From: Halobellus sp. MBLA0158
GTDB taxonomy: Archaea > Halobacteriota > Halobacteria > Halobacteriales > Haloferacaceae
NCBI RefSeq assembly: GCF_041477585.1
Contig: NZ_JBGNYA010000002.1
Location: forward strand, 62,001-126,000
Length of the DNA stretch: 64,000 nt
Direction: 5' to 3'
The position numbers were made by a program, and so were the translations under genes. Each line of letters opens with the position of its first letter. Position 1 is the first letter of the stretch. This document shows positions 1 to 64,000 of the stretch, piece after piece. Below the pieces are notes generated by a model. The model did no database searches, was not told the DNA's origin, and saw only the letters and a list, made by a program, of their open reading frames with translations.

Positions 1-1296
1 TTCGAGATCGCCTTCGCGTTCCGTAATCGATTTGAACACGAAGATATCGGTCAGCGAGAGCAGATGTACGTGAAGATCGCCGTACTCGAATGATTGGTCG
101 CACCGCTCGATCATCGCCGGCGTCAACTGGAGCTGGCCGGCGACCGCCTCCACGAAAATATCCCAGCGCGGAAACCCTTCCTTCTCCAGCACAATACTGG
201 GATCAAGCTGGTTGTATGCCGCTTCCAAGTCACTACGCTCCTCGTATCCCAGGTCCTGAAGCGCTTCGGCGATTGCAAAGAACGTCTGTCCGTCCTCAAC
301 GACGATGTCGACGTCTTTCGTCGAATCTTTCAACCCACGCAGAATGAGGTTGCCGCCTCCGAGAAGATACACGTCGACAGGCGTCTCCAGGTGGTCGCCA
401 AGCTCTTCGAGCCCCCGTCGAAGGCTATCTTCCGGATGTTGGCCGCGCGGATAGACCCCATAATCGTTCGCGAGATCGATGAATTCCTCCCACGGGAGAA
501 AGAGCTCATCGTGGTGGACCTCCCGCTGGTCGATGTATGCAAAGAGATCTGCCCATTTCTCGACGCACTCCCACCTGTTTGCGAGCCGCCACAGGTCGCT
601 GGCGTCGAGGCTCGCGCGGTGGGTCAGATAGAATACGCCAGCCATCGCCATCTGTTTCTTGTTCTCAGCGACGGTCACCGCATGGATCAGAACCTCCTCG
701 AGTCCCAGCGACCGATCACCTTGATAGACGTAAGTCTTCGCTGGGTGATAGTCAACACCGTAGCGAGTGAACGCCGAGAACGCAGTCGGCGTCCCATCGA
801 CGGTGTCCTTGCTCGTTGCGACCAGTCGGTCGCCGTTCGCGCGATATTCGGTTTCGAACGGTGTCGTTCGGGTTCTCGCTTCGAGGAACGACCGAAGCGT
901 GTCATCGGTGATAGCATACCCGTCGTCCGTGTGTGCGATCGCACCCGTCTCCTGGATCTCGTTCAAATGCTTGTAGAGCGTGGACTTGGCGAACCCCTGT
1001 GTTTGTAACTCCGAAATCGTCTTCGGACCGTCGAGCAGCGCACCCAAGATGTCCTCTTTCGTCCCTATCAGCACGTTCTCGAGTGCGTAGCGGTCGAGGA
1101 GCTCGGCAAGCAGTGATGCTTCGTATGTTGGGGCCAGTTGGACGCCGTCAGTTCGGTCTACAAGATGGGCGTTTTCGAGGTCGCCAACGACCTCCGACGT
1201 CCAGCTCTGACTTTTATCGATGGCATCGGCTAATTCGCCAACAGAGTAGGACTGATCCCGCAAACAGTCGATTACCCGTAGCTCCGCTTCTCTCAT
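1..1296 (-). CDS. HTH-nucleotidyltransferase protein, partial (3' end outside window)
   Basis: The reading frame opens at an ATG at 1296 and runs 432 codons to the window edge without a stop. The first ~150 residues look like two winged-helix DNA-binding segments (VGELADAIDKSQSWTSEVV; TISELQTQGFAKSTLYKHL). The C-terminal part has a nucleotidyltransferase-like motif, LLGGGNLILRGLKDSTKDVD, followed by DIVV. This matches the HTH plus nucleotidyl-transferase architecture found in some antitoxin-like or regulatory haloarchaeal proteins. Enzyme activity is not shown. A palindrome sits directly upstream of the start (1309-1336), which would fit autoregulation. The catalytic domain type is inferred from motif shape only. 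Confidence 0.72.
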   Translation of the reverse strand, partial: MREAELRVIDCLRDQSYSVGELADAIDKSQSWTSEVVGDLENAHLVDRTDGVQLAPTYEASLLAELLDRYALENVLIGTKEDILGALLDGPKTISELQTQGFAKSTLYKHLNEIQETGAIAHTDDGYAITDDTLRSFLEARTRTTPFETEYRANGDRLVATSKDTVDGTPTAFSAFTRYGVDYHPAKTYVYQGDRSLGLEEVLIHAVTVAENKKQMAMAGVFYLTHRASLDASDLWRLANRWECVEKWADLFAYIDQREVHHDELFLPWEEFIDLANDYGVYPRGQHPEDSLRRGLEELGDHLETPVDVYLLGGGNLILRGLKDSTKDVDIVVEDGQTFFAIAEALQDLGYEERSDLEAAYNQLDPSIVLEKEGFPRWDIFVEAVAGQLQLTPAMIERCDQSFEYGDLHVHLLSLTDIFVFKSITEREGDLE

Positions 1297-1308
1297 ATAT
1301 TCCAATTC

Positions 1309-1336
1309 CACCGATGTGTTTATAACTATATCGGTG
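1309..1336. promoter_or_regulatory. Inverted repeat over the promoter of the HTH-nucleotidyltransferase gene
   Basis: CACCGAT (1309-1315) and ATCGGTG (1330-1336) are perfect 7-bp inverted arms around a 14-bp AT-rich spacer that contains TTTATA. The spacer sits where the TATA box of the leftward gene (start 1296) would be. A dimeric repressor bound here would block the promoter. The gene's own HTH domains make autoregulation likely, but this is inference. Confidence 0.5.
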
Positions 1337-1533
1337 AGGATGGAATACAAACACCGGACGCTCAGTGTGGGTCGTCAAATGGTGAGTTTCACAGCACCAA
1401 TTGAATTATCGACCCCCTCTATTGTGAGGCTTCTTTGATTGCCGTTGGTTTGACATCGGCAGCGTTCCCGGGTTGCTATTTTTTGAATAGTTTGCTATTC
1501 ATACTCTTCAGCCCGCGAAGGGACGAAATCCGA

Positions 1534-1574
1534 TTAACCAACAAATCTATGTCGGTACGCACTTTGTTGGTTAA
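1534..1574. repeat. 41-bp inverted element, copy 1 (TTAACCAACA-N21-TGTTGGTTAA)
   Basis: Perfect 10-bp inverted arms at 1534-1543 and 1565-1574 are separated by 21 bp. The same arms with the same 21-bp spacing recur at 5478-5518 and 9735-9775, while the spacers differ. Here the element ends 16 bp before the ATG of the small gene at 1591, so it could act as operator or promoter. It could equally be a recombination or segregation site. Its function is unknown. Confidence 0.75.
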
Positions 1575-1590
1575 CACGAGGCGACCGCTA

Positions 1591-1914
1591 ATGTCCTACG
1601 AGCCACCGACGCCGCCAGCCGAACTCCCGACAGAGATCGTCGACACGCTCAACGGCTACTCGCCAGACCAGCTCCAGCATGTCGCACGCTATGCCGAGGA
1701 GCTGGCAGAGCACAAAGCTCGCGAGGCCCGCCTCGAGGAGGAGTCGGAGGACGACGAGGTCGACGAGCGGCCGGACGATCTGCCGGACGACGTCCCGTCG
1801 AAGGCCACGATCACGATCAAGGAGATCAACGACAACCGCTACTACTACTGGCAGTGGAGGGAAGGAGAAACGGTGACATCTAAATATAAAGGTCCGGTCA
1901 ACCCCGACGAATAG
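1591..1914 (+). CDS. Small acidic protein of unknown function (107 aa)
   Basis: The ATG at 1591 opens a 107-residue protein. It has a helical N-terminal half (EIVDTLNGYSPDQLQHVARY), a very acidic linker (about residues 48-72) and a short beta-like C-terminus (ATITIKEINDNRYYYWQWRE) that ends in GPVNPDE. The C-terminal pattern looks like a small nucleic-acid or ligand-binding fold, but no family is assigned with certainty. The frame is open further upstream to 1435, but that part crosses the inverted element and does not look haloarchaeal, so 1591 is preferred. The stop codon TAG is formed partly by the adjoining MITE insertion. Confidence 0.75.
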   Translation: MSYEPPTPPAELPTEIVDTLNGYSPDQLQHVARYAEELAEHKAREARLEEESEDDEVDERPDDLPDDVPSKATITIKEINDNRYYYWQWREGETVTSKYKGPVNPDE

Positions 1915-2120
1915 GTCGTGTTTAGTTAAGCGCCAGAGTAATATCCAATGTAGAAGAGCTGCAATGTCGATAATTACCGGAGAAACTGAGTTTCCGGTTA
2001 CGGTTAGTAACTTAGTACACGGCAAACTCTGAACGGAACGCAGATGTGTGAGACTACTCGAAAGCTCACGAATCAGATCCTACACAAAATAATTACTCGC
2101 AGTATTAACTAAACACGACC
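1914..2120. mobile_element. MITE, 207 bp, with 8-bp target-site duplication
   Basis: Terminal inverted repeats GGTCGTGTTTAGTTAA (1914-1929) and TTAACTAAACACGACC (2105-2120) match perfectly over 16 bp. Weaker similarity continues inward (GAGTAAT on both ends). The direct repeat GACGAATA flanks the element at 1906-1913 and 2121-2128. There is no transposase inside. The structure is that of a non-autonomous element moved by a DDE transposase that makes 8-bp duplications. The parent IS is not visible in the window. Confidence 0.88.
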
Positions 2121-2183
2121 GACGAATAACCCCGGACATTCATCAGTGATGACGGTTGCTAATGGTCGGCGAAAGGCCGAACC

Positions 2184-2831
2184 ATGCCCGTCGAGGTTGA
2201 GTGTGATTTCTGCGGTGAGACAGTTTCAAGACCGCCGTCCGTAGTAGAGCGTGCAGAGCACCACTTCTGTGATAAAGCGTGTTACGGAAAGTGGCGGTCT
2301 GAACAAGAGGACGGCAGGATCGTCCTCCAATGCGACTACTGTGGAACAGAGTACAAACGATACGAAAGAACGCTCAAAAACGACCAGACAAACACCTTCT
2401 GTAGCAACGAGTGTAGGGGACAGTGGCAGATAGAAAATCGGCTTCAGACCGAATGTACGTACTGCGGGGAGAGCATCAAACGGATCCAGTCCGATATCGA
2501 ATCAGCGGACCGGCATTTCTGTAGTCGAGAATGCAAGTGGGAGTGGCAGCAGGAGACAGCTACCTACGACTGGGAATCGACGCCGAACTATGGACCGTTG
2601 TGGAAAGAACGGCGTGAGCAGGTCTTAGAGCGAGATAATCGAACCTGCCAGGGGTGTGGCCGTAGCGAAGACGAACTCGGATATACGCCACGAGTGCATC
2701 ATATCCGCCCGTTCTCTGAGTTCGACGAGGACGAGATCGAAGCAGCTCACGACCCATCGAATCTCGTCGCGCTCTGTGAGCCTTGCCATACCCGGTGGGA
2801 GGGTATCCCACTCCGTCCGAAGCTGATCTGA
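2184..2831 (+). CDS. HNH endonuclease with N-terminal zinc-binding modules
   Basis: The protein has 215 residues. The N-terminal ~130 residues hold three Cys-rich units of the form CxxC...FCxxxC (CDFCGETV, CDYCGTEY, CTYCGESI), each probably binding zinc. The C-terminal domain has the HNH layout: CQGCG, then VHHIRPFSEF, then NLVALCEPCHTRWEG, so the ββα-metal nuclease residues and the structural CxxC pairs are present. Proteins of this type are typical of haloarchaeal plasmids and viruses. The substrate is unknown. It stands alone between the MITE and the origin repeats. Confidence 0.87.
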   Translation: MPVEVECDFCGETVSRPPSVVERAEHHFCDKACYGKWRSEQEDGRIVLQCDYCGTEYKRYERTLKNDQTNTFCSNECRGQWQIENRLQTECTYCGESIKRIQSDIESADRHFCSRECKWEWQQETATYDWESTPNYGPLWKERREQVLERDNRTCQGCGRSEDELGYTPRVHHIRPFSEFDEDEIEAAHDPSNLVALCEPCHTRWEGIPLRPKLI

Positions 2832-2936
2832 TGGACACCCCGTGTGCAAAATGAAATTCGAACGGTGAACATCAAGAGAACCGGAGACTGAACCGATTTT
2901 CACTTCGATGACGGGGGGATGGTCGACCCTGCGTGT

Positions 2937-3229
2937 ACACTTCGATAGAGGGGTGTGTCCGGATGAGACCATCCGAAACACATCGATAGAGGGGTGCCTA
3001 CTGGGACTGACAGCATCTACTGATGAGGGTGAATTACGAAATCGGTCAAGCGGGTAGAAAATCAGCTTATGCAAAAATACTGCATTTCAAGCCCTCTAAG
3101 TGCATATTACATATCGATAGAGGGGTGTTTGGGACACATCACGGCGAAGATCCAGTTATCCCTCAATGTTATTCTATTATCAATTGGGATTTGCTATCAG
3201 ACCCAACATACACTTCGATAGAGGGGTGT
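2937..3229 (+). repeat. Origin-type repeats, left cluster (4 copies)
   Basis: Four forward copies of a 20-bp repeat with consensus ACACATCGATAGAGGGGTGT lie at about 2937-2957, 2978-2996, 3109-3128 and 3210-3229. Variation is mainly in the fourth to sixth bases (ACACTTCG, ACATATCG). A weaker relative may lie at 2901-2922. They fill the gene-free stretch downstream of the orc1 gene. G-rich ends of this kind are a feature of archaeal origin recognition boxes. Binding by the adjacent Orc1 is inference. Confidence 0.8.
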
Positions 3230-3238
3230 CAGGTAAGT

Positions 3239-4717
3239 CTAAGTTTGGTTCCTGATCTGGGCTTTGACGACGGACTGGACCTCGTCTTCAGAGACCATCT
3301 CAAGTCGTGAATCCTCACGAAGCGTTTCCAGAATCGTGTCCGGTCGCTCCGCAAACTGAAACTCCAGAAACATCCCGGAACTGGGGCCGTGGCTCCGTCG
3401 CTCAAAGTCAACAAGTGAATACGTGGTCAATTCTTTCATTTTGTTCACATATGTTTCTTGGTGATACTGATCGGCATCGATAGCCTCGGTGAGGAACTGG
3501 TAGACTCGATATCCCGTCGTACTCCGGGCAGCACCAGTATCAGTTTCGGCTGCGACGGCCGCTGTCGCATAGAGACACAATTTCTTTTGAGTACTGATGC
3601 CGCGAACGACTTCGAGAACGCGGTTCTTTTCGACTTTCGCCTGTGCGGCTCGTACGTGCTCCTCACGGACGCGTGTATCGCCCTCCCGTTCGGCGAGTTC
3701 GCCAGCAACCCGGATCAGATCAATCGCTTTTCGCGCATCCCCGTGTGTCTGGGCGGCAAAGGCGGCTGCGAGCGGGATCACATCGTCATCAACGACGTCT
3801 TCGTAGAATGCATCCTCCCGTCGCCGGAGGATTGATTGTAACTGATTCGCGTCGTAGTCGTCGAAATGAACGTCCTCTGGCGTAAACGAGCTGACTGCAC
3901 GGCTGCCGACGGCGTCCATCATTTTCGTGTCATTCGAGATCGCGACGACAGACACGTGGGCACTCAGTTCGTTGTTTGCGCCGGCGCGAGAGAGTTGATA
4001 CAAGAGTCGGGAGAACGCCGGCTCTTGTTTGTCTCGGCGACCCACAAGCATATCCAGTTCATCGAGGACGAAGACGACGGAATCGAAATTCTCGTTGACG
4101 ATTCGATAGAGTTCGTCCCATTTTTCTTTCGTCGCGACGCCGTGTTTTGGGACCTGGATATCGACGTTCGCCTCATCTGCAGCCTGTTGGACGAGTTCAT
4201 ACACTGCAACGCCGAGCGTATCGAGATCCTGGCAGTTGACTTCGATCGTCCCGAACTGGATATCACGAGAGTCACAGATCCGACTGATGTTGTTACAGAC
4301 GGCCTTCGTAATGAGCGACTTGCCCGTGCCTGAGGGACCATACAGGAACAGGTTCGGCGGTCGATTGTCGCCGAGGGCGACACGGAGCATCTTGGTGACT
4401 TCCTGCAGTTGTTCGTCCCGACCGACGATCCGGTCTTCTTCGACGACATAATTCGGATCTAAAAGGGATCGGTCTCGAATGAGTCCCTCCTCATCGTCGA
4501 ACTCCAGCAGCATATCCTCGATCGACTGTGCCGATTCCTCGGTGGTTGTCGTCGATTCCGAGATGTCCTCAGGGTGGGTCGAATCCGGGAGATCTTCCGA
4601 AACGTCCGATTCAGTAGATTCAGAACGGAAATCGGTGTTCGTGATAGTCTCATCCTCCGGTGTTCTCGAATCAGATCGAGAACGGTCGGAGTCGTCAGTT
4701 CCCATATGGAAGGCCAT
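3239..4717 (-). CDS. orc1: Orc1/Cdc6 replication initiator
   Basis: The protein has 492 residues. After a ~70-residue acidic Ser/Thr/Asp-rich tail comes an AAA+ module with Walker A GPSGTGKS (127-134) and Walker B VFVLDELDML (D219-E220). A C-terminal winged-helix domain follows, covering the last ~120 residues. This is the normal Orc1/Cdc6 order, with a long disordered N-terminus. It binds origin boxes and helps load the MCM helicase. The repeats at 2937-3229 and 4742-5362 surround the gene, as expected for an initiator next to its origin. An alternative ATG lies 12 bases inside (4705). Confidence 0.93.
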   Translation of the reverse strand: MAFHMGTDDSDRSRSDSRTPEDETITNTDFRSESTESDVSEDLPDSTHPEDISESTTTTEESAQSIEDMLLEFDDEEGLIRDRSLLDPNYVVEEDRIVGRDEQLQEVTKMLRVALGDNRPPNLFLYGPSGTGKSLITKAVCNNISRICDSRDIQFGTIEVNCQDLDTLGVAVYELVQQAADEANVDIQVPKHGVATKEKWDELYRIVNENFDSVVFVLDELDMLVGRRDKQEPAFSRLLYQLSRAGANNELSAHVSVVAISNDTKMMDAVGSRAVSSFTPEDVHFDDYDANQLQSILRRREDAFYEDVVDDDVIPLAAAFAAQTHGDARKAIDLIRVAGELAEREGDTRVREEHVRAAQAKVEKNRVLEVVRGISTQKKLCLYATAAVAAETDTGAARSTTGYRVYQFLTEAIDADQYHQETYVNKMKELTTYSLVDFERRSHGPSSGMFLEFQFAERPDTILETLREDSRLEMVSEDEVQSVVKAQIRNQT

Positions 4718-4741
4718 ACAACCAAGTTACAAAAAGATTCC

Positions 4742-5362
4742 CACCCCTATCGAAGTGTGATCATACGCATCAGGTTATGATTCTACGCGAATTCAAAAAT
4801 TCAATCGTTGGTTGAGAATCGTATTCCCAACGTCCGACGAAGTGTTAACTCAGTCGGTGGATACAGACACACACCCCTCTATCGATGTGTTCGCCGTGTC
4901 GATGGGGTGGGAAGGGATACTGGAGAGTATCTTCAGTTCACACTGCCGTTAGCCTTCTTCGCTCGAATTGTACCTACGAGCCGACTAAATCCCCAAACCT
5001 TGAGAAATGAATTTCTTTCTTTTCTTCTAGCTTTTTAGAACACACTCACACACACCTCTATCGATGTGTTCGATGTGTCGGCTTTCTCTCCTCCTAACCG
5101 GTTTCAGTTCTCGTTAGCATAGATTCGCTTTACGGCAAATAGAGCAACGCTACTCGATAATTTCTCCAATTCATTGATGTCGATATCGTTTGTATTCGGT
5201 CAAACACCTCGCGTCCACCTATGGAACACATCGATAGAGGGGTGTCTGTATTTTCGGCTAGCTTCGCTTCTCGAGTCGCGGTTGACTTCTCCACGACTAG
5301 TGGCGTGACCTTTCGGCTCGGTTCCCTGGGGACCAGCACAAAACACATCGATAGAGGTGTGT
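4742..5362. repeat. Origin-type repeats, right cluster (5 copies, orientation switch)
   Basis: Five copies of the same 20-bp repeat lie upstream of orc1. Three are on the minus strand (4742-4759, 4871-4890, 5050-5069), and two are on the plus strand (5226-5245, 5343-5362). The orientation changes between 5069 and 5226. With the left cluster the total is nine. No credible gene lies in 4718-5514. This is the most likely position of the origin itself. Confidence 0.82.
5070..5225. other. Candidate duplex-unwinding region of the origin
   Basis: This 156-bp stretch lies between two oppositely oriented origin repeats and has lower GC than neighbouring genes. It lacks a plausible gene. Archaeal origins often place an AT-rich unwinding element between inverted origin boxes, so this segment, or the AT-rich run at 4960-5045, is the best candidate. 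The assignment rests on position and composition alone. Confidence 0.45.
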
Positions 5363-5477
5363 CGCCTGCTGCCGTGTTCTTTACTACCTGCCGTCCCCGT
5401 CCCACCGTGATCAGGTAATCTCGTCTTGGCCCTATTGGGTTGCACCGGAGCCCAGCAGTACGTGGCCGGAAACGATA

Positions 5478-5518
5478 TTAACCAACACAAAACCGATATA
5501 CCCGGAAATGTTGGTTAA
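5478..5518. repeat. 41-bp inverted element, copy 2
   Basis: TTAACCAACA at 5478-5487 and TGTTGGTTAA at 5509-5518 have a spacer of exactly 21 bp, identical in layout to copies at 1534 and 9735. The right arm contains the stop codon of polB (5515-5517), so here the element sits at a gene end rather than in front of a gene. That argues against a simple promoter role for all copies. Confidence 0.75.
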
Positions 5519-7677
5519 CCCTCGTGATTCAGGGTAAAGGCAGTCAGCTTCGTTTTTCGAGTCTCAGCGATCTTCCGCCGGATCTCGCTGCGGCCCCAGC
5601 CAAGCGGTGCCAGCACACTCTCGACAGCTCTGACGAGTTGCGCCTCGTAGTACGACGCATCATACGACTCTATCTCTTCGTGGGCCAACGCGACCCGCTC
5701 TCGCGAGCTTTTCTCGTCATCGACGACTACGTACTCGATGTTCTGTCCCGGGTGGATGGCGAGGTCTTGGTCCCGTGCCCGCTTCAGCGCCGCCACGTTC
5801 CGTGTGTTCTGCGTGTATCCCTCCAGCGGCTTGGAGACACGATTCCGTTCGACGAGCTGCTCGACCGGCACCGTTCCAGCGTGGAGCCGATCGATGGCGT
5901 CCTGAAGACGGTCGAGTACGGCGTCCGGAGATCGAGTCGCGTCGAGCCGTTCGAGACAGTCCCGTTGGACGTCCTCGATGAACGATGGGGTCGAGCGCTG
6001 CCGAGCTTCGATCCCGCGTATCATAAACTCGTCGCCGGCGACCTTCCCAAAGTACTTCGTCAACGCGCCAGCGTCGCTCTCGCGCTGCGGCACGAACGCC
6101 ACCCAGTCGTAGTGAGCCTCGTGTTCGAGGCGGATCTCGACGCGCTCGGTAATCTCCGTCGCGAGCGCCTCGAGGTCCTTGCGGTCCTTGTCGTCGACGT
6201 CGGGATCCGGGGTCACCCAGATGGAGTCAACGATGCCGTGGACGACCCGCCAGCCGCCGGCTTCCAGGCGCTGTTTCGCCGTCAGCAGAATCTCGCGAGC
6301 AAACGCATTGATTGCCTCGTGACACTCGATGCAGCCAAACTTCGCGTTGCTGAACCCCTGGTAGCCGAAGCAGGCGACCAGGATCCATTTCAGCGCGCCC
6401 GACCGCCCCTCAAGCTCCGCCAACCGCTCCTCGTCGGGGTCGTCTCGATCCTTCTCGCGACGGATGGCCGCCTTGATCTCGTCGCGAGCGTCGATGATCG
6501 GCTGGAGGACGTCGACGAGGTAGCCTCGCTCGTCGCAGATCGAGTACCCGAGCCCGGGGACGTCGTCGCGGTCGCTGTGGCAGTCACATCGGATGACGTC
6601 CGGCGAGACGTTCCGGGTACAGATGATGTTCGGGTACAACGAGGAGAAGTCGAGTTCGTGGACGTTTTCGTGGAGGCCGACCTCGGGCGCGAAGATGAAG
6701 CCGCCGCGGTCGGCATCGTGGAGCGTCCCCATCGGCTCGTAGAATTCGTGGCGCCAGGAGTTCCACGGGACGAGGACGCCGCGGTCGTGGGCCTCACAGA
6801 TCTGGATCGCCGTGAGGACGTTCCCGATCGACGCCCACGCGAGCTCCTGGACGGGCTTCTTTGAGCGCGACACGAGGTCGAGGACGCCGTCGAGGTTCGT
6901 CTCCCCGTGGAAGAACGTGTTCGACTCGTCGATGATTGCCCGCCCGGGTACGTTGTACCTCGCCGGCGAGTGGCCGACGCGGCCGTAGCTCGAGTACGTC
7001 GACCGGCTCGCGAGCTGCTGATAATCGACGTCCGGCCACCGACTCAGCGAGAAGTCGTCGACGCCGGCGTCCGTCGCCATCTCGTACAGGGCCGGGACGA
7101 TCTCGCTCGTCGAGCAGACCAGGACATCTGGATCGTGTGCGTCGAGCGCCCCCTGGACGGCGGTCAGGATCTCCATCGGCGAGCCGGTGACGGTGTCGTC
7201 GGCGACGGACAGTTCCTCGTAGACGTCGTTGCTCGTTTCGGTCACCGGGACGCTGAGCCGAAGCGTCGACAGCTCGCTCGCCGGCGTCGGATCGGCGCCG
7301 GTCTCCAGACAGTACCGAAACTCTCGCGAAAAGTCCACGTTGAAACAGGCGAGATCCCCGACTGGATAGGCCGACAGCTGGCGCGCTTGCCGGGCGAGTG
7401 GAGTGACGCGATCGATGTGGGCAACGTCGACTGCGAGAACGGCCTCCTCGTCTCGTCGAAAGCCGGGGCGTCGCGTGACCATCTCGGTCGCGACGACGTC
7501 TGGGTGCTGGTCGTACACTGACTGGAGTGTCGTGAGGTCGAGGTCGGCAGCTGGGTCGCGAGGGGCGACGTAGAAACGCGGGGTGTACTTGTCTCGTTCT
7601 GTTACGACGGCACCGTCGGTGGTCGCCTCCCACTCTAGGACGCGGCCGTCGTCCAGGAAGTCGATTGTGAACGGCAT
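5515..7677 (-). CDS. Family-B DNA polymerase (PolB2-like), probable proofreading-deficient
   Basis: About 720 residues when started at the ATG at 7677 ([11 protein letters not shown]). A GTG 48 bases upstream is possible but lies inside the promoter box. Motif A is [12 protein letters not shown] (about residue 340) and motif B is in the [20 protein letters not shown] segment. Motif C reads HGIVDSIWV, so the usual DTD has lost its first Asp and kept the second. The N-terminal exonuclease region has FNVDF where exo I would have DxE, so proofreading looks lost. A role in repair or translesion synthesis is more likely than bulk replication. Its promoter module is shared with the RecA-like operon at 37.9-39.8 kb. 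Confidence 0.88.
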
Positions 7678-7705
7678 TCCTGTAGACCCAATAGTTGGTA
7701 TTCCG

Positions 7706-7731
7706 GATAACCGATGGCGTGTCACTTCCGG
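7706..7731 (-). promoter_or_regulatory. polB promoter with proximal TTCCGGA box
   Basis: On the minus strand a TTCCGGA-type box (7726-7731) is followed by a conserved GACACGCCATCGG segment and a GTTATC TATA-like element (7706-7711), about 30 bases before the polB ATG. That spacing suits a leaderless transcript. The same arrangement occurs at 9607-9632, 37693-37718 and 39797-39822. The distal tandem boxes of the other copies are missing here, because the remains of another polB copy abut at 7735. Confidence 0.6.
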
Positions 7732-7739
7732 ATTTCAGA

Positions 7740-7868
7740 GAACGATGTTCTTTCTCGCAACCTCCTCGGTCGTGGCGACGACGGATGCTGGTCGTACACC
7801 GACTGGAGGATCGTAAGGTCGGGGTCGGCCTCTGGGGCGTGAGGGAAGACGTAGAAGCGTGGGGTGTA
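7740..7868 (-). pseudogene. polB remnant B, distal part (codons after the insertion)
   Basis: The minus strand from 7868 encodes [19 protein letters not shown] and then a stretch resembling [16 protein letters not shown]. This aligns with polB residues just after RDK. Together with 9483-9572 it rebuilds the first ~65 codons of a second polB copy. Homology stops near 7766, and the fragment abuts the promoter of the intact polB. It is a decayed duplicate split by an insertion element. Confidence 0.82.
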
Positions 7869-7878
7869 TTGACATCCT

Positions 7879-7897
7879 CCCACGGCTGAACCGTGGG
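7879..7897 (-). ncRNA. Right-end hairpin, possible ωRNA guide scaffold
   Basis: CCCACGG and CCGTGGG form a perfect 7-bp stem with the 5-base loop CTGAA, 11 bases from the element boundary at 7868/7869 and just beyond the original tnpB stop. TnpB elements make a right-end RNA here whose 3' end reads into flanking DNA. If expressed, the guide would match the polB remnant from 7868 leftward. Expression is not shown. Confidence 0.5.
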
Positions 7898-7919
7898 ATT
7901 CCTCCGGTGAGGCTGTGGG

Positions 7920-9223
7920 CTATGCCGTCCCCACGGAGGCAAGTTTCCCGTCGCCGGTACTCCGGTATGTGCGCTCCTCGTTGGGACTTGCCCTCTCGGG
8001 AGAGCGTGGTGACTCCGACATTCATGGTCGTCCCACGTGAGGCGCACGGGCCGTGCCATCGACCCTGTCTCGAATTCAGTGCCAGTCTCCCGTTCAAGAA
8101 ACGTTCGTGAGGCGTCGAGATCAGCGTGGCTCTCGTGTCCACACGAACACCGAAACACGTCGCCATAACGCTCTGTTTCCACCTGCTCGCCACACTCGAC
8201 ACAGGTTGCCGTCGTGAACGCCTCTGACCGCTCTTCGACAAGGATTCCGTACTCCTCGGCAGTGTCTTTGAGACGGTCGACAAACGAGCGGTGTGCCCAG
8301 AACTGGTGGGTCTTCTCGTTGACTTCTGGGTGCCAGTGTGTCGAGAGCACGTCAGTAAGGTCGCCCACGTACACCGTTGCTACGCCCTCATCATACAGCC
8401 GTTCCATCAGATCACGACAGAGTGCTTCCTGCGCGTGGTCACGGCGACGCGTTCGCTTACGGTACAGTCGGCGAATCCGCTGACTGCTGTACCGACCCTC
8501 GCGGAGTTTAGATTGTAGACGGGCGATCTCTTCGGTCGTCTCACGGAAGTCAGCGAACAACTCGCGACCCTCGTAGAGGAACCGTTTGCCGGTCGTCGTC
8601 GTACAGGCGACGAAGTTGTTTGCGCCCACATCCAAAGCAGCCGATTCGTCGGCTAATGGTGAATCCCGTTGCGAATCTGGTACTGTGACGGGCTGAAAGG
8701 CTCTGAACGTGTCGCTCACTTCGTCGTACTGTATTTCCAGCTGCCCTTTCTCGCCGTCCCACTTCGGGTTCCCAACAAGTTCCAGACGGAGTCGCTCGTA
8801 GTATCCGAGTCCGTACTTCTCTTTCAGATCTTGCCCTACAGGGATCTCGACTCGACTCCGCTCGCCGAGCTCAAGCGTGTACTGGTCGTTCCGGATAAAC
8901 GTACGTAGCTCACGTCCAGCGTCTTCGCTACCCCAGTAACCGGGCGGAGCGGCATCCTCGCTGTCTTCACGGGCAGCAAAGAACGACTTCCACGCCGACT
9001 TATTCTTGCGGATTACTTGTTGAGCGGTGGCAGAGCCGAGGACACCGACGTACTGTTTCCGGTAGTCGGCGGTGTCCCACACTGACTTGCCATCAAAGAA
9101 CTGTTGGCGACGTTCGTAGTTTAGTTCGTTCCAGAGACTGGCGGAGGCGTCCAACAACTTGCGGAGTAGCCGCTCATCGCCGTCAGTAAGCGGTCTGACC
9201 GCGAAGGTGTTGGTTCGCCTCAC
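7920..9223 (-). pseudogene. tnpB: tnpB, RNA-guided nuclease family, with C-terminal frameshift
   Basis: It starts at a GTG (9223). The body shows the TnpB order: N-terminal [11 protein letters not shown] region, RuvC-like [20 protein letters not shown], a CVEC...CSC zinc finger and [11 protein letters not shown]. The frame breaks near 8019: after WDDHE the sequence reads TGTCGG where TGGTCGG would keep frame. Beyond the break, another frame encodes [20 protein letters not shown] and ends KLASVGTA-stop at 7920, a usual haloarchaeal TnpB ending. So about 33 C-terminal residues are out of frame. The core domains are intact. VYVGDL has Gly where many TnpBs have the RuvC-II Glu. Confidence 0.85.
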
Positions 9224-9267
9224 GACAACAGTTTCTTGTCATTATCTGACTAAAGGTCTTTTGGACG

Positions 9268-9414
9268 ATGAGACCAAACATCGACATCAGCCACACGCTG
9301 GCTGGACGCGTGAAGGACTACAAGGAGGCTGCCGATATGGACAGTCTGAGTGAGGCGTATCGAGAGGTGATCGAAGCGGGGTTGGAAGCGGTGGAACGTC
9401 CAGACGAGTCGTAG
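9268..9414 (+). CDS. Small ribbon-helix-helix-like protein carried by the TnpB element
   Basis: This is a 48-residue reading frame, MRPNIDISHTLAGRVKDYKE followed by a helical stretch ending ERPDES. It diverges from tnpB, with 44 bases between the two starts, and lies wholly inside the element. The beta-strand then two-helix pattern resembles a short MetJ/Arc-type DNA-binding protein. It could control tnpB from the shared promoter region. It is too short for a firm family call, but composition and position support a real gene. Confidence 0.6.
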   Translation: MRPNIDISHTLAGRVKDYKEAADMDSLSEAYREVIEAGLEAVERPDES

Positions 9415-9482
9415 TCAGTGAATAGACAGGGCCATATTGGCGGTCAGACCACCCCTGAAGATGTTGGCTCCGCTCGCTACGT

Positions 9483-9572
9483 GTCATCGCGCTCCGTCGC
9501 GACGGCGCCGTCGGCGGTTGCCTCCCACTCTAGGATGCGGCCGTCGTCAAGGAAGTCGATGGTGAACGACAT
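9483..9572 (-). pseudogene. polB remnant B, 5' part
   Basis: From an ATG at 9572 the minus strand reads [20 protein letters not shown] then DGAVATERDD. This is nearly the same as the start of the intact polB ([20 protein letters not shown]). It is cut by the insertion element at 9482/9483. It retains its own complete promoter module upstream (9607-9720). Confidence 0.85.
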
Positions 9573-9606
9573 TTGTTATTCACCAATCCACTGGGCATCC
9601 GAATCC

Positions 9607-9720
9607 GATAAGCGACGGCGTGTCACTTCCGGGCTCCAGCAAACAGGCTCGAAAAGCGTCCTCAACGCCACATTCTAGCTTGTTGTCCGTCATCGTCCGC
9701 TTCCGGAACGATTTCCGGAA
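9607..9720 (-). promoter_or_regulatory. Promoter module B: TATA, proximal box, distal tandem TTCCGGAA
   Basis: Read leftward, tandem palindromes TTCCGGAA (9713-9720 and 9701-9708) lie 12 bp apart. A proximal TTCCGG box starts at 9627, exactly 74 bp from the nearer distal box, and CTTATC (9607-9612) lies 35-40 bases before the ATG of polB remnant B. Modules C and D have the same parts at 73 and 74 bp. Conserved spacing over degenerate sequence points to cooperative protein binding. Confidence 0.7.
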
Positions 9721-9734
9721 TCCGTCAGTCGATG

Positions 9735-9775
9735 TTAACCAACACACTCGGAGGTTCGCACCAAGTGTTGGTTAA
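9735..9775. repeat. 41-bp inverted element, copy 3
   Basis: TTAACCAACA (9735-9744) and TGTTGGTTAA (9766-9775) again have a 21-bp spacer. The element lies between promoter module B and the first gene of the purine island. With copy 2 it brackets the region 5.5-9.8 kb containing polB and the disrupted polB copy. Confidence 0.75.
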
Positions 9776-9825
9776 GGCGTAACAGTGACGCTAACGGCAG
9801 CCGCGGATATGCCGTGAAAGCGGTT

Positions 9826-10695
9826 TTATTCAGTGGCTTGCTTAAGTGACTGATCGAGAGCCCGGTTCGTTTGTATCTTGACGAGATAGGCCCGATACGA
9901 GGCCGATGCCTCGGTATCCTCCACCAACCTTGATGGATCGAGGTCGGAACCCGCTCGCGACGCGAGGTCGCTCACGAGGACATCGTCTATATCTCCACCG
10001 ATAAGAGCGGATTCAACGGCTTCGAGCCGTACGACGCGGTCGTAGACGCCCGTCGCAGCGATCCGAGCGGTCACGACCGTCCGGTCTTCGACGGCGACGT
10101 GTGCAGCGACGCCGACGAGCGTGTAACGCGAGGTAGGACTCGGCCGTTTGCAGTAGACGCTCCCGGTGCTTTGCTCGTGGAGTGGAACCGTGATCCGAGT
10201 GAGCAGTTCGTCGCCAGCGAGACCCGCTCGTGGTGATGTAAGCGCCGTTTCGGCGTCGATGTGTCGCTTGCCGTCGCGGCTGCGCGCGACCAGCGTCGCG
10301 TCGCCAGCGACCGCCGCGGCCGAGAGGTCCGAGACGGGATACGGGGTCACGAGGTTGCCGCCGATCGTTGCTGTGTTGCGGACCTGGGTGTCGGCGGACT
10401 TGCCGACGGCCTCCGTAAGTGCTCCCACGTGTTCCCCGAGTTCGGAGTGCTTGTGGACGGTCGCGTACGTCGTCAGGGCGCCGACGTCCGCGACGTCATC
10501 GCCGCACTCGACCCCGCGCATCGCTTCGATGGCCCCGATGTCGATGACCGCAGTCGGGCCACCGTCGCCCTGTCGGAGCGCCGGGAGGAGACTCTGTCCG
10601 GCGGCCAACACCTCTGCACCAGGATGTGCCTCCAGCAGTTCCAGTGCGCGGTCGATGGACGTGGGACGGGCGTACTCGAAGGACTCGGTCGCCAT
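9826..10695 (-). CDS. Xanthine-dehydrogenase-type FAD subunit
   Basis: The protein has 289 residues and belongs to the FAD-binding (CoxM/medium) subunit family of molybdenum hydroxylases. Signatures are the FAD loop AAGQSLLPALRQGD near residue 32 and the second FAD motif TIGGNLVTPYP near 112, followed by a C-terminal CO-dehydrogenase flavoprotein-like domain. It passes electrons from the Mo and Fe-S subunits (12254-15252) to an acceptor. It is encoded on the opposite strand from those subunits, with the regulator gene in between. Substrate is inferred as xanthine or hypoxanthine from the surrounding urate pathway. Confidence 0.87.
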   Translation of the reverse strand: MATESFEYARPTSIDRALELLEAHPGAEVLAAGQSLLPALRQGDGGPTAVIDIGAIEAMRGVECGDDVADVGALTTYATVHKHSELGEHVGALTEAVGKSADTQVRNTATIGGNLVTPYPVSDLSAAAVAGDATLVARSRDGKRHIDAETALTSPRAGLAGDELLTRITVPLHEQSTGSVYCKRPSPTSRYTLVGVAAHVAVEDRTVVTARIAATGVYDRVVRLEAVESALIGGDIDDVLVSDLASRAGSDLDPSRLVEDTEASASYRAYLVKIQTNRALDQSLKQATE

Positions 10696-10820
10696 TAGCG
10701 GTTCCCTCCGACCGCTGGCGCCGTCTGCGGGCCGGGTTTGGGTGCCGGTGAGACACCGACACCGGCGGCGTACCGCCGTTCGAGGCTATCGTCTCGCACC
10801 ACGGAAATGGGAACGAGCAA

Positions 10821-11834
10821 TCACTCGGCCCCGTTGAGTCGGCGGAGTACCTCGTCGGGCGAGGCCGTGAGCTGATCGGCTGCCAGCGGACTGGACACGA
10901 AGTGAATGAGGCCCGAAGACTGGAGCAACTGTCTGACCGTCGACTGGGACAGATCGACCTGTCCGGCCACCTCGTGTATCGTCCGAGATCGGTTGATGGC
11001 CTCGGTAAGATCGGCGACCGTCAACCGCTCGGGAAGCTCTACGTCCGCATTCGACACCCCACTCTCCTGCCCGGGGGAGGCCTCGGCGAGGACGTCACCG
11101 ACCGGTCGGTGCGTCCGTGGCCGGTCTTCCGCGTCGGTGTCCGCCGACGCGCTTCCGCCGTCGGTGACGGCGCTCTGTGCGGCCGACTCGCCGTCCGAAT
11201 CCGCCTCGGGGCGGGCGGCCCCCTCCGCATCGGCGTCGGCCGTGGTCGAAGTCGACTCCTTCGACTGTGTCGATACGGTCGAGGCTTCCGACCCGTCCGC
11301 GTCGCGGCTGACCGACATGTCGCTGCGAGCCATTGCGTCGGCATACGACTGCGGCGTGTCGTCCGCCGGGTCGTGAATGTCGTGCTTGACCATATGTCGT
11401 CGCACGGTCTCGGAAGTCACGTCGACGTTGAGCGCGTCGGTCATCTCCGGGAAGGTGTCGTACTGCTCGTAGACAGCCTCCAGGGCTTCTGGATCCTTGT
11501 ACTCGGGGACGGCAGCGGACGCGGACGGGCGTCCGTCGGCGTCGGCCGCCCGGGGTTCCGCAGTCGGCGCCGGTCCGATCGACTCGCCCGAGACCGCAAC
11601 GGACAATTCGACGGCGACGCTGCCGTCTTGGACGGTCGCGTCGGCGAGTTCGATTGAGACGACGTCGTCGTCCGCCTCGGACAGAATCGGAACATCGACG
11701 ACCAGATCGGCAGTGACAGATGTATCGGAGTCCGATAGGTCCTGATCGATCCCAGCGTGTTGGATGACAGTGTCGGACGATTCCAGTCGTCCGAGAACCT
11801 CTGATAACTCTTTGAAAGCGGTACTGACTCGCAT
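10821..11834 (-). CDS. Putative HTH transcription regulator of the purine island
   Basis: The protein has 337 residues with an unusual layout. An N-terminal ~90-residue acidic beta-rich region is followed by a HTH-like segment near residues 113-150 (EALEAVYEQYDTFPEMTDAL, then TSETVRRHM). Next is a long low-complexity Asp/Ala/Ser linker of about 130 residues. A second HTH-like segment sits near the C-terminus (IHEVAGQVDLSQSTVRQLLQ). It is divergent from the xanthine dehydrogenase operon and next to the FAD subunit gene, a position typical of a local regulator. No established family name is assigned. Confidence 0.65.
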   Translation of the reverse strand: MRVSTAFKELSEVLGRLESSDTVIQHAGIDQDLSDSDTSVTADLVVDVPILSEADDDVVSIELADATVQDGSVAVELSVAVSGESIGPAPTAEPRAADADGRPSASAAVPEYKDPEALEAVYEQYDTFPEMTDALNVDVTSETVRRHMVKHDIHDPADDTPQSYADAMARSDMSVSRDADGSEASTVSTQSKESTSTTADADAEGAARPEADSDGESAAQSAVTDGGSASADTDAEDRPRTHRPVGDVLAEASPGQESGVSNADVELPERLTVADLTEAINRSRTIHEVAGQVDLSQSTVRQLLQSSGLIHFVSSPLAADQLTASPDEVLRRLNGAE

Positions 11835-12253
11835 AGTAGTGCTCTTACCGAAGATTGATCACGGGCACAATTTAATAAATCTTCCTCTCGATCGTTTTTG
11901 ATTATCGAATTCAGATTGAATAATACAGTATTATTTGGTGTATATATAAACGAACAGCCAATAAAGGGGTGAGATCCCCGGCATCGGTGGGGAGGTGAAC
12001 TACCCCCCCTCGATTCCGGAACGAGTGGGAGATGTACCACAGGTATGCCATCACCCCGAAAAACTTCTTCAAACCTGATTTTTAGCTTCTTCTCCGGTAA
12101 GTCTCTTAATTAGCTACTCAGGCACTTGTAATAGAATCTGTGAGATATATTCCAGTAATTTTGATAGAAAGGTTAAAAAACGTGCATATAGCACTGCGTG
12201 TATGAAACGAACCGGTCGCTGCGGCCGCCGAACCATGCGAGGGAGCGTGTGAG
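11835..12253. promoter_or_regulatory. Divergent control region between regulator and xdh operon, with a short upstream ORF
   Basis: This 419-bp AT-rich spacer separates the leftward regulator from the rightward xdh genes. TATA-like runs include TATATATAAA near 11939-11949 for either direction and GCATATA near 12185. A 16-codon frame at 12202-12252 (MKRTGRCGRRTMRGSV, then TGA) stops one base before the xdh small-subunit ATG, so it could be a leader peptide or translational coupler. The rest of the spacer shows no gene. Confidence 0.45.
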
Positions 12254-12796
12254 ATGGAGATCCGACTCACGCTGAACGGCGAGGAGATCATACTTGACGC
12301 CTCCCGATCCGATTCGTTGTTGGACGTCCTCCGGCGGGCCGGATACACCGGTACGAAGCGCGGCTGTGAAACCGGCGACTGTGGGTTCTGCACCGTCCTC
12401 GTCGAGGGGGACGCGGTGAAATCGTGCATCCGGCCGGCCGCGAGAGCGGATGAAAGCGCGGTGGAGACGATCGAGAATCTGGGGACTCAAGCGGACCTTC
12501 ATCCGATTCAGGCGGCGTTCGTCGACAACGCGGCGCTCCAGTGTGGCTTCTGCACCCCGGGAATGATTATGCGGACGAAGGCACTGCTCGCTGAGAATCC
12601 CGACCCCGAGAAGGCCGAGATCCGGGAGGCGCTCTCGGGGAATCTCTGCCGGTGCACCGGGTACGAAAATATCGTGTCCGCAGTGGTCGACGCGGCGGAC
12701 CGACTGGCTGCCGGCGACCGTTCCGATGCGGCGACCGACGGTGGCCGGCAAAGGAAACAGTGTACCGCCTGTGATTACGAAGGAGTCCAGGAATGA
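12254..12796 (+). CDS. Xanthine-dehydrogenase-type 2x[2Fe-2S] subunit
   Basis: The protein has 180 residues. The plant-type ferredoxin cluster ligands are CETGDCGFC with a further Cys in KSCIRP, and the second cluster ligands are CGFCTPG and CRCTG, so all eight expected cysteines are visible. This is the small (CoxS/XdhC-like) subunit of a molybdenum hydroxylase. The C-terminus is extended and carries an extra CTAC pair, which is unusual. Its last bases overlap the start of the Mo subunit gene by 4 bp, so the two are translationally coupled. Confidence 0.92.
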   Translation: MEIRLTLNGEEIILDASRSDSLLDVLRRAGYTGTKRGCETGDCGFCTVLVEGDAVKSCIRPAARADESAVETIENLGTQADLHPIQAAFVDNAALQCGFCTPGMIMRTKALLAENPDPEKAEIREALSGNLCRCTGYENIVSAVVDAADRLAAGDRSDAATDGGRQRKQCTACDYEGVQE

Positions 12797-15252
12797 GTCG
12801 GCCGGACGGTCCGGGCGGGGATCAGGACGCCGCGTCGACGTCGAGTTCCAAACCCGACTCGGCAGATGGCGATACGCCGGACGACGTATCGAGCGCGGCC
12901 GGACGCGACGCGGTGTCGACCGCCGCAGAGAAACGCGACGCGCGGAAGATCGTCACTGGCGAGGCGAAGTACACCGCCGACTACGGAGGGCGGTTCCCGG
13001 ACCTCGCCGAGGCCGCCGTCCGCCGCTCCGACATCGCCCACGGGGTCGTCACCGACATCGACACGAGCGACGCGGAGGCGATGGAGGGGGTTTACGCCGT
13101 CCTCACGCCGGACTCGCCGGAGGTTCCGGACGGACCCTACACCTCGGCGGGCCAGTCGTATCCGGAACCATCGCCGAGGGATTTGCGCGCGCTCCGACGG
13201 CACGTCCGGTACGTCGGCGACCCGATCGCCGCTGTCGCCGCTGCGGACACCGGCACCGCGCGCGCCGCCGCCCGGGCGATCGACGTCACATACGAGGAGC
13301 GCCCGGCCGTGTTCGATCCCGACGTCGCAGTGGGCGAAGACGCGCCGCGGATTCACGACCCCGACGCGGTGGAAAACGTCCAGCCGGGCGCGGATTACGA
13401 CCGAAACGTCGAGGCTCACCTCGCGGGGGAGATCGGAGACGTCGAAGCGGCTTTCGCCGCGGCGGCCGAGCGCGACGACCGGTCCGTCGTCGAAACGACG
13501 TGGGAGACCCCGTATCAGTCCCACTGCGTGCCCGAACCGCATACGACTATCGCGCGCCGCGACGAGGACGACCGGTACCACCTCGTCTCGAGTACCCAGG
13601 TCCCCTATCACGTGCGCCGACAGTTGGCGCACCTCTTCGACGTCCCGATCCGCGACGTCCGCGTGACCAAACCCCAAATCGGGGCCGGGTTCGGCTCCAA
13701 GCAGTCGATGGTGATCGAACCGATCGCGCTGGCGCTTGCGATCGCCGCCGATCGGCCGGTCAAACTGGAAGCGACCCGCGCCGAGGAGTTCCACGCGATG
13801 CGCTTTCGGCGACCATCTAGGGGTCGGATCCGGAGCGTCGTGACCGACGACGGCGACCTCCAGGCGATCGATATGTCGGTTACAACCAACTCCGGCGCTT
13901 ACGGCCCGCACGGGATGACTGCGGCCGTCTCGGTCGGTAAGAAGCCGCTTCCACTGTACGCGGGCACGCCGAACCTCCGGCTGGACGCCACGGCCGTCCA
14001 CACGAACCTCCCCGTCGCGGGCGCGATGCGAGGGTACGGCGCGCCGCAGGGCCACTTCGCCGTCGAGACGCACATTGCTGAAGTCGCTAGGGAGATCGGA
14101 ATGGATCCGATCGCGTTCCGGCGGCGGAACCTGATCGGAGAGGGCGATGTCGAGACCGCATCGGCGATTCTCAAACCGGGCGACGGCCACGGTCGGCGGA
14201 TCCGCTCGTGCGGCATCGACGAGTGCATCGAGCGCGGCAAGGCGGCGATCGGGTGGGACGACGTCGACCAGCCGCCGGAAGACCACCGCCACCGGGCCTG
14301 CGGTGTCGCGCTCGCCACCCAGGGCAGCGGCATTCCGGGCGACGAACTTGGTGCCGCGCACATCAAGATGAACGAGGACGGCTCGTTCATCCTCCAGACG
14401 GGCGCCGTTGACCTCGGCACCGGCGCCGATACCGTGATGGCTCAGATTGCCGCCGAGGTGCTTGGGGCCCGCCCCGAAGACATCCTCGTGCAGCCGTCGG
14501 ACACGGACGTCTCGCCGTTCGACTACGGCGCGTACGCTTCCTCAACGACGTACGTGACCGGACAAGCCGTAAGGAAGGCTGCGACGGAGGCCCGCGACCA
14601 GCTGTTCGCCGTCGCCGCGCGGCTGCTCGATGAACCGGTCGACGACCTTGTCGCCCACGATAGGGCGGTACACGCCGAATCGAGCGGGGCATCTGTCACA
14701 CTGGAGGATCTCGGGTACGCGTCGATCTACGGCGACGACGTCCGCGAGCAGGTGATGGGGGAGGCGAGCCACAGCACCGACGAGTCGCCGCCGCCGTTCG
14801 CCGCGCAGTTCGCCGACGTGACGGTGGACGAGCGGACCGGCGAGTTCGAGGTACACGAACTCGTCTGTGCGGTCGACTGCGGCGTCGCGATCAACCCGGA
14901 CCTTGCGAGGGGACAGATCACGGGTGCGATGCATATGGGCTACGAGCTAGCGGCCGGCGGCGAGCTCACCTTCGACGAGGAGGGCCGACCGAACGTCGCC
15001 GGCTTCCGCGACTACGGGATGCCACGAACGGCGGACCAGCCGCCGCTGACGCCGATCCTCGTCGAGACCCACGAGCCGACGGGCCCTTTCGGCGCGAAGT
15101 CCGTCGCCGAGGTTCCGACGAACGCCGTCCCGCCGGCGCTGAGCAACGCGATCCGCCGGGCTGTCGACGTCCGGATCACCGATCTGCCGATCACGCCCGA
15201 GAAAGTCAAATCCGCGCTGGATCAGCGACGCGAGAGTGCCGACGATGTCTGA
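12793..15252 (+). CDS. Xanthine-dehydrogenase-type molybdopterin subunit
   Basis: The protein has 819 residues, the normal length for the large (CoxL/XdhB-like) subunit. Molybdopterin-binding motifs GAGFGSKQ (about 292), AMRGYGAPQGH (about 413) and GPFGAKSVAE near the C-terminus are present. The last holds the conserved Glu that activates the Mo-bound water. The first ~50 residues are a low-complexity lead. Expected reaction: hydroxylation of hypoxanthine/xanthine to urate, with electrons passing through 12254-12796 to the FAD subunit. The downstream deaminase gene overlaps its end by 8 bp. Confidence 0.92.
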   Translation: MSRPDGPGGDQDAASTSSSKPDSADGDTPDDVSSAAGRDAVSTAAEKRDARKIVTGEAKYTADYGGRFPDLAEAAVRRSDIAHGVVTDIDTSDAEAMEGVYAVLTPDSPEVPDGPYTSAGQSYPEPSPRDLRALRRHVRYVGDPIAAVAAADTGTARAAARAIDVTYEERPAVFDPDVAVGEDAPRIHDPDAVENVQPGADYDRNVEAHLAGEIGDVEAAFAAAAERDDRSVVETTWETPYQSHCVPEPHTTIARRDEDDRYHLVSSTQVPYHVRRQLAHLFDVPIRDVRVTKPQIGAGFGSKQSMVIEPIALALAIAADRPVKLEATRAEEFHAMRFRRPSRGRIRSVVTDDGDLQAIDMSVTTNSGAYGPHGMTAAVSVGKKPLPLYAGTPNLRLDATAVHTNLPVAGAMRGYGAPQGHFAVETHIAEVAREIGMDPIAFRRRNLIGEGDVETASAILKPGDGHGRRIRSCGIDECIERGKAAIGWDDVDQPPEDHRHRACGVALATQGSGIPGDELGAAHIKMNEDGSFILQTGAVDLGTGADTVMAQIAAEVLGARPEDILVQPSDTDVSPFDYGAYASSTTYVTGQAVRKAATEARDQLFAVAARLLDEPVDDLVAHDRAVHAESSGASVTLEDLGYASIYGDDVREQVMGEASHSTDESPPPFAAQFADVTVDERTGEFEVHELVCAVDCGVAINPDLARGQITGAMHMGYELAAGGELTFDEEGRPNVAGFRDYGMPRTADQPPLTPILVETHEPTGPFGAKSVAEVPTNAVPPALSNAIRRAVDVRITDLPITPEKVKSALDQRRESADDV

Positions 15253-16930
15253 CTCGACCGACGCGGTCGATCTCCTCGTCAGGGGGACGGTCGTCGACGT
15301 CACCACCGGCGTCGCCGCGGAGGGCGCGGTGGCCATCGACGACGGCGAGATCGTGGCGCTCGCAGAGCGCCCGGCTGACCGGGTGCTCGAAGCCGAGTAC
15401 GTGACGCCCGGACTGATCGATGCCCACACGCACGTCGAACTCTCGATGGTCCCGCTCCCGGCGTACGGGGCGGCGGTCATCCCCCACGGCGTGACGAGTG
15501 TGATCCACGATCCCCACGAGATCGCGAACGTGCTGGGGCCCGCCGGCGTCCGCGATTTCGACAACGACGCGGACGCGACGCCGCTGAAACCGCGGCTGAC
15601 CGTCCCGTCGTCGGTCCCGGCGACGGAACTGCAGGACGCCGGTGGGATCGTGGACCCCGCCGCGGCCGCGAATCTGCTCGGCCGCGAACGGGCCGTCGCG
15701 CTCGGCGAGGTGATGGACTTGCCCGCCGTGCTGGCCGGCGAGGACTCGGTCCACGCGAAGATCGAGGCGGCGCGCGACCGGGATCTGACCGTGGACGGAC
15801 ATATTCCCGGCATGACCGGTGACGACCTCCAGGAACTCGCTCGGTATCTCGACACGGACCACGAGAGCGTCGCGCTCGACGAAGCGAGAGCGAAGGCCGA
15901 AACCGGGTTCCGCGTCTACCTGCGCGAGGGATCGACGAGCCGGAACCTCGCGGATCTGGTCGATCTCGTTGACGAGGTTGATCCGCGCCGCCTCTCGCTG
16001 TGCACCGATGATCGCAATCCCGTCGACGTGCTCGAACGCGGCGGGATCAACGAGGCCGTCGTGCGGACGATGGAACTGGGCGTCGATCCGGTCACCGCGG
16101 TCCAGATGGCGACGATCAACACGGCCGAGGCGTACGACCTCCCGTTCGGCCGGATCGAACCTGGCGCTCCGGCGGACCTGGTGCTGCTCTCGGAGCTGGA
16201 GTCCTGGTCGGTCAACCACGTGATCGTCGACGGCGTCGTCGATCCGGTGGCAGACTCGCCGCCGACCGACTCCGCAATCCCCACCGACACGGTCTCGTTC
16301 GACCCCGTGACGCCCGCCGAGTTGGCGATCGAACACCCGGGGCCGGGTCCCGTGGACGTTCGCGTCGAATCCGCTGTCGGCAGCTTCCGGACTGAGGAGC
16401 GGATCGCCTCGGTGCAAATCGAGACGGCCGATGCGCCCGACGGCGTCCTGGTCGGCGATACTGAGGCGGACATCCTGCCGATGGCGGTGATCGAACGCCA
16501 CGGCGGGCCCGGTACCGTCGGCCGCGGGTTCGTTCACAACCTCGGGCTCGACCGCGGCGCGGTCGGCACGACCGTCGCCCACGACGCCCACAACCTGATC
16601 GTGGCCGGTGTCACCCACGAGTCGATGGCCGCGGTCGCGAATCATCTCCGTGAGATCGGCGGCGGCATCGCCGTCTTCGATCCCGAACGCGAGGCGATCA
16701 CCACGCTTCCGCTGCCGAGGGCGGGACTGCTCTCGGACGAACCACTCGTGGAGACGGCCCGGTCGTTCGAGGCCGTCGCCGAGGCGGCGGTGGAAATCGG
16801 GCTGTCGGTCCCCGGTGGGCTCCTGGAGGTGACCTACCTCTCGCTGGAGGTCATCCCCGCACTGCGGCTGACGAACGAGGGGCTCGTCGACGTTGAGAGT
16901 GCATCGTACGTCGACGTCGTGGTCGAGTGA
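15245..16930 (+). CDS. ade: Adenine deaminase (amidohydrolase superfamily)
   Basis: About 561 residues. Signs of the Ade family are the metal site DAHTHVELS near residue 60, the HGVTSVIHDPHEIANV motif, DGHIPGMTG, and a long C-terminal half with GFVHNLGLDRGA and a VAHDAHNLIVAG metal/nucleobase motif. It converts adenine to hypoxanthine, which feeds xanthine dehydrogenase. The ATG at 15245 overlaps the Mo-subunit stop. An ATG 9 bases upstream is possible. Operon position supports purine salvage into oxidation. Confidence 0.88.
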   Translation: MSDSTDAVDLLVRGTVVDVTTGVAAEGAVAIDDGEIVALAERPADRVLEAEYVTPGLIDAHTHVELSMVPLPAYGAAVIPHGVTSVIHDPHEIANVLGPAGVRDFDNDADATPLKPRLTVPSSVPATELQDAGGIVDPAAAANLLGRERAVALGEVMDLPAVLAGEDSVHAKIEAARDRDLTVDGHIPGMTGDDLQELARYLDTDHESVALDEARAKAETGFRVYLREGSTSRNLADLVDLVDEVDPRRLSLCTDDRNPVDVLERGGINEAVVRTMELGVDPVTAVQMATINTAEAYDLPFGRIEPGAPADLVLLSELESWSVNHVIVDGVVDPVADSPPTDSAIPTDTVSFDPVTPAELAIEHPGPGPVDVRVESAVGSFRTEERIASVQIETADAPDGVLVGDTEADILPMAVIERHGGPGTVGRGFVHNLGLDRGAVGTTVAHDAHNLIVAGVTHESMAAVANHLREIGGGIAVFDPEREAITTLPLPRAGLLSDEPLVETARSFEAVAEAAVEIGLSVPGGLLEVTYLSLEVIPALRLTNEGLVDVESASYVDVVVE

Positions 16931-17009
16931 TCCGCGGGTCAAGCGATCTCGGGCGTCGCGATCTCTAAAGGCACCGAACACCTATGCGGCTGTGCGTCGA
17001 GCGCCGCGT

Positions 17010-17438
17010 ATGGAGGAACCGAAGACGGTGCGGTTCGATGAACTGGATCTGGACGCCGTCGACGGAGGCGAACCCGCGGCGCGCTGGCTGGCGGGCTTTC
17101 CCTTCAGTCCCGATCGCCCCGGCGGGACGACTGCGGCGGCGACCGAGTTCACCGTCGTCTACAACGAGATCGAGCCGGGGAATCGCATCGGGACACACAC
17201 CGACGCCGCCGCCGAACTCCTGTTCGTACTCACAGGCAGTGTCGAAGCGACCATCGGCGAAGAGACGACCACCGTCTCGGCTGGGTCGCTGACTGTGATC
17301 CCGGCCGAGACCGAACACCGAGTTCGGAACAACGGAACCGAGATGGCCGAGCTCGTCGGCGTCTTCGGAACCGCACCCGTTGAGTCGACGTTCGAGTCCG
17401 AGCCGGTCGTCGCGAAGGCGGATCACGACGATGACTGA
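17010..17438 (+). CDS. Cupin-domain protein
   Basis: The protein has 142 residues with one conserved beta-barrel cupin. Motif 1 is around IEPGNRIGTHTDAAAELLFV with G(x)5HxH-like spacing partly altered (GTHTD, E). Motif 2 is SAGSLTVIPAETEHRVRNNG. Metal ligands appear as one His plus Glu in motif 1 and one His in motif 2. It closes the rightward xdh-ade operon, 80 bp after ade. It may be a small isomerase or dioxygenase-like enzyme, or a sensor of a pathway intermediate. Function unknown. Confidence 0.8.
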   Translation: MEEPKTVRFDELDLDAVDGGEPAARWLAGFPFSPDRPGGTTAAATEFTVVYNEIEPGNRIGTHTDAAAELLFVLTGSVEATIGEETTTVSAGSLTVIPAETEHRVRNNGTEMAELVGVFGTAPVESTFESEPVVAKADHDDD

Positions 17439-17467
17439 TCGCGCGGAGGCGCGGAACCGGCTGCGAC

Positions 17468-18772
17468 TCACGCGCCCCACGAGCGCCCCTCGAACGCCTC
17501 GCGGGCCCGACGATAGACCCTCTCCGTGTCGACGCTGACCACGGCCCCGTCTTCGACCACGACCTCGCCGTCGACCATCGTGAACCGCACGTCCTCGCCG
17601 GTGGCCGCGTAGACCAAATACGAGTAGACGTCGTGAAGCGGGACGCCGCGACTCGTGTCCGTTCGGATTCCAACGACGTCGGCGCGCCAGCCCTCCCGCA
17701 GCGCGCCCACGTTTTCGAATCCTGCCGCAGCCGCCCCGTTGCGGGTCGCCATCCGGAACGCCGTCTCCGCGGGCAGCACCCGCGGGTCCTCGTGGGCGAC
17801 CTTCTGGAGCAGCGCGGCCTGCCGCATCTCGGCGAGCGGGTCCAGAGTGTTGTTGACCGGTGCGCCGTCGTTGCCGAGCGCGACGTTGATCCCGCGATCG
17901 AGGTAGTCGACGACGGGCGCGATGCCCGCGCCCACCTTCATATTCGAGGAGGGGCAGTGAGCGACGTGTGTGCCCGTCTCCGCGAGGAGGTCGCGCTCGC
18001 GTTCGCTCGTCAGGATCACGTGCGCGAGCACGACGTCCTCGCCCGTGAGCCCCACCTCGTGGAGCCACTCCACGTCGCCCATCCCGCGCTCGGCGGTCAC
18101 GTTCTCGATGACGGAGTCGTGTTCGCTGGCGTGCGTGTGGATCCGCACCGCCTCGTAGTCGTCGGCGATCTCGCGGGCCCCGCGGAGGCAGGCCGTAGAG
18201 CAGGTCGGCGTGAACCGCGGCGTCACGGCGTACCGGAGGCGATCGCCGTTCGAACGGTGATGCCGCTCGACGAGCGAGCGCGTCTCCGACAGCGCCGCCT
18301 CGGTCGGCTCCTGGAGTCCGTCTGGCGCGTTGCGGTCCATCAGCGCCTTCCCGAGCACCCCGCGGATGCCCGTCTCCGCCGCGGCCTCGAAGGCCCGAGC
18401 GGCGTGATCGACCGTCAGGTGATCGATACAGCAGGTCGTCCCGTTGGTGAGCAGTTCGACGTAGCTGAGCGTCGACGCCAACGCCAGTTCGTCGCCGGTC
18501 AGCCCCGCCTCGATCGGGAGGATGTGATCCTCGAGCCACTCGAAGAGGTCGGTGTCGTCCGCGAGACCGCGTCCCGGGCTTTGCACGGAGTGGACGTGGG
18601 TCTGGACGAACCCCGGCGTGAGGAGGTCGAACGCCCGGTGCTCGTGGTCGGGGAACTCCTCGCGGAGGTCGGCCGCGGGACCGACGGCCGCGATCTTGTC
18701 GTCGACGACCACCACCGCCCCCTCGTCGATCACGGTCCGGTGGTCGGCGACGACGGTGCCGGAGAGCAGCAT
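17468..18772 (-). CDS. Amidohydrolase, guanine-deaminase/TRZ-ATZ type
   Basis: The protein has 434 residues. Zn-binding TPGFVQTHVHSVQS, HTHASEHDS, VVLAHVILT and GNDGAPVNN match the metal ligands of cytosine-deaminase-like amidohydrolases (HxH, H, H, D). Families of this size deaminate guanine, 8-oxoguanine, S-adenosylhomocysteine or N-ring amines. The purine context suggests a guanine or related purine deaminase. It is the last gene of the leftward transporter-oxygenase operon, 2 bp after the preceding gene. A close paralogue lies at 28726-30060. Confidence 0.83.
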   Translation of the reverse strand: MLLSGTVVADHRTVIDEGAVVVVDDKIAAVGPAADLREEFPDHEHRAFDLLTPGFVQTHVHSVQSPGRGLADDTDLFEWLEDHILPIEAGLTGDELALASTLSYVELLTNGTTCCIDHLTVDHAARAFEAAAETGIRGVLGKALMDRNAPDGLQEPTEAALSETRSLVERHHRSNGDRLRYAVTPRFTPTCSTACLRGAREIADDYEAVRIHTHASEHDSVIENVTAERGMGDVEWLHEVGLTGEDVVLAHVILTSERERDLLAETGTHVAHCPSSNMKVGAGIAPVVDYLDRGINVALGNDGAPVNNTLDPLAEMRQAALLQKVAHEDPRVLPAETAFRMATRNGAAAAGFENVGALREGWRADVVGIRTDTSRGVPLHDVYSYLVYAATGEDVRFTMVDGEVVVEDGAVVSVDTERVYRRAREAFEGRSWGA

Positions 18773-18774
18773 CG

Positions 18775-19278
18775 CTACAGCGGCCCCTCGACCGGGGTGT
18801 CCTCCGGCCCGAAGGGGGTCCGGAACCAGACGGAGAACGCGAAGGTGTCCTTGACGGCCGCAAGGTCGCGGAGCGATCGGATGCCGAGGACAGTCGTACT
18901 CCCCCGCCCTGGCGCCGTAACGACGAGAGCATCGCCTGCGGGGGTCGCCACATCCGCGACAAGCACGTGTGCGTACTCGCTGGAGACAGAGATCGCGTCG
19001 TCGGGATCCGCCGGGTCGGGGTCCTCGACGGCCTCGGCGGCCGGGTCTGTGGCAATTCCCGTGTCCGAGTCGATGCGGTCGTCGATCGCGTCCCGATCGC
19101 GCTGCCAGGAGAGCCCCTCCAGCAGGAGCGCGTCGAGTTTAACGCTCCGTTCGCCGTCGTCGATCTCCAGGCGCTCGCCTTTCGAGACGAGTTTCCTGAC
19201 CACGACCGACTCCTCACCGGCCACGAGTCGCCGTTCGGCAGTCCGCCGCGTGCCGCCGACGATGTGTTCCTCGGACAT
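18775..19278 (-). CDS. Oxygenase-associated protein of unknown function (167 aa)
   Basis: The ATG at 19278 opens a 167-residue acidic protein with no membrane segment. The N-terminal half looks beta-rich (RRLVAGEESVVVRKLVSKGE). The middle is a Glu/Asp/Pro linker. The C-terminus has an alternating pattern (HVLVADVATPAGDALVVTAP). It lies 2 bp after the oxygenase beta subunit and 2 bp before the amidohydrolase, so it is surely co-translated with them. No family is recognised. A role with the Rieske oxygenase is inferred from position only. Confidence 0.68.
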   Translation of the reverse strand: MSEEHIVGGTRRTAERRLVAGEESVVVRKLVSKGERLEIDDGERSVKLDALLLEGLSWQRDRDAIDDRIDSDTGIATDPAAEAVEDPDPADPDDAISVSSEYAHVLVADVATPAGDALVVTAPGRGSTTVLGIRSLRDLAAVKDTFAFSVWFRTPFGPEDTPVEGPL

Positions 19279-19280
19279 CG

Positions 19281-19838
19281 TCAGAGCAGCGGGAGCGTCA
19301 GATTCTTCGTGTTCAATACGGCATGATCGAGGTAGACGGTCCGGTGGCCGATTGTATAATTCCACTCGCCGTCGGCACCGGCAGGTCCCTCTCTGCGGAG
19401 CGTCGTGTGTCGCTGCGCGGAGAGCAGATCGTGATCCGGCGTGTCGCCGTAGCTCCTGAACACGTGTTGGTTGTTGGCGACGGTCAGTTCGTCTCCATCG
19501 GTCTCCAACACTCGGACGTTGCCGATCACGTGTCTGATCCGCGAACGGGGGTTCTCCGACCAGGCGTACTCCTTCGCCAGCCGGCCGACCCGTTCACGGA
19601 TCATCTCGTAGTCCTCCCTGAGATAGTTCGTCTCCTCGCTGAACTCCGGCCGTTCGGAGCCCGGGTGGCGAGCCGATCGGACGGGAACTTCTAACCGGAC
19701 GTCTTCGTCGAGCAGTTCGAACCACTCTTCCAGCGCGAAGGTGTCGAGCAGTTCCGCCTCGCGGTAGAGGAACTGCTCGACGCGATGCTGGGTCTCGGCG
19801 TCAACGGTCGTCGCCGTCGCAGGCCGCGGTGAGCTCAC
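19281..19838 (-). CDS. Ring-hydroxylating dioxygenase beta subunit
   Basis: About 185 residues from a GTG at 19838 that overlaps the alpha-subunit stop (GTGA). The pattern EQFLYREAELLDTFALEEWF followed by LLDEDVRLEVPVR, and later RIRHVIGNVRVLETD, is the NTF2/SnoaL-like fold of aromatic-dioxygenase small subunits. These help assemble an α3β3 enzyme. Because it follows the Rieske alpha subunit directly, the pair forms a complete terminal oxygenase. No ferredoxin or reductase is encoded nearby, so it must borrow electron carriers. Confidence 0.84.
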   Translation of the reverse strand: MSSPRPATATTVDAETQHRVEQFLYREAELLDTFALEEWFELLDEDVRLEVPVRSARHPGSERPEFSEETNYLREDYEMIRERVGRLAKEYAWSENPRSRIRHVIGNVRVLETDGDELTVANNQHVFRSYGDTPDHDLLSAQRHTTLRREGPAGADGEWNYTIGHRTVYLDHAVLNTKNLTLPLL

Positions 19839-21202
19839 GCCGACCCCTCCCCGTCCTCGCGCATCAGTTCGTACCACGACCGCAGCATCGTCCGGGAGTT
19901 GCGCTCGTCGAAGTACAGTCCCTTCGAGGTCACCTCAGCGGGGCCGTGCAGCGGATCGTCGATCGGCTCCACCTCGTCGGTCATCGCGCCGATCCCCTGC
20001 TGCATATTTCCGCGAGTGTCCCGCAGTTCGTGCGTCACCGCCCCGCTACTTTCGGAGATGCCCTCCCAGATGGTTAGGTCGTCGGACTCGAACGCGCCGC
20101 CGGGGCTGAGGCTCTCCCAGCCGCGGTGGGAGTCTTCGAGGAACGACTCGTCGTCGGCGAGTTCCTTCGGGATGAGCCACCAACTGGTCGTCTCGGTCGT
20201 CCCCGGACCGCGGGGGTTCCACTTCCGGATGCAGGCCCACGGCCCGCCCCACCCGCCGGACTGGATGCCGTGGATGATCGACATATTCGGGAAGACCGTG
20301 CCGAAGTGAAACACCGAGCGGCCGAACAGTTCCCGCTGTTCGGCCGTCAGATCGTCGTCAAGGTGATCGGCGATCTCCTTGGGGTATCCCATATACGTGT
20401 CCGCGTCCGCGGAGAGGTAGTAACCCATCGAGTGGCGGTCGGTACACGCGAGATACGACGCCGCCGGGAAGTCGTCGAGTTCCTCCCACGGGCCCCGGGC
20501 GAGGTTTTCCGTTTCGAGGCCGGCCTGGTGGGTCGTGAGCACGTGATAGGAGTCCCCCGAGAAGTTGTCCGCGGAGATTTTCCAGTCGTGGTCCGATTCC
20601 CAGCGGTGCGGTTCGCCCACGACGGTCATCCCCGCCTCGGTCGTTCCGAAGAGGACGTCGAGATACCACGTGAAGTCGCCGAGATACGCCTCGAGGTCCG
20701 GGCCCTCCTCGGCGATCCGCCCGAAGACGAGCCCTTGGTAGGTGTCGAGTTCGGCCTCCTCCAACGAGATCTCGTCCTCGTCGAGGTCCTGGTAGGCCTC
20801 CGCCATATGCGGCATCCCCTGGAGGGAGCCGTCGTTCTTGTAGGTCCACCCGTGGTACGGACACCTGAAGTGGGATGTGTTGCCGTTCTCGGCCGTGCAG
20901 AACTGCGCGCCGCGGTGCATACAGCTGTCGAGGAAGGCATGAAGCTCCCCGGTCTCGTCGCGGGTCACGATGAACGGGTCCTCGCCGATGTACCGCCGCG
21001 CGTAGTCGCCCCGCTCCGCAAACTCCGAGACGTGCCCCAGATAGATCCACGCCCGCCCGAAGATCCGCCGGCGCTCGAGCTCGTAGAGGTCGCGGTTGTT
21101 CGTGATTGCGAGCGGATACCGCCCGGATTCGATCGCGTCTCCGGTTCGTTCGATTATGTCAGAGATACTGTCGGGTTCGTCAGATCTGCTCGGCATATTC
21201 AT
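19835..21202 (-). CDS. Rieske ring-hydroxylating dioxygenase alpha subunit
   Basis: The protein has 455 residues. The Rieske cluster ligands are C94-x-H96 (SCMHRG) and C114-xx-H117 (CPYHGW). The mononuclear iron site lies in DNFSGDSYHVLTTH, with H220 and H225 as ligands and Asp nearby. The family adds O2 to aromatic rings, or removes N- or O-methyl groups. Being inside a purine operon with a nucleobase-type importer suggests a purine or methylpurine substrate, which would be unusual for the α/β type. It follows the RidA gene by 56 bp. Confidence 0.9.
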   Translation of the reverse strand: MNMPSRSDEPDSISDIIERTGDAIESGRYPLAITNNRDLYELERRRIFGRAWIYLGHVSEFAERGDYARRYIGEDPFIVTRDETGELHAFLDSCMHRGAQFCTAENGNTSHFRCPYHGWTYKNDGSLQGMPHMAEAYQDLDEDEISLEEAELDTYQGLVFGRIAEEGPDLEAYLGDFTWYLDVLFGTTEAGMTVVGEPHRWESDHDWKISADNFSGDSYHVLTTHQAGLETENLARGPWEELDDFPAASYLACTDRHSMGYYLSADADTYMGYPKEIADHLDDDLTAEQRELFGRSVFHFGTVFPNMSIIHGIQSGGWGGPWACIRKWNPRGPGTTETTSWWLIPKELADDESFLEDSHRGWESLSPGGAFESDDLTIWEGISESSGAVTHELRDTRGNMQQGIGAMTDEVEPIDDPLHGPAEVTSKGLYFDERNSRTMLRSWYELMREDGEGSA

Positions 21203-21258
21203 TGACGTTACTCACCCATACCAGTACAGAATAATAATTTGTGGGTCGACCCAGACGC

Positions 21259-21678
21259 TCACTCGGACGCCGCGTCCGGAACGGTGGCGACCGCCTCGAT
21301 CTCGATGTCCGCACCGTCGGCGATCCGCTGCACCTCCAGCGCCGTCCGCGCCGGCGGTTCCGACTCGAAGAACGAGCGGTACACCTCGTTCATCCCGTCG
21401 AAGTCGCCGATGTCGGTCATATAGACGGTCGTCTTGAGGACGTGATCGGTCGTCAGTCCGGCCGCCGCGAGGATCCGTTCGACGTTCGAGAGCGACTGCT
21501 CGGTCTGGACGCCGATCGGGTCGTCGGCGAGCACGTCACCCGACGGCGTGATCGGGATCTGTCCGGCTGTGTAGAGTACGGATCCGTCGGTCGTTCCGTG
21601 GCTGTACGGGCCGAGGACGTCGGCGTTGTCGGGCGTGTCGATGGTTCGCTTCACGGTCCTGCTGCGGGCGGAACCCAT
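21259..21678 (-). CDS. RidA/YjgF-family protein
   Basis: The protein has 139 residues. The typical RidA core GPYSHGTTDGSVLYTAGQIP, the middle NVERILAAAGLTTDHVLKTT and the C-terminal IEIEAVATVP are present, and an Arg in EPPARTALEV sits where the substrate carboxylate-binding Arg is expected. RidA proteins hydrolyse reactive enamine/imine intermediates or related carbamate-like products. In purine and pyrimidine catabolic clusters related proteins often act on ring-opening products. It is placed between the substrate-binding lipoprotein and the oxygenase. Confidence 0.88.
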   Translation of the reverse strand: MGSARSRTVKRTIDTPDNADVLGPYSHGTTDGSVLYTAGQIPITPSGDVLADDPIGVQTEQSLSNVERILAAAGLTTDHVLKTTVYMTDIGDFDGMNEVYRSFFESEPPARTALEVQRIADGADIEIEAVATVPDAASE

Positions 21679-21732
21679 CTAAATCCCGTCGGCCAACGGT
21701 CCGCGTCGATCGGGCCTCAGGCCCCACAGCGC

Positions 21733-21748
21733 TGTGTCGCCCGACACA
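21733..21748. promoter_or_regulatory. Perfect palindrome upstream of ridA
   Basis: TGTGTCG-CC-CGACACA is a perfect 7+2+7 inverted repeat, 55 bases upstream of the RidA start and 30 bases after the end of the BMP lipoprotein gene. Its location fits an internal operator or a short hairpin that reduces transcription between the transporter and catabolic parts of the operon. Confidence 0.45.
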
Positions 21749-21777
21749 TCGATGTGCCAAACTGGGGCACGCCGAGG

Positions 21778-22923
21778 TTACGAACTCGGGACCTCGCCGT
21801 TGACCCCCTCGACGTAGCTCTGCATCTCGCTGAAGAGGAAGCTGTCGGACTCGCCCTCGAACTCGGTGTCCTGCCAGACGGTCCGGTCGCCGCTCTCGAG
21901 TTCCTCCTGGACCGTCTCGACCTCGCTGATCACGTCGTCGGGGACCTGCGGCCCCCAGTCGCCGAGGCCGACCACACCGGCGTCGAGGCCGTCCCAGTAG
22001 GCATCGGACTCCCAGGACCCCTCGTGGATGGCTTCCAGCGTCGGTGCGTAGAACTCCTCCCAGTTGAAGACCGCCGAGTTCCCGTAGTAGTCGCCGCCGG
22101 CCTCGGCCATCGAGGTGGTGTAGGTGAACGCCCAGGCCTCGTTCTCGGCGGCGGTCTGGGTCGCCGCGGTCGTCGTCTGGTGGTTGTTGATCACGTCGGC
22201 GCCGTTGCTCGTGAGGGCGTTCACCGCCTGTGTCACCGCCGGCGGGTCGACCCACGCGTTGGTCCACCTGACCTCGGCTGTCACGTCGGGGTTGACGCTG
22301 CGTGCGCCCTCGACGAAGGCGTTGATCTGCCGGATGAGCTCCGGAATCGGGAATGCGGCGACGTAGCCGAGCTGGTTCGTCTCCGTCAGCAGTCCGGCGG
22401 CGACCCCGCAGAGGTACCGCGCCTGGTAGAGCCGGCCGTAGTAGCGGCCCATATTCTCCTCGGTCCGGAAGCCCGAACAGTGCTCGAAGATCGTGTCGGG
22501 GTACTCCGGGGCCATATTCGCCATCGGGTCCATATAGCCGAACGTCGTCCCGAAGATGACGTCCATCCCGCTGGAGATGTACTGTTCGATTACCCGCTGG
22601 ACGTCGCCGGGTGCCACCGCCTCCGAGAACTCCGTGTTCAGCCAGTCGTACTCTTCCGTGACGATCTGTCTGGCGTCCTCGTGGGCGCGGTCCCAGCCGA
22701 CGTCGCCGACTTCGGCCTGGTAGATGAAGGCCGCGTTGACCTCCTCGCCCGAACTCGACGTGGTCGTCCCAGTCGATCCGCTCGTCTCCGTCGAACCGCT
22801 CGATTCGGTTGCGTCGCCGGATCCCCCGTCGGAACCGCCCGAACACCCCGCGAGACCGAGGATGCCGGCCGTTCCGCCGGCGGCTTTCAGTGCGTCTCGT
22901 CGCGTCAGTATCTGCTTGCTCAT
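21778..22923 (-). CDS. BMP-family nucleoside/purine-binding lipoprotein
   Basis: The protein has 381 residues. The N-terminus has a twin-arginine signal (TRRDALK) and a lipobox LAGC with the lipidated Cys at residue 27, so it is exported folded and anchored. A Ser/Thr/Gly-rich linker runs to residue 60, as usual in haloarchaeal lipoproteins. The rest matches the BMP/PnrA-type periplasmic binding fold (NAAFIYQAEVGDVGWDRAHE; DVIFGTTFGYMDPM). It should deliver nucleosides or purines to the ABC importer encoded upstream (23205-26958). Confidence 0.88.
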   Translation of the reverse strand: MSKQILTRRDALKAAGGTAGILGLAGCSGGSDGGSGDATESSGSTETSGSTGTTTSSSGEEVNAAFIYQAEVGDVGWDRAHEDARQIVTEEYDWLNTEFSEAVAPGDVQRVIEQYISSGMDVIFGTTFGYMDPMANMAPEYPDTIFEHCSGFRTEENMGRYYGRLYQARYLCGVAAGLLTETNQLGYVAAFPIPELIRQINAFVEGARSVNPDVTAEVRWTNAWVDPPAVTQAVNALTSNGADVINNHQTTTAATQTAAENEAWAFTYTTSMAEAGGDYYGNSAVFNWEEFYAPTLEAIHEGSWESDAYWDGLDAGVVGLGDWGPQVPDDVISEVETVQEELESGDRTVWQDTEFEGESDSFLFSEMQSYVEGVNGEVPSS

Positions 22924-23204
22924 TAGTATACGAGTATCTATAATTATTTGTTTATTTGTTCCACGAATGTTTCGTGTTAATCGCTCAAGCTATTACATCA
23001 CCACGTTACGATACAGGATTATAAACATTCTCAATAAGGCCGTTTTTCGGAGTCGCGGGAGCCGATCGGTGGGAATGTGGCACACAAAACGCACGGTGTG
23101 TCGACGGGGCTAGCGGGCGACGGAGACGCCGGTGACGGAGTCCCCGATCGGTCCCGGTGCACGGGCGACTTCACGGTCGCCCAGCCCCTGCCGATCGGCG
23201 GACC
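22924..23204. promoter_or_regulatory. Spacer between importer permease and binding lipoprotein, with TGTGGC motif
   Basis: This 281-bp spacer is AT-rich near the lipoprotein start (22924-23040), with TATA-like runs. It carries TGTGGCACAC at 23076-23085 and GTGTGTCG at 23096-23103. TGTGGCACAC also occurs at 33404-33413 in front of the NCS2 permease. It probably gives the lipoprotein its own promoter, so the binding protein can be made in excess over the permeases. Confidence 0.45.
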
Positions 23205-24203
23205 TCAGTCGGTCTCGCGACTGTACGACTGGACGAGGGCGGAGGGCTGGGCGAGCTCCCGGTTCTCGGCCCGGATGACGGTGATCACGAGCACAAGCAA
23301 CGTCGCCAGGTACGGGTACGTCGACATAATGGTGGGGTTCATCACGAAGTCGATAACCGGGTTGAGCACCCCTGCCAGCGGCGCGCCGGCACCGAGGCTG
23401 AAGTCCAGGGCCTGCGAGTAGAGTTGCAGGGCGTTGAACAGCCCGAACAGGTACGCGCCGAGCAGGATCCGCTCGGGGCGCCAGCGCGCGAAGATGACCA
23501 GCGCGACGGCGATCCACCCGCGGCCGGCGGTCATCGAGGCCGACCAGATCTGATTGAACGCCAAGGAGAGATGCGCGCCCGCGGCGCCGGCCAGCGCCCC
23601 GCCGATGATGACCGCGAGGTACCGCATCTTGAACACGTCGACGCCCATCGTGTCCGCCGTCTCGGGGTCTTCGCCAACCGAGATGAGTTCGAGCCCGATG
23701 TTCGTGTGGTAGAGGAACAGCCAGACGACGGGGACGAGAAGCAGCGCTGCGTAGTCGGTGACGGTGCTCTGGAACAGCGCTGGCCCCAGGACCGGGATCT
23801 CGACGAGGAGGTCGCCGATGAGCGGCAGCGTGCGCTCGGGGAACCCCGAGACGGAGTTACCGGAGTAGCTGTTGCCGAAGAACGTCGTGAGCCCGGTGCC
23901 GAGGAGCGTCAGCATAATCCCGCTCACGGCCTGATCGGAGTTGAGCGAGATGCAGAGGAAGGCGTGGATGAGCGACATCGCCCCGCCCGCGAGGATCGCG
24001 ACGCCCAGCCCGAGCCAGTAGTTCCCCGTGACGACGGTGGTGATGAAGCCGGTCAGTGCCCCGACGAGCATCATCCCCTCGACGCCCAGGTTGAGAACGC
24101 CGGCGCGCTCGCTGATCAGTTCGCCGAGCCCGGCGAGGATGAGGACGGTGCTCGCGTTGACGGTCGCGTTCGCGAGGCCCGCGAAGAAGCCGGCGCCCGC
24201 CAT
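23205..24203 (-). CDS. ABC transporter permease (nucleoside/BMP type), second subunit
   Basis: The protein has 332 residues with about nine hydrophobic segments. The branched-chain-like permease motif (GLGELISERAGVLNLGVEGM) near the start and NSDQAVSGIMLTLLGTGLTT in the middle are typical of the NupQ/YufQ-like subunit that pairs with a larger permease. The membrane channel is built with 24203-25309. The genes share one base at 24203, so translation is coupled. Confidence 0.88.
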   Translation of the reverse strand: MAGAGFFAGLANATVNASTVLILAGLGELISERAGVLNLGVEGMMLVGALTGFITTVVTGNYWLGLGVAILAGGAMSLIHAFLCISLNSDQAVSGIMLTLLGTGLTTFFGNSYSGNSVSGFPERTLPLIGDLLVEIPVLGPALFQSTVTDYAALLLVPVVWLFLYHTNIGLELISVGEDPETADTMGVDVFKMRYLAVIIGGALAGAAGAHLSLAFNQIWSASMTAGRGWIAVALVIFARWRPERILLGAYLFGLFNALQLYSQALDFSLGAGAPLAGVLNPVIDFVMNPTIMSTYPYLATLLVLVITVIRAENRELAQPSALVQSYSRETD

Positions 24204-25309
24204 CAGACCTCACCCTCCGGACGCGTGCCGCGCGGCTCGTCACTGAGATCGCGTCCGAGCGAGAGGCTCACGCGGTAGCGCTTGAAGAACTCCGCCGTGA
24301 TCAGAAATAGGATGATGAGCGCCTGGATGATATCGACGATGGCGGCCGGCACGCTCAGGAGCGTCTGGAGACTCGAGCCGCCGACGAAGATCACGGAGAA
24401 GAAGAGCGCCGCCAGGAGCACCCGGAAGGCGCCGTTGCGACCGAGGAGGGCGATCGGAATCGCCGTGAAGCCGTAACCGGGAGCGAAAAAGGCCCGGAGT
24501 CGCGTCTGGACGCCGGAGATCTCGCTGATGCCGGCGAAACCCGCGAAGGCGCCGCCCACCATCAGTACGAACAGGTAGATCCGGTACTTGCTCATCCCGG
24601 CTTGCTCGGCCGCCCGGTCGTTGGCGCCGATGAATGTGATCTCGTATCCCAGCCTCGTGTGGTTCACGAGCAGGTACGTCAGCGCGACGAAGACGACGGC
24701 GATCACGATACCGGACGGGAAGCCGATCCCCGGGATGACCGGGAGCTGGCCGGCGGCCGGGAGCTGTGCGGTCTGGGGGAAGTTTGCCCCGGGTGCCTGC
24801 ATCGGCCCGCGGACGACGTAGTTCTTCAGATCGGCGGCGACGAACGTAAAGAGCAGCGTCGTGATGATCTCGTTGATCCCCCACTTCGCGCGGAGCCAGG
24901 CGGGGATCGCGACCCAGAGCGCGCCAGCAAGACCAGCCCCGAGGAACATCAGCGGCAGCAGCGCGAGGATCGGCAGCGAGACGTTCAGGCCGATCCAGGT
25001 CCCGGCGACGGCGCCGATGAACAGCTGTCCCTCCGCCCCGATGTTCCAGAGTTGCGCCTTCAGCGGGAGGTACACCGCCAGCCCGGCGAAGATCAGCGGG
25101 ACGCCCTTTGCGACCGTTTCGGTGAGCCCGAACTCCGTAGTGAGCGTCTGGACGAACATAATCTCGTAGGCGGCAATCGGATCCACGTCCAGCGCCGCCA
25201 GCGCCACGGCGCTCACCGAGAGCGCTGCCAGCACGGTGAAGACCGGCGTCCCGTACGCCATCCACCGGGGGACGTCCGTCCGGGCTTCCAGGTCGACGTC
25301 GACCTGCAT
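24203..25309 (-). CDS. ABC transporter permease (nucleoside/BMP type), first subunit
   Basis: The protein has 368 residues. A short cytoplasmic N-terminus is followed by about nine membrane segments, with the family motif LKAQLWNIGAEGQLFIGAVA near residue 90 and WGINEIITTLLFTFVAADL near 165. It corresponds to the NupP/YufP-like permease. The start overlaps the ATPase stop by one base. Together with 23205-24203 and 25309-26958 it forms a complete purine-nucleoside type importer, substrate inferred from context. Confidence 0.88.
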   Translation of the reverse strand: MQVDVDLEARTDVPRWMAYGTPVFTVLAALSVSAVALAALDVDPIAAYEIMFVQTLTTEFGLTETVAKGVPLIFAGLAVYLPLKAQLWNIGAEGQLFIGAVAGTWIGLNVSLPILALLPLMFLGAGLAGALWVAIPAWLRAKWGINEIITTLLFTFVAADLKNYVVRGPMQAPGANFPQTAQLPAAGQLPVIPGIGFPSGIVIAVVFVALTYLLVNHTRLGYEITFIGANDRAAEQAGMSKYRIYLFVLMVGGAFAGFAGISEISGVQTRLRAFFAPGYGFTAIPIALLGRNGAFRVLLAALFFSVIFVGGSSLQTLLSVPAAIVDIIQALIILFLITAEFFKRYRVSLSLGRDLSDEPRGTRPEGEV

Positions 25310-26958
25310 CAGGATTCACTCCGGCCGCCGTCGACGGCCACTTGTGGCTCCGCGCCGCCCGCCTCGCCGCCGTTCATCTCGAGGCCGACCCGGCGACGGT
25401 CGGCCGCCTCAGGCGTCACTTCGTAGACGAACTCGCCCTCGTACATCACGAGGATACGGTCGCTCAAGTCGAAGATCTCGTCTAAGTTCTCCGAGAGCAG
25501 GAGGATGCCGGTCCCCTGGTCCCGCTGCTCGAGGAGCCCCTCGCGGATGTACTCGATCGCGCCAACGTCGACGCCCCTTGTCGGCTGATTGGCAACGAGG
25601 AGCTTCGGGTCGCGGTCCATCTCGCGCGCCAGGATCAGTTTCTGGAGGTTGCCGCCGGACAGCTCGCCGGCCTGCATCTCCGCGACGTCGCTGACGCCGC
25701 GCACGTCGAAGTCTTCAACGAGCGTCTCTGCGTAGTTGGCCGATGCGTCGTAGTCGAGGCGGATTCCGTCGCCGAATGCCTCGTCCGTGTAGCCCTTCAG
25801 GATCGCGTTGTGCATCACCGAGAGGGACTCGGCACAGCCGTGTTTGTGTCTGTCCTCCGGGACGAAGGAGACGCCGTGCTCGATGAACGCCCGGGGCGGG
25901 GCGCCGGTCAGATCCGCGCCGTCGATCCGGATCGTTCCGTCGGTCACGGGACGGATCCCGACCAATGACTCCGCGAGTTCGATCTGGCCATTACCGCTGA
26001 CGCCGGCGATGCCGACGATTTCCCCCGCGTGCACCGTCAGGTCGACGCCCGAAAGGGCCTCGATCCCGCGGTCGTCGTCGGTGCGGAGGTCCGACGCCTC
26101 CAAGACGGGCTCACCGGCCGTCAATTCATCCTTATCGATCTGGAAGAGTACGTCGCGGCCCACCATCATCCTGGCGAGGTCGGCGCGGCTGACGTCGGCG
26201 GTCTCGACGGTGTCGATCCGACTGCCGTCGCGGAGGACCGTCACGCGGTCGGTGATCGACTTGATCTCCTTGAGCTTGTGGGTGATGATGATGATCGAGA
26301 GCCCCTGGTCGCTGAGCTTGCGGAGCGTCTCGAAGAGGCGCTCGGCCTCCGCGGGCGTCAGGACAGCGGTCGGCTCGTCGAGGATCAGGAGGTCGACGTC
26401 GCGGTAGAGCGCCTTGAGGATCTCCACGCGCTGGCGCTCGCCCACGTCGAGCTGCCAGACGGGCGCGGTCACGTCGATGTCGAACCCGTAGTCGTCCGCG
26501 AGCGACTGGATCCGCGCCTCCGGGACATCAAGCCCCAGCGTGAACCGGGCGGCGAGGCCCTGCACCAGCCGGTTCGTCGTGAGCGACGAGACGAAGCCGT
26601 CGTTGTCGCCGTCGGCCCTGAACGCGCTCGCTGGCTCGCGCATCCCGAGGACGACGTTCTTCGCGACCGAGAGCCGCGGGATGAGCTTGAAGTGTTGGTG
26701 CACCATTCCGATGCCGGCGTCGATCGCGTCCTGCGGAGAGTCGATCGCGGCCCGCTCGCCATCGATCCAGACGTCACCACTGTCGGCCGAATACAGCCCA
26801 TAGAGGATCTTCATCAGCGTGCTCTTGCCGGCGCCGTTCTCGCCGAGGAGCCCGTGAATCTCGCCCTTCCGGATGGACATCGAGATCTCGTCGTTCGCGA
26901 CCACCCCCGGGAAGGTCTTCGTGATGTCCGCCAACCGGACGAACGCATCCTCACTCAT
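25309..26958 (-). CDS. ABC transporter ATP-binding protein, two ABC domains
   Basis: The protein has 549 residues. The first ABC domain has Walker A LLGENGAGKSTLMKIL, the signature region QLDVGERQRVEILKALYRD and Walker B LLILDEPTAVLTP. The second has a degenerate P-loop (GIAGVSGNGQIELAESL) but retains signature ELSGGNLQKLILAREMDRD. This is the normal tandem arrangement of sugar/nucleoside importers (RbsA/NupO-like). It is first in the leftward operon, and its promoter faces the amidohydrolase at 27280 across a spacer with a strong palindrome. Confidence 0.9.
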   Translation of the reverse strand: MSEDAFVRLADITKTFPGVVANDEISMSIRKGEIHGLLGENGAGKSTLMKILYGLYSADSGDVWIDGERAAIDSPQDAIDAGIGMVHQHFKLIPRLSVAKNVVLGMREPASAFRADGDNDGFVSSLTTNRLVQGLAARFTLGLDVPEARIQSLADDYGFDIDVTAPVWQLDVGERQRVEILKALYRDVDLLILDEPTAVLTPAEAERLFETLRKLSDQGLSIIIITHKLKEIKSITDRVTVLRDGSRIDTVETADVSRADLARMMVGRDVLFQIDKDELTAGEPVLEASDLRTDDDRGIEALSGVDLTVHAGEIVGIAGVSGNGQIELAESLVGIRPVTDGTIRIDGADLTGAPPRAFIEHGVSFVPEDRHKHGCAESLSVMHNAILKGYTDEAFGDGIRLDYDASANYAETLVEDFDVRGVSDVAEMQAGELSGGNLQKLILAREMDRDPKLLVANQPTRGVDVGAIEYIREGLLEQRDQGTGILLLSENLDEIFDLSDRILVMYEGEFVYEVTPEAADRRRVGLEMNGGEAGGAEPQVAVDGGRSES

Positions 26959-27128
26959 AGTCTGTGATTGTACGGCTGATCGCGCTTATTCCATATAAGC
27001 TCTGTTTCATTGGCGATATTAACGGACATTCCGATACCGCTATTCGAAACACTACTTTGTTCGTCAAGTGCGGTGCGGCCGTCTCTCCTCCCCTCGAATC
27101 TGGGCGCAGCTTGGGGTTGTCCCACAGC

Positions 27129-27161
27129 GGGCGCCACACGGATGCCACACGTGTGGCGCCC
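27129..27161. promoter_or_regulatory. Strong nested palindrome in the divergent spacer
   Basis: GGGCGCCACAC (27129-27139) and GTGTGGCGCCC (27151-27161) are perfect 11-bp inverted arms. Inside, GCCACACGTGTGGC (27144-27157) is a second perfect palindrome sharing the right arm. The spacer separates the importer operon (start 26958) from the amidohydrolase (start 27280), so one operator could control both. The GCCACA/TGTGGC core recurs in other purine-island spacers. Confidence 0.6.
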
Positions 27162-27279
27162 GCCGCCGCAAGCCCCACGCGCCGAGCGCGGTCCGGCGGT
27201 TGTTGCCGGGCGAACGCTTTTCTCCGTGGTCCCGGACTCCGGGATATGGAAACCGATGCGCGATCCCCGGAGCGGAGCG

Positions 27280-28692
27280 ATGACTGACCTGCTGATCACG
27301 AACGGGCGCGTCGTCACGCAGGATCCGGAGCGGACGGTGATCGAGGACGGCGCGGTCGCCGTCCAGGGCGAGATGATCGTGGCTGTGGGTCCCGCCGCGG
27401 AGTTCGTTACAGCCGACGCCGACCGTGTGATCGACGCCGAAGGCGGGGCGATCATCCCGGGGCTCGTGAACCCCCACACACACGTCTCGGACATCCTGCT
27501 CCGCGGATCGTTCGCCGAGGATCGTGGCCTGCTGGACTGGCTCTACAACGTGAAGCGCCCCGGGACGCTGGCGATGGAGCCCGAGGATCACGCCCTCGCG
27601 GCGACGCTGTACTGCGTCGAGGCCATCCGGGCCGGCGTGACGACGTTCGTCGAGAACGATACCGAGGTCCTGTGGGACGACTGGTCGACGATCGAGCCGA
27701 AACTGGACGTCTACGACCGCTCGGGGATCCGGAACGTCTACGGCGCCGGGATGGTCGATCGCGCTGCCATTCCTGAGTTTCAGGAACTCGTCGAGGACAT
27801 CCAGGCGCGCGAACCCGACGTAGATCACCCGCCTCTCGACATCTTCGTCGTGGAGACCGAGGCCGTCGTTGACGAGGTAGCGTCGCTGATCGAGGCGTAC
27901 GACAGGAGCGCCGGCGGGCGACAGGCGGTCTGGCCGGCGCCCGTCGTCGTTGAGACAACCACGAACGAGGGGTTCCGCCAGGCGTACGAACTCGCGGAGG
28001 AGTACGACGTGATGACGACGGTCCATGTCGCCGAGGCCGAGGCCGAAGAGAGCCGCGACATCTCTAGCATCGAGTACCTCCGGAACGTCGACTACCTCGG
28101 TGAACGGGCACTCTTGGGCCACTGCGTTCAGATCGAGGCGAGTGACGTCCGACTCCTCGCCCGGAGCGGCACGTCAGTAGCACACAACTATATGGCGAAT
28201 ATGCGCCTCGCGACAGGCTACGCGCCGGTCGTCGAGATGCTTGACGCCGGCGTCACTGTCGGACTCGGCACTGACAACTCGATCCTGAGCGACACCGTCA
28301 ATCCGCTCGGCGACGTCCGTGCGATGGCGGGCGGCCACAAGGGCTACCACCGCGATCCGGGCGTCGTCCCGGCCCAACAGGCGTTCGATATGCTCACCAT
28401 CGATGCGGCGCGCGCTATTGGCCGCGGCGACGAACTGGGGTCGCTCGAACCGGGCAAGCAGGCCGATCTCGCGATCGTCGACCTGGATCACCCGCACCTG
28501 ACGCCCTGCCCGGATCCGGTGTTCGCCTTAGTCCACGCCGCACAGGGCTTCGAGGTCGAAACCGTCCTCTGCGCCGGATCAGTCGTGATGGCGGACCGCG
28601 AGATCGAATCGTTCGACGTCGATCTCGAAGACCTCCTGTCGAGAGCGGCCGCGGCGGCGACGGACCTCGTCGAACGGACCGGATACGAGTAG
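27280..28692 (+). CDS. Amidohydrolase, deaminase type
   Basis: About 470 residues from the ATG at 27280 (MTDLLITNGRVV). An in-frame ATG at 27256 would add eight residues. Metal-site motifs are LVNPHTHVSDIL, MTTVHVAEAEAEES, LLGHCVQIEASD and GLGTDNSILSDT, a complete HxH/H/H/D set. The overall fold is that of chlorohydrolase/cytosine-deaminase-like enzymes acting on ring amines. It lacks close similarity to the paralogues at 17468 and 28726, so it may act on a different substrate of the same route. Confidence 0.83.
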   Translation: MTDLLITNGRVVTQDPERTVIEDGAVAVQGEMIVAVGPAAEFVTADADRVIDAEGGAIIPGLVNPHTHVSDILLRGSFAEDRGLLDWLYNVKRPGTLAMEPEDHALAATLYCVEAIRAGVTTFVENDTEVLWDDWSTIEPKLDVYDRSGIRNVYGAGMVDRAAIPEFQELVEDIQAREPDVDHPPLDIFVVETEAVVDEVASLIEAYDRSAGGRQAVWPAPVVVETTTNEGFRQAYELAEEYDVMTTVHVAEAEAEESRDISSIEYLRNVDYLGERALLGHCVQIEASDVRLLARSGTSVAHNYMANMRLATGYAPVVEMLDAGVTVGLGTDNSILSDTVNPLGDVRAMAGGHKGYHRDPGVVPAQQAFDMLTIDAARAIGRGDELGSLEPGKQADLAIVDLDHPHLTPCPDPVFALVHAAQGFEVETVLCAGSVVMADREIESFDVDLEDLLSRAAAAATDLVERTGYE

Positions 28693-28725
28693 CCGACGAT
28701 CCTCCGCACGCCGGCGGGCGGGACC

Positions 28726-30060
28726 TCAGGGCTTCTGGGACGCCGCGGCCTCGCGCTCGGCGTCGAGGTCCATCCCCGACGCGATCTCCGCGCCGCGGCG
28801 CCGGATCCGATCGGCGTCGACAACCGTCACCTCGCCGTCCTGCTGCAGCACGTTCCCGTCGACCATCGTGAATCGGACGTCGTCGCCGTGCGCCGAGTAG
28901 ACCAGATGTGAGAACACGTCGTGGAGCGGCACGGCCCGGGTGAGGTCCGTGTCCAGCCCGATGATGTCGGCGCGCCAGCCCTCCCGAAGCGCCCCCAGCT
29001 TCTCGAAGCCGGCCGCCGTCGCGCCGTTCACCGTCGCCATCTCGAAGATGGTTCGGGCCGGCGTGGCGGTCGGGTCCAGCCGCTCGACTTTCTGCAGGAG
29101 GCTCGCCTGCTTCATCTCCGTGAGCGGGTCCAAGGTGTTGTTGCACGGCGCCCCATCGTTGCCAAGCGCGACGTTGATGCCCCGTTCCAGGTAGTCCTCG
29201 ATCGGTGCAACCCCGCTCGCGAGCTTCATATTCGACGAGGGGCAGTGCGTGACGTGCGTGCCGGTCTCGGCGAGCACCTCGCGCTCGCTCTCGTCGGTCC
29301 ACACGCAGTGGGCGAGCACGACGTCCTCGCCCGTGAGGCCCACCTCGTCGAGCCAGTGGATGTTCCGCAGTCCGGTGTCGCCCTCGACGGTCTCGATCTC
29401 GCCGCGGTTCTCGCTGGCGTGGGTGTGGATCCGGACGCCGTCGTGCGCGTCGGCCAGGTCGCGGGCGCCCCGGAGGCACGCTTCCGTACAGGAGACGGCG
29501 AAACGCGGGGTGACCGCGTAGCGGATACGGTCCTCGAACGCGCCGTGATAAGCGTCGATCAGCCGCTCGGACTCCGCGAGCGCCGCGTCGGCTTCCTCTT
29601 CGAGACCCTCGGGCGACCGCTGATCCATCAGTACCTTACCGAGGACGCCGCGGATACCGAGTTCCCCGGCGGCCTCGAATGCGCGGTCGGCGTGGGCGAC
29701 CGAAAGGTGGTCGATGCAGGTGGTCGTCCCGCTCTCGATCAGTTCCAGATAGCCGAGTTTGGCCGCGACCGCCATCTCCTCGGCGGAGAGGCTGGCCTCC
29801 ATCGGGAGGACGTAGTCGAACAGCCAGTCCAGCAGTTCGGTGTCGTCGGCGATTCCCCGTCCGAGACTCTGGACCGAGTGGACGTGACCGCCAACGAACC
29901 CCGGGAGCAGCAGATCGTAGGCGTCCGTCGGTCGGTCCGGGTACTGCTCCGCGAGATCGGCCCGACGACCGACGGCCGCGATTTGTGAGCCGTCGACGAC
30001 CACGGCACCGTCTTCGATGACGGTGCGCGAGTCCGCGACGACGGTCCCTGTGAGTAGCAT
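28726..30060 (-). CDS. Amidohydrolase, guanine-deaminase/TRZ-ATZ type (paralogue)
   Basis: The protein has 444 residues. It is closely related to the protein at 17468-18772 along the full length (MLLTGTVVADSRTVIEDGAV; HVHSVQSLGRGIADDTELLD; GNDGAPCNNTLDPLTEMKQA). The metal ligands are conserved. Two paralogues in one island suggest related substrates such as guanine and another amino-purine. The ATG at 30060 is preferred because the palindrome at 30096-30132 then falls in the promoter region. Confidence 0.82.
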   Translation of the reverse strand: MLLTGTVVADSRTVIEDGAVVVDGSQIAAVGRRADLAEQYPDRPTDAYDLLLPGFVGGHVHSVQSLGRGIADDTELLDWLFDYVLPMEASLSAEEMAVAAKLGYLELIESGTTTCIDHLSVAHADRAFEAAGELGIRGVLGKVLMDQRSPEGLEEEADAALAESERLIDAYHGAFEDRIRYAVTPRFAVSCTEACLRGARDLADAHDGVRIHTHASENRGEIETVEGDTGLRNIHWLDEVGLTGEDVVLAHCVWTDESEREVLAETGTHVTHCPSSNMKLASGVAPIEDYLERGINVALGNDGAPCNNTLDPLTEMKQASLLQKVERLDPTATPARTIFEMATVNGATAAGFEKLGALREGWRADIIGLDTDLTRAVPLHDVFSHLVYSAHGDDVRFTMVDGNVLQQDGEVTVVDADRIRRRGAEIASGMDLDAEREAAASQKP

Positions 30061-30095
30061 ATCCCCAAGGAGGTGGGCGGCTACCGGGGCAAAAC

Positions 30096-30132
30096 ACTTG
30101 CGCCGCCACACGGACGGAGGTATGGCGCAAGT
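30096..30132. promoter_or_regulatory. Inverted repeat centred on GCCACACGG upstream of the amidohydrolase
   Basis: ACTTGCGCC (30096-30104) and GGCGCAAGT (30124-30132) are perfect 9-bp arms. GCCACACGG lies between them at 30105-30113. The element is 36-72 bases before the ATG at 30060 and overlaps the expected promoter. The GCCACACGG core is shared with 27133-27141 and, inverted, with 31760-31768. Confidence 0.5.
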
Positions 30133-30188
30133 CTCGACGCCGACGCGACAGTGCAACCGTGGCGTCTATCAGTGGGGCACGGACACGG

Positions 30189-31562
30189 TCACTGCTCGTC
30201 CCAATCCGGGATCGAACGGTCGAGGAACCGTCCGTGACCCGGATCCCCCACGATGTCGCCGTCGGCAGCGACGAGTTCGCCGCGGACGAACGTCCGCTTC
30301 ACCCGTCCGGTGACCTCGCGGCCGTCGTAGATCGAGTAGTCCGCGTTCGAGTGCAGCCGATCGGCGGAGATGGTGTGGGTCTCTTCGGGGTCGAACACGA
30401 CGAGGTCGGCGTCGGCGCCGGGCTCGATCCGACCCTTCCTCAGGAGGCCGAACGTCTGCGCGGGAGCGGTACACAGCAGTCGGACCAGCGTCGGATACGA
30501 GAGGCCGCGGTTTCGTACCGCCTCGTCGTGGAACACGGGGAGGCTGGCCTGCAGGCCGTTGACGCCGAAGGCGCTCTCCCACCACGGGCCGTCCGTCTTT
30601 CGCGACTCGGGGAGCGGGACGTGGTCGGTCGAAACCACCGAGAGCACGCCGTCGCGCAGCTCCTCGAACAGCGCGTCGATGTCGCTCGGCGTCCGTAACG
30701 GGGGCGACATAATCGCGGCGTTGCCGCGGCGTCCGTAGAGCGACTCGTCGAACACGGTGTAGTGGGTACACGTCTCGGCTCTGACGTTCGAGCCGTCGGT
30801 GCGGACGGCCGCGATGGCGTCGGCGGCTGCCTCGGAGGTCGTATGAACACCGTAGTACTTCGCGTCGGCCGCGACGGCAACCCGGGCGATCGAGTCCGCG
30901 GCCATCGCCTCGGCGTAGTCGGGCCGCGATCGGGGGTACGCCGCGGTCGACGCCCCGTTGGGGGCCGCGCGGACTGCCTCGCCGCGGCGTTCGCACACCG
31001 AGTAGTCCTCGGTGTGAACCATTCCGACGGCGCCGAGGTCGGCGAGTTCGCGGAACACCTCGCCGATGAACCCGTTCGACAGGCGGATGTCGTCGGTCGT
31101 AAACATCTTGAACGACGTGACGCCGTCCTCCACGAGGTCCGAGAGTTCTTCGAGTACGGCCCGGGATTCCCGAGTGATGACGGGGTGGACGCCGCAGTCG
31201 ATCAGCGGGGTCGCGTCGGTTCGATGGCGCTCGACGGCCTCCCTGAGCGTTCCATCGGTCCAATCGCCGTCGTCCCAGCCCTGCCACGCGAACGTGAGAA
31301 GGGTTGTGACGCCGCCGGCCGCGGCCGCCGCGGTCCCGCTCTCGTAGGAGTCGACAGAGTTGTAGCCGGCGATGTGGGTGTGTGGGTCGACGACGCCCGG
31401 GAGGACGAGGTTCCCGTCGGCGTCGACTCGGCGGTCCGCGGTCGGCAGCGCCGTCTCGTCGCCGACGCCCACGATGGTGCCGTTGTCGATCCCGACGGCC
31501 GCCTCGTACGTTCCGTCGGCGGTCACGACGGTTCCGCCGGCGACGAGCGTGTCGATGGTCAT
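30189..31562 (-). CDS. Allantoinase / dihydropyrimidinase-type cyclic amidohydrolase
   Basis: The protein has 457 residues. Motifs of the hydantoinase/allantoinase family are GVVDPHTHIAGYNS, the carbamylated-lysine segment VTSFKMFTTDDIR, GMVHTEDYSVCERRG, ETCTHYTVFDESLY and VSTDHVPLPESRK. The reaction expected here is allantoin to allantoate, because uricase, OHCU decarboxylase and HIU hydrolase are encoded nearby. ATG 31562 is chosen since upstream codons are not conserved-looking and a TATA-like TATAAG lies about 170 bases upstream. Confidence 0.86.
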   Translation of the reverse strand: MTIDTLVAGGTVVTADGTYEAAVGIDNGTIVGVGDETALPTADRRVDADGNLVLPGVVDPHTHIAGYNSVDSYESGTAAAAAGGVTTLLTFAWQGWDDGDWTDGTLREAVERHRTDATPLIDCGVHPVITRESRAVLEELSDLVEDGVTSFKMFTTDDIRLSNGFIGEVFRELADLGAVGMVHTEDYSVCERRGEAVRAAPNGASTAAYPRSRPDYAEAMAADSIARVAVAADAKYYGVHTTSEAAADAIAAVRTDGSNVRAETCTHYTVFDESLYGRRGNAAIMSPPLRTPSDIDALFEELRDGVLSVVSTDHVPLPESRKTDGPWWESAFGVNGLQASLPVFHDEAVRNRGLSYPTLVRLLCTAPAQTFGLLRKGRIEPGADADLVVFDPEETHTISADRLHSNADYSIYDGREVTGRVKRTFVRGELVAADGDIVGDPGHGRFLDRSIPDWDEQ

Positions 31563-31724
31563 CGGCGGCGGGCCGCGACGCGAGTGGCCGTCGGGGGCTG
31601 ACAGCCGGCAGTCGCCGTCGGGCGATCGGCAGCTGTCTGTGGCGTGCCGGGATATGATCCTCGACGACGGGCGATGACTGCGGAGTGGAGCGAGGAGTGC
31701 ATACCCCGAGTGGTCGCCCCGGGC

Positions 31725-31775
31725 GAACTTATACTTTCGAGCGGACACACGCCGTGTCGCCGTGTGGCGCGTCGT
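31725..31775 (-). promoter_or_regulatory. Candidate allantoinase control region with CCGTGTGGC
   Basis: Within the 277-bp spacer 31563-31839, the minus strand carries AGTATAAG (31729-31736). CCGTGTGGC lies at 31760-31768 on the plus strand, with GACACAC at 31744-31750. This is the same core as in the other purine-island spacers. The leader to the allantoinase start would be long (~160 bases), so the TSS is uncertain. Confidence 0.35.
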
Positions 31776-31839
31776 CGTGGCCGGAGTGTATGATCTGCGG
31801 TCGGGGCACTCGCACTCGGAAGTCGGGGACCGACGAGGA

Positions 31840-33246
31840 TCAGTCGTCCGCTGAAGCTGACTCCGGCAGGTCCTCCTCGAGGTTGGTGGGCGTCTCCGGC
31901 GCGAGGCCGTCGGAGTACTCGGTGGGGCCGGTGCCGACGCCGCCGCCGGGGATCGCGATGTTGAGCAGGAGCGCGGTGAAGCCGCCGGTCACGAGCGCGG
32001 ATCCGAACAGCGTCTGGATCTCCGCGGGGAACTGTTGGAGGATCTCCGGACGGAATGCGACGCCGAGGCCGAGCGCCATCGAGAGGGCGAGAATCGTCGA
32101 GTTGCGGTGATCCAGCGTGACGTTCTGGGCGACGATCCGCGCGCCCGAGGAGAAGATCATCGCGAACAGGACCAGCGCGCCGCCGCCGAGCACCGCGTCG
32201 GGCATCGCCGAGACGACCGCGCCGACCTTCGGAATCAGCCCCAGGACGACGAGGAACGCGCCGCCGATCCCGGCGACGTACCGGCTGGCGACGCCGGTGA
32301 AGTTGACCAGGCCGACGTTCTGGGAGAACGAGGTGTTGGGGAGCGCGTTGAACACGGCGCCGAACGCGCTCATCACGCCGTCGGCGATCAGCCCGCCGCG
32401 CATCTCCGTCTGAGTGGCGTCCCGCCCGGTCGCGGAGACGGTCCCGGAGATGTCGCCGATGGTCTCCATCCCGGTGATGAGATAGAGGAACGCCACGGTG
32501 AGGATCGCGCTCGGCTCGAAGGCGAGGCCGTACTTCAGCGGGACGGGGACGGTCACCCACCCGGCGGAGGCGACGGCCGAGAGGTCGACGACGCCGAGTG
32601 TGAGCGCGGCGAGGTACCCGACGACGATCCCGACGAAGACGCTGACGATCCGCAGAAAGCCCTCGAAGAACTGGTTCAGTCCGACGGTGACGATCAACAC
32701 GAGGCCGGCGAGCCCGAGGTTGGTGAACGACCCGTACCCGGCAGCCGAGGGCCCCGCGGAGGCGCCCGCCGCGTAGTTCATCCCGGTGGGGATGAGCGTG
32801 AGCCCGATCAGCATCACGACGATCCCGGTGACGAGCGGCGGGAAGTACTCGCGGAACCGGTCCAGCGAGAGGCCCATCACCATCTCGACCGGCGCGGCCA
32901 CAAGCGCGGCCCCGAACACCGCCGCGATCCCGAACTGAGTGCCGATGCCGATCAGCGGCCCCAGGAACGCGAAGCTCGTCCCCATCACGATCGGTAGCCG
33001 CGCGCCGACGGGACCGATCGGGAACGCCTGCACGATCGTCGCGACGCCAGCGACCATCAGCGCCATCTGGACCAGGAACGTCGTCTCGCCGGTCACCGAC
33101 CCGACCGCCCCCGCGAGGATCAGCGGCGGGGCGACGTTGCCCAGGAACATCGCCAGGACGTGTTGGAGGCCGAGCGGGATCGCCTCCCCGAGCGGCGGTT
33201 TGTCCTCGATGTCGTACAGTACGACCGAACTGGTCTCGTTAGCCAT
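31840..33246 (-). CDS. NCS2-family purine/xanthine/urate permease
   Basis: About 468 residues from ATG 33246 (MANETSSVVLYD). Fourteen hydrophobic segments are expected. Family signs are IPLGLQHVLAMFLGNVAPPL near the N-terminus, GVALATGV-like positions replaced by VMLIGLTLIPTGMNYA, and the NCS2 signature in NTSFSQNVGLVNFTGVASRY near residue 310. The latter is the QxxGxxxxT-type substrate-binding motif of xanthine/uracil permeases. It imports xanthine, uric acid or uracil with H+ or Na+. It is divergent from the OHCU decarboxylase gene. Confidence 0.9.
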   Translation of the reverse strand: MANETSSVVLYDIEDKPPLGEAIPLGLQHVLAMFLGNVAPPLILAGAVGSVTGETTFLVQMALMVAGVATIVQAFPIGPVGARLPIVMGTSFAFLGPLIGIGTQFGIAAVFGAALVAAPVEMVMGLSLDRFREYFPPLVTGIVVMLIGLTLIPTGMNYAAGASAGPSAAGYGSFTNLGLAGLVLIVTVGLNQFFEGFLRIVSVFVGIVVGYLAALTLGVVDLSAVASAGWVTVPVPLKYGLAFEPSAILTVAFLYLITGMETIGDISGTVSATGRDATQTEMRGGLIADGVMSAFGAVFNALPNTSFSQNVGLVNFTGVASRYVAGIGGAFLVVLGLIPKVGAVVSAMPDAVLGGGALVLFAMIFSSGARIVAQNVTLDHRNSTILALSMALGLGVAFRPEILQQFPAEIQTLFGSALVTGGFTALLLNIAIPGGGVGTGPTEYSDGLAPETPTNLEEDLPESASADD

Positions 33247-33403
33247 AGCCAAGCGTAGCAAAATTCGATTATTTAATGTCTTTCTTTATACACATAATAT
33301 TTTTATATTCGTTTTGAAAGCCGGAAAATTAGACATCACTGGTGGAATTTCGCCCCGGTAGGGCAGTAGTTTCTGATTTTATCGTGACGCGTTGACGAGC
33401 GGA

Positions 33404-33427
33404 TGTGGCACACGGACACACGCCACA
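33404..33427. promoter_or_regulatory. Inverted repeat TGTGGC-N12-GCCACA between permease and OHCU decarboxylase
   Basis: TGTGGC (33404-33409) and GCCACA (33422-33427) flank 12 bp in the 341-bp divergent spacer. AT-rich promoter sequence for the permease lies at 33260-33320. The position allows control of both divergent units. TGTGGCACAC is shared with 23076-23085. Confidence 0.5.
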
Positions 33428-33587
33428 TACGACTGTGGCTCCGTGAGGTCGCTCCGTGCGTCCGCTCGCGGACGGCCACGTCAACCTCGCGGCCGCTTCC
33501 CAGCGTGCGGTCGCGAAGTCGACTGCGACCAGCCACCGTGTGGGAGGCGAGCGGTTAAGTGTCGGCTATCCGGACCTCGCCGACGAG

Positions 33588-34088
33588 ATGGACCACCTCA
33601 CCCTCGAAGAGTTGAACGACGCGGACGGGAAGACGTTCGTGGAGATTCTGGGCGGCGTCTACGAGTCCTCGCCGTGGGTGGCCGAACGGGCCCGCGCCGA
33701 CCGACCGTTCTCGTCGGTCGATGCCCTCCACGACCGTCTGTCGCGCGCCGTCGAGGACGCGTCGCGGGAGCGGAAGCTCGACCTGCTGCGGGCGCATCCG
33801 GACCTCGGCGAACAGACGGAGATGACCGACACGTCCGAACAAGAGCAGGCGTCCGCGGGGCTGGACGAACTGTCTCCGGAACAGTACGAGACGTTCCAGC
33901 GCCTCAACGAGACGTACCGCGAGCGCTTCGGCTTCCCGTTCATTATGGCGGTGCGGGGCGCGTCACCGGACGCGATCCAGGCGGCGATGGAACGGCGCAT
34001 CGAGAACAGCGAAGCAGAGGAGTTCCGGACCGCGCTGGAGCAGGTCCACGAGATCGCCCGCCTCAGGCTTGAGGAGCTGTTGTCGTAG
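33588..34088 (+). CDS. OHCU decarboxylase (2-oxo-4-hydroxy-4-carboxy-5-ureidoimidazoline)
   Basis: About 166 residues from ATG 33588 (MDHLTLEELNDADGKTF). The family hallmarks are SSPWVAERARADRPF, RAHPDLG with the catalytic His, and FGFPFIMAVRG. All are in place with normal spacing. It converts OHCU to S-allantoin, the third step of urate degradation. An upstream ATG at 33456 would add 44 residues overlapping the control region and is not preferred. It starts the set OHCU decarboxylase-uricase-HIU hydrolase. Confidence 0.92.
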   Translation: MDHLTLEELNDADGKTFVEILGGVYESSPWVAERARADRPFSSVDALHDRLSRAVEDASRERKLDLLRAHPDLGEQTEMTDTSEQEQASAGLDELSPEQYETFQRLNETYRERFGFPFIMAVRGASPDAIQAAMERRIENSEAEEFRTALEQVHEIARLRLEELLS

Positions 34089-34255
34089 CCGTCGGTGAGG
34101 TACCGAATCTAATACACGCTTGTTTCGACATCTCGACCGAAGCACGACGTTCGTCTACATTTTGAACCGATGATAAGATATTTTATTCAGTCTATCGGAG
34201 TAGGAGTGACGATGAACAAGACCGGATCTCACCGCCGACGGGAGGGCCGCCGCCG

Positions 34256-35215
34256 ATGACCGACGCCTCGGAGACCGACGGGCAGCGGACGATGAATTAC
34301 GGCAAGGAACAGGTCGCGGTCTACCGCACGTTCGGGACGTCGCTGGAGGGGATGCGGACAATCCCCGAATCGCAGTTTACCGGCCGTGATAACACCATCT
34401 TCGGCGCCGAGGTACGCGTCCAAGTCGAGGGCGAGGCATTCCTGCCGTCGTTTAGCGAGGGCGACAACAGTATGGTGGTGCCGACGGACACGATGAAGAA
34501 CTTCATCCACCACCACCTCGGCGAGTACGACGGGGCCACCCTCGAGGGGTTCCTCCACTTCGTCGGCGAGGGGTTCTTGGAGCAGTACCCCCAGATGGAT
34601 GCGATCCGCGTCTCGGCCGACGAACTCCCGTTCGACGAGCGTCCGGTGCCGGGCGAGGACGGGTTCGAGTCGAGCGAGTTGGTGTTCCGCGTCGCCGACA
34701 GAGAGTCGGGCTTCGGCGAGGTCTATCTTGACCGCAGCGAGGACGCGGCCATTCAGGAGCACACCAGCGGCGTGACCGGGATCGAACTCGTGAAAGTGAA
34801 GGATAACTCGTTCGTCGGCTACGTCCAAGACGAGTACACGACGCTGCCCGAGCGCGAGAACCGGACGCTCTACGTCACGCTGGACATCTTCTGGACCTAT
34901 GCGGACGCCGAAGACGCGCTGGGCGAGGACCCCGAACGGTACGTCCCGGCCGAACAGGTGCGCGACATCGCCCAGGTGGTCTTCGACGAGTTCGACGTGA
35001 ACTCGATCCAGGACCTGATCTACCGGATCGGCGAGCGGACGCTGGAGCGGTTCCCGCAGCTCGAATCGGTCAGCTTCGAGGCCAACAACCGGACCTGGCT
35101 GAAGGTCCGCGACGACCTCGAAGGCGACGCGAAGGTTTTGCGCGAGCCGCCCCGGCCCACGGGCTTCCAGCAGTTCTCGATGGATCGGAGCGATCTAGAG
35201 AGGGACGCGGAATGA
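34256..35215 (+). CDS. Urate oxidase (cofactor-independent uricase)
   Basis: The protein has 319 residues. The tandem T-fold uricase signature is seen: NYGKEQVAVYRTFG at the start, VVPTDTMKNFIHHHL (residues ~80-95) holding the conserved Thr of the catalytic Lys-Thr pair, DNSFVGYVQDEYTTLPERENR near 182, and a C-terminal SFEANNRTWL. It oxidises urate to 5-hydroxyisourate. A GGAGG sequence lies ~13 bases before the ATG, and a TATA-like AAGATATTTTATT run lies near 34173-34185. The HIU hydrolase gene starts within its stop (ATGA). Confidence 0.94.
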   Translation: MTDASETDGQRTMNYGKEQVAVYRTFGTSLEGMRTIPESQFTGRDNTIFGAEVRVQVEGEAFLPSFSEGDNSMVVPTDTMKNFIHHHLGEYDGATLEGFLHFVGEGFLEQYPQMDAIRVSADELPFDERPVPGEDGFESSELVFRVADRESGFGEVYLDRSEDAAIQEHTSGVTGIELVKVKDNSFVGYVQDEYTTLPERENRTLYVTLDIFWTYADAEDALGEDPERYVPAEQVRDIAQVVFDEFDVNSIQDLIYRIGERTLERFPQLESVSFEANNRTWLKVRDDLEGDAKVLREPPRPTGFQQFSMDRSDLERDAE

Positions 35216-35562
35216 GCGCGGCGCTGACGACGCACGTGCTCGACACGAGCCGAGAGGGGCCCGCGGAGGGCGTCACAGTGACGCTCGAGAGGCTCCCCTC
35301 GGACGGCGAACGGGCGACGCTCGCTCGGGGCACGACGAACGACGACGGGCGGCTTGACGACCCGCTGCTCGACGAGGACGAGATGGCCGCCGGCACGTAC
35401 GAACTGGTCTTCGAGGTCGGCGCGTACTACCGGGAGCGAGGGTCGGAGTCGACGTTCCTGGAGTCGGTTCCGATCCGGTTCGTCATCGACGATCCCGACG
35501 AGCACTACCACGTGCCGCTGCTGCTGTCGCCCGGCGGGTACACGACCTACCGCGGGAGCTGA
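35212..35562 (+). CDS. 5-hydroxyisourate hydrolase (transthyretin-like)
   Basis: The protein has 116 residues. It begins with the LTTHVLDTSREGPAEGVTV motif containing the first active-site His. It includes YHVPLLLSPGGYTTYRGS at the end, matching the C-terminal YRGS signature that separates HIU hydrolases from transthyretins. It converts 5-hydroxyisourate to OHCU, the second step of urate breakdown. ATGA overlap with uricase indicates coupled translation. Confidence 0.94.
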   Translation: MSAALTTHVLDTSREGPAEGVTVTLERLPSDGERATLARGTTNDDGRLDDPLLDEDEMAAGTYELVFEVGAYYRERGSESTFLESVPIRFVIDDPDEHYHVPLLLSPGGYTTYRGS

Positions 35563-35673
35563 AGGAGTGCTCCGAACGGCCGGCCGGGCGGACGGCGCTC
35601 GCACGCCACTGGGAGCCGAGCGGCCCGAGGCGCACCGACCGGCAGGGACCCACGCGACCTCCGAGGTGTGCGG

Positions 35674-36978
35674 ATGAACGGGCGGCGGTTCCCCGTCGAC
35701 TGCGAGCGCCTCCGGCGTGACATCGAACGCAACGCACAGTTTGGCGCGGTGCCGACCGAGGACGGACAGGGCCGGACGGTGCTGCCGGGGACGAAGCCGA
35801 ATCAGCGCGCCCGCGAGCACCTCGTCGAGCGGATGATCTTCGCCGATCTCTCTGTCAACGTCGACGCCGTCGGGAACATCGTCGGGACGTGGGCGCCCGA
35901 GGGGTGCGACGCCGACGCGGCTCCGGTGGGCGTCGGCAGCCACCTTGACTCTGTTCCCGAGGGCGGGATCTTCGACGGCCCGCTCGGCGTCTACGCAGGG
36001 CTCGAAGCGGTCCGGGCGATGCAGGACGCCGACGTGACCCCGCCCCGTCCGATCCAGGTCGTCAGCTTCACCGGCGAGGAGGGGACGCGGTTCGCCAACG
36101 GCGTCCTCGGATCGTCGGTGGCGGCCGGCCAACTCGACGTCGAGGCGGCGCTTGGCCTCTCTGACGGGACCCGGACGCTCGGCGAGGTGCTGGACGACAT
36201 CGGCTTCCGCGGCGACGACCGCTTCGACGCGAGCGGCCTGCACGCGTGGCTGGAACTCCACGTCGAACAGAGCGAGCGGCTCGAACGGATGGGCGTCCCG
36301 CTCGGCGTCGTGACGACGATCACCGGGACCAGCCGGCTCCGCGGGACGATCGAGGGGACGGCCGAGCACTCCGGTTCGACGAAGATGTCCGAGCGGACTG
36401 ATGCGCTCGCGGCCGCCAGCGAGTTCGTCCTGGAGATGGAACGCGCGGCACAAGCCGAAGCCGGGCCGGACGGCACCGCGGTTGCGACCGTCGGCGAGCT
36501 GTCGGTCGATCCAGGCGTCGTCAACGTGATCCCGGGGTCCGTCGAGTTCAGCGTCGACGTTCGCGACGTGGACGGCGCCGTGATCGAACGGCTCGTCGAC
36601 CGGGCGGCGGAGACGCTCGACGCCCTCGAAGCGGACCGCGGCGTGGAGACGACGCTCGCCCGCCCCTACGAGATCCGACCGGTGGAGATGGCCTCGGTCT
36701 GCCGGGACGCGGTCCACAGGGCCGGAGACGCTCTGGGAGTGGAGACCGCGGACGTCCACTCCGGCGCGGGCCACGACACGATGCAAATCGCGACCGTGAC
36801 CGACGCCGGGCTGTTGTTCGCCCCTTCGGAGGGCGGCCACTCGCACAACCCGCTCGAGCGGACCTATTGGATCGACTGTGCCGTCGCGACCGACGTGCTC
36901 ACGACGGCGCTGTACACGTTGGCCACGGACGGCGACCCGAATCCGAACAGACGAACGAAACACGAACACACCCAATGA
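35674..36978 (+). CDS. M20-family Zn amidohydrolase, allantoate amidohydrolase / N-carbamoyl hydrolase type
   Basis: The protein has 434 residues. Metal motifs are VGSHLDSVPEGGIFDGPLGV, SFTGEEGTRFANGVLGS, LHVEQSERLERMGVPLGVVT and SGAGHDTMQI with SEGGHSHNPLE at the end. This is the order for allantoate amidohydrolases and β-ureidopropionase-like enzymes. After allantoinase the natural substrate is allantoate, giving ureidoglycolate-type product and ammonia. A GTG six bases upstream is possible. It is 111 bp after the HIU hydrolase, in the same direction. Confidence 0.87.
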   Translation: MNGRRFPVDCERLRRDIERNAQFGAVPTEDGQGRTVLPGTKPNQRAREHLVERMIFADLSVNVDAVGNIVGTWAPEGCDADAAPVGVGSHLDSVPEGGIFDGPLGVYAGLEAVRAMQDADVTPPRPIQVVSFTGEEGTRFANGVLGSSVAAGQLDVEAALGLSDGTRTLGEVLDDIGFRGDDRFDASGLHAWLELHVEQSERLERMGVPLGVVTTITGTSRLRGTIEGTAEHSGSTKMSERTDALAAASEFVLEMERAAQAEAGPDGTAVATVGELSVDPGVVNVIPGSVEFSVDVRDVDGAVIERLVDRAAETLDALEADRGVETTLARPYEIRPVEMASVCRDAVHRAGDALGVETADVHSGAGHDTMQIATVTDAGLLFAPSEGGHSHNPLERTYWIDCAVATDVLTTALYTLATDGDPNPNRRTKHEHTQ

Positions 36979-37048
36979 ATCCACTTCAGTACCCGAACGG
37001 ACAGGAGCGAACCGACCCGCAGACCGACCGCCGACCGGGGGGCGAACG

Positions 37049-37468
37049 GTGAGCGACCTCGAACTCGTCGTCGATGGCGAGGTGCTCTCGGCGTCGTTCC
37101 TCCCGGACGCCGCGCCGGCGTCGGTCGCCGCAGTGAGGGAGTTCACGCCCCTTCACACCGAACTGATGCACGTCAGGTGGAGCGGCCACGCCACCTGGAT
37201 CAACATTGACGACATTGACCTTCCGGAATTGCCCCGGGAGAACCACACCGTATATCCGTCGTACGGCGACCTGTTGCTGTATCCGGGCTATCGGAACGAA
37301 CAGGAAATCCTCGTTCCCTGCGGGCCGACGTGTTTCAAGAGCCCGGCCGGCGAACTTGCCGGCAATCACTTCGCCACGCTCGAGACGCCTCGCGATCGAC
37401 TCGTCGAAATTGAGGAACGGACCCTCCGGGAAGGGGTGCTCGGCGCGACTCTCAGGCTGGCCGACTGA
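37049..37468 (+). CDS. DUF3830-like protein
   Basis: The protein has 139 residues from a GTG at 37049. It shows the pattern of the cyclophilin-like DUF3830 group: FLPDAAPASVAAVREFTPLH, HVRWSGHATWINIDD and HTVYPSYGDLLLYPGYRNEQ, ending with GNHFATLETPRDRLVEIEER. Such proteins are often found next to amidohydrolases of purine or hydantoin catabolism, with biochemical role unknown. It is the last gene of the island, in the same direction as the M20 hydrolase 70 bp upstream. Confidence 0.78.
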   Translation: MSDLELVVDGEVLSASFLPDAAPASVAAVREFTPLHTELMHVRWSGHATWINIDDIDLPELPRENHTVYPSYGDLLLYPGYRNEQEILVPCGPTCFKSPAGELAGNHFATLETPRDRLVEIEERTLREGVLGATLRLAD

Positions 37469-37597
37469 ACGAGCCCGGTCGTCGTCGGACTCATTCTGGC
37501 TTCTCGGTGGTTCCTCGGTCCTCGCTTGACGCCGATATGTCGGCCAATCACGGGCGGCTATGTAGGAGCATCGGATGTAGCCATCGTGCTCGCCCAC

Positions 37598-37665
37598 CAC
37601 AGTACTGTCGGCGGTTGCCTCCCTAACACGCGACCGTCGTCCAGGAAGTCGATTGTGAACGGCAT
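37598..37665 (-). pseudogene. polB remnant C, 5' scrap
   Basis: From ATG 37665 the minus strand reads [14 protein letters not shown], identical to the first residues of intact polB. DNA similarity continues to about 37598, but a 4-base deletion near 37627 breaks the frame. Nothing of the polymerase remains beyond. It retains a full promoter module (37693-37805) and lies just downstream of the RecA-like/exonuclease operon, in the same direction. Confidence 0.83.
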
Positions 37666-37692
37666 CTATCGCTCTAGCACTGTCGAACTGCC

Positions 37693-37805
37693 AATTAGCG
37701 ATGGCGTGTCGTTTCCGGAGTTCAATGGATAGCCCCGAGACCGCTCAGAGTGCCGTTTTCTCGCCGCTGGCCTGTACGTCCGCGTTTCCGGAACGAGTTC
37801 CGGGA
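37693..37805 (-). promoter_or_regulatory. Promoter module C
   Basis: Tandem boxes TTCCGGAA (37786-37793) and TTCCGGGA (37798-37805) lie 12 bp apart. The proximal TTCCGG box starts at 37713, 73 bp from the nearer distal box. A conserved GACACGCCATCG segment follows, then a weak CTAATT TATA-like element. The module now drives only a polB scrap, yet it is well preserved. Confidence 0.68.
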
Positions 37806-37897
37806 ACCGCCAGCCGGACGCTCTCGGAGTTTGCGCCTCTCGAATGTGCAGGCGCCACCGCGGCGGTCGGAGCGGAAGAGAAATCTGAAACAACGCC

Positions 37898-38545
37898 TCA
37901 CGCAATCGGATCGAGCGACTTCATCGAGAAATCCGACTTCGAGCAGTACCGTTCTGCCAGTGCCATCAGTGCCCGAGTGCGCCGGATATCGGCGACATTG
38001 TGGACAACGAGCGGCTCGAAGCGGCCGTCCGCCCAAGCGGAGACGGCCTCACGGCTGTCGGAGAACGGATCAAGTTCGTTCAGTCCGGCGCCGAGCAATT
38101 CCTCGCAGACACCACTCAGGGAGTCGTTGCTAGTATTGAACCGAGTCTCGAAGACGTCCATCACGTCGACGTACGGGAGCGCGCCGAAGGGCCACTCGAG
38201 GCCGTGCCTGCAGTGTCGCGTCCGCAGAAACGGCAAGTCGAACCCGCCATTCCACCGCTCACCGTTGTACGCGACGAGTTTCGCGTCACGCTGCCTGAGC
38301 GTCGCGGTGACGAACGTCGCCAGATCTGTCAGGAGATCCTGTTCGCTGTCGTGGAGCGAGAGCTGGACCGGCGCCTGAAAGGTCTCGTTCAGCCGCTCAG
38401 CCAGACTTTCGGGCGGTGTCGTTCCTCCAGTGTTGAGAAACACCCGGGACGCCACCGCCGAGTCGAACCCGATCACTGTGAGTTCGTCTTCGGTCTCAAA
38501 TCCCGTCGTCTCGATATCGAAGGCGATCGTCATCAACTCGGTCAT
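37898..38545 (-). CDS. Stand-alone DEDD-type 3'-5' exonuclease
   Basis: The protein has 215 residues. Exo I is IAFDIETTGFE with the catalytic Asp and Glu. The middle YNGERWNGGFDLPFL carries exo II-like N..F-D. The C-terminal VHNVADIRRTRALM fits exo III with its Asp. The fold is the RNase H-like DnaQ/PolB exonuclease type. It starts inside the stop of the 106-aa gene (ATGA), so it is third in the RecA-like operon. It could supply the proofreading activity missing from PolB at 5515-7677, which is inference. Confidence 0.84.
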   Translation of the reverse strand: MTELMTIAFDIETTGFETEDELTVIGFDSAVASRVFLNTGGTTPPESLAERLNETFQAPVQLSLHDSEQDLLTDLATFVTATLRQRDAKLVAYNGERWNGGFDLPFLRTRHCRHGLEWPFGALPYVDVMDVFETRFNTSNDSLSGVCEELLGAGLNELDPFSDSREAVSAWADGRFEPLVVHNVADIRRTRALMALAERYCSKSDFSMKSLDPIA

Positions 38546-38862
38546 TCCGCTCCTCCCGTGTCACGGTCGACGGCTGGATGCGATGATTCGTCCTCGAGTT
38601 TGGACACTCGCCGTTCGAGTGCTGCCAGACGCTCCTCGTGGTCCTCGAGGTGTGCTTCCTGTTCGAGGTCGATACTGACCAGTGCTGGTAGCAGCGGTGT
38701 CTGGTGGTTCAACAACCCGCTTGCATCGGCGTGCGCGCGTGCATACTCGAACAAGCGATCGAACCGGGGCTGATCGCGCCCTCGGAGCGCTCGCCGGAAC
38801 GTCGCCCAGCGTTCTTCGATCGCCCGCAAGGCGTCACGATAGGTCGGATTGGTCCGGCCCAT
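38542..38862 (-). CDS. Small coiled-coil protein of the RecA-like operon
   Basis: The protein has 106 residues from ATG 38862, which follows the stop of the RecA-like gene by one base. The first half is helical and Arg-rich (RDALRAIEERWATFRRALRG). The C-terminal third is a heptad-like coiled coil (LEDHEERLAALERRVSKLED) with an acidic tail. No known family is recognised. Sandwiched between a RecA-like protein and an exonuclease, it may be a connector or DNA-binding accessory factor. Confidence 0.75.
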   Translation of the reverse strand: MGRTNPTYRDALRAIEERWATFRRALRGRDQPRFDRLFEYARAHADASGLLNHQTPLLPALVSIDLEQEAHLEDHEERLAALERRVSKLEDESSHPAVDRDTGGAE

Positions 38863-38863
38863 C

Positions 38864-39772
38864 CTACGGCCCCCCGGCCGGCGCCGCATCGAGCCACGCG
38901 TCCTGAAGAGGCGCCGCTGGAAGCGTCATCCGTTCGCCCGATGGCGTGACACTGGAACCGACCGTCGACGCCGAGCGGGGCTGTGCCGTATTACGGACCG
39001 ACTTTATGCCCACCTGTTCGGCTCGAACCCCGAGCAGCTGGCGCCAGTACGCAAGCGTGGTCTGGTAGTACGAGCCGTCGTCGACAGGGTAGACTAGCGT
39101 CTCGAAATCCTCGCCGACGAACCGGGGCCCGAATCGGGTCTGCTTGCATCGTAGCCGGTGCTGGGCGGCCACCTCGATCGGTGCCGCGAACTCGTCGGCT
39201 GCCGTCCGGGTCAGTAGCACCGGGACGTCGTAGGCATCGGCGTATGCCGTCAAGCGGGCGAGCGTCCGTGCTTGGAGTGTACGCGCCTGCCGCTCGGAGA
39301 GAACATCCGCCGCACGGTACTGGGCATCGAGCGCTGGTGCGACGAGAAGCGACGGCGTGACCGGAGTATCCTCACGAATGGTCCGCGCTACGGCGTCGGA
39401 GAACCCACAGACGGCGCCGTAATGCTGGTACGGCGTGAACCCGCGAGCGACGCTGATACGGTCGAGCAACCGAGGACTGGGGGCGAGCTGTGCGAGGCTG
39501 GTGGTCGTCGCGTAGCCCCGGGCATCGATCCAGAACGCTGGCCCGTCGTGGAGGAGCAGGTGATCTAAGACCAGGGAGTGGACAACTGGGACGCCACGTG
39601 ACTGGTCCAGATCAAGCAGCACCAGACCGGTATCAAGCGAGGGCAACAGCGACGCGTCCGTTCCCGGGTCCACCCGTTCGACGAGGTCTCGGTTCTGGTC
39701 TGCTGGCCGGGTCGGACGCCGAACTGCCATCGCGTCTTCGCCAGGGGGGTCGGTGTGTCGTTGCTGACGCAT
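38864..39772 (-). CDS. RecA/RadA-like protein lacking Walker A
   Basis: The protein has 302 residues. The central part follows a RadA-like core: LDTGLVLLDLDQSRGVPVVH where the P-loop should be, FWIDARGYATTTSLAQLAPS, then DRISVARGFTPYQHYGAV similar to the VARAF segment of RadA, and LLVAPALDAQYRAAD at the Walker B position. No GxxxxGKT is present, so ATP use is doubtful. It heads the operon with the coiled-coil protein and exonuclease. CTTATC at 39797-39802 lies 25-30 bases before this ATG, supporting it as a leaderless start. An internal ATG at 39730 is an alternative. Confidence 0.75.
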   Translation of the reverse strand: MRQQRHTDPPGEDAMAVRRPTRPADQNRDLVERVDPGTDASLLPSLDTGLVLLDLDQSRGVPVVHSLVLDHLLLHDGPAFWIDARGYATTTSLAQLAPSPRLLDRISVARGFTPYQHYGAVCGFSDAVARTIREDTPVTPSLLVAPALDAQYRAADVLSERQARTLQARTLARLTAYADAYDVPVLLTRTAADEFAAPIEVAAQHRLRCKQTRFGPRFVGEDFETLVYPVDDGSYYQTTLAYWRQLLGVRAEQVGIKSVRNTAQPRSASTVGSSVTPSGERMTLPAAPLQDAWLDAAPAGGP

Positions 39773-39796
39773 ACACTGTCAGAGAGACGAGATTCG

Positions 39797-39910
39797 GATA
39801 AGCGACGGTGTGGCGTTTCCGGAAACTGCCGAAAAGCGGGTCCCCCCATCTTACTGGCTCGGACGGTCACCTCGAGTGGGAGTAGCCGATTTCCGGAGCT
39901 GGTTCCGGGT
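39797..39910 (-). promoter_or_regulatory. Promoter module D of the RecA-like operon
   Basis: Distal boxes TTCCGGGT (39903-39910) and TTCCGGAG (39891-39898) lie 12 bp apart. The proximal box TTCCGG starts at 39817, 74 bp from the nearer distal box. The CCGTCGCTTATC segment (39797-39808) contains the TATA-like CTTATC. It is the same architecture as modules B and C, and in front of an intact operon. Confidence 0.7.
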
Positions 39911-40432
39911 GCTCGGTCCAAGATCCTGGATGGAGTCGTCGTGCAAGACTCGATCGCTCAGTTCAGGTGTAAGAGCTACCACCGCGAAGTTCATCTATCC
40001 GTTCACTGGGAGGATATTCCTGCAAGAAAGAGAGATTGAATGCAGCACGACACCCCTTCTTGTTTCACGTTTCTCACGGTGCACCGTCCGCTCACTGACC
40101 TTTGGTATGAACGGCGGTACCCGTGGTGTCAATATATAGCGCACGATTTTCTTCCTTAGCTCATACTGAACGACTATCTCCCGGAAACACGCCCGGTTCC
40201 CTGGATGGAAACGTGTCCGCACACGCCGTAGTATCCGTCCCTGAGGGCCGAAATTAGTGTCTTACAATAATCCGATGGTTTCAGCAAAAATTAGTTAATA
40301 TGGTGGATGCTATTATATCACACGGACGATTGTTGGAAGTGACACCATCCACACAGGTGGTGTGGCCGCTATCGTGTGTGGCGACCAACCGCTGTTCCGA
40401 CGCGGATACCACCCGAAACGCCACTACGACTT
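39911..40432. other. Gene-free spacer before the acyltransferase
   Basis: The 522-bp spacer has no convincing gene. It holds an AT-rich stretch with TATATAG near 40133-40139, and a perfect inverted repeat CCACAC (40349-40354) / GTGTGG (40360-40365), 67 bases before the acyltransferase start. The latter could be that gene's operator. Confidence 0.5.
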
Positions 40433-41332
40433 ATGAAACGACACATCGAACTCCCGTCGGACGCACAGGACGTTATCGACCAGGCCGTCAATCACATTGA
40501 TAGACGGCTCTTATCGGACGCCGACACCGCAACGGTGGTCCAAGAGACGCTCGTCGACCTCTTCGGGGAGCGCCAAGTGTACGAGCAGTATCGGGCCGGT
40601 CGGGAGCTACCGCCGATGACCCGGGTCAGACTCCGGAGTTACAACCCGAAAAACGCCTTCATCGAGGCCGAACACTGGGCCGAGCAGGAATACGAGGAAA
40701 TTCAGGAAGCGAAATACCTCCAGTACCTCTGGCGCGGCTTCGACCTCTCGCCGCTGTCGAACAACGTCGCGTTCGCGCTCCCGTTCCGTCAGATGCTCGC
40801 CAACCATCTCTTCGCAGACGCAGGCGACGGCCTCCGTCTGTTCGGCGGCATCAAGATTCAGTGCGGCCACAACATCGAGATGGGCGACAACACCGTTGTC
40901 CACAACGACGTGTTGCTCGACGACCGGGGCGAACTGGTCATCGGCGACCGGGTCTCTATCGCGGACCGGGCCCACATCCACACCCACGGCCACGACGTTG
41001 TCGACCAGTCCGACGTGACCACCTACCGGACGGTCATCGAGGACGACGTACGCCTGGGCTACGATGCTATGGTGAACGCCGGTTGTCGGATCGGCGAGAA
41101 CGCGATGGTCGGCACCTCTGCGATGGTCCGGGGAGACGTGCCAGCACACCACATTGCCGTCGGCTCCCCTGCTGAAGGAGTAAAGGTCAAACCCGGGTGG
41201 GAGTCCGTCGCCGACGATCCCGGTGCCCTGACGGACAGACGATCGTCCCGGGAACTCGACCGTGAACTGGACAACGACGTGGCTTTCTTCGACGAGTTCG
41301 ACCGGAACCTCGCGCCCTCGAACGGACACTAA
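40433..41332 (+). CDS. Left-handed beta-helix (hexapeptide) acyltransferase
   Basis: The protein has 299 residues from ATG 40433 (MKRHIELPSDAQ). The N-terminal ~130 residues are helical and specific to this protein type. From about residue 140 the imperfect hexapeptide repeats begin (IEMGDNTVVHNDVLLDDRGE, VIGDRVSIADRAHIHTHGHD, RIGENAMVGTSAMVRGDVPA), giving a left-handed beta-helix. HTHGHD provides catalytic-type His residues as in maltose/galactoside acetyltransferases. Acetylation of a sugar or lipid head group is likely, acceptor unknown. Confidence 0.84.
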   Translation: MKRHIELPSDAQDVIDQAVNHIDRRLLSDADTATVVQETLVDLFGERQVYEQYRAGRELPPMTRVRLRSYNPKNAFIEAEHWAEQEYEEIQEAKYLQYLWRGFDLSPLSNNVAFALPFRQMLANHLFADAGDGLRLFGGIKIQCGHNIEMGDNTVVHNDVLLDDRGELVIGDRVSIADRAHIHTHGHDVVDQSDVTTYRTVIEDDVRLGYDAMVNAGCRIGENAMVGTSAMVRGDVPAHHIAVGSPAEGVKVKPGWESVADDPGALTDRRSSRELDRELDNDVAFFDEFDRNLAPSNGH

Positions 41333-41629
41333 GGATGTCGTTCCGGACCTCGGGCGGACTGTGCGACCGTCGTCGAAGACGACCGGCTGCGTGAAGTGTG
41401 GCGGGGCGGTGTACGTTCTCGTAGCGAATTGGGTACCCCTGACTACTGTCCGGCGTATCGTTCCGATCTCATAGATCTCACCGACGACGATCTTGGTTGG
41501 GTTGGTGGTCAGGTATCCACCTGAACGATGCTCACTCTCAAATGGTATTTTCGACGCGGGGATCACACGATACGCACTCTTGTTCCAATAGCTGATTCAG
41601 GAGATCAGATGAGAAAATAACGGGGTAGC

Positions 41630-42658
41630 TTAGTTGTTCGTCGAAGTAGCAGGGGGATCTACGATAGAATAGGTCCGGTCCCGGCTGGTGCCCTCGGCTT
41701 CCAGAAGATTGTACTGAGTCATCTTCGAGAGATAGTTCCGAACGGTACGCTGCGTTCGGGGATCGTCAACGGCGTCCGCGTACCGGTCGTGAATCTCGCC
41801 CGGGCTCAGCGGTCCGTGCTCCCGAAGGATGTCGTAGACTGTGCGCTGGTGAGGTGTAAGCGAGTCGAGACTCTTCTGCCGGATCTGTGCCCGGCTGTCG
41901 TCGGCCGCCTCAAGGAGCATATTATCGGTGATCCGGTCTGTATTCGTTCGATCAGCAGTACTCGCCGCCGTCCGCAGGATCCCAATTGCCAGTCGGGCGT
42001 CGCCGGCAGCGGCATCGGCGATTCGATAGAGCTGATCGTCTGTGATGACGTCCTGTTCGAGGCCCCACTCCACGCGGGCGTGCAGGATATCGACGAGCTG
42101 CTCGTTGTGGTACTTGTCCATTCGGACGTGCTCGCTGGACCGCAGCCGACTCACGAGTCGGTCGTCGACACGCCCGAACAACTCTTCCTCGTTGTTGGCG
42201 ATACAGATCACCGCGAACTGCGGGACCGTGTGAAGGTTATAGATCAACCCCGGATCCTCGAGCTGGTCGGCCTCATCGAGGATCACGACCGTCCGGGAGT
42301 CGTCGTACTGCTGTAAGCGATCGATGAGCTCGTCGTGTGGGGTCGACTGGCGATGGATGTCGATCGTCCGTCCCAGATCGTCGAGGATCTGGTAGAGGGC
42401 ACGGAACCGCGTGTAGTTCTGCCAGCAGTTGACGTAGGTCGCCTCGACGTCGAGGACTTCTTCGCGCAGCCGTTCGATGACGAACTTCGAGATACAGGTC
42501 TTCCCGGCTCCACTCGGCCCGGTCACGATCGCGGTATCAGCAGGCTCACCGTTCGTGATCGGTTCGAGGACGCTGGAGAGGTGATTCACTTCCGCGTCGC
42601 GATGCTCGACCTCACGGGGAACGAAGCCGGCACGGAGGACGCGAGCATCACGGATCAT
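41630..42658 (-). CDS. Orc1/Cdc6-family protein (second copy)
   Basis: The protein has 342 residues. AAA+ Walker A is GPSGAGKT (47-54) and Walker B is VVILDEADQL (D128-E129). Sensor and arginine regions and a C-terminal winged helix (TPHQRTVYDILREHGPLSPG) follow. It is shorter than the initiator at 3239-4717 and lacks a long N-terminal tail. No origin-type repeat array surrounds it, so it may be an orphan Orc1 with an auxiliary or regulatory role. The upstream region has weak TTCCGGAA boxes related to the polB/RecA-like modules. Confidence 0.88.
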   Translation of the reverse strand: MIRDARVLRAGFVPREVEHRDAEVNHLSSVLEPITNGEPADTAIVTGPSGAGKTCISKFVIERLREEVLDVEATYVNCWQNYTRFRALYQILDDLGRTIDIHRQSTPHDELIDRLQQYDDSRTVVILDEADQLEDPGLIYNLHTVPQFAVICIANNEEELFGRVDDRLVSRLRSSEHVRMDKYHNEQLVDILHARVEWGLEQDVITDDQLYRIADAAAGDARLAIGILRTAASTADRTNTDRITDNMLLEAADDSRAQIRQKSLDSLTPHQRTVYDILREHGPLSPGEIHDRYADAVDDPRTQRTVRNYLSKMTQYNLLEAEGTSRDRTYSIVDPPATSTNN

Positions 42659-42712
42659 ACAGCGTTCGCTTCACACGTATCTCGCATCGGTACTAAATAC
42701 TGACTGGGGTCT

Positions 42713-42798
42713 TTCCGGAAAATCGAATCCGGGCTTTGGGTCCTGCTTGAAACGCCGCTGTCGGGTGATTTGTTTTCGGAAACAGACCAGTTCCGGGA
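42713..42798 (-). promoter_or_regulatory. Degenerate TTCCGGAA-type boxes upstream of second orc1
   Basis: TTCCGGAA at 42713-42720 and ATCCGGGC at 42727-42734 lie near the gene. TTTCGGAA (42774-42781) and TTCCGGGA (42791-42798) lie farther away. Spacing differs from modules B-D (14 and 17 bp instead of 12), so this is a weak relative at best. The remaining spacer 42799-43056 shows no gene. Confidence 0.35.
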
Positions 42799-43056
42799 AG
42801 CGCGAGACGGGGGTGGACTCCAAGCGACAGTGAACTATATGATGACACGCGGACTGCCAACTGTCGTCGCTCAGTCAGTGTTTGAGTCAAGAGCGGGTTT
42901 ACTTGTATGCCGTCAGTAACGGGACGTGATATGACCGGCGAGCACGCATCCGGGTACCGTCGTCGGGAGTGGGGCCGCCCTCAAACCGACTGGAAGACTC
43001 CGCCAAGGGAGCAGCTACACGCAGACACTCCCCATCGGGAGAGCGACGACTGAGCG

Positions 43057-43920
43057 ATGCCGGGACTCGTGACTCGCCTCGAAGCGGGGATGGAGCGTGC
43101 GCGAGAGCATCTCGTATTGACCGCCGTGCCGATCGTGATTGCGTTGTTGAATACGAACAAGATCCTGACTGTAGTCGGATTCGATGGTGGACATATCGGC
43201 TTCAAATTCGGCTTTCCACTATCTGTGATTACGGTGTGGCAGTTCGTGAGCGTCCCCAATTCTGGCGTAACGGTAAACACGGGGCTTCCGATCGAGATGC
43301 TGCCGGTCGCAGTCGTCACCGTGCCAGTGCTGATCGGCCTCCAAGCACTCCTCCAGGCAGGCTATTTCGGGAGCCTGAAAAATGCGCTTCTGGGCGAGCC
43401 CTACGACTTCGTCCAGCAGTGTCGCCAGTATTTCGGCCCGTTCCTGATCGTGACCGCGGTTCCGTATCTCGCGTTGCTACCCCTTGCGTTCGGGATTTTC
43501 GGGGTCGGTTCCCTTACCGAGAGTGTCGGCGGAGCCGCACTGCTGTTTGTGCTCCCGGCGATGGTGCTCTATCTCGGTGCAGCGTATCTCTTCTATCCAA
43601 CCCCGTACCTGATCGTGCTCCGTGGGAACGGATTGATTGACGCCGCTCGGCAGTCGTATGCATTGGCGGTACAGGGCGGGCCGTACGTGACGTACACGAT
43701 CGGCTTTGCGCTGTTTGTCTTCGGGGTGTCACCGTTCGCCACTGGCTTCGTCGTGAACGTGCCGGTACTTGGTCTGCCAGTTGGCATTCTCGCAGGGAGC
43801 GTCCTCGGTTTGGGAGCAAACTTCACGACGATGCGATTCGTCGCCGACATCGACCCAGCAGCATCCGAGACAGTCTCGTGGGACACAGAATCTACTGACG
43901 GGGCACAGACGTCAGTCTAG
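43057..43920 (+). CDS. Integral membrane protein of unknown function
   Basis: The protein has 287 residues with six or seven hydrophobic segments (VLTAVPIVIALLNTNKIL, VAVVTVPVLIGLQALLQAGY, YFGPFLIVTAVPYLALLPLA, ALLFVLPAMVLYLGAAYLFY and others) and an acidic Ser/Thr tail. The pattern of small loops with a YFGP-type central region is seen in haloarchaeal membrane proteins of unknown role. No transporter signature is visible. Neighbours give no clear link. Confidence 0.75.
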   Translation: MPGLVTRLEAGMERAREHLVLTAVPIVIALLNTNKILTVVGFDGGHIGFKFGFPLSVITVWQFVSVPNSGVTVNTGLPIEMLPVAVVTVPVLIGLQALLQAGYFGSLKNALLGEPYDFVQQCRQYFGPFLIVTAVPYLALLPLAFGIFGVGSLTESVGGAALLFVLPAMVLYLGAAYLFYPTPYLIVLRGNGLIDAARQSYALAVQGGPYVTYTIGFALFVFGVSPFATGFVVNVPVLGLPVGILAGSVLGLGANFTTMRFVADIDPAASETVSWDTESTDGAQTSV

Positions 43921-43976
43921 TGAGGGTATCAGCGCGAATCCTCGCCCGGCGCAAAAGATAGTGTCGCCGGCCGGGG

Positions 43977-44651
43977 TCAATCGATCCGATCGAGCGACCC
44001 GTAGAGTTCTTCGTTCTGGATGTGTGTACAGAACTGCGCACAGAGCCGACAGCAGTCCGCTGCATCGGTGAACGTCCGGACGCTTGCATCCCAGCGCGTC
44101 TGGACGGCACCGAGCATCGCACTGCGGACTGTTGGCTCGGTCGCGACCATCACCCGGCGCGTACGTTCCGGTGGCGTCACGTCGGCCGCCGGCCCCTCCA
44201 TCTCGCCCCTCGAGAAGAGGTCCTCGAGTACGCTCCCGATTTCGATGCCGACACCGAGGTTATCACCGACCTGTGGGGCGATGAACACCGTTGCGTTGCT
44301 CGCGCGTGCGAAGGCGATGCTCTGTGTGGCGGCGTCCATCTCTTCGAGTGGGATCCCGACATCGATCGCCAGAAATGCGTTAAAGCCCCGGTCACGGAGG
44401 CAGTCCCGCGTCTCTTGGAGCAGTCGCAAGACCTCGTCTTCGGCGTACTCACCGCTGGTCTCGTCCCACGACGCAAACGACGGCGCATCAGTGTCGACGT
44501 CGGCGTCAGTCGGCAGCAGCGCGTCGACGTCGAACGTCCGGTACGGCCCCATCAAATAGACGAGAAACTGCTCGCGCCGGACAGGCGCGAGTGCATCCGA
44601 ATCACCGACGGCACGAGGGAGATGCTCGATAATTCGTTGCCGCATTCGCAT
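43977..44651 (-). CDS. Conserved haloarchaeal protein of unknown function (224 aa)
   Basis: The protein has 224 residues. QFLVYLMGPYRTFDVDALLP near the start and FLAIDVGIPLEEMDAATQSI followed by NATVFIAPQVGDNLGVGIEI in the middle suggest a Rossmann-like nucleoside 2-deoxyribosyltransferase-related fold (YLMGP, D, E). A short Cys cluster (DCCRLCAQFC) lies near the C-terminus, unusual and possibly metal-binding. It is divergent from the HTH regulator at 44723 with a palindrome in the 71-bp spacer. Function uncertain. Confidence 0.7.
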   Translation of the reverse strand: MRMRQRIIEHLPRAVGDSDALAPVRREQFLVYLMGPYRTFDVDALLPTDADVDTDAPSFASWDETSGEYAEDEVLRLLQETRDCLRDRGFNAFLAIDVGIPLEEMDAATQSIAFARASNATVFIAPQVGDNLGVGIEIGSVLEDLFSRGEMEGPAADVTPPERTRRVMVATEPTVRSAMLGAVQTRWDASVRTFTDAADCCRLCAQFCTHIQNEELYGSLDRID

Positions 44652-44701
44652 CGCCGATTTGGATGGTTTGTATATAAATAACGGTGTTGTAAAGAATATT
44701 C

Positions 44702-44717
44702 TAGTCGAGAACGACTA
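44702..44717. promoter_or_regulatory. Palindrome TAGTCG-AGAA-CGACTA in divergent spacer
   Basis: Perfect 6-bp arms lie around AGAA, 6 bases before the HTH gene start and 51 bases before the divergent gene. The tight spacing suggests an autoregulatory operator for the winged-helix protein. Confidence 0.5.
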
Positions 44718-44722
44718 AGTAG

Positions 44723-45148
44723 ATGGCACTCGAATATGAATCTGAGGCTGCCAAGATGTCCGAAACCGACCGTCAATCATCCGAGGATGTGCGCCGTCCA
44801 GAGCCGCCGCTCCCCGAGGAAAGCGGGTTGGCGCTCGAGGAGTACCTCGCGATGCAACAGGCGATCGGTCATCCGACGCGGTTTCGGATCCTACGTACGC
44901 TCGTGGCCAACGACGAGCTGAGTGCCGCTCATCTCAAGGCCGCGGTCGACGTCGAGTCACACAACTTCCACTATCATCTCGATGAACTGGTCGATGTCGG
45001 ACTCGTCGATAAGCGTCAGCGCCGAACTGCTGACAGTCAAGGCTTCTACACGTATTATCGACCGACTGCGATGGGACGCAGCATCTTAACACACGGCGTC
45101 GAGGAACTGATGCGGCGCGAGCGCGCGTTCAACGACGCATACTCGTAG
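44723..45148 (+). CDS. ArsR-type winged-helix regulator
   Basis: The protein has 141 residues. HTH pattern is LAMQQAIGHPTRFRILRTLV, then LSAAHLKAAVDVESHNFHYH and a wing with LVDKRQRRTADSQGFYTYY. Proteins of this kind bind operator DNA as dimers. A start at the second Met (44756) would remove a poorly ordered lead of 11 residues. The palindrome upstream and the divergent gene of unknown function are the likely targets. Confidence 0.82.
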   Translation: MALEYESEAAKMSETDRQSSEDVRRPEPPLPEESGLALEEYLAMQQAIGHPTRFRILRTLVANDELSAAHLKAAVDVESHNFHYHLDELVDVGLVDKRQRRTADSQGFYTYYRPTAMGRSILTHGVEELMRRERAFNDAYS

Positions 45149-45560
45149 GGCACCGCCGAAGAAGCCTCCCTCTGGGTCTGGCGTGCCGAATACTTCGAGA
45201 ACCGCCCCCCGTCCTGCAATCGGTTACAGCCCATCATCGAGCATCACCCTGTTTGGTCAGTAGTGGGGATGCTGGTCTGATATAGCATACATCCACATCC
45301 CGAGGTGATCACTATGAAGCCGGATACTTACTAGATAAAGGTATCATAGAACTATTCACAGGTGGTAGTTTACCTCCCTGCCACTCGTGACGTGGAGGAC
45401 CAACCTGAGGCATCCGTCGACGGGCAGATCCCCCCCCGGTGTAGAAATCGGAGAAGTGAGTCTCGTTGCAGTGTGTCACCGCGACGAGAGTGAGTTTCCG
45501 GTTCGCCTCCAACTGTAGATCAACAACGGCAAGGGTGCTCGTCGACTCTACAAAACCTAA
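45149..45560. other. Gene-poor spacer, possible decayed coding region
   Basis: There is no secure gene in these 412 bp. The minus strand carries an open stretch 45312-45560 that continues in frame past the stop of the 133-aa gene (coding-like QLEANRKLTLVAVTHCNETH) and could be an old C-terminal extension of it or of another gene. AT-rich sequence at 45325-45360 may hold a promoter or terminator. Confidence 0.35.
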
Positions 45561-45962
45561 TTACTCCTCGAAGGTCATCCCGTAGCCCCACTCTTCGAGG
45601 TGTGCTTCGACCTCGTCGAGATGATTCAGACCCGTCTTCATCAGCGCCTCGCGAAGGTCAGTCAGTGAGACGTTATCGTCAAAACGCTCCTCTAGCTCCC
45701 GCTGTGCCTCACGTTCACTGCTTTTTGTGTCGCTCTGCAGGAATAATGGGACGCGATCACGGCCCTCTTGGACGCCCTCTCGTCGGAATTTGTACGGGAT
45801 TTGTATCGACTGTCGTGTTCGAGACGATTGCGTTGTCTCCGTCCGTGTCGTTTCCACTTCAGCGGAGGATGAATCACGAGAATCGGTATCTTCGGTCGCG
45901 TTTGCACTTTCATCGCTCGATGCAAACGGATCTTCACCCGCGCCCTCTTTCATCCCCGTCAT
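45561..45962 (-). CDS. ParA-operon partner protein (133 aa)
   Basis: The protein has 133 residues and begins within the stop of parA (ATGA). The N-terminal half is acidic and Ser/Thr-rich, then comes a basic motif (QIPYKFRREGVQEGRDRVPL). The C-terminal part is helical (LTDLREALMKTGLNHLDEVE). Second genes of archaeal plasmid parA operons often encode the DNA-binding or adaptor partner, and this layout fits. No ParB domain is recognised, so the role is inferred. Confidence 0.7.
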   Translation of the reverse strand: MTGMKEGAGEDPFASSDESANATEDTDSRDSSSAEVETTRTETTQSSRTRQSIQIPYKFRREGVQEGRDRVPLFLQSDTKSSEREAQRELEERFDDNVSLTDLREALMKTGLNHLDEVEAHLEEWGYGMTFEE

Positions 45963-46834
45963 ACGGATAGCACCTCGTGGTTGAGGTCGCCCGGATTCGG
46001 TGGATTCGGCGCCTCAATTCCGACCTGTTGTTCCAAGTGGCGTGCGATCCGATCGAACTGGGCCAACGTCTCGAGTTCGTAGTCCCGCTGTCGATCGCGG
46101 TGTTCACGGACGTACTCGAATGCTGAACACTGTTGCATCCAACACCCTTCCATCAGTGATGCCCGCTCGCCGATGATTTCCGGAACTGGGTAGTCGATCT
46201 CTTCGAGAATTGTCCGCTGATCTCGCGTGTTCTTGAATCCAACTGGCACCGCAGCAAGCACGCCCACTTCGACGTCCAGTTGTTCCTCAAGGCCGGCGAC
46301 AAGTGATTCGAGTCCTTCGACGGCGGCTCGTCCCTTAGCACTCGGTTCGACGGGAATGACCAGCGAACGCGTTGCGTGGATGGCGTTGTAGAGATGCGGC
46401 CCCTCGGTGGCCGGCGGATCACAGATGAGTACATCGTATTTGTCCGGGACGCCAGCTTCCCGAAGAACCCGAAGTAGCTGTGCGTGCATTCCGAACGCCT
46501 CTCCCATCGCTTCCGCTTGGTCCTTTTCGCGTTGGAGGTATTCGGCGAGGTCCGAGAGCATATTGTGTTCCGGAACGATGTCGACGCCTTCGACAGTCCG
46601 GATGAGATCATCGAACTCACCACTGGGTCGCCGAATCATATGTCGGACGAGGTTATCGACGGATTCGGTGCGATCGGTGTCGATTCCAAAGAGCCGTGAA
46701 AGGTCGCCGTCCTGCGGATCAAGAGGGATGACTAACGGCTTCAAGCCCGCTCGTGCGTGTGCAACGGCTAGATTAGCGGCCGTTGTCGTTTTCCCCACCC
46801 CACCTGCTTCGCTGTACGTTGAGTACGCCAGCAT
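45959..46834 (-). CDS. ParA-family partition ATPase
   Basis: The protein has 291 residues. The deviant Walker A reads EAGGVGKTTTAANLAVAHA (residues 9-27), with Ala where most ParAs have the signature Lys before GG. Switch regions follow as VIPLDPQDGDLSRLFGID and YDVLICDPPATEGPHLYNAI. It acts in plasmid segregation by ATP-dependent DNA binding. It has a repeat-rich upstream region (46874-46966) and a co-translated partner, as in plasmid partition operons. Confidence 0.88.
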   Translation of the reverse strand: MLAYSTYSEAGGVGKTTTAANLAVAHARAGLKPLVIPLDPQDGDLSRLFGIDTDRTESVDNLVRHMIRRPSGEFDDLIRTVEGVDIVPEHNMLSDLAEYLQREKDQAEAMGEAFGMHAQLLRVLREAGVPDKYDVLICDPPATEGPHLYNAIHATRSLVIPVEPSAKGRAAVEGLESLVAGLEEQLDVEVGVLAAVPVGFKNTRDQRTILEEIDYPVPEIIGERASLMEGCWMQQCSAFEYVREHRDRQRDYELETLAQFDRIARHLEQQVGIEAPNPPNPGDLNHEVLSV

Positions 46835-46873
46835 ACCTATTCATTGATGCCATTCATCTTGAATCTTCGGTGT

Positions 46874-46966
46874 GTTCATTCATTTTTGTATTTCTTTGTG
46901 TGGTGCAGTTACGTTCACTAATGAACATAGCTAGTGAACACAGTAAATGAACACAATTAATGAATG
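46874..46966. repeat. TGAACA-type repeats upstream of parA (candidate centromere/operator)
   Basis: GTTCATT (46874-46880), GTTCACTA-ATGAAC (46913-46926, near-perfect palindrome), GTGAACA (46934-46940), ATGAACA (46947-46953) and ATGAATG (46960-46966) lie in the AT-rich region before parA. Clusters like this serve as partition centromeres and operators on plasmids. The spacing of 13 bp between the last three is regular. Confidence 0.62.
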
Positions 46967-47028
46967 TATGTAATGGCGTGAATCACTTATTGGTGTTGCT
47001 AAATACGAGGACCGAAGAAGTGGCCCCG

Positions 47029-47463
47029 TTACCTCACTTCCGGATCCGTTACCGGCTCGGCAAATGCTACTGATTCCCTCACATCGGTAATCCTGACCTC
47101 GGCCTTATCACCCGGTTGGGTTCCTGGAACGATCACAATGAATCCTCGCTCGACTTTCGCAAGACCATCACCCTGGTCACCTAATGTGTCGATAGTTACT
47201 GACCGTATTTCGCCTTCTTCAACCGGTGGTGTCTCTTCCCACTGGGATGTCGAAAGCTGATCGTCGTTCGGTACTATCTCTCGGTCGTCCGTTTCGTTCC
47301 GGGTTCTGTCTGGAGCAGCCAGCAACGCAACCCGGAAGACGTCATTCGTGGTGAGGGAGCTCTCGTCGATCATCTCTTGAGGAATCGAGATACTGTATCG
47401 GTCACCGTGTTCTTCGAGCGTAGCTTCGAACAGAAGTCGAAGGGAATCTGGAATTTCTGCCAT
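47029..47463 (-). CDS. TRAM-domain protein
   Basis: About 144 residues from ATG 47463 (MAEIPDSLRLLFEATLEEHG). The N-terminal half looks like a small AbrB-like or helical domain (YSISIPQEMIDESSLTTNDV). The C-terminal ~60 residues form a TRAM domain (VTIDTLGDQGDGLAKVERGF, then PGTQPGDKAEVRITDVR), a small RNA-binding beta-barrel. Single TRAM proteins are abundant in haloarchaea and may act as RNA chaperones or regulators. Target unknown. Confidence 0.82.
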   Translation of the reverse strand: MAEIPDSLRLLFEATLEEHGDRYSISIPQEMIDESSLTTNDVFRVALLAAPDRTRNETDDREIVPNDDQLSTSQWEETPPVEEGEIRSVTIDTLGDQGDGLAKVERGFIVIVPGTQPGDKAEVRITDVRESVAFAEPVTDPEVR

Positions 47464-47513
47464 TATCGCCTGTACAGCGGAGTAGCTAAAGGTAATTGGG
47501 GTGTGCATCGAAT

Positions 47514-47562
47514 CATCTGCCTGGAGAAACAGAAGTTGAGACTGGTCGTCTCAATGCATATG
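47514..47562. repeat. Direct repeat A flanking the decayed antitoxin/toxin pair
   Basis: This ~49-bp stretch matches 48606-48655 over its length, including AGTTGAGACTG, CAATGCATA-type and GAGAAACA segments, with about three quarters of bases equal by eye. It precedes the antitoxin gene. Together the repeats bracket the broken toxin-antitoxin module. Confidence 0.6.
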
Positions 47563-47614
47563 GCATTCTGGCGCAGTTCATAAATAGTATGAAGGCGTAG
47601 TCTGGGATAGAACG

Positions 47615-47984
47615 ATGGCACGAATCACCGGCTCCTATCCAGATGACCTCGACCTCCTCATTGAGGGAGCTGTCGAGGCTGGTGTGTTCGGGGGAAAGAG
47701 CGACGCGTTGCGCGAGTTCGTGCGTGAATACTTCGAGGACCACGAGAACGAACGTATTGCAGCTGCGGTCGCCCCTCTACGAACGCGAGCGGATCACACT
47801 CGGTGATGCCGCCAGACTCGCTGATGTCGACCGCTGGACGATGCGTGACATCCTCCGTGAGCACGGTGTTAAACTCCGCCTCGGGCTCGTTGACGAAGAC
47901 GACGCAGCCTACGAAGTAGAGGCAGCACGCGAACTCGAATTCGATGATGAGGACTCGTCTGATGAGGAGTCACGTGCTAAATGA
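47615..47984 (+). pseudogene. UPF0175-like antitoxin gene, frameshifted
   Basis: The first frame (MARITGSYPDDLDLLIEGAV to ERIAAAVA) shows a short DNA-binding-like start. An extra C in GCCCCTCTAC (47771-47780) shifts the frame. In the next frame the rest continues LYERERITLGDAARLADVDR and WTMRDILREHGVKLRLGLVD, the typical UPF0175/HTH antitoxin end. The whole would be about 123 residues. It overlaps the PIN-toxin gene by four bases, so the pair was one operon. Confidence 0.82.
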
Positions 47985-48487
47985 CAGGTAACGATCTCCC
48001 AGCGAACCCGAGCGTCTTGAACACGACTGTCCTCTCGAACTTCGCGTACATCGATCAGCTGTGGGTAGTTGCTAGGCTCTCTGGAATCTGTACGGTACCA
48101 GTCGTGCGTGAGGAGCTCGAACACGGCATCGATAATCACCCATATCTCCAGGAAGCACTCGATACGCTTGATGACGAAATCCCAGTCGCGACGATTTCGG
48201 ATACTGTCGCAAACAGAGAAGCCGTTGTTGGTGAGCATCTCGACCCCGGGGAAGCACAGGCGTTCGCTCTTGCCGACGCACACGACGGTCGGCTGCTGAC
48301 AGACGACGGAGATGCCTGATCGTTTGCGAAAGACCAGGGCGTGACCGTTGTCGGATCGGTTGGCGTTCTGTTGGCTGCAATCGATGTTGGGAAGATCGAT
48401 GAATCAACCGCTGATGAGTGGCTGTCGACGTGGATCGACGAGATCGGCTACTACGTCCCGTATCGAACGATCTCGGAGTATCGATGA
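47981..48487 (+). pseudogene. PIN-domain toxin (VapC-like), interrupted by an in-frame stop
   Basis: The frame opens with SVLNTTVLSNFAYIDQLWVV. Acidic residues in PVVREELEHGI and GEAQAFALADAHDGRLLTDD fit the PIN metal site. A TGA at 48317-48319 replaces what is probably a CGA Arg codon. Reading on in the same frame gives SFAKDQGVTVVGSVGVLLAA and finishes at 48487. With the antitoxin frameshift, both partners are inactive. Confidence 0.8.
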
Positions 48488-48542
48488 CTGATTTAGGGTT
48501 CGAAACACCTGATTAGTGTGCCCGTGAACACGTCTATTACCG

Positions 48543-48632
48543 ATGAGTGAAGCCGACAGACGGCTGTACGAGGAGAGCGAGCAACGGTTTCTAGATCTGT
48601 ACGCTCATCTGTTGCAGAGAAACAATAGTTGA
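48543..48632 (+). CDS. Short open frame, probable gene fragment
   Basis: This 29-codon frame (MSEADRRLYEESEQRFLDLY, then AHLLQRNNS) has haloarchaeal composition and is helical. It ends within direct repeat B. It may be the truncated start of a larger gene cut by the event that placed the repeat. Not recognised. Confidence 0.3.
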   Translation: MSEADRRLYEESEQRFLDLYAHLLQRNNS

Positions 48633-48655
48633 GACTGTCTTTCTTAATGCATACG
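48606..48655. repeat. Direct repeat B flanking the decayed antitoxin/toxin pair
   Basis: This is the second copy of the ~49-bp sequence at 47514-47562, in the same orientation, about 1.09 kb apart. The short segment AGTTGAGACT also recurs inverted near 57800-57815, downstream of the IS4-type transposase, so the repeats may be ends of a mobile element family. Confidence 0.55.
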
Positions 48656-48758
48656 TCTCTCAGATCTTTTTTGACAATTTCTCTTACTTGGGCCTACGGC
48701 TCAACGGTCATTGAGTACGACTACTATTCTCAACTCCCGCACCTCGATGGCACGAATA

Positions 48759-48971
48759 TTACTCTTCGGATAATATCTGGATGAAGAACCCGATAAAAAT
48801 CAAGAAGAGACCGAGGTAACCCACCCCAGTTGAGACCTCGTCGAGAAGTGGCGTAGAGCGTACAATAAGACGAGCGAGTATGCGTGCGATAATACAAAAC
48901 AGCCCAGCCAACATGATGTATCCTGGCCATCGGGAGGTATTCTCAGTCGGAATGTTATCTCTCTCAGACAC
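48759..48971 (-). CDS. Small two-helix membrane protein
   Basis: The protein has 70 residues with two hydrophobic segments (YIMLAGLFCIIARILARLIV; GVGYLGLFLIFIGFFIQIL) and a polar start (MSERDNIPTENTSRWPG). It is short but has haloarchaeal-like composition and follows the end of the APC transporter gene by 63 bp in the same direction. Function unknown. Confidence 0.6.
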   Translation of the reverse strand: MSERDNIPTENTSRWPGYIMLAGLFCIIARILARLIVRSTPLLDEVSTGVGYLGLFLIFIGFFIQILSEE

Positions 48972-49034
48972 GTTCAGACGACTGTTTTGTAGTATGTTAC
49001 AACTTTCGAGTGGGAGGAGAATCTCAAGGGGGAC

Positions 49035-51278
49035 TCAACCGAACAGTCGTTCTCGAATCGAGCGAGAATGCGGCCGTTCGGCGAGTAACACAGTCGTGTC
49101 GAGGTCGTCTAGGACGGACAACGTCAGCGCCCCTCCGACGATTCGCGAGAGTAGCCCCCGCTCTGTGGCTCCGACGATGACCAGCGTCCGACCAGTCGCG
49201 GCATCTCCGATCGCGGTTTCGACATCACCCGTCTCTACAAGTAAGTTGACCTCGTCCAGTCCGTGCTCAGTGACCCATTCTTCCAAGAACTCCTGACCCG
49301 TCTCCACATCCTCAGCCACGTGGAGAACCGAGACGTTCGCGTCGGCTGTCTCCTGTAGTGCCCGGGCAACTTCCGCAGACAGCTCAGAGGAGTGGCCGCC
49401 CGCAGTCGGGACGAGGATCTCGCTCGGATCGAACTCCTGTCCGTCGAGGACGAGCACGTCACAGGGTAGATCGTGAATCAACTCGTCGAGTGCCCCTTCG
49501 GCACGGCTTCCCGCGAGACGCGTTCCCTGATGACCCATGATGAGCCGGTCGACATCGTGAGCGCGAGCCGCATCGAACACCTCGCCAATGCCCTGATGCG
49601 AGAGAATCGTCCGTGTCTCGACGGGGACCCCGAGCGCTTCGGCGTCGGCCCGGGCATCAGCCAGTAGTTTCTCCGAGGTCTCCGAAATGCGCTCGCGCCG
49701 ATCGGCGGCTGCCGCCAGCGACGTCTGGTCCGGCACCTGAATGACGTGGGTTGCGAGGAGCCGTCCGTCGTCGTGTTTCGCGAGCGCCGCTGCCAATGCG
49801 ACGAGCGAGTGTTCGGTCCGGGGGTTCGAGAGTGCGACCATCGTCGTCGGAACGTCCGTGTCCGCTCCCGAACCATTCGGTGCGACGGTTGCGGCTGCGT
49901 CGACGACGGGGGAGGGTAGCTCCTCCCCGCGGTTCAGGATGTGTCGGCCGAGGAGCCCCTGTCTATCGGCCCGACGGCGTGCGTACGCGAAGTACCACAC
50001 CAGCGCCGCCACGACAAAGGCGGCAGACAGGAGCAGTTCACGCTGGCCAACGAACGCCAGTAAGCCGAGTGAGAGTATCATTCCGAGGATGGGTGTGATC
50101 GGATACAACGGCACCCGGAACGCGGGGGAGTAGTCGGGATCGGTTTCCCGGAATACGATGAGTGCGGCGTTCATCAGTGCGTAGACGACCAAGTGCAGGA
50201 CGCTCGCTGCCTTCGCGAGCACCTCGATATCCTGGCCTAGGAGTGCGATGAAGACGACGATCATCGCACCGGTGACGAGTATCGACCGGTACGGCGTCGC
50301 GTACGACGGGTGGATCTCGTTGAGCCAGTTGGTGACGATCCGATCGCGGCCCATCGCGAAGTTGATCCGTGCTGACGCGAGGATCGACGCGTTCGCGCTC
50401 GACGCTGTCGCGAGCAGCGCGCCAAGCGTGACAATCGTTACGGCAATTCCCGCGAGCTCGCCGGGGAACGCGACTTGCGTTGCCTGTGTGAGCGGTGCAC
50501 TCTGGCTCAGATCCGCCCACGGCACCACCCCGAGCATGATGCTCACCAAGATTGCATAGAGAATAGTCACGATGACGACGCTGCCGATGATCGCCAGTGG
50601 GAGATTCCGCCCGGGGTTCTTTAGCTCCTCGGCGACGGTCGCGATTTTCGCGTACCCGAGGAACGAAACGAAGACCAGTGCCGTCCCCGGGAGAATCGCA
50701 CCGTAGCCGAACGGCGCTGCCCCACCGTCGCTGAGGAGTGTCGCGAGGTCGAACGACAGCCAGCCCTGGACTGCGAACAGGGTCAGGATTGCCAGTAGAA
50801 TAGTGACGATGACCGTCTGTACCCCACCAGTCTCCTTGGCACCAATGTAGTTGACGCCCACGAAGACGGCACCAGCGACGAGCGCACCGACCTGAATGTC
50901 GGTGAGGAACAAGAGCCCGGGCATCGGAATCAGAGTCGCGAGATACTGCCCGAAGCCGATGCTGTAGAACGCGCTCGCGAACGCCAGCCCCATCCAGTCG
51001 CCGAGGCCCGCGATGGAACCGAACAGGGGGCCGAGGGCCCGGTTGACGTAGTAGTAGCCGCCGCCGGCTTTCGGCATGGCTGTCCCGAGTTCGGAGACCG
51101 ACAGCGCGTTCACCATCGCGATGACCCCACCGATCACGAACGAGATCACGACGACTGGGCCGGCCGTGCTGGCTGCCACACCTGGCAGCACGAAGATCCC
51201 CGCACCGATCATCGTCCCGATCCCGATGGTCAACGCCGAGAGCAGTCCGAGGTCCTTCGCGAGTTCTTCGTCGCTCAT
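49035..51278 (-). CDS. APC-family amino-acid transporter fused to universal-stress domains
   Basis: The protein has 747 residues. The first ~440 residues form twelve membrane segments with APC signatures (LTIGIGTMIGAGIFVLPGVA; VSELGTAMPKAGGGYYYVNR). The C-terminal ~280 residues hold two Usp-like domains (TTMVALSNPRTEHSLVALAA; LVPTAGGHSSELSAEVARAL). Only partial G-2x-G-9x-G(S/T)-type nucleotide motifs are seen. The Usp part probably senses ATP or ion status and gates transport. The start overlaps the Usp gene stop (ATGA). Confidence 0.9.
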   Translation of the reverse strand: MSDEELAKDLGLLSALTIGIGTMIGAGIFVLPGVAASTAGPVVVISFVIGGVIAMVNALSVSELGTAMPKAGGGYYYVNRALGPLFGSIAGLGDWMGLAFASAFYSIGFGQYLATLIPMPGLLFLTDIQVGALVAGAVFVGVNYIGAKETGGVQTVIVTILLAILTLFAVQGWLSFDLATLLSDGGAAPFGYGAILPGTALVFVSFLGYAKIATVAEELKNPGRNLPLAIIGSVVIVTILYAILVSIMLGVVPWADLSQSAPLTQATQVAFPGELAGIAVTIVTLGALLATASSANASILASARINFAMGRDRIVTNWLNEIHPSYATPYRSILVTGAMIVVFIALLGQDIEVLAKAASVLHLVVYALMNAALIVFRETDPDYSPAFRVPLYPITPILGMILSLGLLAFVGQRELLLSAAFVVAALVWYFAYARRRADRQGLLGRHILNRGEELPSPVVDAAATVAPNGSGADTDVPTTMVALSNPRTEHSLVALAAALAKHDDGRLLATHVIQVPDQTSLAAAADRRERISETSEKLLADARADAEALGVPVETRTILSHQGIGEVFDAARAHDVDRLIMGHQGTRLAGSRAEGALDELIHDLPCDVLVLDGQEFDPSEILVPTAGGHSSELSAEVARALQETADANVSVLHVAEDVETGQEFLEEWVTEHGLDEVNLLVETGDVETAIGDAATGRTLVIVGATERGLLSRIVGGALTLSVLDDLDTTVLLAERPHSRSIRERLFG

Positions 51279-51751
51279 TCGCCGACCTCCGTCCCGCCTG
51301 CCCGCTTGCGATCGTTCAGCGACAAGCGGGTCTCATCTACCGCATGGAGTGAAACGACCGGGAGTTTGGGAGCGGTCACAAGTCGGGCCGCGGTATCGCC
51401 CGAGAGTAATCGGGCGAGACGGTTGCCTCCGCGAGGACGGAAGGCAATCGCTGTTGCACTGACGTCGAGCGCGGTATCGACGATCGTCTCGGCGACGTTC
51501 GTCCCGAATTCGAGTCGGCGTTCGACCACTACCTCGTCGCCGAGTCGTGATTCGACAGCCGAGAGGAACTCTCTCGCGTCTGCCTGCCGTTTCTCCATTG
51601 GTGCTTTGTCGACTACTCCGCCCCCCTTTTCGATGACATGCACCACAGTGATGCGTCGAATATCACTCATATGTGGTGTCAGGGCAGTTGCGGTCACGGT
51701 TGCGTCCGTTTCGTTGGCGACTGGAACGACGACGTGGTTGAGGAGAGACAT
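51275..51751 (-). CDS. Universal stress protein
   Basis: The protein has 158 residues, an UspA-type α/β fold: LNHVVVPVANETDATVTATA at the start, ITVVHVIEKGGGVVDKAPME, ALDVSATAIAFRPRGGNRLA and a C-terminal LVTAPKLPVVSLH. The glycine-rich ATP-binding loop is changed to FRPRGGNRL. A close relative lies at 53218-53640, sharing HVIEKG and FRPRGG. It is encoded immediately before the transporter-Usp fusion, so it probably partners with it. Confidence 0.9.
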   Translation of the reverse strand: MSLLNHVVVPVANETDATVTATALTPHMSDIRRITVVHVIEKGGGVVDKAPMEKRQADAREFLSAVESRLGDEVVVERRLEFGTNVAETIVDTALDVSATAIAFRPRGGNRLARLLSGDTAARLVTAPKLPVVSLHAVDETRLSLNDRKRAGGTEVGE

Positions 51752-52269
51752 TCGTCAGCCACCTCCACTGATCGTCGATACACACGAGTGCTGACTCGGC
51801 TGATACTCTCGAGCGATCGGCCGCCGTGGGATTCGCCATCCCGTGCCGAGACGGCGAGCGATGACGCTCGCTCGGCGTCTACCGAATGGATTCCAGTCGG
51901 CCTTCTTTCCGTCCATAGTCGAGAGGAGTTTTGAGACACTATAAAATCTCGCATTGAGTTTTTGATTTAGAAGAATTAGGTACTCGATATTTTTAACTTA
52001 GAAATATTATGGTTTAGCTGGCTGTCGGACGCCAGCCGAACTCTCCATGTGACGGTGAAACCCAATCTGCGTCAATTCCGGGTTTAGAACTGTTCTCGCG
52101 GCCATTTTTGACAAAGAGCATCGCTCCACAGTTCAGTCCAGAGGCAGTGTTGAGTTCCGTCTGAACCTGCGCGTGAAATTCGATATTGAAAAAAATCCCA
52201 CCATAGGGAAGCGTTATATGATTGTGTTCAGGATCTTGTTTTGCAAACCGAAATGAGGCTCGTTCACAC
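51752..52269. other. Spacer with a strong stem-loop
   Basis: GCGAGCG (51854-51860) pairs with CGCTCGC (51865-51871) around ATGA. Outer arms GCCGAG (51845-51850) and CTCGGC (51871-51876) extend it. It lies 95-125 bases upstream of the Usp start, so it may be a 5' RNA structure or divergent-unit terminator. At 52014-52270 the minus strand has a coding-like fragment ending in HGEFGWRPTAS that is not assigned. A TATA-like GTTATATG lies near 52213-52220 for the rightward regulator. Confidence 0.45.
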
Positions 52270-53049
52270 ATGCCTTACCACAACACCGATCATCGACTCG
52301 ACGAAATCGACAGGCGCGTTCTCCACGCGCTCATGGACGATGCCCGTAACACGTCCGCAAGCACACTCGCCGCAGAGGCCGGCGTCTCCGGAGCAACCAT
52401 TCGGAACCGCATCCACAAACTTGAGGATGCTGGAATCATCCGCGGCTACACCGCTCAGGTCGATTTCGAGCTAGCCGGCGGCAAGCTCACTAACCTCTAC
52501 CTCTGTGACGTCCCCGTCACCGATCGTGAGGCACTCGCCTACGAAGCACGGGCGATTCCGGGTGTGATCAACGTTCGGACGTTGATGACCGGTCGGCGCA
52601 ACCTTCACGTCCTCGCCGTCGGCGACAACACCAGTGATCTCCGACGGGTCGCGCGGCGGCTCACGGACATCGGGATCCACATCGAAGACGAAGATCTCGT
52701 CGAAGAGGAACTGTTCTCCCCATACGGCCCGTTCGACCCCGACGACGGCGAGCAGACACCCGAAGCGAACGACTTCATCAGTCTCACCGGCAACGCGAGC
52801 GTGGTAGAGGTCACGGTCAAGGCCGACGCTCCCATCGCAAACCTCACACTCGAAGATGCGTCTCAGCAGGGTATTCTGGACGAAGAAACGCTCGTCATCG
52901 CCATCGAGCGAGACGATCTCGAACTCACTCCCCACGGCGACACCGTCGTCCAACCCGACGACATCGTGACCGTCCTCTCACGAGCCGGTGGCGACGCGGC
53001 TGCCCTGTCGGCGTTTCGCAAATCCCGGTCGGAACCAAATACACAGTGA
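52270..53049 (+). CDS. Lrp/AsnC-type HTH with TrkA-C domain regulator
   Basis: About 259 residues from ATG 52270. The N-terminal HTH is HRLDEIDRRVLHALMDDARN followed by SASTLAAEAGVSGATIRNRI. An effector segment (TNLYLCDVPVTDREALAYEA) comes next. The C-terminal ~75 residues resemble RCK_C/TrkA-C (VEVTVKADAPIANLTLEDAS; DDIVTVLSRAGGDAAAL), a small-ligand sensor. A regulator with this combination between a transporter-Usp operon and TrkH suggests control of ion or amino-acid transport genes. Confidence 0.88.
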   Translation: MPYHNTDHRLDEIDRRVLHALMDDARNTSASTLAAEAGVSGATIRNRIHKLEDAGIIRGYTAQVDFELAGGKLTNLYLCDVPVTDREALAYEARAIPGVINVRTLMTGRRNLHVLAVGDNTSDLRRVARRLTDIGIHIEDEDLVEEELFSPYGPFDPDDGEQTPEANDFISLTGNASVVEVTVKADAPIANLTLEDASQQGILDEETLVIAIERDDLELTPHGDTVVQPDDIVTVLSRAGGDAAALSAFRKSRSEPNTQ

Positions 53050-53060
53050 GATGACAGAGT

Positions 53061-53210
53061 ATGCCTGCACTGAGAACGCTGCTCCGACACGTGTTCGGCT
53101 CCGAGACTGTCCTGTACGAATGCCGAAACTGTGGTACGTCCCTCGAAGAAGACGCCGAACAGTGCCCCGAGTGTGGCGCGGCAGATATCGCAACGTACCA
53201 ACTCACGTAA
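53061..53210 (+). CDS. Small zinc-ribbon protein (49 aa)
   Basis: This 49-residue frame starts 11 bases after the regulator stop. Two CxxC pairs, YECRNCGTS and QCPECGAA, form a zinc ribbon. The N-terminus [17 protein letters not shown] is basic/helical. It sits between the regulator and the Usp gene and ends 7 bases before the latter's ATG, so it is part of the operon. Such mini zinc-ribbon proteins are common in haloarchaea, and most are uncharacterised. Confidence 0.75.
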
Positions 53211-53217
53211 TAAATCC

Positions 53218-53640
53218 ATGACAACTCACGTCACCAGTCACGTTCTTGTTCCCGTCGCCAACCCCGAGGATGCACGCGCGACAGCCCTCGCGCTCGAACC
53301 GTACGCTCCCGACCGCGTCACGGTCTTGCACGTCATTGAGAAGGGAGAAGGCGTCCCGGACAAGACGCCTGTCGATCAGTCCGAGCAGCTCGCGGACGAG
53401 GCGTTTACAGCGTTCCAAAAGATCATCCCCAATGCCGAGACCGCGACGAACTACCGCCGCGACGTCGTGGACGGAATCATCGAAGTGGCCGACGAACTGG
53501 ACGTAAGCGCCATTATGTTCCGGCCACGCGGTGGCTCTCGAATCGTTCAGTTCCTTGCTGGGGACCGTTCACTCAAACTGATTAGCGAGGCCAACCGCCC
53601 AGTCATCGCCTTGCCAGACCCGGACGGCCAAGAGGAGTGA
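53218..53640 (+). CDS. Universal stress protein
   Basis: The protein has 140 residues, UspA-like: [60 protein letters not shown] and [17 protein letters not shown]. It is closely related to the Usp at 51275-51751, suggesting duplication around the transporter/regulator cluster. It may bind a nucleotide and modulate the K+ transporter TrkH encoded convergently at 53851. Confidence 0.9.
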
Positions 53641-53850
53641 ACGCAAACGATAACGAGGGCGTTGTAGATTTCGGCGTGTCGTCAAGACGGCGTATCCGTG
53701 TTGAAACGACGAGTGGTAGAAAAAGAGTGTCTGACGGGGAGAGACAGTCTTGGAGCTGGCTCCGCATTCGAGACCACTCTCTACCGGTGGGGATCGACAG
53801 CCCAACCTACGAGTACGTTTCTACAGTCTGCGAAAGGTGGTAACGCGACG

Positions 53851-55389
53851 CTAGCGTCGCCAGAACGACGGTGTGAGAACAATAAGCACAGAGAATACTT
53901 CGAGACGGCCGATCCACATGAGGAATATCATATAGAGCTTTGCCTCCGGCGTGAACGAAAGAAAGCTGTTCATCGGTCCGACAATGCCGAATCCGGGGCC
54001 GATGTTCCCGAGCGTGGCGATGGCAACACTCATCGCTTCCAGTCCGGACATCGTAACCTCGGGTGTTCGAAAGCTATCGAGGTAGAGGAACATCGTCGAG
54101 ACCGAAAACAGTCCTAAAAAGAGTAACACGAACACGAAGACGTCGCGAACAGTGTTTTCATCGACCGCCTTCTGATCCAGTCGGATCGGTCTGACCGCTT
54201 CGGGATGGATAGACGTGAAAAACGATCGATCGATAGCTTTCTTGACAAGCACCCAGCGAACGATTTTGACCGAACCGGCTGCCGATCCCGCGGAACCGCC
54301 GAGAAAGAACGCAAACAGCAGGATCGTCTGTGCAGACGCGTCCCATGTGTTGAAATCCATACTGGCGTATCCCGTCGTCGTCACGATCGCAATCACCTGA
54401 AACAGTCCCTGTCGAAGTGCGTTCTCCGGGTTGCCAGGAATCACGCCGACGTTCGCGGGCGTCTGAGCGAGCCCGACGCCCGCAAAGAGCGTCGCCGTGA
54501 TGAGAAGGCCGAATCCCCCCATTGCGAGGAGATACGAGCGAAATTCCGAGTTCTCGACGAGACGTTGAGGCTCACCTTTGAGGACGTACCAGAACAGTGC
54601 GAAATTGGTCCCTGCGATGATCATAAAGAACATTACTGCCCACTGAACAGCGGGTGAGAAAGCTTCGACACTGCGCGCTTCTGGTGAAAACCCTCCGGTG
54701 GGCAGCGTCGTAAGTGCGTGGGCAATTGCGTTGTAGAGATCCATGTTCGGCGCGAGGCCGAACAGGTGAAGCGCGTAATACACGACTGCAGCCAAGAGGG
54801 TAAACACCGCGTAGATCGCCCAGAGCGCGCGTGCGGTTTCCCGTATTCGTGGTGTGAGCTTCTCGAGAGCGAGCCCAGGAGCCTCTTGATTGATCACCTG
54901 GGCACCCCCAACAGAGAGCTCCGGGAGTATCGCGACCATCAAGACGAGGATTCCCATCCCGCCGAGCCACTGGGTGAGTTGTCGCCACATCAGCATCGCG
55001 TGCCCATGCGTGTCGACGGATATCTCACCAAGAACAGTCGCTCCGGTCGTGGTGAAACCGCTCATGCTCTCGAACAGCGCGTTGACCGGCTGAGCAACCG
55101 TCCCAGTACCCGCAACGAGATACGGCACGGTCCCCGCGATGGGAACAACGAGCCACGCCAGACTCACGAGGAGGAATGCCTCTCGCTTCCCTAGTTCACC
55201 ACCGCTGTCGATCCGTTCCAGTAGAAAACCACTCCCGACCATGACGACGCTCGTCACCACGAACGGGATCGGATCCTCCCCGTAGTAGAGTGACAACAGC
55301 AGTGGAAACGTCGGTGTAATCCCAAGGTACTTGAGTACAGCACCGACGTAGGCCACACTCACCCTGTAATCGACGTGTGTGTTCAGCAT
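53851..55389 (-). CDS. trkH: TrkH-family potassium uptake channel subunit
   Basis: About 512 residues from ATG 55389. Four channel-like repeats with selectivity-filter sequences are present: FTTTGATVLG, LTTLPTGGFSPEA, VTTTGYASMDF and ATLGNIGPGFG, each with the key Gly. Eight to ten membrane segments are present. TrkH takes up K+, essential for haloarchaeal osmotic balance, usually with a TrkA/RCK subunit. The TrkA-C-type regulator at 52270 and the Usp proteins nearby are likely partners. Confidence 0.93.
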   Translation of the reverse strand: MLNTHVDYRVSVAYVGAVLKYLGITPTFPLLLSLYYGEDPIPFVVTSVVMVGSGFLLERIDSGGELGKREAFLLVSLAWLVVPIAGTVPYLVAGTGTVAQPVNALFESMSGFTTTGATVLGEISVDTHGHAMLMWRQLTQWLGGMGILVLMVAILPELSVGGAQVINQEAPGLALEKLTPRIRETARALWAIYAVFTLLAAVVYYALHLFGLAPNMDLYNAIAHALTTLPTGGFSPEARSVEAFSPAVQWAVMFFMIIAGTNFALFWYVLKGEPQRLVENSEFRSYLLAMGGFGLLITATLFAGVGLAQTPANVGVIPGNPENALRQGLFQVIAIVTTTGYASMDFNTWDASAQTILLFAFFLGGSAGSAAGSVKIVRWVLVKKAIDRSFFTSIHPEAVRPIRLDQKAVDENTVRDVFVFVLLFLGLFSVSTMFLYLDSFRTPEVTMSGLEAMSVAIATLGNIGPGFGIVGPMNSFLSFTPEAKLYMIFLMWIGRLEVFSVLIVLTPSFWRR

Positions 55390-55756
55390 CCGGACCAACT
55401 TATGGTAGGGATATCAAACGGCGACATATTGTGGTTTCGACATACGGTGGTTGGTCATTTCGTCGGCCGATTCGTCTCATAAGTTGGTGTTTCTTTTCTT
55501 GTTTCCTTCCACAGTACCTACTACAAACGGCGATCAACGAGCAAGCGATACTAAGACCATACGAACTACCGTGCTCACAGCCGTGGATTAGAAAATCGTC
55601 GATATCGGGAAGTGAGAGCTCATAGATATTCCTTGTATATTGATACGAAAGGGAAGAAACACAGTTTTTTGTACGTCTTAGTACCGGCATGTGTATGGAG
55701 CAATTTAGTGATGTCTTCTGAGATTTCGTAGAGAACGACTCAGGAAGGAAGGCGAT

Positions 55757-55948
55757 ATGGCTCGAAAGTTAGATTTCAATCAGTACAACCGTATCAGTTA
55801 CCTCTACGATTACGGCGATGAGTAGCGCTTAGACGCTATCCTGAAAACAGTCCTCAGCGACAGTCAATTGATCTCAAACTCCATCGGTGAGTATAGCCTC
55901 TTGAGAGAGAGAGGCGTTTTTGAGCGAGTCGTGTTCAGCGTCTCGTAG
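55757..55948 (+). pseudogene. Possible 63-residue frame with premature stop before the transposase
   Basis: The frame reads MARKLDFNQYNRISYLYDYG then DE-stop (TAG at 55823-55825). It continues in frame as RLDAILKTVLSDSQLISNSI and GEYSLLRERGVFERVVFSVS to a second TAG at 55946-55948, which overlaps the transposase GTG. Coding-like composition on both sides of the first stop suggests a nonsense-mutated small gene, perhaps part of the insertion element. The rest of 55390-55756 shows no gene. Confidence 0.42.
55896..55920 (+). terminator. Stem-loop followed by T-run before the transposase
   Basis: GCCTCT (55896-55901) pairs with AGAGGC (55910-55915), followed by GTTTTT. It has the form of an intrinsic terminator that could shield the transposase gene from outside transcription. 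It also lies inside the possible pseudogene, so chance cannot be excluded. Confidence 0.35.
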
Positions 55949-57624
55949 TGGCACCAACTCGTGAGTCTCGCCGGAGTGTCTTTCAACGGATTGCTAACCG
56001 ACCACACGCTGATTGGCCAGTCTACGATGCGACGCCGCTGTACGAACGAAGCTCGCTTGACGGCTTAGAATCAGATATCAGGATCGTCTCGCAGACCTGG
56101 TTCAGACACGACCGCCACGAGTCAGTCGAGAACTTCATCTGCGCACTTCCGCTGGCGTATTTCGAATTCGACGCGCATGATCGATACGAAGGGTCGACTC
56201 ACTACGAGATGGACACGCTCTTTCGCGTCTTCATCCTGAAAGAATGCCATGGGTGGGATCACGAAACAGCGCTGGTCGAGTATCTCGAGTGTTGCCCAGC
56301 ACTCTGCAAACAGTTGGGCTTAGAAAGTGTACCGGACCAGTCGACGCTGTGGCGCAGCTGGCACAAACGGTTCGCTGCCGAGCTTCGCAGTACAGTTGAG
56401 ACAGCCGCCCGGACGATTCTGATCAAAGCCCAGAACGCGGGTGTTGCAGTTCCGCGCGAACCAGAACGGCGTCATCCATCCTACAGTGACGAAGAGAACG
56501 AATCGGACTCACACGATCAAGCTGTCCTTGACAAAGCGGAAACAATTACGGACCACGTTAGCCGCGTAATCTTCCCGGCATTCTCGCTGGATCGAGGTGA
56601 GGGCTGTGAGATCCACGAGAACGCCTACTGGGACTTACAGACGTACCTGGGGCTTCGCGAGAAATTGGCTGCTAATGAAGGGGCTCGCAGTTTCGTCTAC
56701 GAATCGACTCGGGATCGAACGCCGTTGGGCCACGCCCACCGAGAGCATATTCGTGACCTTTCAGTATCAGGGATTCGAGAGATGTACCGACAGGCCGTTA
56801 ATAAGCTCCTGAACGAGGTAGCGGAGACAGAGCAGTTCTTTCGGGCTGGCATCGTCGCAATCGACATCACCGAAGCCGATCCCTTCACCGGCGACAGGAC
56901 CGGGCACGAGGTCGAGATCATCGGGACGAAAGAGAAGACCGACGAATACGCCTACCAGTGGGCCACCGTCCAATTAGTCGGCAACGCCGTCCCGATCGTC
57001 CTTGACACGCGGCCAGTTCGGAAGGGTGAGTCCCGCTTAGAAATCGTCGAGGACCTCTTGGATTCTGCCGAGGGGATGGTTCACGTCGATAACGTACTGA
57101 TGGATCGGGAGTTCGACAGTCAGCACGTCTTGGAGATGCTCAGCCAACGTGGGCTCTCATACGTCGTCCCCAAACGAATGCAAACGAGCGAGAAAGCCCA
57201 AGCCAAGCGATTGCTCCAACGAGATCGGGATCGATACGAGACCGACCGCGGGCTCCACCTCGGGAGGAACGATTGGCACGAGACGACGCTGATCTACCGA
57301 CGGAAAGAGGACTCCGAGCACGACGACCACCGGCAGTACTCAGTGTTCATGACGAATTGTGGGAGTGGGCACCTCACTGAGTACGGGTATCGGTGGGAAA
57401 TCGAGAGCGGGTACAGATCGATAAAGCGGTTCATGGCTGCTACCACGTCGAAGAATTTCGGGCTTCGTTTCTTCTACTTCGCGTTCGCGTGCCTGCTGTA
57501 CTCGATCTGGCGAGCCGTCGACTTGCTCGTCCAGGTCGCGTTGACCGGTGAGTACGAGCACTCGCCGATGGTGACGGCAGATAACACACTGACGCTGCTG
57601 AAGAAGGAGACTGGAATCGGATAG
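55948..57624 (+). CDS. IS4-type DDE transposase
   Basis: The protein has 558 residues from GTG 55948. D1 is in IVAIDITEADPFTGD, D2 in VLMDREFDSQHV, and the IS4 signature Y-(2)-R-(3)-E-(6)-K is YGYRWEIESGYRSIK near residue 483, so all three catalytic acids are present. The ~100-residue insertion between D1 and the N-terminal domain is typical of long haloarchaeal members. No clear terminal inverted repeats were found by eye, so element ends are not defined. Confidence 0.85.
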   Translation: MAPTRESRRSVFQRIANRPHADWPVYDATPLYERSSLDGLESDIRIVSQTWFRHDRHESVENFICALPLAYFEFDAHDRYEGSTHYEMDTLFRVFILKECHGWDHETALVEYLECCPALCKQLGLESVPDQSTLWRSWHKRFAAELRSTVETAARTILIKAQNAGVAVPREPERRHPSYSDEENESDSHDQAVLDKAETITDHVSRVIFPAFSLDRGEGCEIHENAYWDLQTYLGLREKLAANEGARSFVYESTRDRTPLGHAHREHIRDLSVSGIREMYRQAVNKLLNEVAETEQFFRAGIVAIDITEADPFTGDRTGHEVEIIGTKEKTDEYAYQWATVQLVGNAVPIVLDTRPVRKGESRLEIVEDLLDSAEGMVHVDNVLMDREFDSQHVLEMLSQRGLSYVVPKRMQTSEKAQAKRLLQRDRDRYETDRGLHLGRNDWHETTLIYRRKEDSEHDDHRQYSVFMTNCGSGHLTEYGYRWEIESGYRSIKRFMAATTSKNFGLRFFYFAFACLLYSIWRAVDLLVQVALTGEYEHSPMVTADNTLTLLKKETGIG

Positions 57625-58255
57625 AGAGATACTCAGTCTGGGTTAGCGCGCAGTCTGAGTGGCTACACTGTTGGATGTCTCGAAAATTCGCCCTTACCAT
57701 TGGAAGTGTGACAAGAATGGCCGCTTGGAGAGAGAATTGAGGTCGTTTCCGCTGACCAAATCGGCAAAATCCACGCATTACAGCCCTGCTATACCCGTTG
57801 TAGTCTCAACTTCCACGGCCCGAGATTTTGTATAGCGATATACGATATACAATTTCCTGTAGTGCGGAATTCCGAGGGCAAGAGACTCTAGACTCCCGAA
57901 TTCTCCCGATGGGTCGAATACCGAATGTGGTCCTGATTACCCCAATAATCACGACCACTTTGAAGTACCCCGCCGCCGTTGGTGAAGCACGAATGCTGTA
58001 ATCGCCTCACGACGGCGCTTCCCCTAGGTAGCGTCGCCAATAACGGGGTCCGAGATCTCTTGGGTCTCTTCGGCCGAGCCGACCTCGCCGGCGTGGACAG
58101 CCTTCGTGATCGATCAGACGCCTCTGACGGAACGTAGTGAGGCCCGGAGTTGACGGATATCTTTCTCCGCACGTCCCCTTGCTGTTAGAGCAGATATTTA
58201 GGATAACTCCAGATCACGTATAATGTTTTTATAGTAGTGGTCCGTGATACGGCAT
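57625..58255. other. Spacer with decayed sequence
   Basis: This 631-bp region has no intact gene. An AGTTGAGACTAC segment lies inverted at about 57802-57813 (see direct repeats at 47.5 and 48.6 kb). On the minus strand 58185-58025 there is a coding-like but interrupted stretch (ITKAVHAGEVGSAEETQEIS). TTTATA at 58228-58233 lies about 25 bases before the ATG at 58256 and is the probable promoter of the MNT/HEPN pair. Confidence 0.45.
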
Positions 58256-58951
58256 ATGAACCGTGAGGCGGATACCAAGAATTCGTCTGGAGTCGCTATT
58301 TCTCTTTCAATACCACCTTCAGACCCAGATTTATTCAAACACAAAGCGACGAGCGACGTCCTTCTCTTTTTGATAAACCACCGATTCAGTGACTTCTCAC
58401 TGCGAGAGCTCGCGACACAGATCGGCCACTCACATCAGTCCGTCCGACGGGCAGTGAACGTTCTCAGCGCGAACGACTTGGTGGTGGAGTCTCCCGAAAG
58501 CAACCAGCGACTCGTCCAGATCAACAGACAGCGTCTGTCCATCCCGAACGATCCAATCCTCCGCATACCCCAATCAGAATATCACCAACCGGTCAAAGCT
58601 GCGGTCACGGAGCTCCGTGAGAACATCGACGACGTCGTCGGCATCATCCTCTATGGGAGTGTGGCTCGGGGCGAGGCTGACCGACGGAGCGATATCGATC
58701 TCTGGGTCCTAACCCGATCTGGACGAGCTGAAAGCCAACGAGAGGCGAACGCGATTGCCCGTGACCTCGAAGACACGGAGTTCGACGGTGACCGATACGC
58801 CTACGATATCGATGTCGAGGCCGTCCAGGCGATCCCGGCGTACACCGAGGACATCCGGGAGATCGTCGTGTCAGGCATTCCGGTCTACAAGACGAGTGAC
58901 TTCGAAACCGTCGAAAACCTCCTCTTGGAGGAAGGGGCCACCGATGAGTAA
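58256..58951 (+). CDS. HTH-nucleotidyltransferase (MNT) antitoxin
   Basis: About 231 residues from ATG 58256. A winged helix (FSDFSLRELATQIGHSHQSV) is followed by the minimal nucleotidyltransferase motif YGSVARGEADRRSDIDLWV, i.e. GSxARGxxxxxSDxDL with the catalytic aspartates. In MNT/HEPN systems this protein neutralises the HEPN toxin, often by AMPylation. The added HTH suggests it also represses the operon. The start is supported by a TATA box 25 bases upstream. The HEPN gene overlaps its end by 8 bp. Confidence 0.88.
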   Translation: MNREADTKNSSGVAISLSIPPSDPDLFKHKATSDVLLFLINHRFSDFSLRELATQIGHSHQSVRRAVNVLSANDLVVESPESNQRLVQINRQRLSIPNDPILRIPQSEYHQPVKAAVTELRENIDDVVGIILYGSVARGEADRRSDIDLWVLTRSGRAESQREANAIARDLEDTEFDGDRYAYDIDVEAVQAIPAYTEDIREIVVSGIPVYKTSDFETVENLLLEEGATDE

Positions 58952-59453
58952 CGGCTCGGATCCGACCGCTGTACTCGCAGCACTCGACCGCGCACAGGAT
59001 GCCTTCGAGATGGTGGGACGCGGTCGGATAGCGTTCGAGGAGGGGATCAGTGCCGATGAAGACTGGAAGACACAGCTGACGAAAGCGTGTCGCCTCCTCG
59101 AAGTCGTTGACACCCTCCAAGCACAGGACGGGTACTATACGGCCGTTATCGAGGTCTGTTTCGGCGCTATCGAACGGTCGATCGAGGCGTACGCGCTCGC
59201 GATGACGAACGATACGCTTCAGGACTTTCAGGACCACCAGTTCAGCTACGAGCGTGCCCACCAGATTGGGCTATTTGAGCGCGAGACCGCAGAGGCGATG
59301 AAGGACCTCTACAGCGAGAACCGGACAGAGAGTTATTACGGCGGTGGGCGTCCAACCCAAGAACAGGCGGAAGCAATGACTGACCTCGCCAGCGCCGTCC
59401 ATCAGTTCGCAGTGAGCCAGATCCGGGAAGGCGGCGTCTGTCTATGTGACTGA
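58944..59453 (+). CDS. HEPN-domain toxin
   Basis: The protein has 169 residues, helical. It shows the HEPN layout with AAVLAALDRAQ-like start, then ACRLLEVVDTLQAQDGYYTA and VIEVCFGAIERSIEAYALAM. The usual R-x4-6-H RNase motif is replaced by NRTESYYGGG, with Tyr where His is expected, so catalysis or the mode of neutralisation by the MNT partner (AMPylation of Tyr) may differ. It is coupled to the MNT gene. Confidence 0.82.
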   Translation: MSNGSDPTAVLAALDRAQDAFEMVGRGRIAFEEGISADEDWKTQLTKACRLLEVVDTLQAQDGYYTAVIEVCFGAIERSIEAYALAMTNDTLQDFQDHQFSYERAHQIGLFERETAEAMKDLYSENRTESYYGGGRPTQEQAEAMTDLASAVHQFAVSQIREGGVCLCD

Positions 59454-59477
59454 CTACGTTCCTTACTCCACAAGACT

Positions 59478-60740
59478 ATGGACCGGAATTCATCGACGGA
59501 ACGGACGCCACTGACCTCTCTCACGGAGTCTTTCGAGCGCTACCTCCTGGACAAGGGGAAAGGTCGCGGAGGCGATGGTGGGAACTACCGACGCAACGCA
59601 GCCCGCGAACTCAAACGATTCGCCGAGTGGGCCGCCGGCGACCGCGGCGGCGACGACTGGACCGGGATCGTCCCCGACGATGTCGACCGCGAGCCGACCT
59701 TCGAGGACCTCGACGAACGCGTCTTCCGCGAGTACGCCCGGCACCTCGGTGGAGATCGGGGACTCAAGCAGAACACGGTACAAACCTATTACCGCTATAT
59801 CTCTGCCTGGTGTGGCTGGTGCGTCAACGAAGGGTATCTCGAGGCGCATTACGCGCAGCGGGCGAGTGCGATGGCGCCGCTGCCGGAGGACGACGGCCGC
59901 AAGCCCGGTGACCAGCAGGCTTGGACGTCTGAACAGCGCCACGCCCTCACCCGCCACGTCGACGAACAGGCTCGCGAGGCCATCGAGCCGTACACGACAC
60001 TCCCGGAGGATACTGACCCTCTCGACACGCAGCGAGCACGCTACGCGGCGTTGAAGGCGGCTCGTGACCGGGCTCTGGTGTTCGTCCTCGCGTATACCGC
60101 CGTTCGGGTCGGGGAACTACTCCGGGACCCGAACGACCCGCGCCGACGCGGTGTTCGCTGGGAGGACCTCTCTCTCGACGACGGGAGTATGGACGTCTAC
60201 CGGAAGAAACAGCAATGGGACGCTGCGAGTCTTCCCGACCCAGTGATCTCGCCGCTGCGAAGCTATCACCAGTTGATGGACCCGCCGACGGAGCGCTGGC
60301 CCGTGTTTCCGACGTTCGACCAACGGACGCTCGCGGAGCTAGTCCGGGAAGAGCTAGCCGAACGAGGAGAACGCCCAGAGGCAATTACTGAGCAGCGAGA
60401 TGAGTACGCTCGCGACCTCCTGCTGGCGCTCGATGAGGATATTCGGCCGCCATCGATTACAACGGACGGCGCACGGTCGATTCTCCAGCGACTCTCAGAG
60501 GCTGCTGAGATCGACATCGACCATCCGAAACACGACTATCTCGCGCCTCACGGCGGTCGACGTGGGATGGGCGAGGTCCTCGTTCGTGCGTTCGGGTATA
60601 CGGTTGCAGCCCGATATCTCGACAATTCGGAGGAGATGGTTCGCGAGCGGTATTCCCATATTGAGGCCGGGGAACTCGGCGACGTTGCCACAGAAGCGCT
60701 CTCAGAAGTCGATGGTTCGGTAAACGACCGCCACGAGTAG
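59478..60740 (+). CDS. Tyrosine recombinase / phage-type integrase
   Basis: The protein has 420 residues. The N-terminal core-binding domain is FERYLLDKGKGRGGDGGNYR. The catalytic domain has AYTAVRVGELLRDPND with Arg I, LAPHGGRRGMGEVLVRAFGY with His-xx-Arg, and RYLDNSEEMVRERYSHIEAG with the Tyr nucleophile. The set R-H-R-Y is complete. It may have integrated a plasmid, virus or the flanking toxin-antitoxin island. No tRNA gene or att repeat is seen next to it. Confidence 0.9.
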   Translation: MDRNSSTERTPLTSLTESFERYLLDKGKGRGGDGGNYRRNAARELKRFAEWAAGDRGGDDWTGIVPDDVDREPTFEDLDERVFREYARHLGGDRGLKQNTVQTYYRYISAWCGWCVNEGYLEAHYAQRASAMAPLPEDDGRKPGDQQAWTSEQRHALTRHVDEQAREAIEPYTTLPEDTDPLDTQRARYAALKAARDRALVFVLAYTAVRVGELLRDPNDPRRRGVRWEDLSLDDGSMDVYRKKQQWDAASLPDPVISPLRSYHQLMDPPTERWPVFPTFDQRTLAELVREELAERGERPEAITEQRDEYARDLLLALDEDIRPPSITTDGARSILQRLSEAAEIDIDHPKHDYLAPHGGRRGMGEVLVRAFGYTVAARYLDNSEEMVRERYSHIEAGELGDVATEALSEVDGSVNDRHE

Positions 60741-60781
60741 CCGATTAGAGAGGGCTCGTCACAACATGGGAGTCGACGGCT

Positions 60782-62623
60782 TTAGATGCCCCATATGGCG
60801 GCGATGCCGGCTGTGGCGACGATAGCAAGCAGTAACTGGAGCGGGCCGCCGACCCGTAGGAAGTCTGTGAATTCGTAGTCGCCGGGGCCGTACACCATGA
60901 GATTCGTCTGGTAGCCCACCGGCGTCATAAACGATGTCGCGGACGCAAACATCACCGCGAGCAGGAACGCGAACTCGTTGGCGCCGAGCCGGGCGGCCGC
61001 GTCGACGCCAACGGGGATCATCAGCACTGCCGTTGCCACTGGCGTGATGACGCTCGCCAGTACGCCGGCGACGGCGTACAGCACGAACAGGACGCCGATC
61101 GGCGGGAGGATGGCGCTGGTGGCGACGATGAACTCCGCGACGACGGCTGCGCCACCCGTAGATTCCAGCGCGATGCCCAGCGGGATGACGCCCGCCAGCA
61201 GGAAGATCACGTTCCACGAGACGGCGTCGTAGGCGTCAGCGGTCGTGAGACAGCCCGTGACTACCATTGCGACGACGCCTGCGAGCGCTGCGATCACGAT
61301 CGGGAGGACGTTCAGTGCGGCGAGACCGACGACGCTCGCGAGGATTCCCACGGCGAGAGGCGTCTTCGACGAGAGGGGGGTGATCTCGTCGATGTCCGCG
61401 GTCGCCAGGTGCTCGAGAGCCTGCTCGTCAGCGACCACGAGGTCGCCGGTGTCCGTGAAGTACCGGATCGCCGTCGGTGTCGTCCGCACCAGCAGTAGAT
61501 CCCCCGCCTGGAGCGTACAGTCGTCGATGTTCGACCGGAGCAGGTCGCCGCCGCGGCGCACGGCGAGAACGCTCGTCTCGTGGTAGTCGTGGAGGCCAGT
61601 CTCGGCGACGGTCTCGCCCACGTACGGGGAGTATTCGGGGACGACCGCTTTCGCGAGCGTGCCGTCGGTGGCTGCCGACTCGAACGTCTCTCCGCTCACC
61701 GTCTCGCGGGCTCGCTGTCCGAGATCCGCGTCCTCGCGAAGCTGATTGACTGCCTGCAGGGAGCCGTGTACGACCAGAATGTCACCCGCTTCGACGACGC
61801 GGTCGGAGTGTGGACCGGCGTAGGCGTCGCCGTCACGGCGTGCTTGGAGGATTCGGATCTCGGGGTGCGCGCTGTCGAACGTCTCGACGGACAGGCCGAC
61901 GGCAGCGGACTCCGGTCGGACGTGCATAAACGTGAGGTAGTCGTCGAGGTCGAACTCCGCGACCGGGTCGCTGTCCACGGGGACGCGAGCGGGGGTGAGC
62001 CGCCAGCCGACGGTCAGCAGATACGTGAGGCCAACCGCGAGCAAGATGGCGCCGAGACCGGTGAACTCGAATATGCCGATGCCGTCGCGGCCATCGATGA
62101 GCAGGCGCGCGAAGTCGCTGGCGAGGATGTTCGTCGACGTTCCGACGAGCGTGAGCGTGCCGCCGAGAATGGCGGCGTACGACAGCGGGAGTAGGAGTTT
62201 CGACGGGCTCAACCCGGTTTTCTCGGCGAGCCCCGTGACCATCGGGATGAAGACGGCGACGACAGGCGTATTGTTCACGAATCCAGCGATGGGACCGGTC
62301 GTACAGACCGTGGCGATGAGCGCGCGGTACTTCCGACCGGCGGTGAACGCCGCAAGGTAGACGCCGAGTCGTTCAACGACGCCCGTGTTCTGGATGCCGG
62401 CACTGAGTATGTACATCGCGATGATGGTGACCGTCGCGGGATTTGCAAAGCCCGAGATAGCGGCCCGTGTTCCGACGCTGGTCCACGGTTCGAGGATGAC
62501 GAGCGCGGCGACGACGCTGATCGCGGTGACGTCGTTGGGTACGACTTCGGTGACGAACGCTATCAGCACGGCCAGGATGAGCAGGAAGACGACCATAACG
62601 CCCGACACCTCGAGAATCGGCAT
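60782..62623 (-). CDS. SLC13/DASS-type permease with two TrkA-C domains
   Basis: The protein has 613 residues. The N-terminal half has membrane segments with FVNNTPVVAVFIPMV and a LVGTSTNILAS motif typical of the SNT/SPT di-anion or sulfate transporter folds. Two RCK_C-like domains occupy about residues 200-400 (ILQARRDGDAYAGPHSDRVV; SVLAVRRGGDLLRSNIDDCT). Membrane segments resume to the end. This CitT/SLC13 with central TrkA-C layout is found for sulfate or dicarboxylate permeases in bacteria and archaea. Substrate uncertain. Confidence 0.88.
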   Translation of the reverse strand: MPILEVSGVMVVFLLILAVLIAFVTEVVPNDVTAISVVAALVILEPWTSVGTRAAISGFANPATVTIIAMYILSAGIQNTGVVERLGVYLAAFTAGRKYRALIATVCTTGPIAGFVNNTPVVAVFIPMVTGLAEKTGLSPSKLLLPLSYAAILGGTLTLVGTSTNILASDFARLLIDGRDGIGIFEFTGLGAILLAVGLTYLLTVGWRLTPARVPVDSDPVAEFDLDDYLTFMHVRPESAAVGLSVETFDSAHPEIRILQARRDGDAYAGPHSDRVVEAGDILVVHGSLQAVNQLREDADLGQRARETVSGETFESAATDGTLAKAVVPEYSPYVGETVAETGLHDYHETSVLAVRRGGDLLRSNIDDCTLQAGDLLLVRTTPTAIRYFTDTGDLVVADEQALEHLATADIDEITPLSSKTPLAVGILASVVGLAALNVLPIVIAALAGVVAMVVTGCLTTADAYDAVSWNVIFLLAGVIPLGIALESTGGAAVVAEFIVATSAILPPIGVLFVLYAVAGVLASVITPVATAVLMIPVGVDAAARLGANEFAFLLAVMFASATSFMTPVGYQTNLMVYGPGDYEFTDFLRVGGPLQLLLAIVATAGIAAIWGI

Positions 62624-62840
62624 ACGCGGGACGACTCACGTTGATCCCTTCACTGTTCCCCTCGGCCGGACACTGTCGATCGGAGCATAATTTATGGATC
62701 AGTTGGTCGATACAGCTACCAGCGCCGTTCTCGATATTACGGGACGTCACTCCAGAAGCACGATACCTAGATCGCGCTACAGGATGTAAAACGGAACGTA
62801 TCACTATTTCTGTATGACTCGGCGGCAGGGGATATGATGA
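62624..62840. other. Spacer between permease and transposase remnant
   Basis: Nothing gene-like was seen here. It is somewhat AT-rich near 62680-62700 and contains the presumed leftward permease promoter. Confidence 0.4.
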
Positions 62841-63110
62841 TCAGAAGCTCGGCGGTTCGCCCGTGACTACGGTATTCGGCCACTCATCAAGTATCGGGAG
62901 TTCACATTCCTCTACAAGGCGTGGAATACACGGCTGGATAGCGACCTCTACCATCGATGCAACACGAACGAGACGGTCAATGCAGCACTCAAACAGAAGT
63001 TCGGTGCCTTCGTCCGGTCACGTCGGTGGTGGAAGCAATTCCGCGAACTCGTCATCAAGTATGTCGTTTACAACGTGGAGCGAAGCCTCGTTATCTCGCG
63101 CGAGGAGTGA
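62841..63110 (+). pseudogene. 3' remnant of an IS5-like transposase
   Basis: The frame (62841-63110) encodes SEARRFARDYGIRPLIKYRE, then FTFLYKAWNTRLDSDLYHRC, NTNETVNAALKQKFGAFVRS and RRWWKQFRELVIKYVVYNVE to a TGA. The NETVN...KxxFGAFVRSRxWWKQFREL end is characteristic of haloarchaeal ISH transposases of the IS5-like group. Two stops lie just upstream in frame, and the D-D part is absent, so only the C-terminal third remains. Confidence 0.85.
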
Positions 63111-63138
63111 GAATATCTCTAATGCTGAGAGGAATGGA

Positions 63139-63166
63139 CTGCTGAATACAGAGGATGTATGCAGCA
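63139..63166. repeat. Inverted repeat, left copy, next to the transposase remnant
   Basis: CTGCTGAATACA begins at 63139 and, after GAGGAT, GTATGCAGCA follows. A related sequence lies in inverted orientation at 63938-63965 (CTGCTGAATACA, then TAGCGC, then GTATCCAGCA on the minus strand). The pair flanks the LysE gene and may mark remains of IS ends. Confidence 0.6.
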
Positions 63167-63214
63167 CTTGAATCACCGTTTCGGCCCCTCTGAGTCGAAA
63201 CCGGGGGGCTACAG

Positions 63215-63845
63215 CTACACCGCCCCCCAGAGAGCCAGTATTCCGAACCCGACGATGATGAGACCAGCCAGTTGACTCACCCGCCGCATCACAGTCCGGG
63301 TGAATCGTGTCCGGAACAGACTCACACCGACGCTCAGCGTGAGCCACCAGAGAGCCGAACCAAGGAAGACACCACCGACCAGTGCGGCGGCGTCGGCGTA
63401 CGCACCTGAAGTCCCGATTCCGAGCCCAGCGAAGATGCCAACGAAGGCGAGAATCGTCACTGGGTTGGTGATCGTCAGCAGAAACGTCGAGCCGTAGTCT
63501 CTGGTAAGTTCACTCGTGTTGGTGGCTGCGGTTGAGTCGTTTGTCGGCTCGGTACGGAAGGACTGGACGCCAAGGTACAACAGCAGTGCCCCGCCGATGA
63601 TCCGAATCGTCGTCTGGTGCTCCAACAGGAGTGACGAGACGAGTGTGACACCGAAGCCCGCGATAGCACCATACACGGCGTCCGCAGACGCGGCTCCGAG
63701 TCCACTGACGAACCCCGAGAGCCGGCCCTTAGAAAGCGTTCGCTGGATACACAGGACGCCAATCGGGCCAACCGGTGCGGCGATGGAGAACCCGAGGACG
63801 ATGCCCTGTAGCAGAATGTTGATTGTCGCTGTCGTTAATACGCAT
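63215..63845 (-). pseudogene. LysE/RhtB-family exporter with frameshift after the start codon
   Basis: The reading frame from 63841 down to 63215 encodes VLTTATINILLQGIVLGFSI then AAPVGPIGVLCIQRTLSKGR, the normal first helix and PVGP motif of LysE exporters, and continues through five more membrane segments to a stop at 63215. No ATG or GTG lies before the first helix in that frame. An ATG at 63843-63845 is one base out of frame, because an extra C follows it (ATG-C-GTA-TTA-ACG). Initiation inside at a GTG (63676) would lose about 55 residues including helix 1. Confidence 0.72.
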
Positions 63846-64000
63846 CACCTCACAGTCGCCTGAACACCGGGGGTGGATAAGTACGTTCTGAATGTCTGCT
63901 CCCTCGACAATCGAATCATTGAGGACTCTCGCCTGACTGCTGGATACGCGCTATGTATTCAGCAGGTTTGCTGAAACCTATCACTAATTGAGGATTTCAA
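63846..64000. repeat. Terminal spacer with inverted repeat, right copy
   Basis: No gene is seen to the window end. The 28-bp repeat at 63938-63965 is the inverted relative of 63139-63166. Confidence 0.5.

Follow-up and report, generated by a model that had tools for sequence, protein, structure and literature searches.

The repeated boxes that surround a single orc1 gene in the archaeon Halobellus sp. MBLA0158 raise the question of whether this locus is a replication origin, to which kind of origin it belongs, and where its duplex would open. The gene lies in a window of 64,000 nucleotides, i.e., the whole stretch of DNA that was analysed, which covers positions 62001-126000 of contig C2 (183,520 bp) in a genome of 3.29 Mb. 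The second contig of this genome comprises 3,102,550 bases, and contig C2, of about 184 kb, is most likely a plasmid. It is highly probable, on comparative grounds, that the 184-kb contig replicates from this locus in an Orc1-dependent manner, and that the boxes are the origin recognition boxes (ORBs) of the orc1 product. The initial annotation of the window had proposed an origin with its cognate Orc1, a proposal which appears well supported by the comparison of relatives.

Eight boxes, each at one mismatch at most from ACACATCGATAGAGGGGTGT, together with a ninth and more divergent box, enclose the orc1 gene as previously described, and both the switch of orientation between 5069 and 5226 and the resulting gap of 156 bp were correctly recognized. 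None of 100 dinucleotide shuffles yielded a copy of the box, compared to the eight copies at 0-1 mismatch present in the real sequence. When the whole genome was searched with up to three mismatches, eight matches were recovered, all of them inside the orc1 cluster, and an abundance of repeats away from orc1, named beforehand as an argument against an origin, is not observed. Repeated G-string ORBs thus occur in inverted orientation in the intergenic DNA beside an orc gene, as in the orc/cdc6-adjacent origins of haloarchaea. The box letters were also searched in the text of the literature, where no relevant match was found. The spacings between boxes cluster near 180, 190 and 201 bp, and a helical phasing of these spacings was considered and rejected, the unique-length tests giving p = 0.43 (failed) and p = 0.026 (marginal).

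Table 1. Features of the orc1 locus, in positions of the window.
Feature	Position	Strand	Basis or remark
Downstream ORB, farthest from orc1	2937-2956	+	box search
Downstream ORB	2978-2997	+	box search
Downstream ORB	3109-3128	+	box search
Downstream ORB, just past orc1 stop	3210-3229	+	box search
orc1/cdc6 initiator gene, 492 aa	3239-4717	-	AAA+, Cdc6 lid, Cdc6_C winged helix; NCBIfam TIGR02928
Promoter-proximal divergent box ACACTTCGATAGGGGTGGGA	4739-4758	-	conserved in relatives
Box 4	4871-4890	-	box search and alignment of relatives
Inverted G-rich degenerate half-ORB GTGTCGATGGGGTGGG, facing the putative unwinding region	4895-4916	+	C-run in gene orientation
Candidate duplex-unwinding element, least stable 50-mer of upstream region	4995-5045	.	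computed stability
Purine tract (orc1 sense strand), CTAG inside at 5027-5030	5011-5035	-	alignment of relatives
Box 3, core box	5050-5069	-	box search and alignment of relatives
Half-box ACACATCGA, tandem with box 3	5070-5078	-	in 46/51 loci
Box 2, outer boundary of invertible core	5226-5245	+	box search and alignment of relatives
Box 1	5343-5362	+	box search

The product of orc1 exhibits the AAA+ domain, the Cdc6 lid and the C-terminal winged helix of an Orc1/Cdc6 initiator, and matches solved archaeal Orc1-DNA structures of related proteins from Sulfolobus and Aeropyrum (2qby, 2.5e-49; 2v1u, 7e-47). Translation probably starts at the ATG of position 4705 (MGTDDSD...) rather than at 4717, because relatives share the corresponding ATG, located about 30 nt after a TATA-like run. 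The contig contains a second gene of Orc-like type, at about 41906-42094(-), which matches the Cdc6 lid without any Cdc6_C match, and no repeated boxes were found around it. An intact family-B DNA polymerase gene, 5515-7725(-), lies about 150 bp beyond box 1 and matches a 717-position model (NCBIfam PRK05761.1-4) from end to end. It is overlapped in another frame by a long open frame, 6794-9223(-), the upper part of which resembles, by eye, a TnpB-type transposon protein. A polymerase-related gene or fragment also occurs near the origin of the relatives L028, L021 and L019, as well as in L066, there on the opposite side. GC skew calculated along the whole contig displays no clear or informative turning point at the orc1 locus.

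Proteins with 76-92% identity to this Orc1 are encoded in more than 50 haloarchaeal genomes distributed among many genera. With tblastn, 39 plasmid records were retrieved at an identity of at least 80%, followed by a drop to 67-69% and then to about 50%, and a scan of genome contigs with the same protein gave 56 loci. In nearly all loci at an identity of at least 76%, mostly located on plasmids, the same boxes occur in the same layout, which reads in gene orientation: box 1 -, box 2 -, box 3 +, box 4 +, promoter box +, orc1, and then downstream boxes -. The window locus has both features that define the pL131/pHLAC01 plasmid origin family, namely an Orc1 of at least 76% identity and a box of the consensus ACAC[AT]TCGATAGAGG[GT]GTGT; its orthologues on plasmid pL131 of N. 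pharaonis and on pHLAC01 of H. lacusprofundi share 83-85% identity and carry the same boxes. The orc of pL131, the only one of this plasmid, was already counted as origin-associated in 2012 by Wu et al. (PMC3528665, Table 1), and several plasmids, pL131 and others of 104-474 kb, carry the family Orc1 with no other Orc1 match at 1e-5. Because relatives including pL131 possess the same Orc1, boxes and layout, the window locus is, as judged from its sequence, an autonomous ori-orc1 plasmid module of a known and previously predicted kind.

Among the matches listed for 170 genomes belonging to the host's family, most box clusters sit at a family orc; of those located elsewhere, the listed ones that were inspected are for the most part relicts or isolated boxes. 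On a 3.59-Mb contig (L095, G100:C1:427000-434000), the family orc contains two in-frame stops and the boxes are partly decayed, so that the locus is likely a relict; in another locus (L085, G075:C1:1470000-1480000), all that is left of a family orc is a C-terminal stretch of 42 residues, with four to five downstream boxes after it. A third (L086, G089:C4:117000-127000) consists of a complete-looking family core devoid of an Orc of its own, which stands beside a 45%-identical Orc with CAACTCGAAAAAGG-type boxes, i.e., one origin beside another. A displacement of some boxes, 1-2 kb outwards from their usual place, is seen in L027, L031, L032 and L036 and looks like an insertion of DNA within the arrays that left the boxes undamaged.

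The box sequences diverge in step with the initiators. The sister Orc family at 67-69% identity is associated with the box AACAAATCGATAGGGGTGTG, and the Orc groups at 50%, 53% and 46% identity with TTACACATCGATGACGGGGGGTG, TTCATTTCGCACACGGGGTGTG and TTACAACTCGAAAACGGGGGGTG, respectively. In the host itself, a chromosomal orc (L098, G000:C1:1866500-1873500) possesses its own repeated boxes, ACCGGAAACGTGGTGTG, and a GGAAAC-type repeat adjoins an orc gene of this genome other than orc1. The core of the window box, TCGATAGAGG, differs from this chromosomal GGAAAC core, in agreement with the earlier remark that the repeat is unlike the usual chromosomal type. The suggestion of a distinct Orc1-origin pair accordingly holds with respect to the chromosomal box, but the pair is not a new one, the same box being present in more than 50 relatives. 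Such pairings are consistent with the specific recognition between Orc and box proposed by Wu et al. (PMC3528665). The differences between the winged helix of the window protein and that of the 67% sister family were considered as possible specificity residues, an idea which was abandoned because they are no denser there than in the AAA+ domain.

The boxes on both sides of the gene, the roles of which had been left unseparated in the initial annotation, probably serve different purposes, as core origin upstream and as titration array downstream. The promoter box immediately precedes the TATA-like CTTTTTGTAA of orc1 and abuts the TATA-like run in most family loci, which suggests a self-repression of orc1. 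Downstream of the gene, the four boxes of the window are direct repeats; relatives usually possess two to six direct boxes at this place, and two or more boxes in one orientation occur in 45 of the 52 family loci. This downstream array, found in most relatives, resembles the array oriC2D of Haloarcula hispanica and may likewise titrate Orc1.

An alignment of the upstream region of 51 relatives distinguishes the intervals separating the boxes. Almost no conserved columns occur between boxes 2 and 3, and conserved blocks are found instead around box 3 and box 4. Past box 3, the tandem half-box is followed by a GT-rich stretch and then by the purine tract (84-88% purine at 20-40 nt), and a C-run, equivalent to an inverted G-string, precedes box 4 in 43 of the 51 loci and lies on the other side in 2. 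The weakest 50-mer falls within the box 3-4 interval in 37/51 loci, and the stabilities of the box 2-3 and box 3-4 intervals differ with p = 1e-6 (Wilcoxon, relatives treated as independent). In the window, this computed region of low stability between boxes, a feature of the AT-rich unwinding sites of orc/cdc6-adjacent origins, lies between two boxes of equal orientation (3 and 4) and outside the gap 5070-5225. Low stability alone cannot identify the site, because the least stable helix in the window is situated elsewhere. The weak duplex is flanked by two inward-facing G-strings, those of box 3 and of the degenerate element at 4895-4916. The opening site is probably the interval 4891-5049, and most likely its part at about 4995-5045.

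The candidate unwinding region of the initial annotation, the central gap 5070-5225, was probably misplaced. It is enclosed by inverted boxes, contains 55% AT, and its weakest 50-mer in the window (1.23) is nearly equal to that of the neighbouring interval (1.19). Across relatives, however, the box 3-4 interval is the weaker one and harbours the conserved composite elements, whereas the box 2-3 interval is nearly devoid of conserved columns, so that an opening in the gap is unlikely; this alternative accepts the module as an origin and disputes one detail of it, and its probability is non-additive with those of the other alternatives.

Two further explanations concern the role of the locus as a whole. 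The module might be intact but dormant, or a relict, with recombination or a different origin ensuring the replication of the plasmid. Haloarchaea are known to possess dormant origins linked to orc genes (PMC4595724) and the relicts L095, L085 and L086 belong to the very same family, but the orc1 frame of the window is intact, all of its boxes are well kept, and the contig yielded no further Orc accompanied by boxes, which makes this explanation quite improbable. It is still far less credible that the boxes are mainly autoregulatory operators of orc1, with the origin situated elsewhere: a conserved box does abut the TATA-like element of orc1 in most loci, but the upstream boxes extend to 645 bp from the gene and others stand downstream of it, and the weak helix and composite elements of the core are not needed by a promoter.

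Under the preferred interpretation of the locus as an Orc1-dependent plasmid origin, the orc1 product would bind the boxes as ORBs. Orc1 occupying box 3, together with the tandem half-box, and the inverted G-rich half-ORB by box 4 would direct the G-string ends towards the weak duplex, where melting and MCM loading would start at about 4995-5045, with boxes 1, 2 and 4 contributing additional Orc1. Binding at the promoter box would allow Orc1 to repress the transcription of its gene, and a titration of Orc1 by the direct boxes downstream would limit the copy number.

The orientation of the core varies among relatives. Box 3 is reversed in 7 of the 51 (L024, L025, L037, L057, L058, L059 and L070), and in the first six of these the core is inverted as a unit, because the C-run there adjoins box 2; the call for L070 rests on the box orientation and on its tract. 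In a pairwise comparison, L024 matches L032 in the plus sense from box 4 on, but across the core the match is in the minus sense, the box 2 end of L024 matching the box 4 end of L032 at 96%, and the same pattern was obtained for L037 and L048. A further inverted core occurs in G076. On a quick Orc tree, core orientation changes at least six times (L056 and L069 left unscored). These inversions, of which no earlier report was found in the open-access literature, would be most simply explained by recombination between boxes 2 and 4, which are inverted with respect to each other. Such natural inversions show that the core can point in either direction with respect to orc1.

In the 60 nt that follow box 3, no tetramer is more enriched than CTAG (27-fold). 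The genome encodes one PF01555 methyltransferase, with a TSPPY motif, which is probably the orthologue of the CTAG orphan methyltransferase; the enzyme is absent from H. lacusprofundi and has no close match in a Haloquadratum genome, in agreement with PMC5867850. Among the 49 loci scored, CTAG occurs within 45 nt of box 3 in 31/32 enzyme-positive and in 0/17 enzyme-negative loci, and no difference between both groups is seen outside the core. In a second set, the genomes of which overlap the first, nine enzyme-positive loci possess the CTAG and three are devoid of it, versus 0/18 enzyme-negative loci. Two of these exceptions, G090 and G088, display a Halobellus-like core without CTAG, G090 being apparently the already counted genome of L042 and the enzyme match of G088 being partial; the third, G070, lacks a recognisable box 3. 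In numbers of loci the association is strong, but few independent events underlie it, because the enzyme changes about three times on the tree (2-3 independent changes), and the phylogenetically independent pairs, just 2-3, are too few for a test. It is conceivable, as a tentative and rather doubtful idea, that the core is a cassette which stays functional when recombination between the inverted boxes on its flanks turns it over and, at the same time, that the CTAG next to the core box, methylated by the orphan methyltransferase, gates re-initiation, as GATC/SeqA in E. coli. The function of CTAG methylation is disputed for H. volcanii (PMC5867850), and a control of replication by CTAG could be tested on small plasmids because the presence or absence of a core CTAG divides this family in parallel with that of the methyltransferase.

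As a haloarchaeal origin, the locus is an ordinary one, and its use resides in the comparative map obtained from about fifty relatives, which covers the core, the putative unwinding site, the promoter box and the downstream array of one well-conserved plasmid origin. Like the orc/cdc6-adjacent origins of haloarchaea described by Wu et al. in 2012 (PMC3528665), it consists of family-specific G-string ORBs flanking orc1; the layout of the core, its inversion and the position of CTAG do not appear in the main text of that article. With oriC1 of Haloarcula hispanica (PMC3936714), it shares inverted G-string boxes that enclose an AT-rich region containing a G-rich inverted repeat, an element reported to enhance initiation at oriC1, but oriC1 is chromosomal and belongs to another family, and the likeness considered is one of layout. 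The oriC2-cdc6E locus of the same species similarly combines an origin upstream and an ORB array, oriC2D, downstream of the initiator gene. It is chromosomal, and the limitation of initiation by its array is supported by experiment (PMC3936714), whereas titration in the window family is deduced; single co-located ori-cdc6 pairs suffice in Haloarcula hispanica (PMC3936714). Finally, the enrichment of CTAG at the origin and its correlation with the enzyme recall the CTAG clusters reported upstream of haloarchaeal orc1/cdc6, along with an orphan CTAG methyltransferase, by Blow et al. 2016 (PMC4752239), and also a control of the Dam/SeqA type. Unlike these clusters, the CTAG of the window family has a fixed place beside the core box, which is an addition to the findings of Blow et al.
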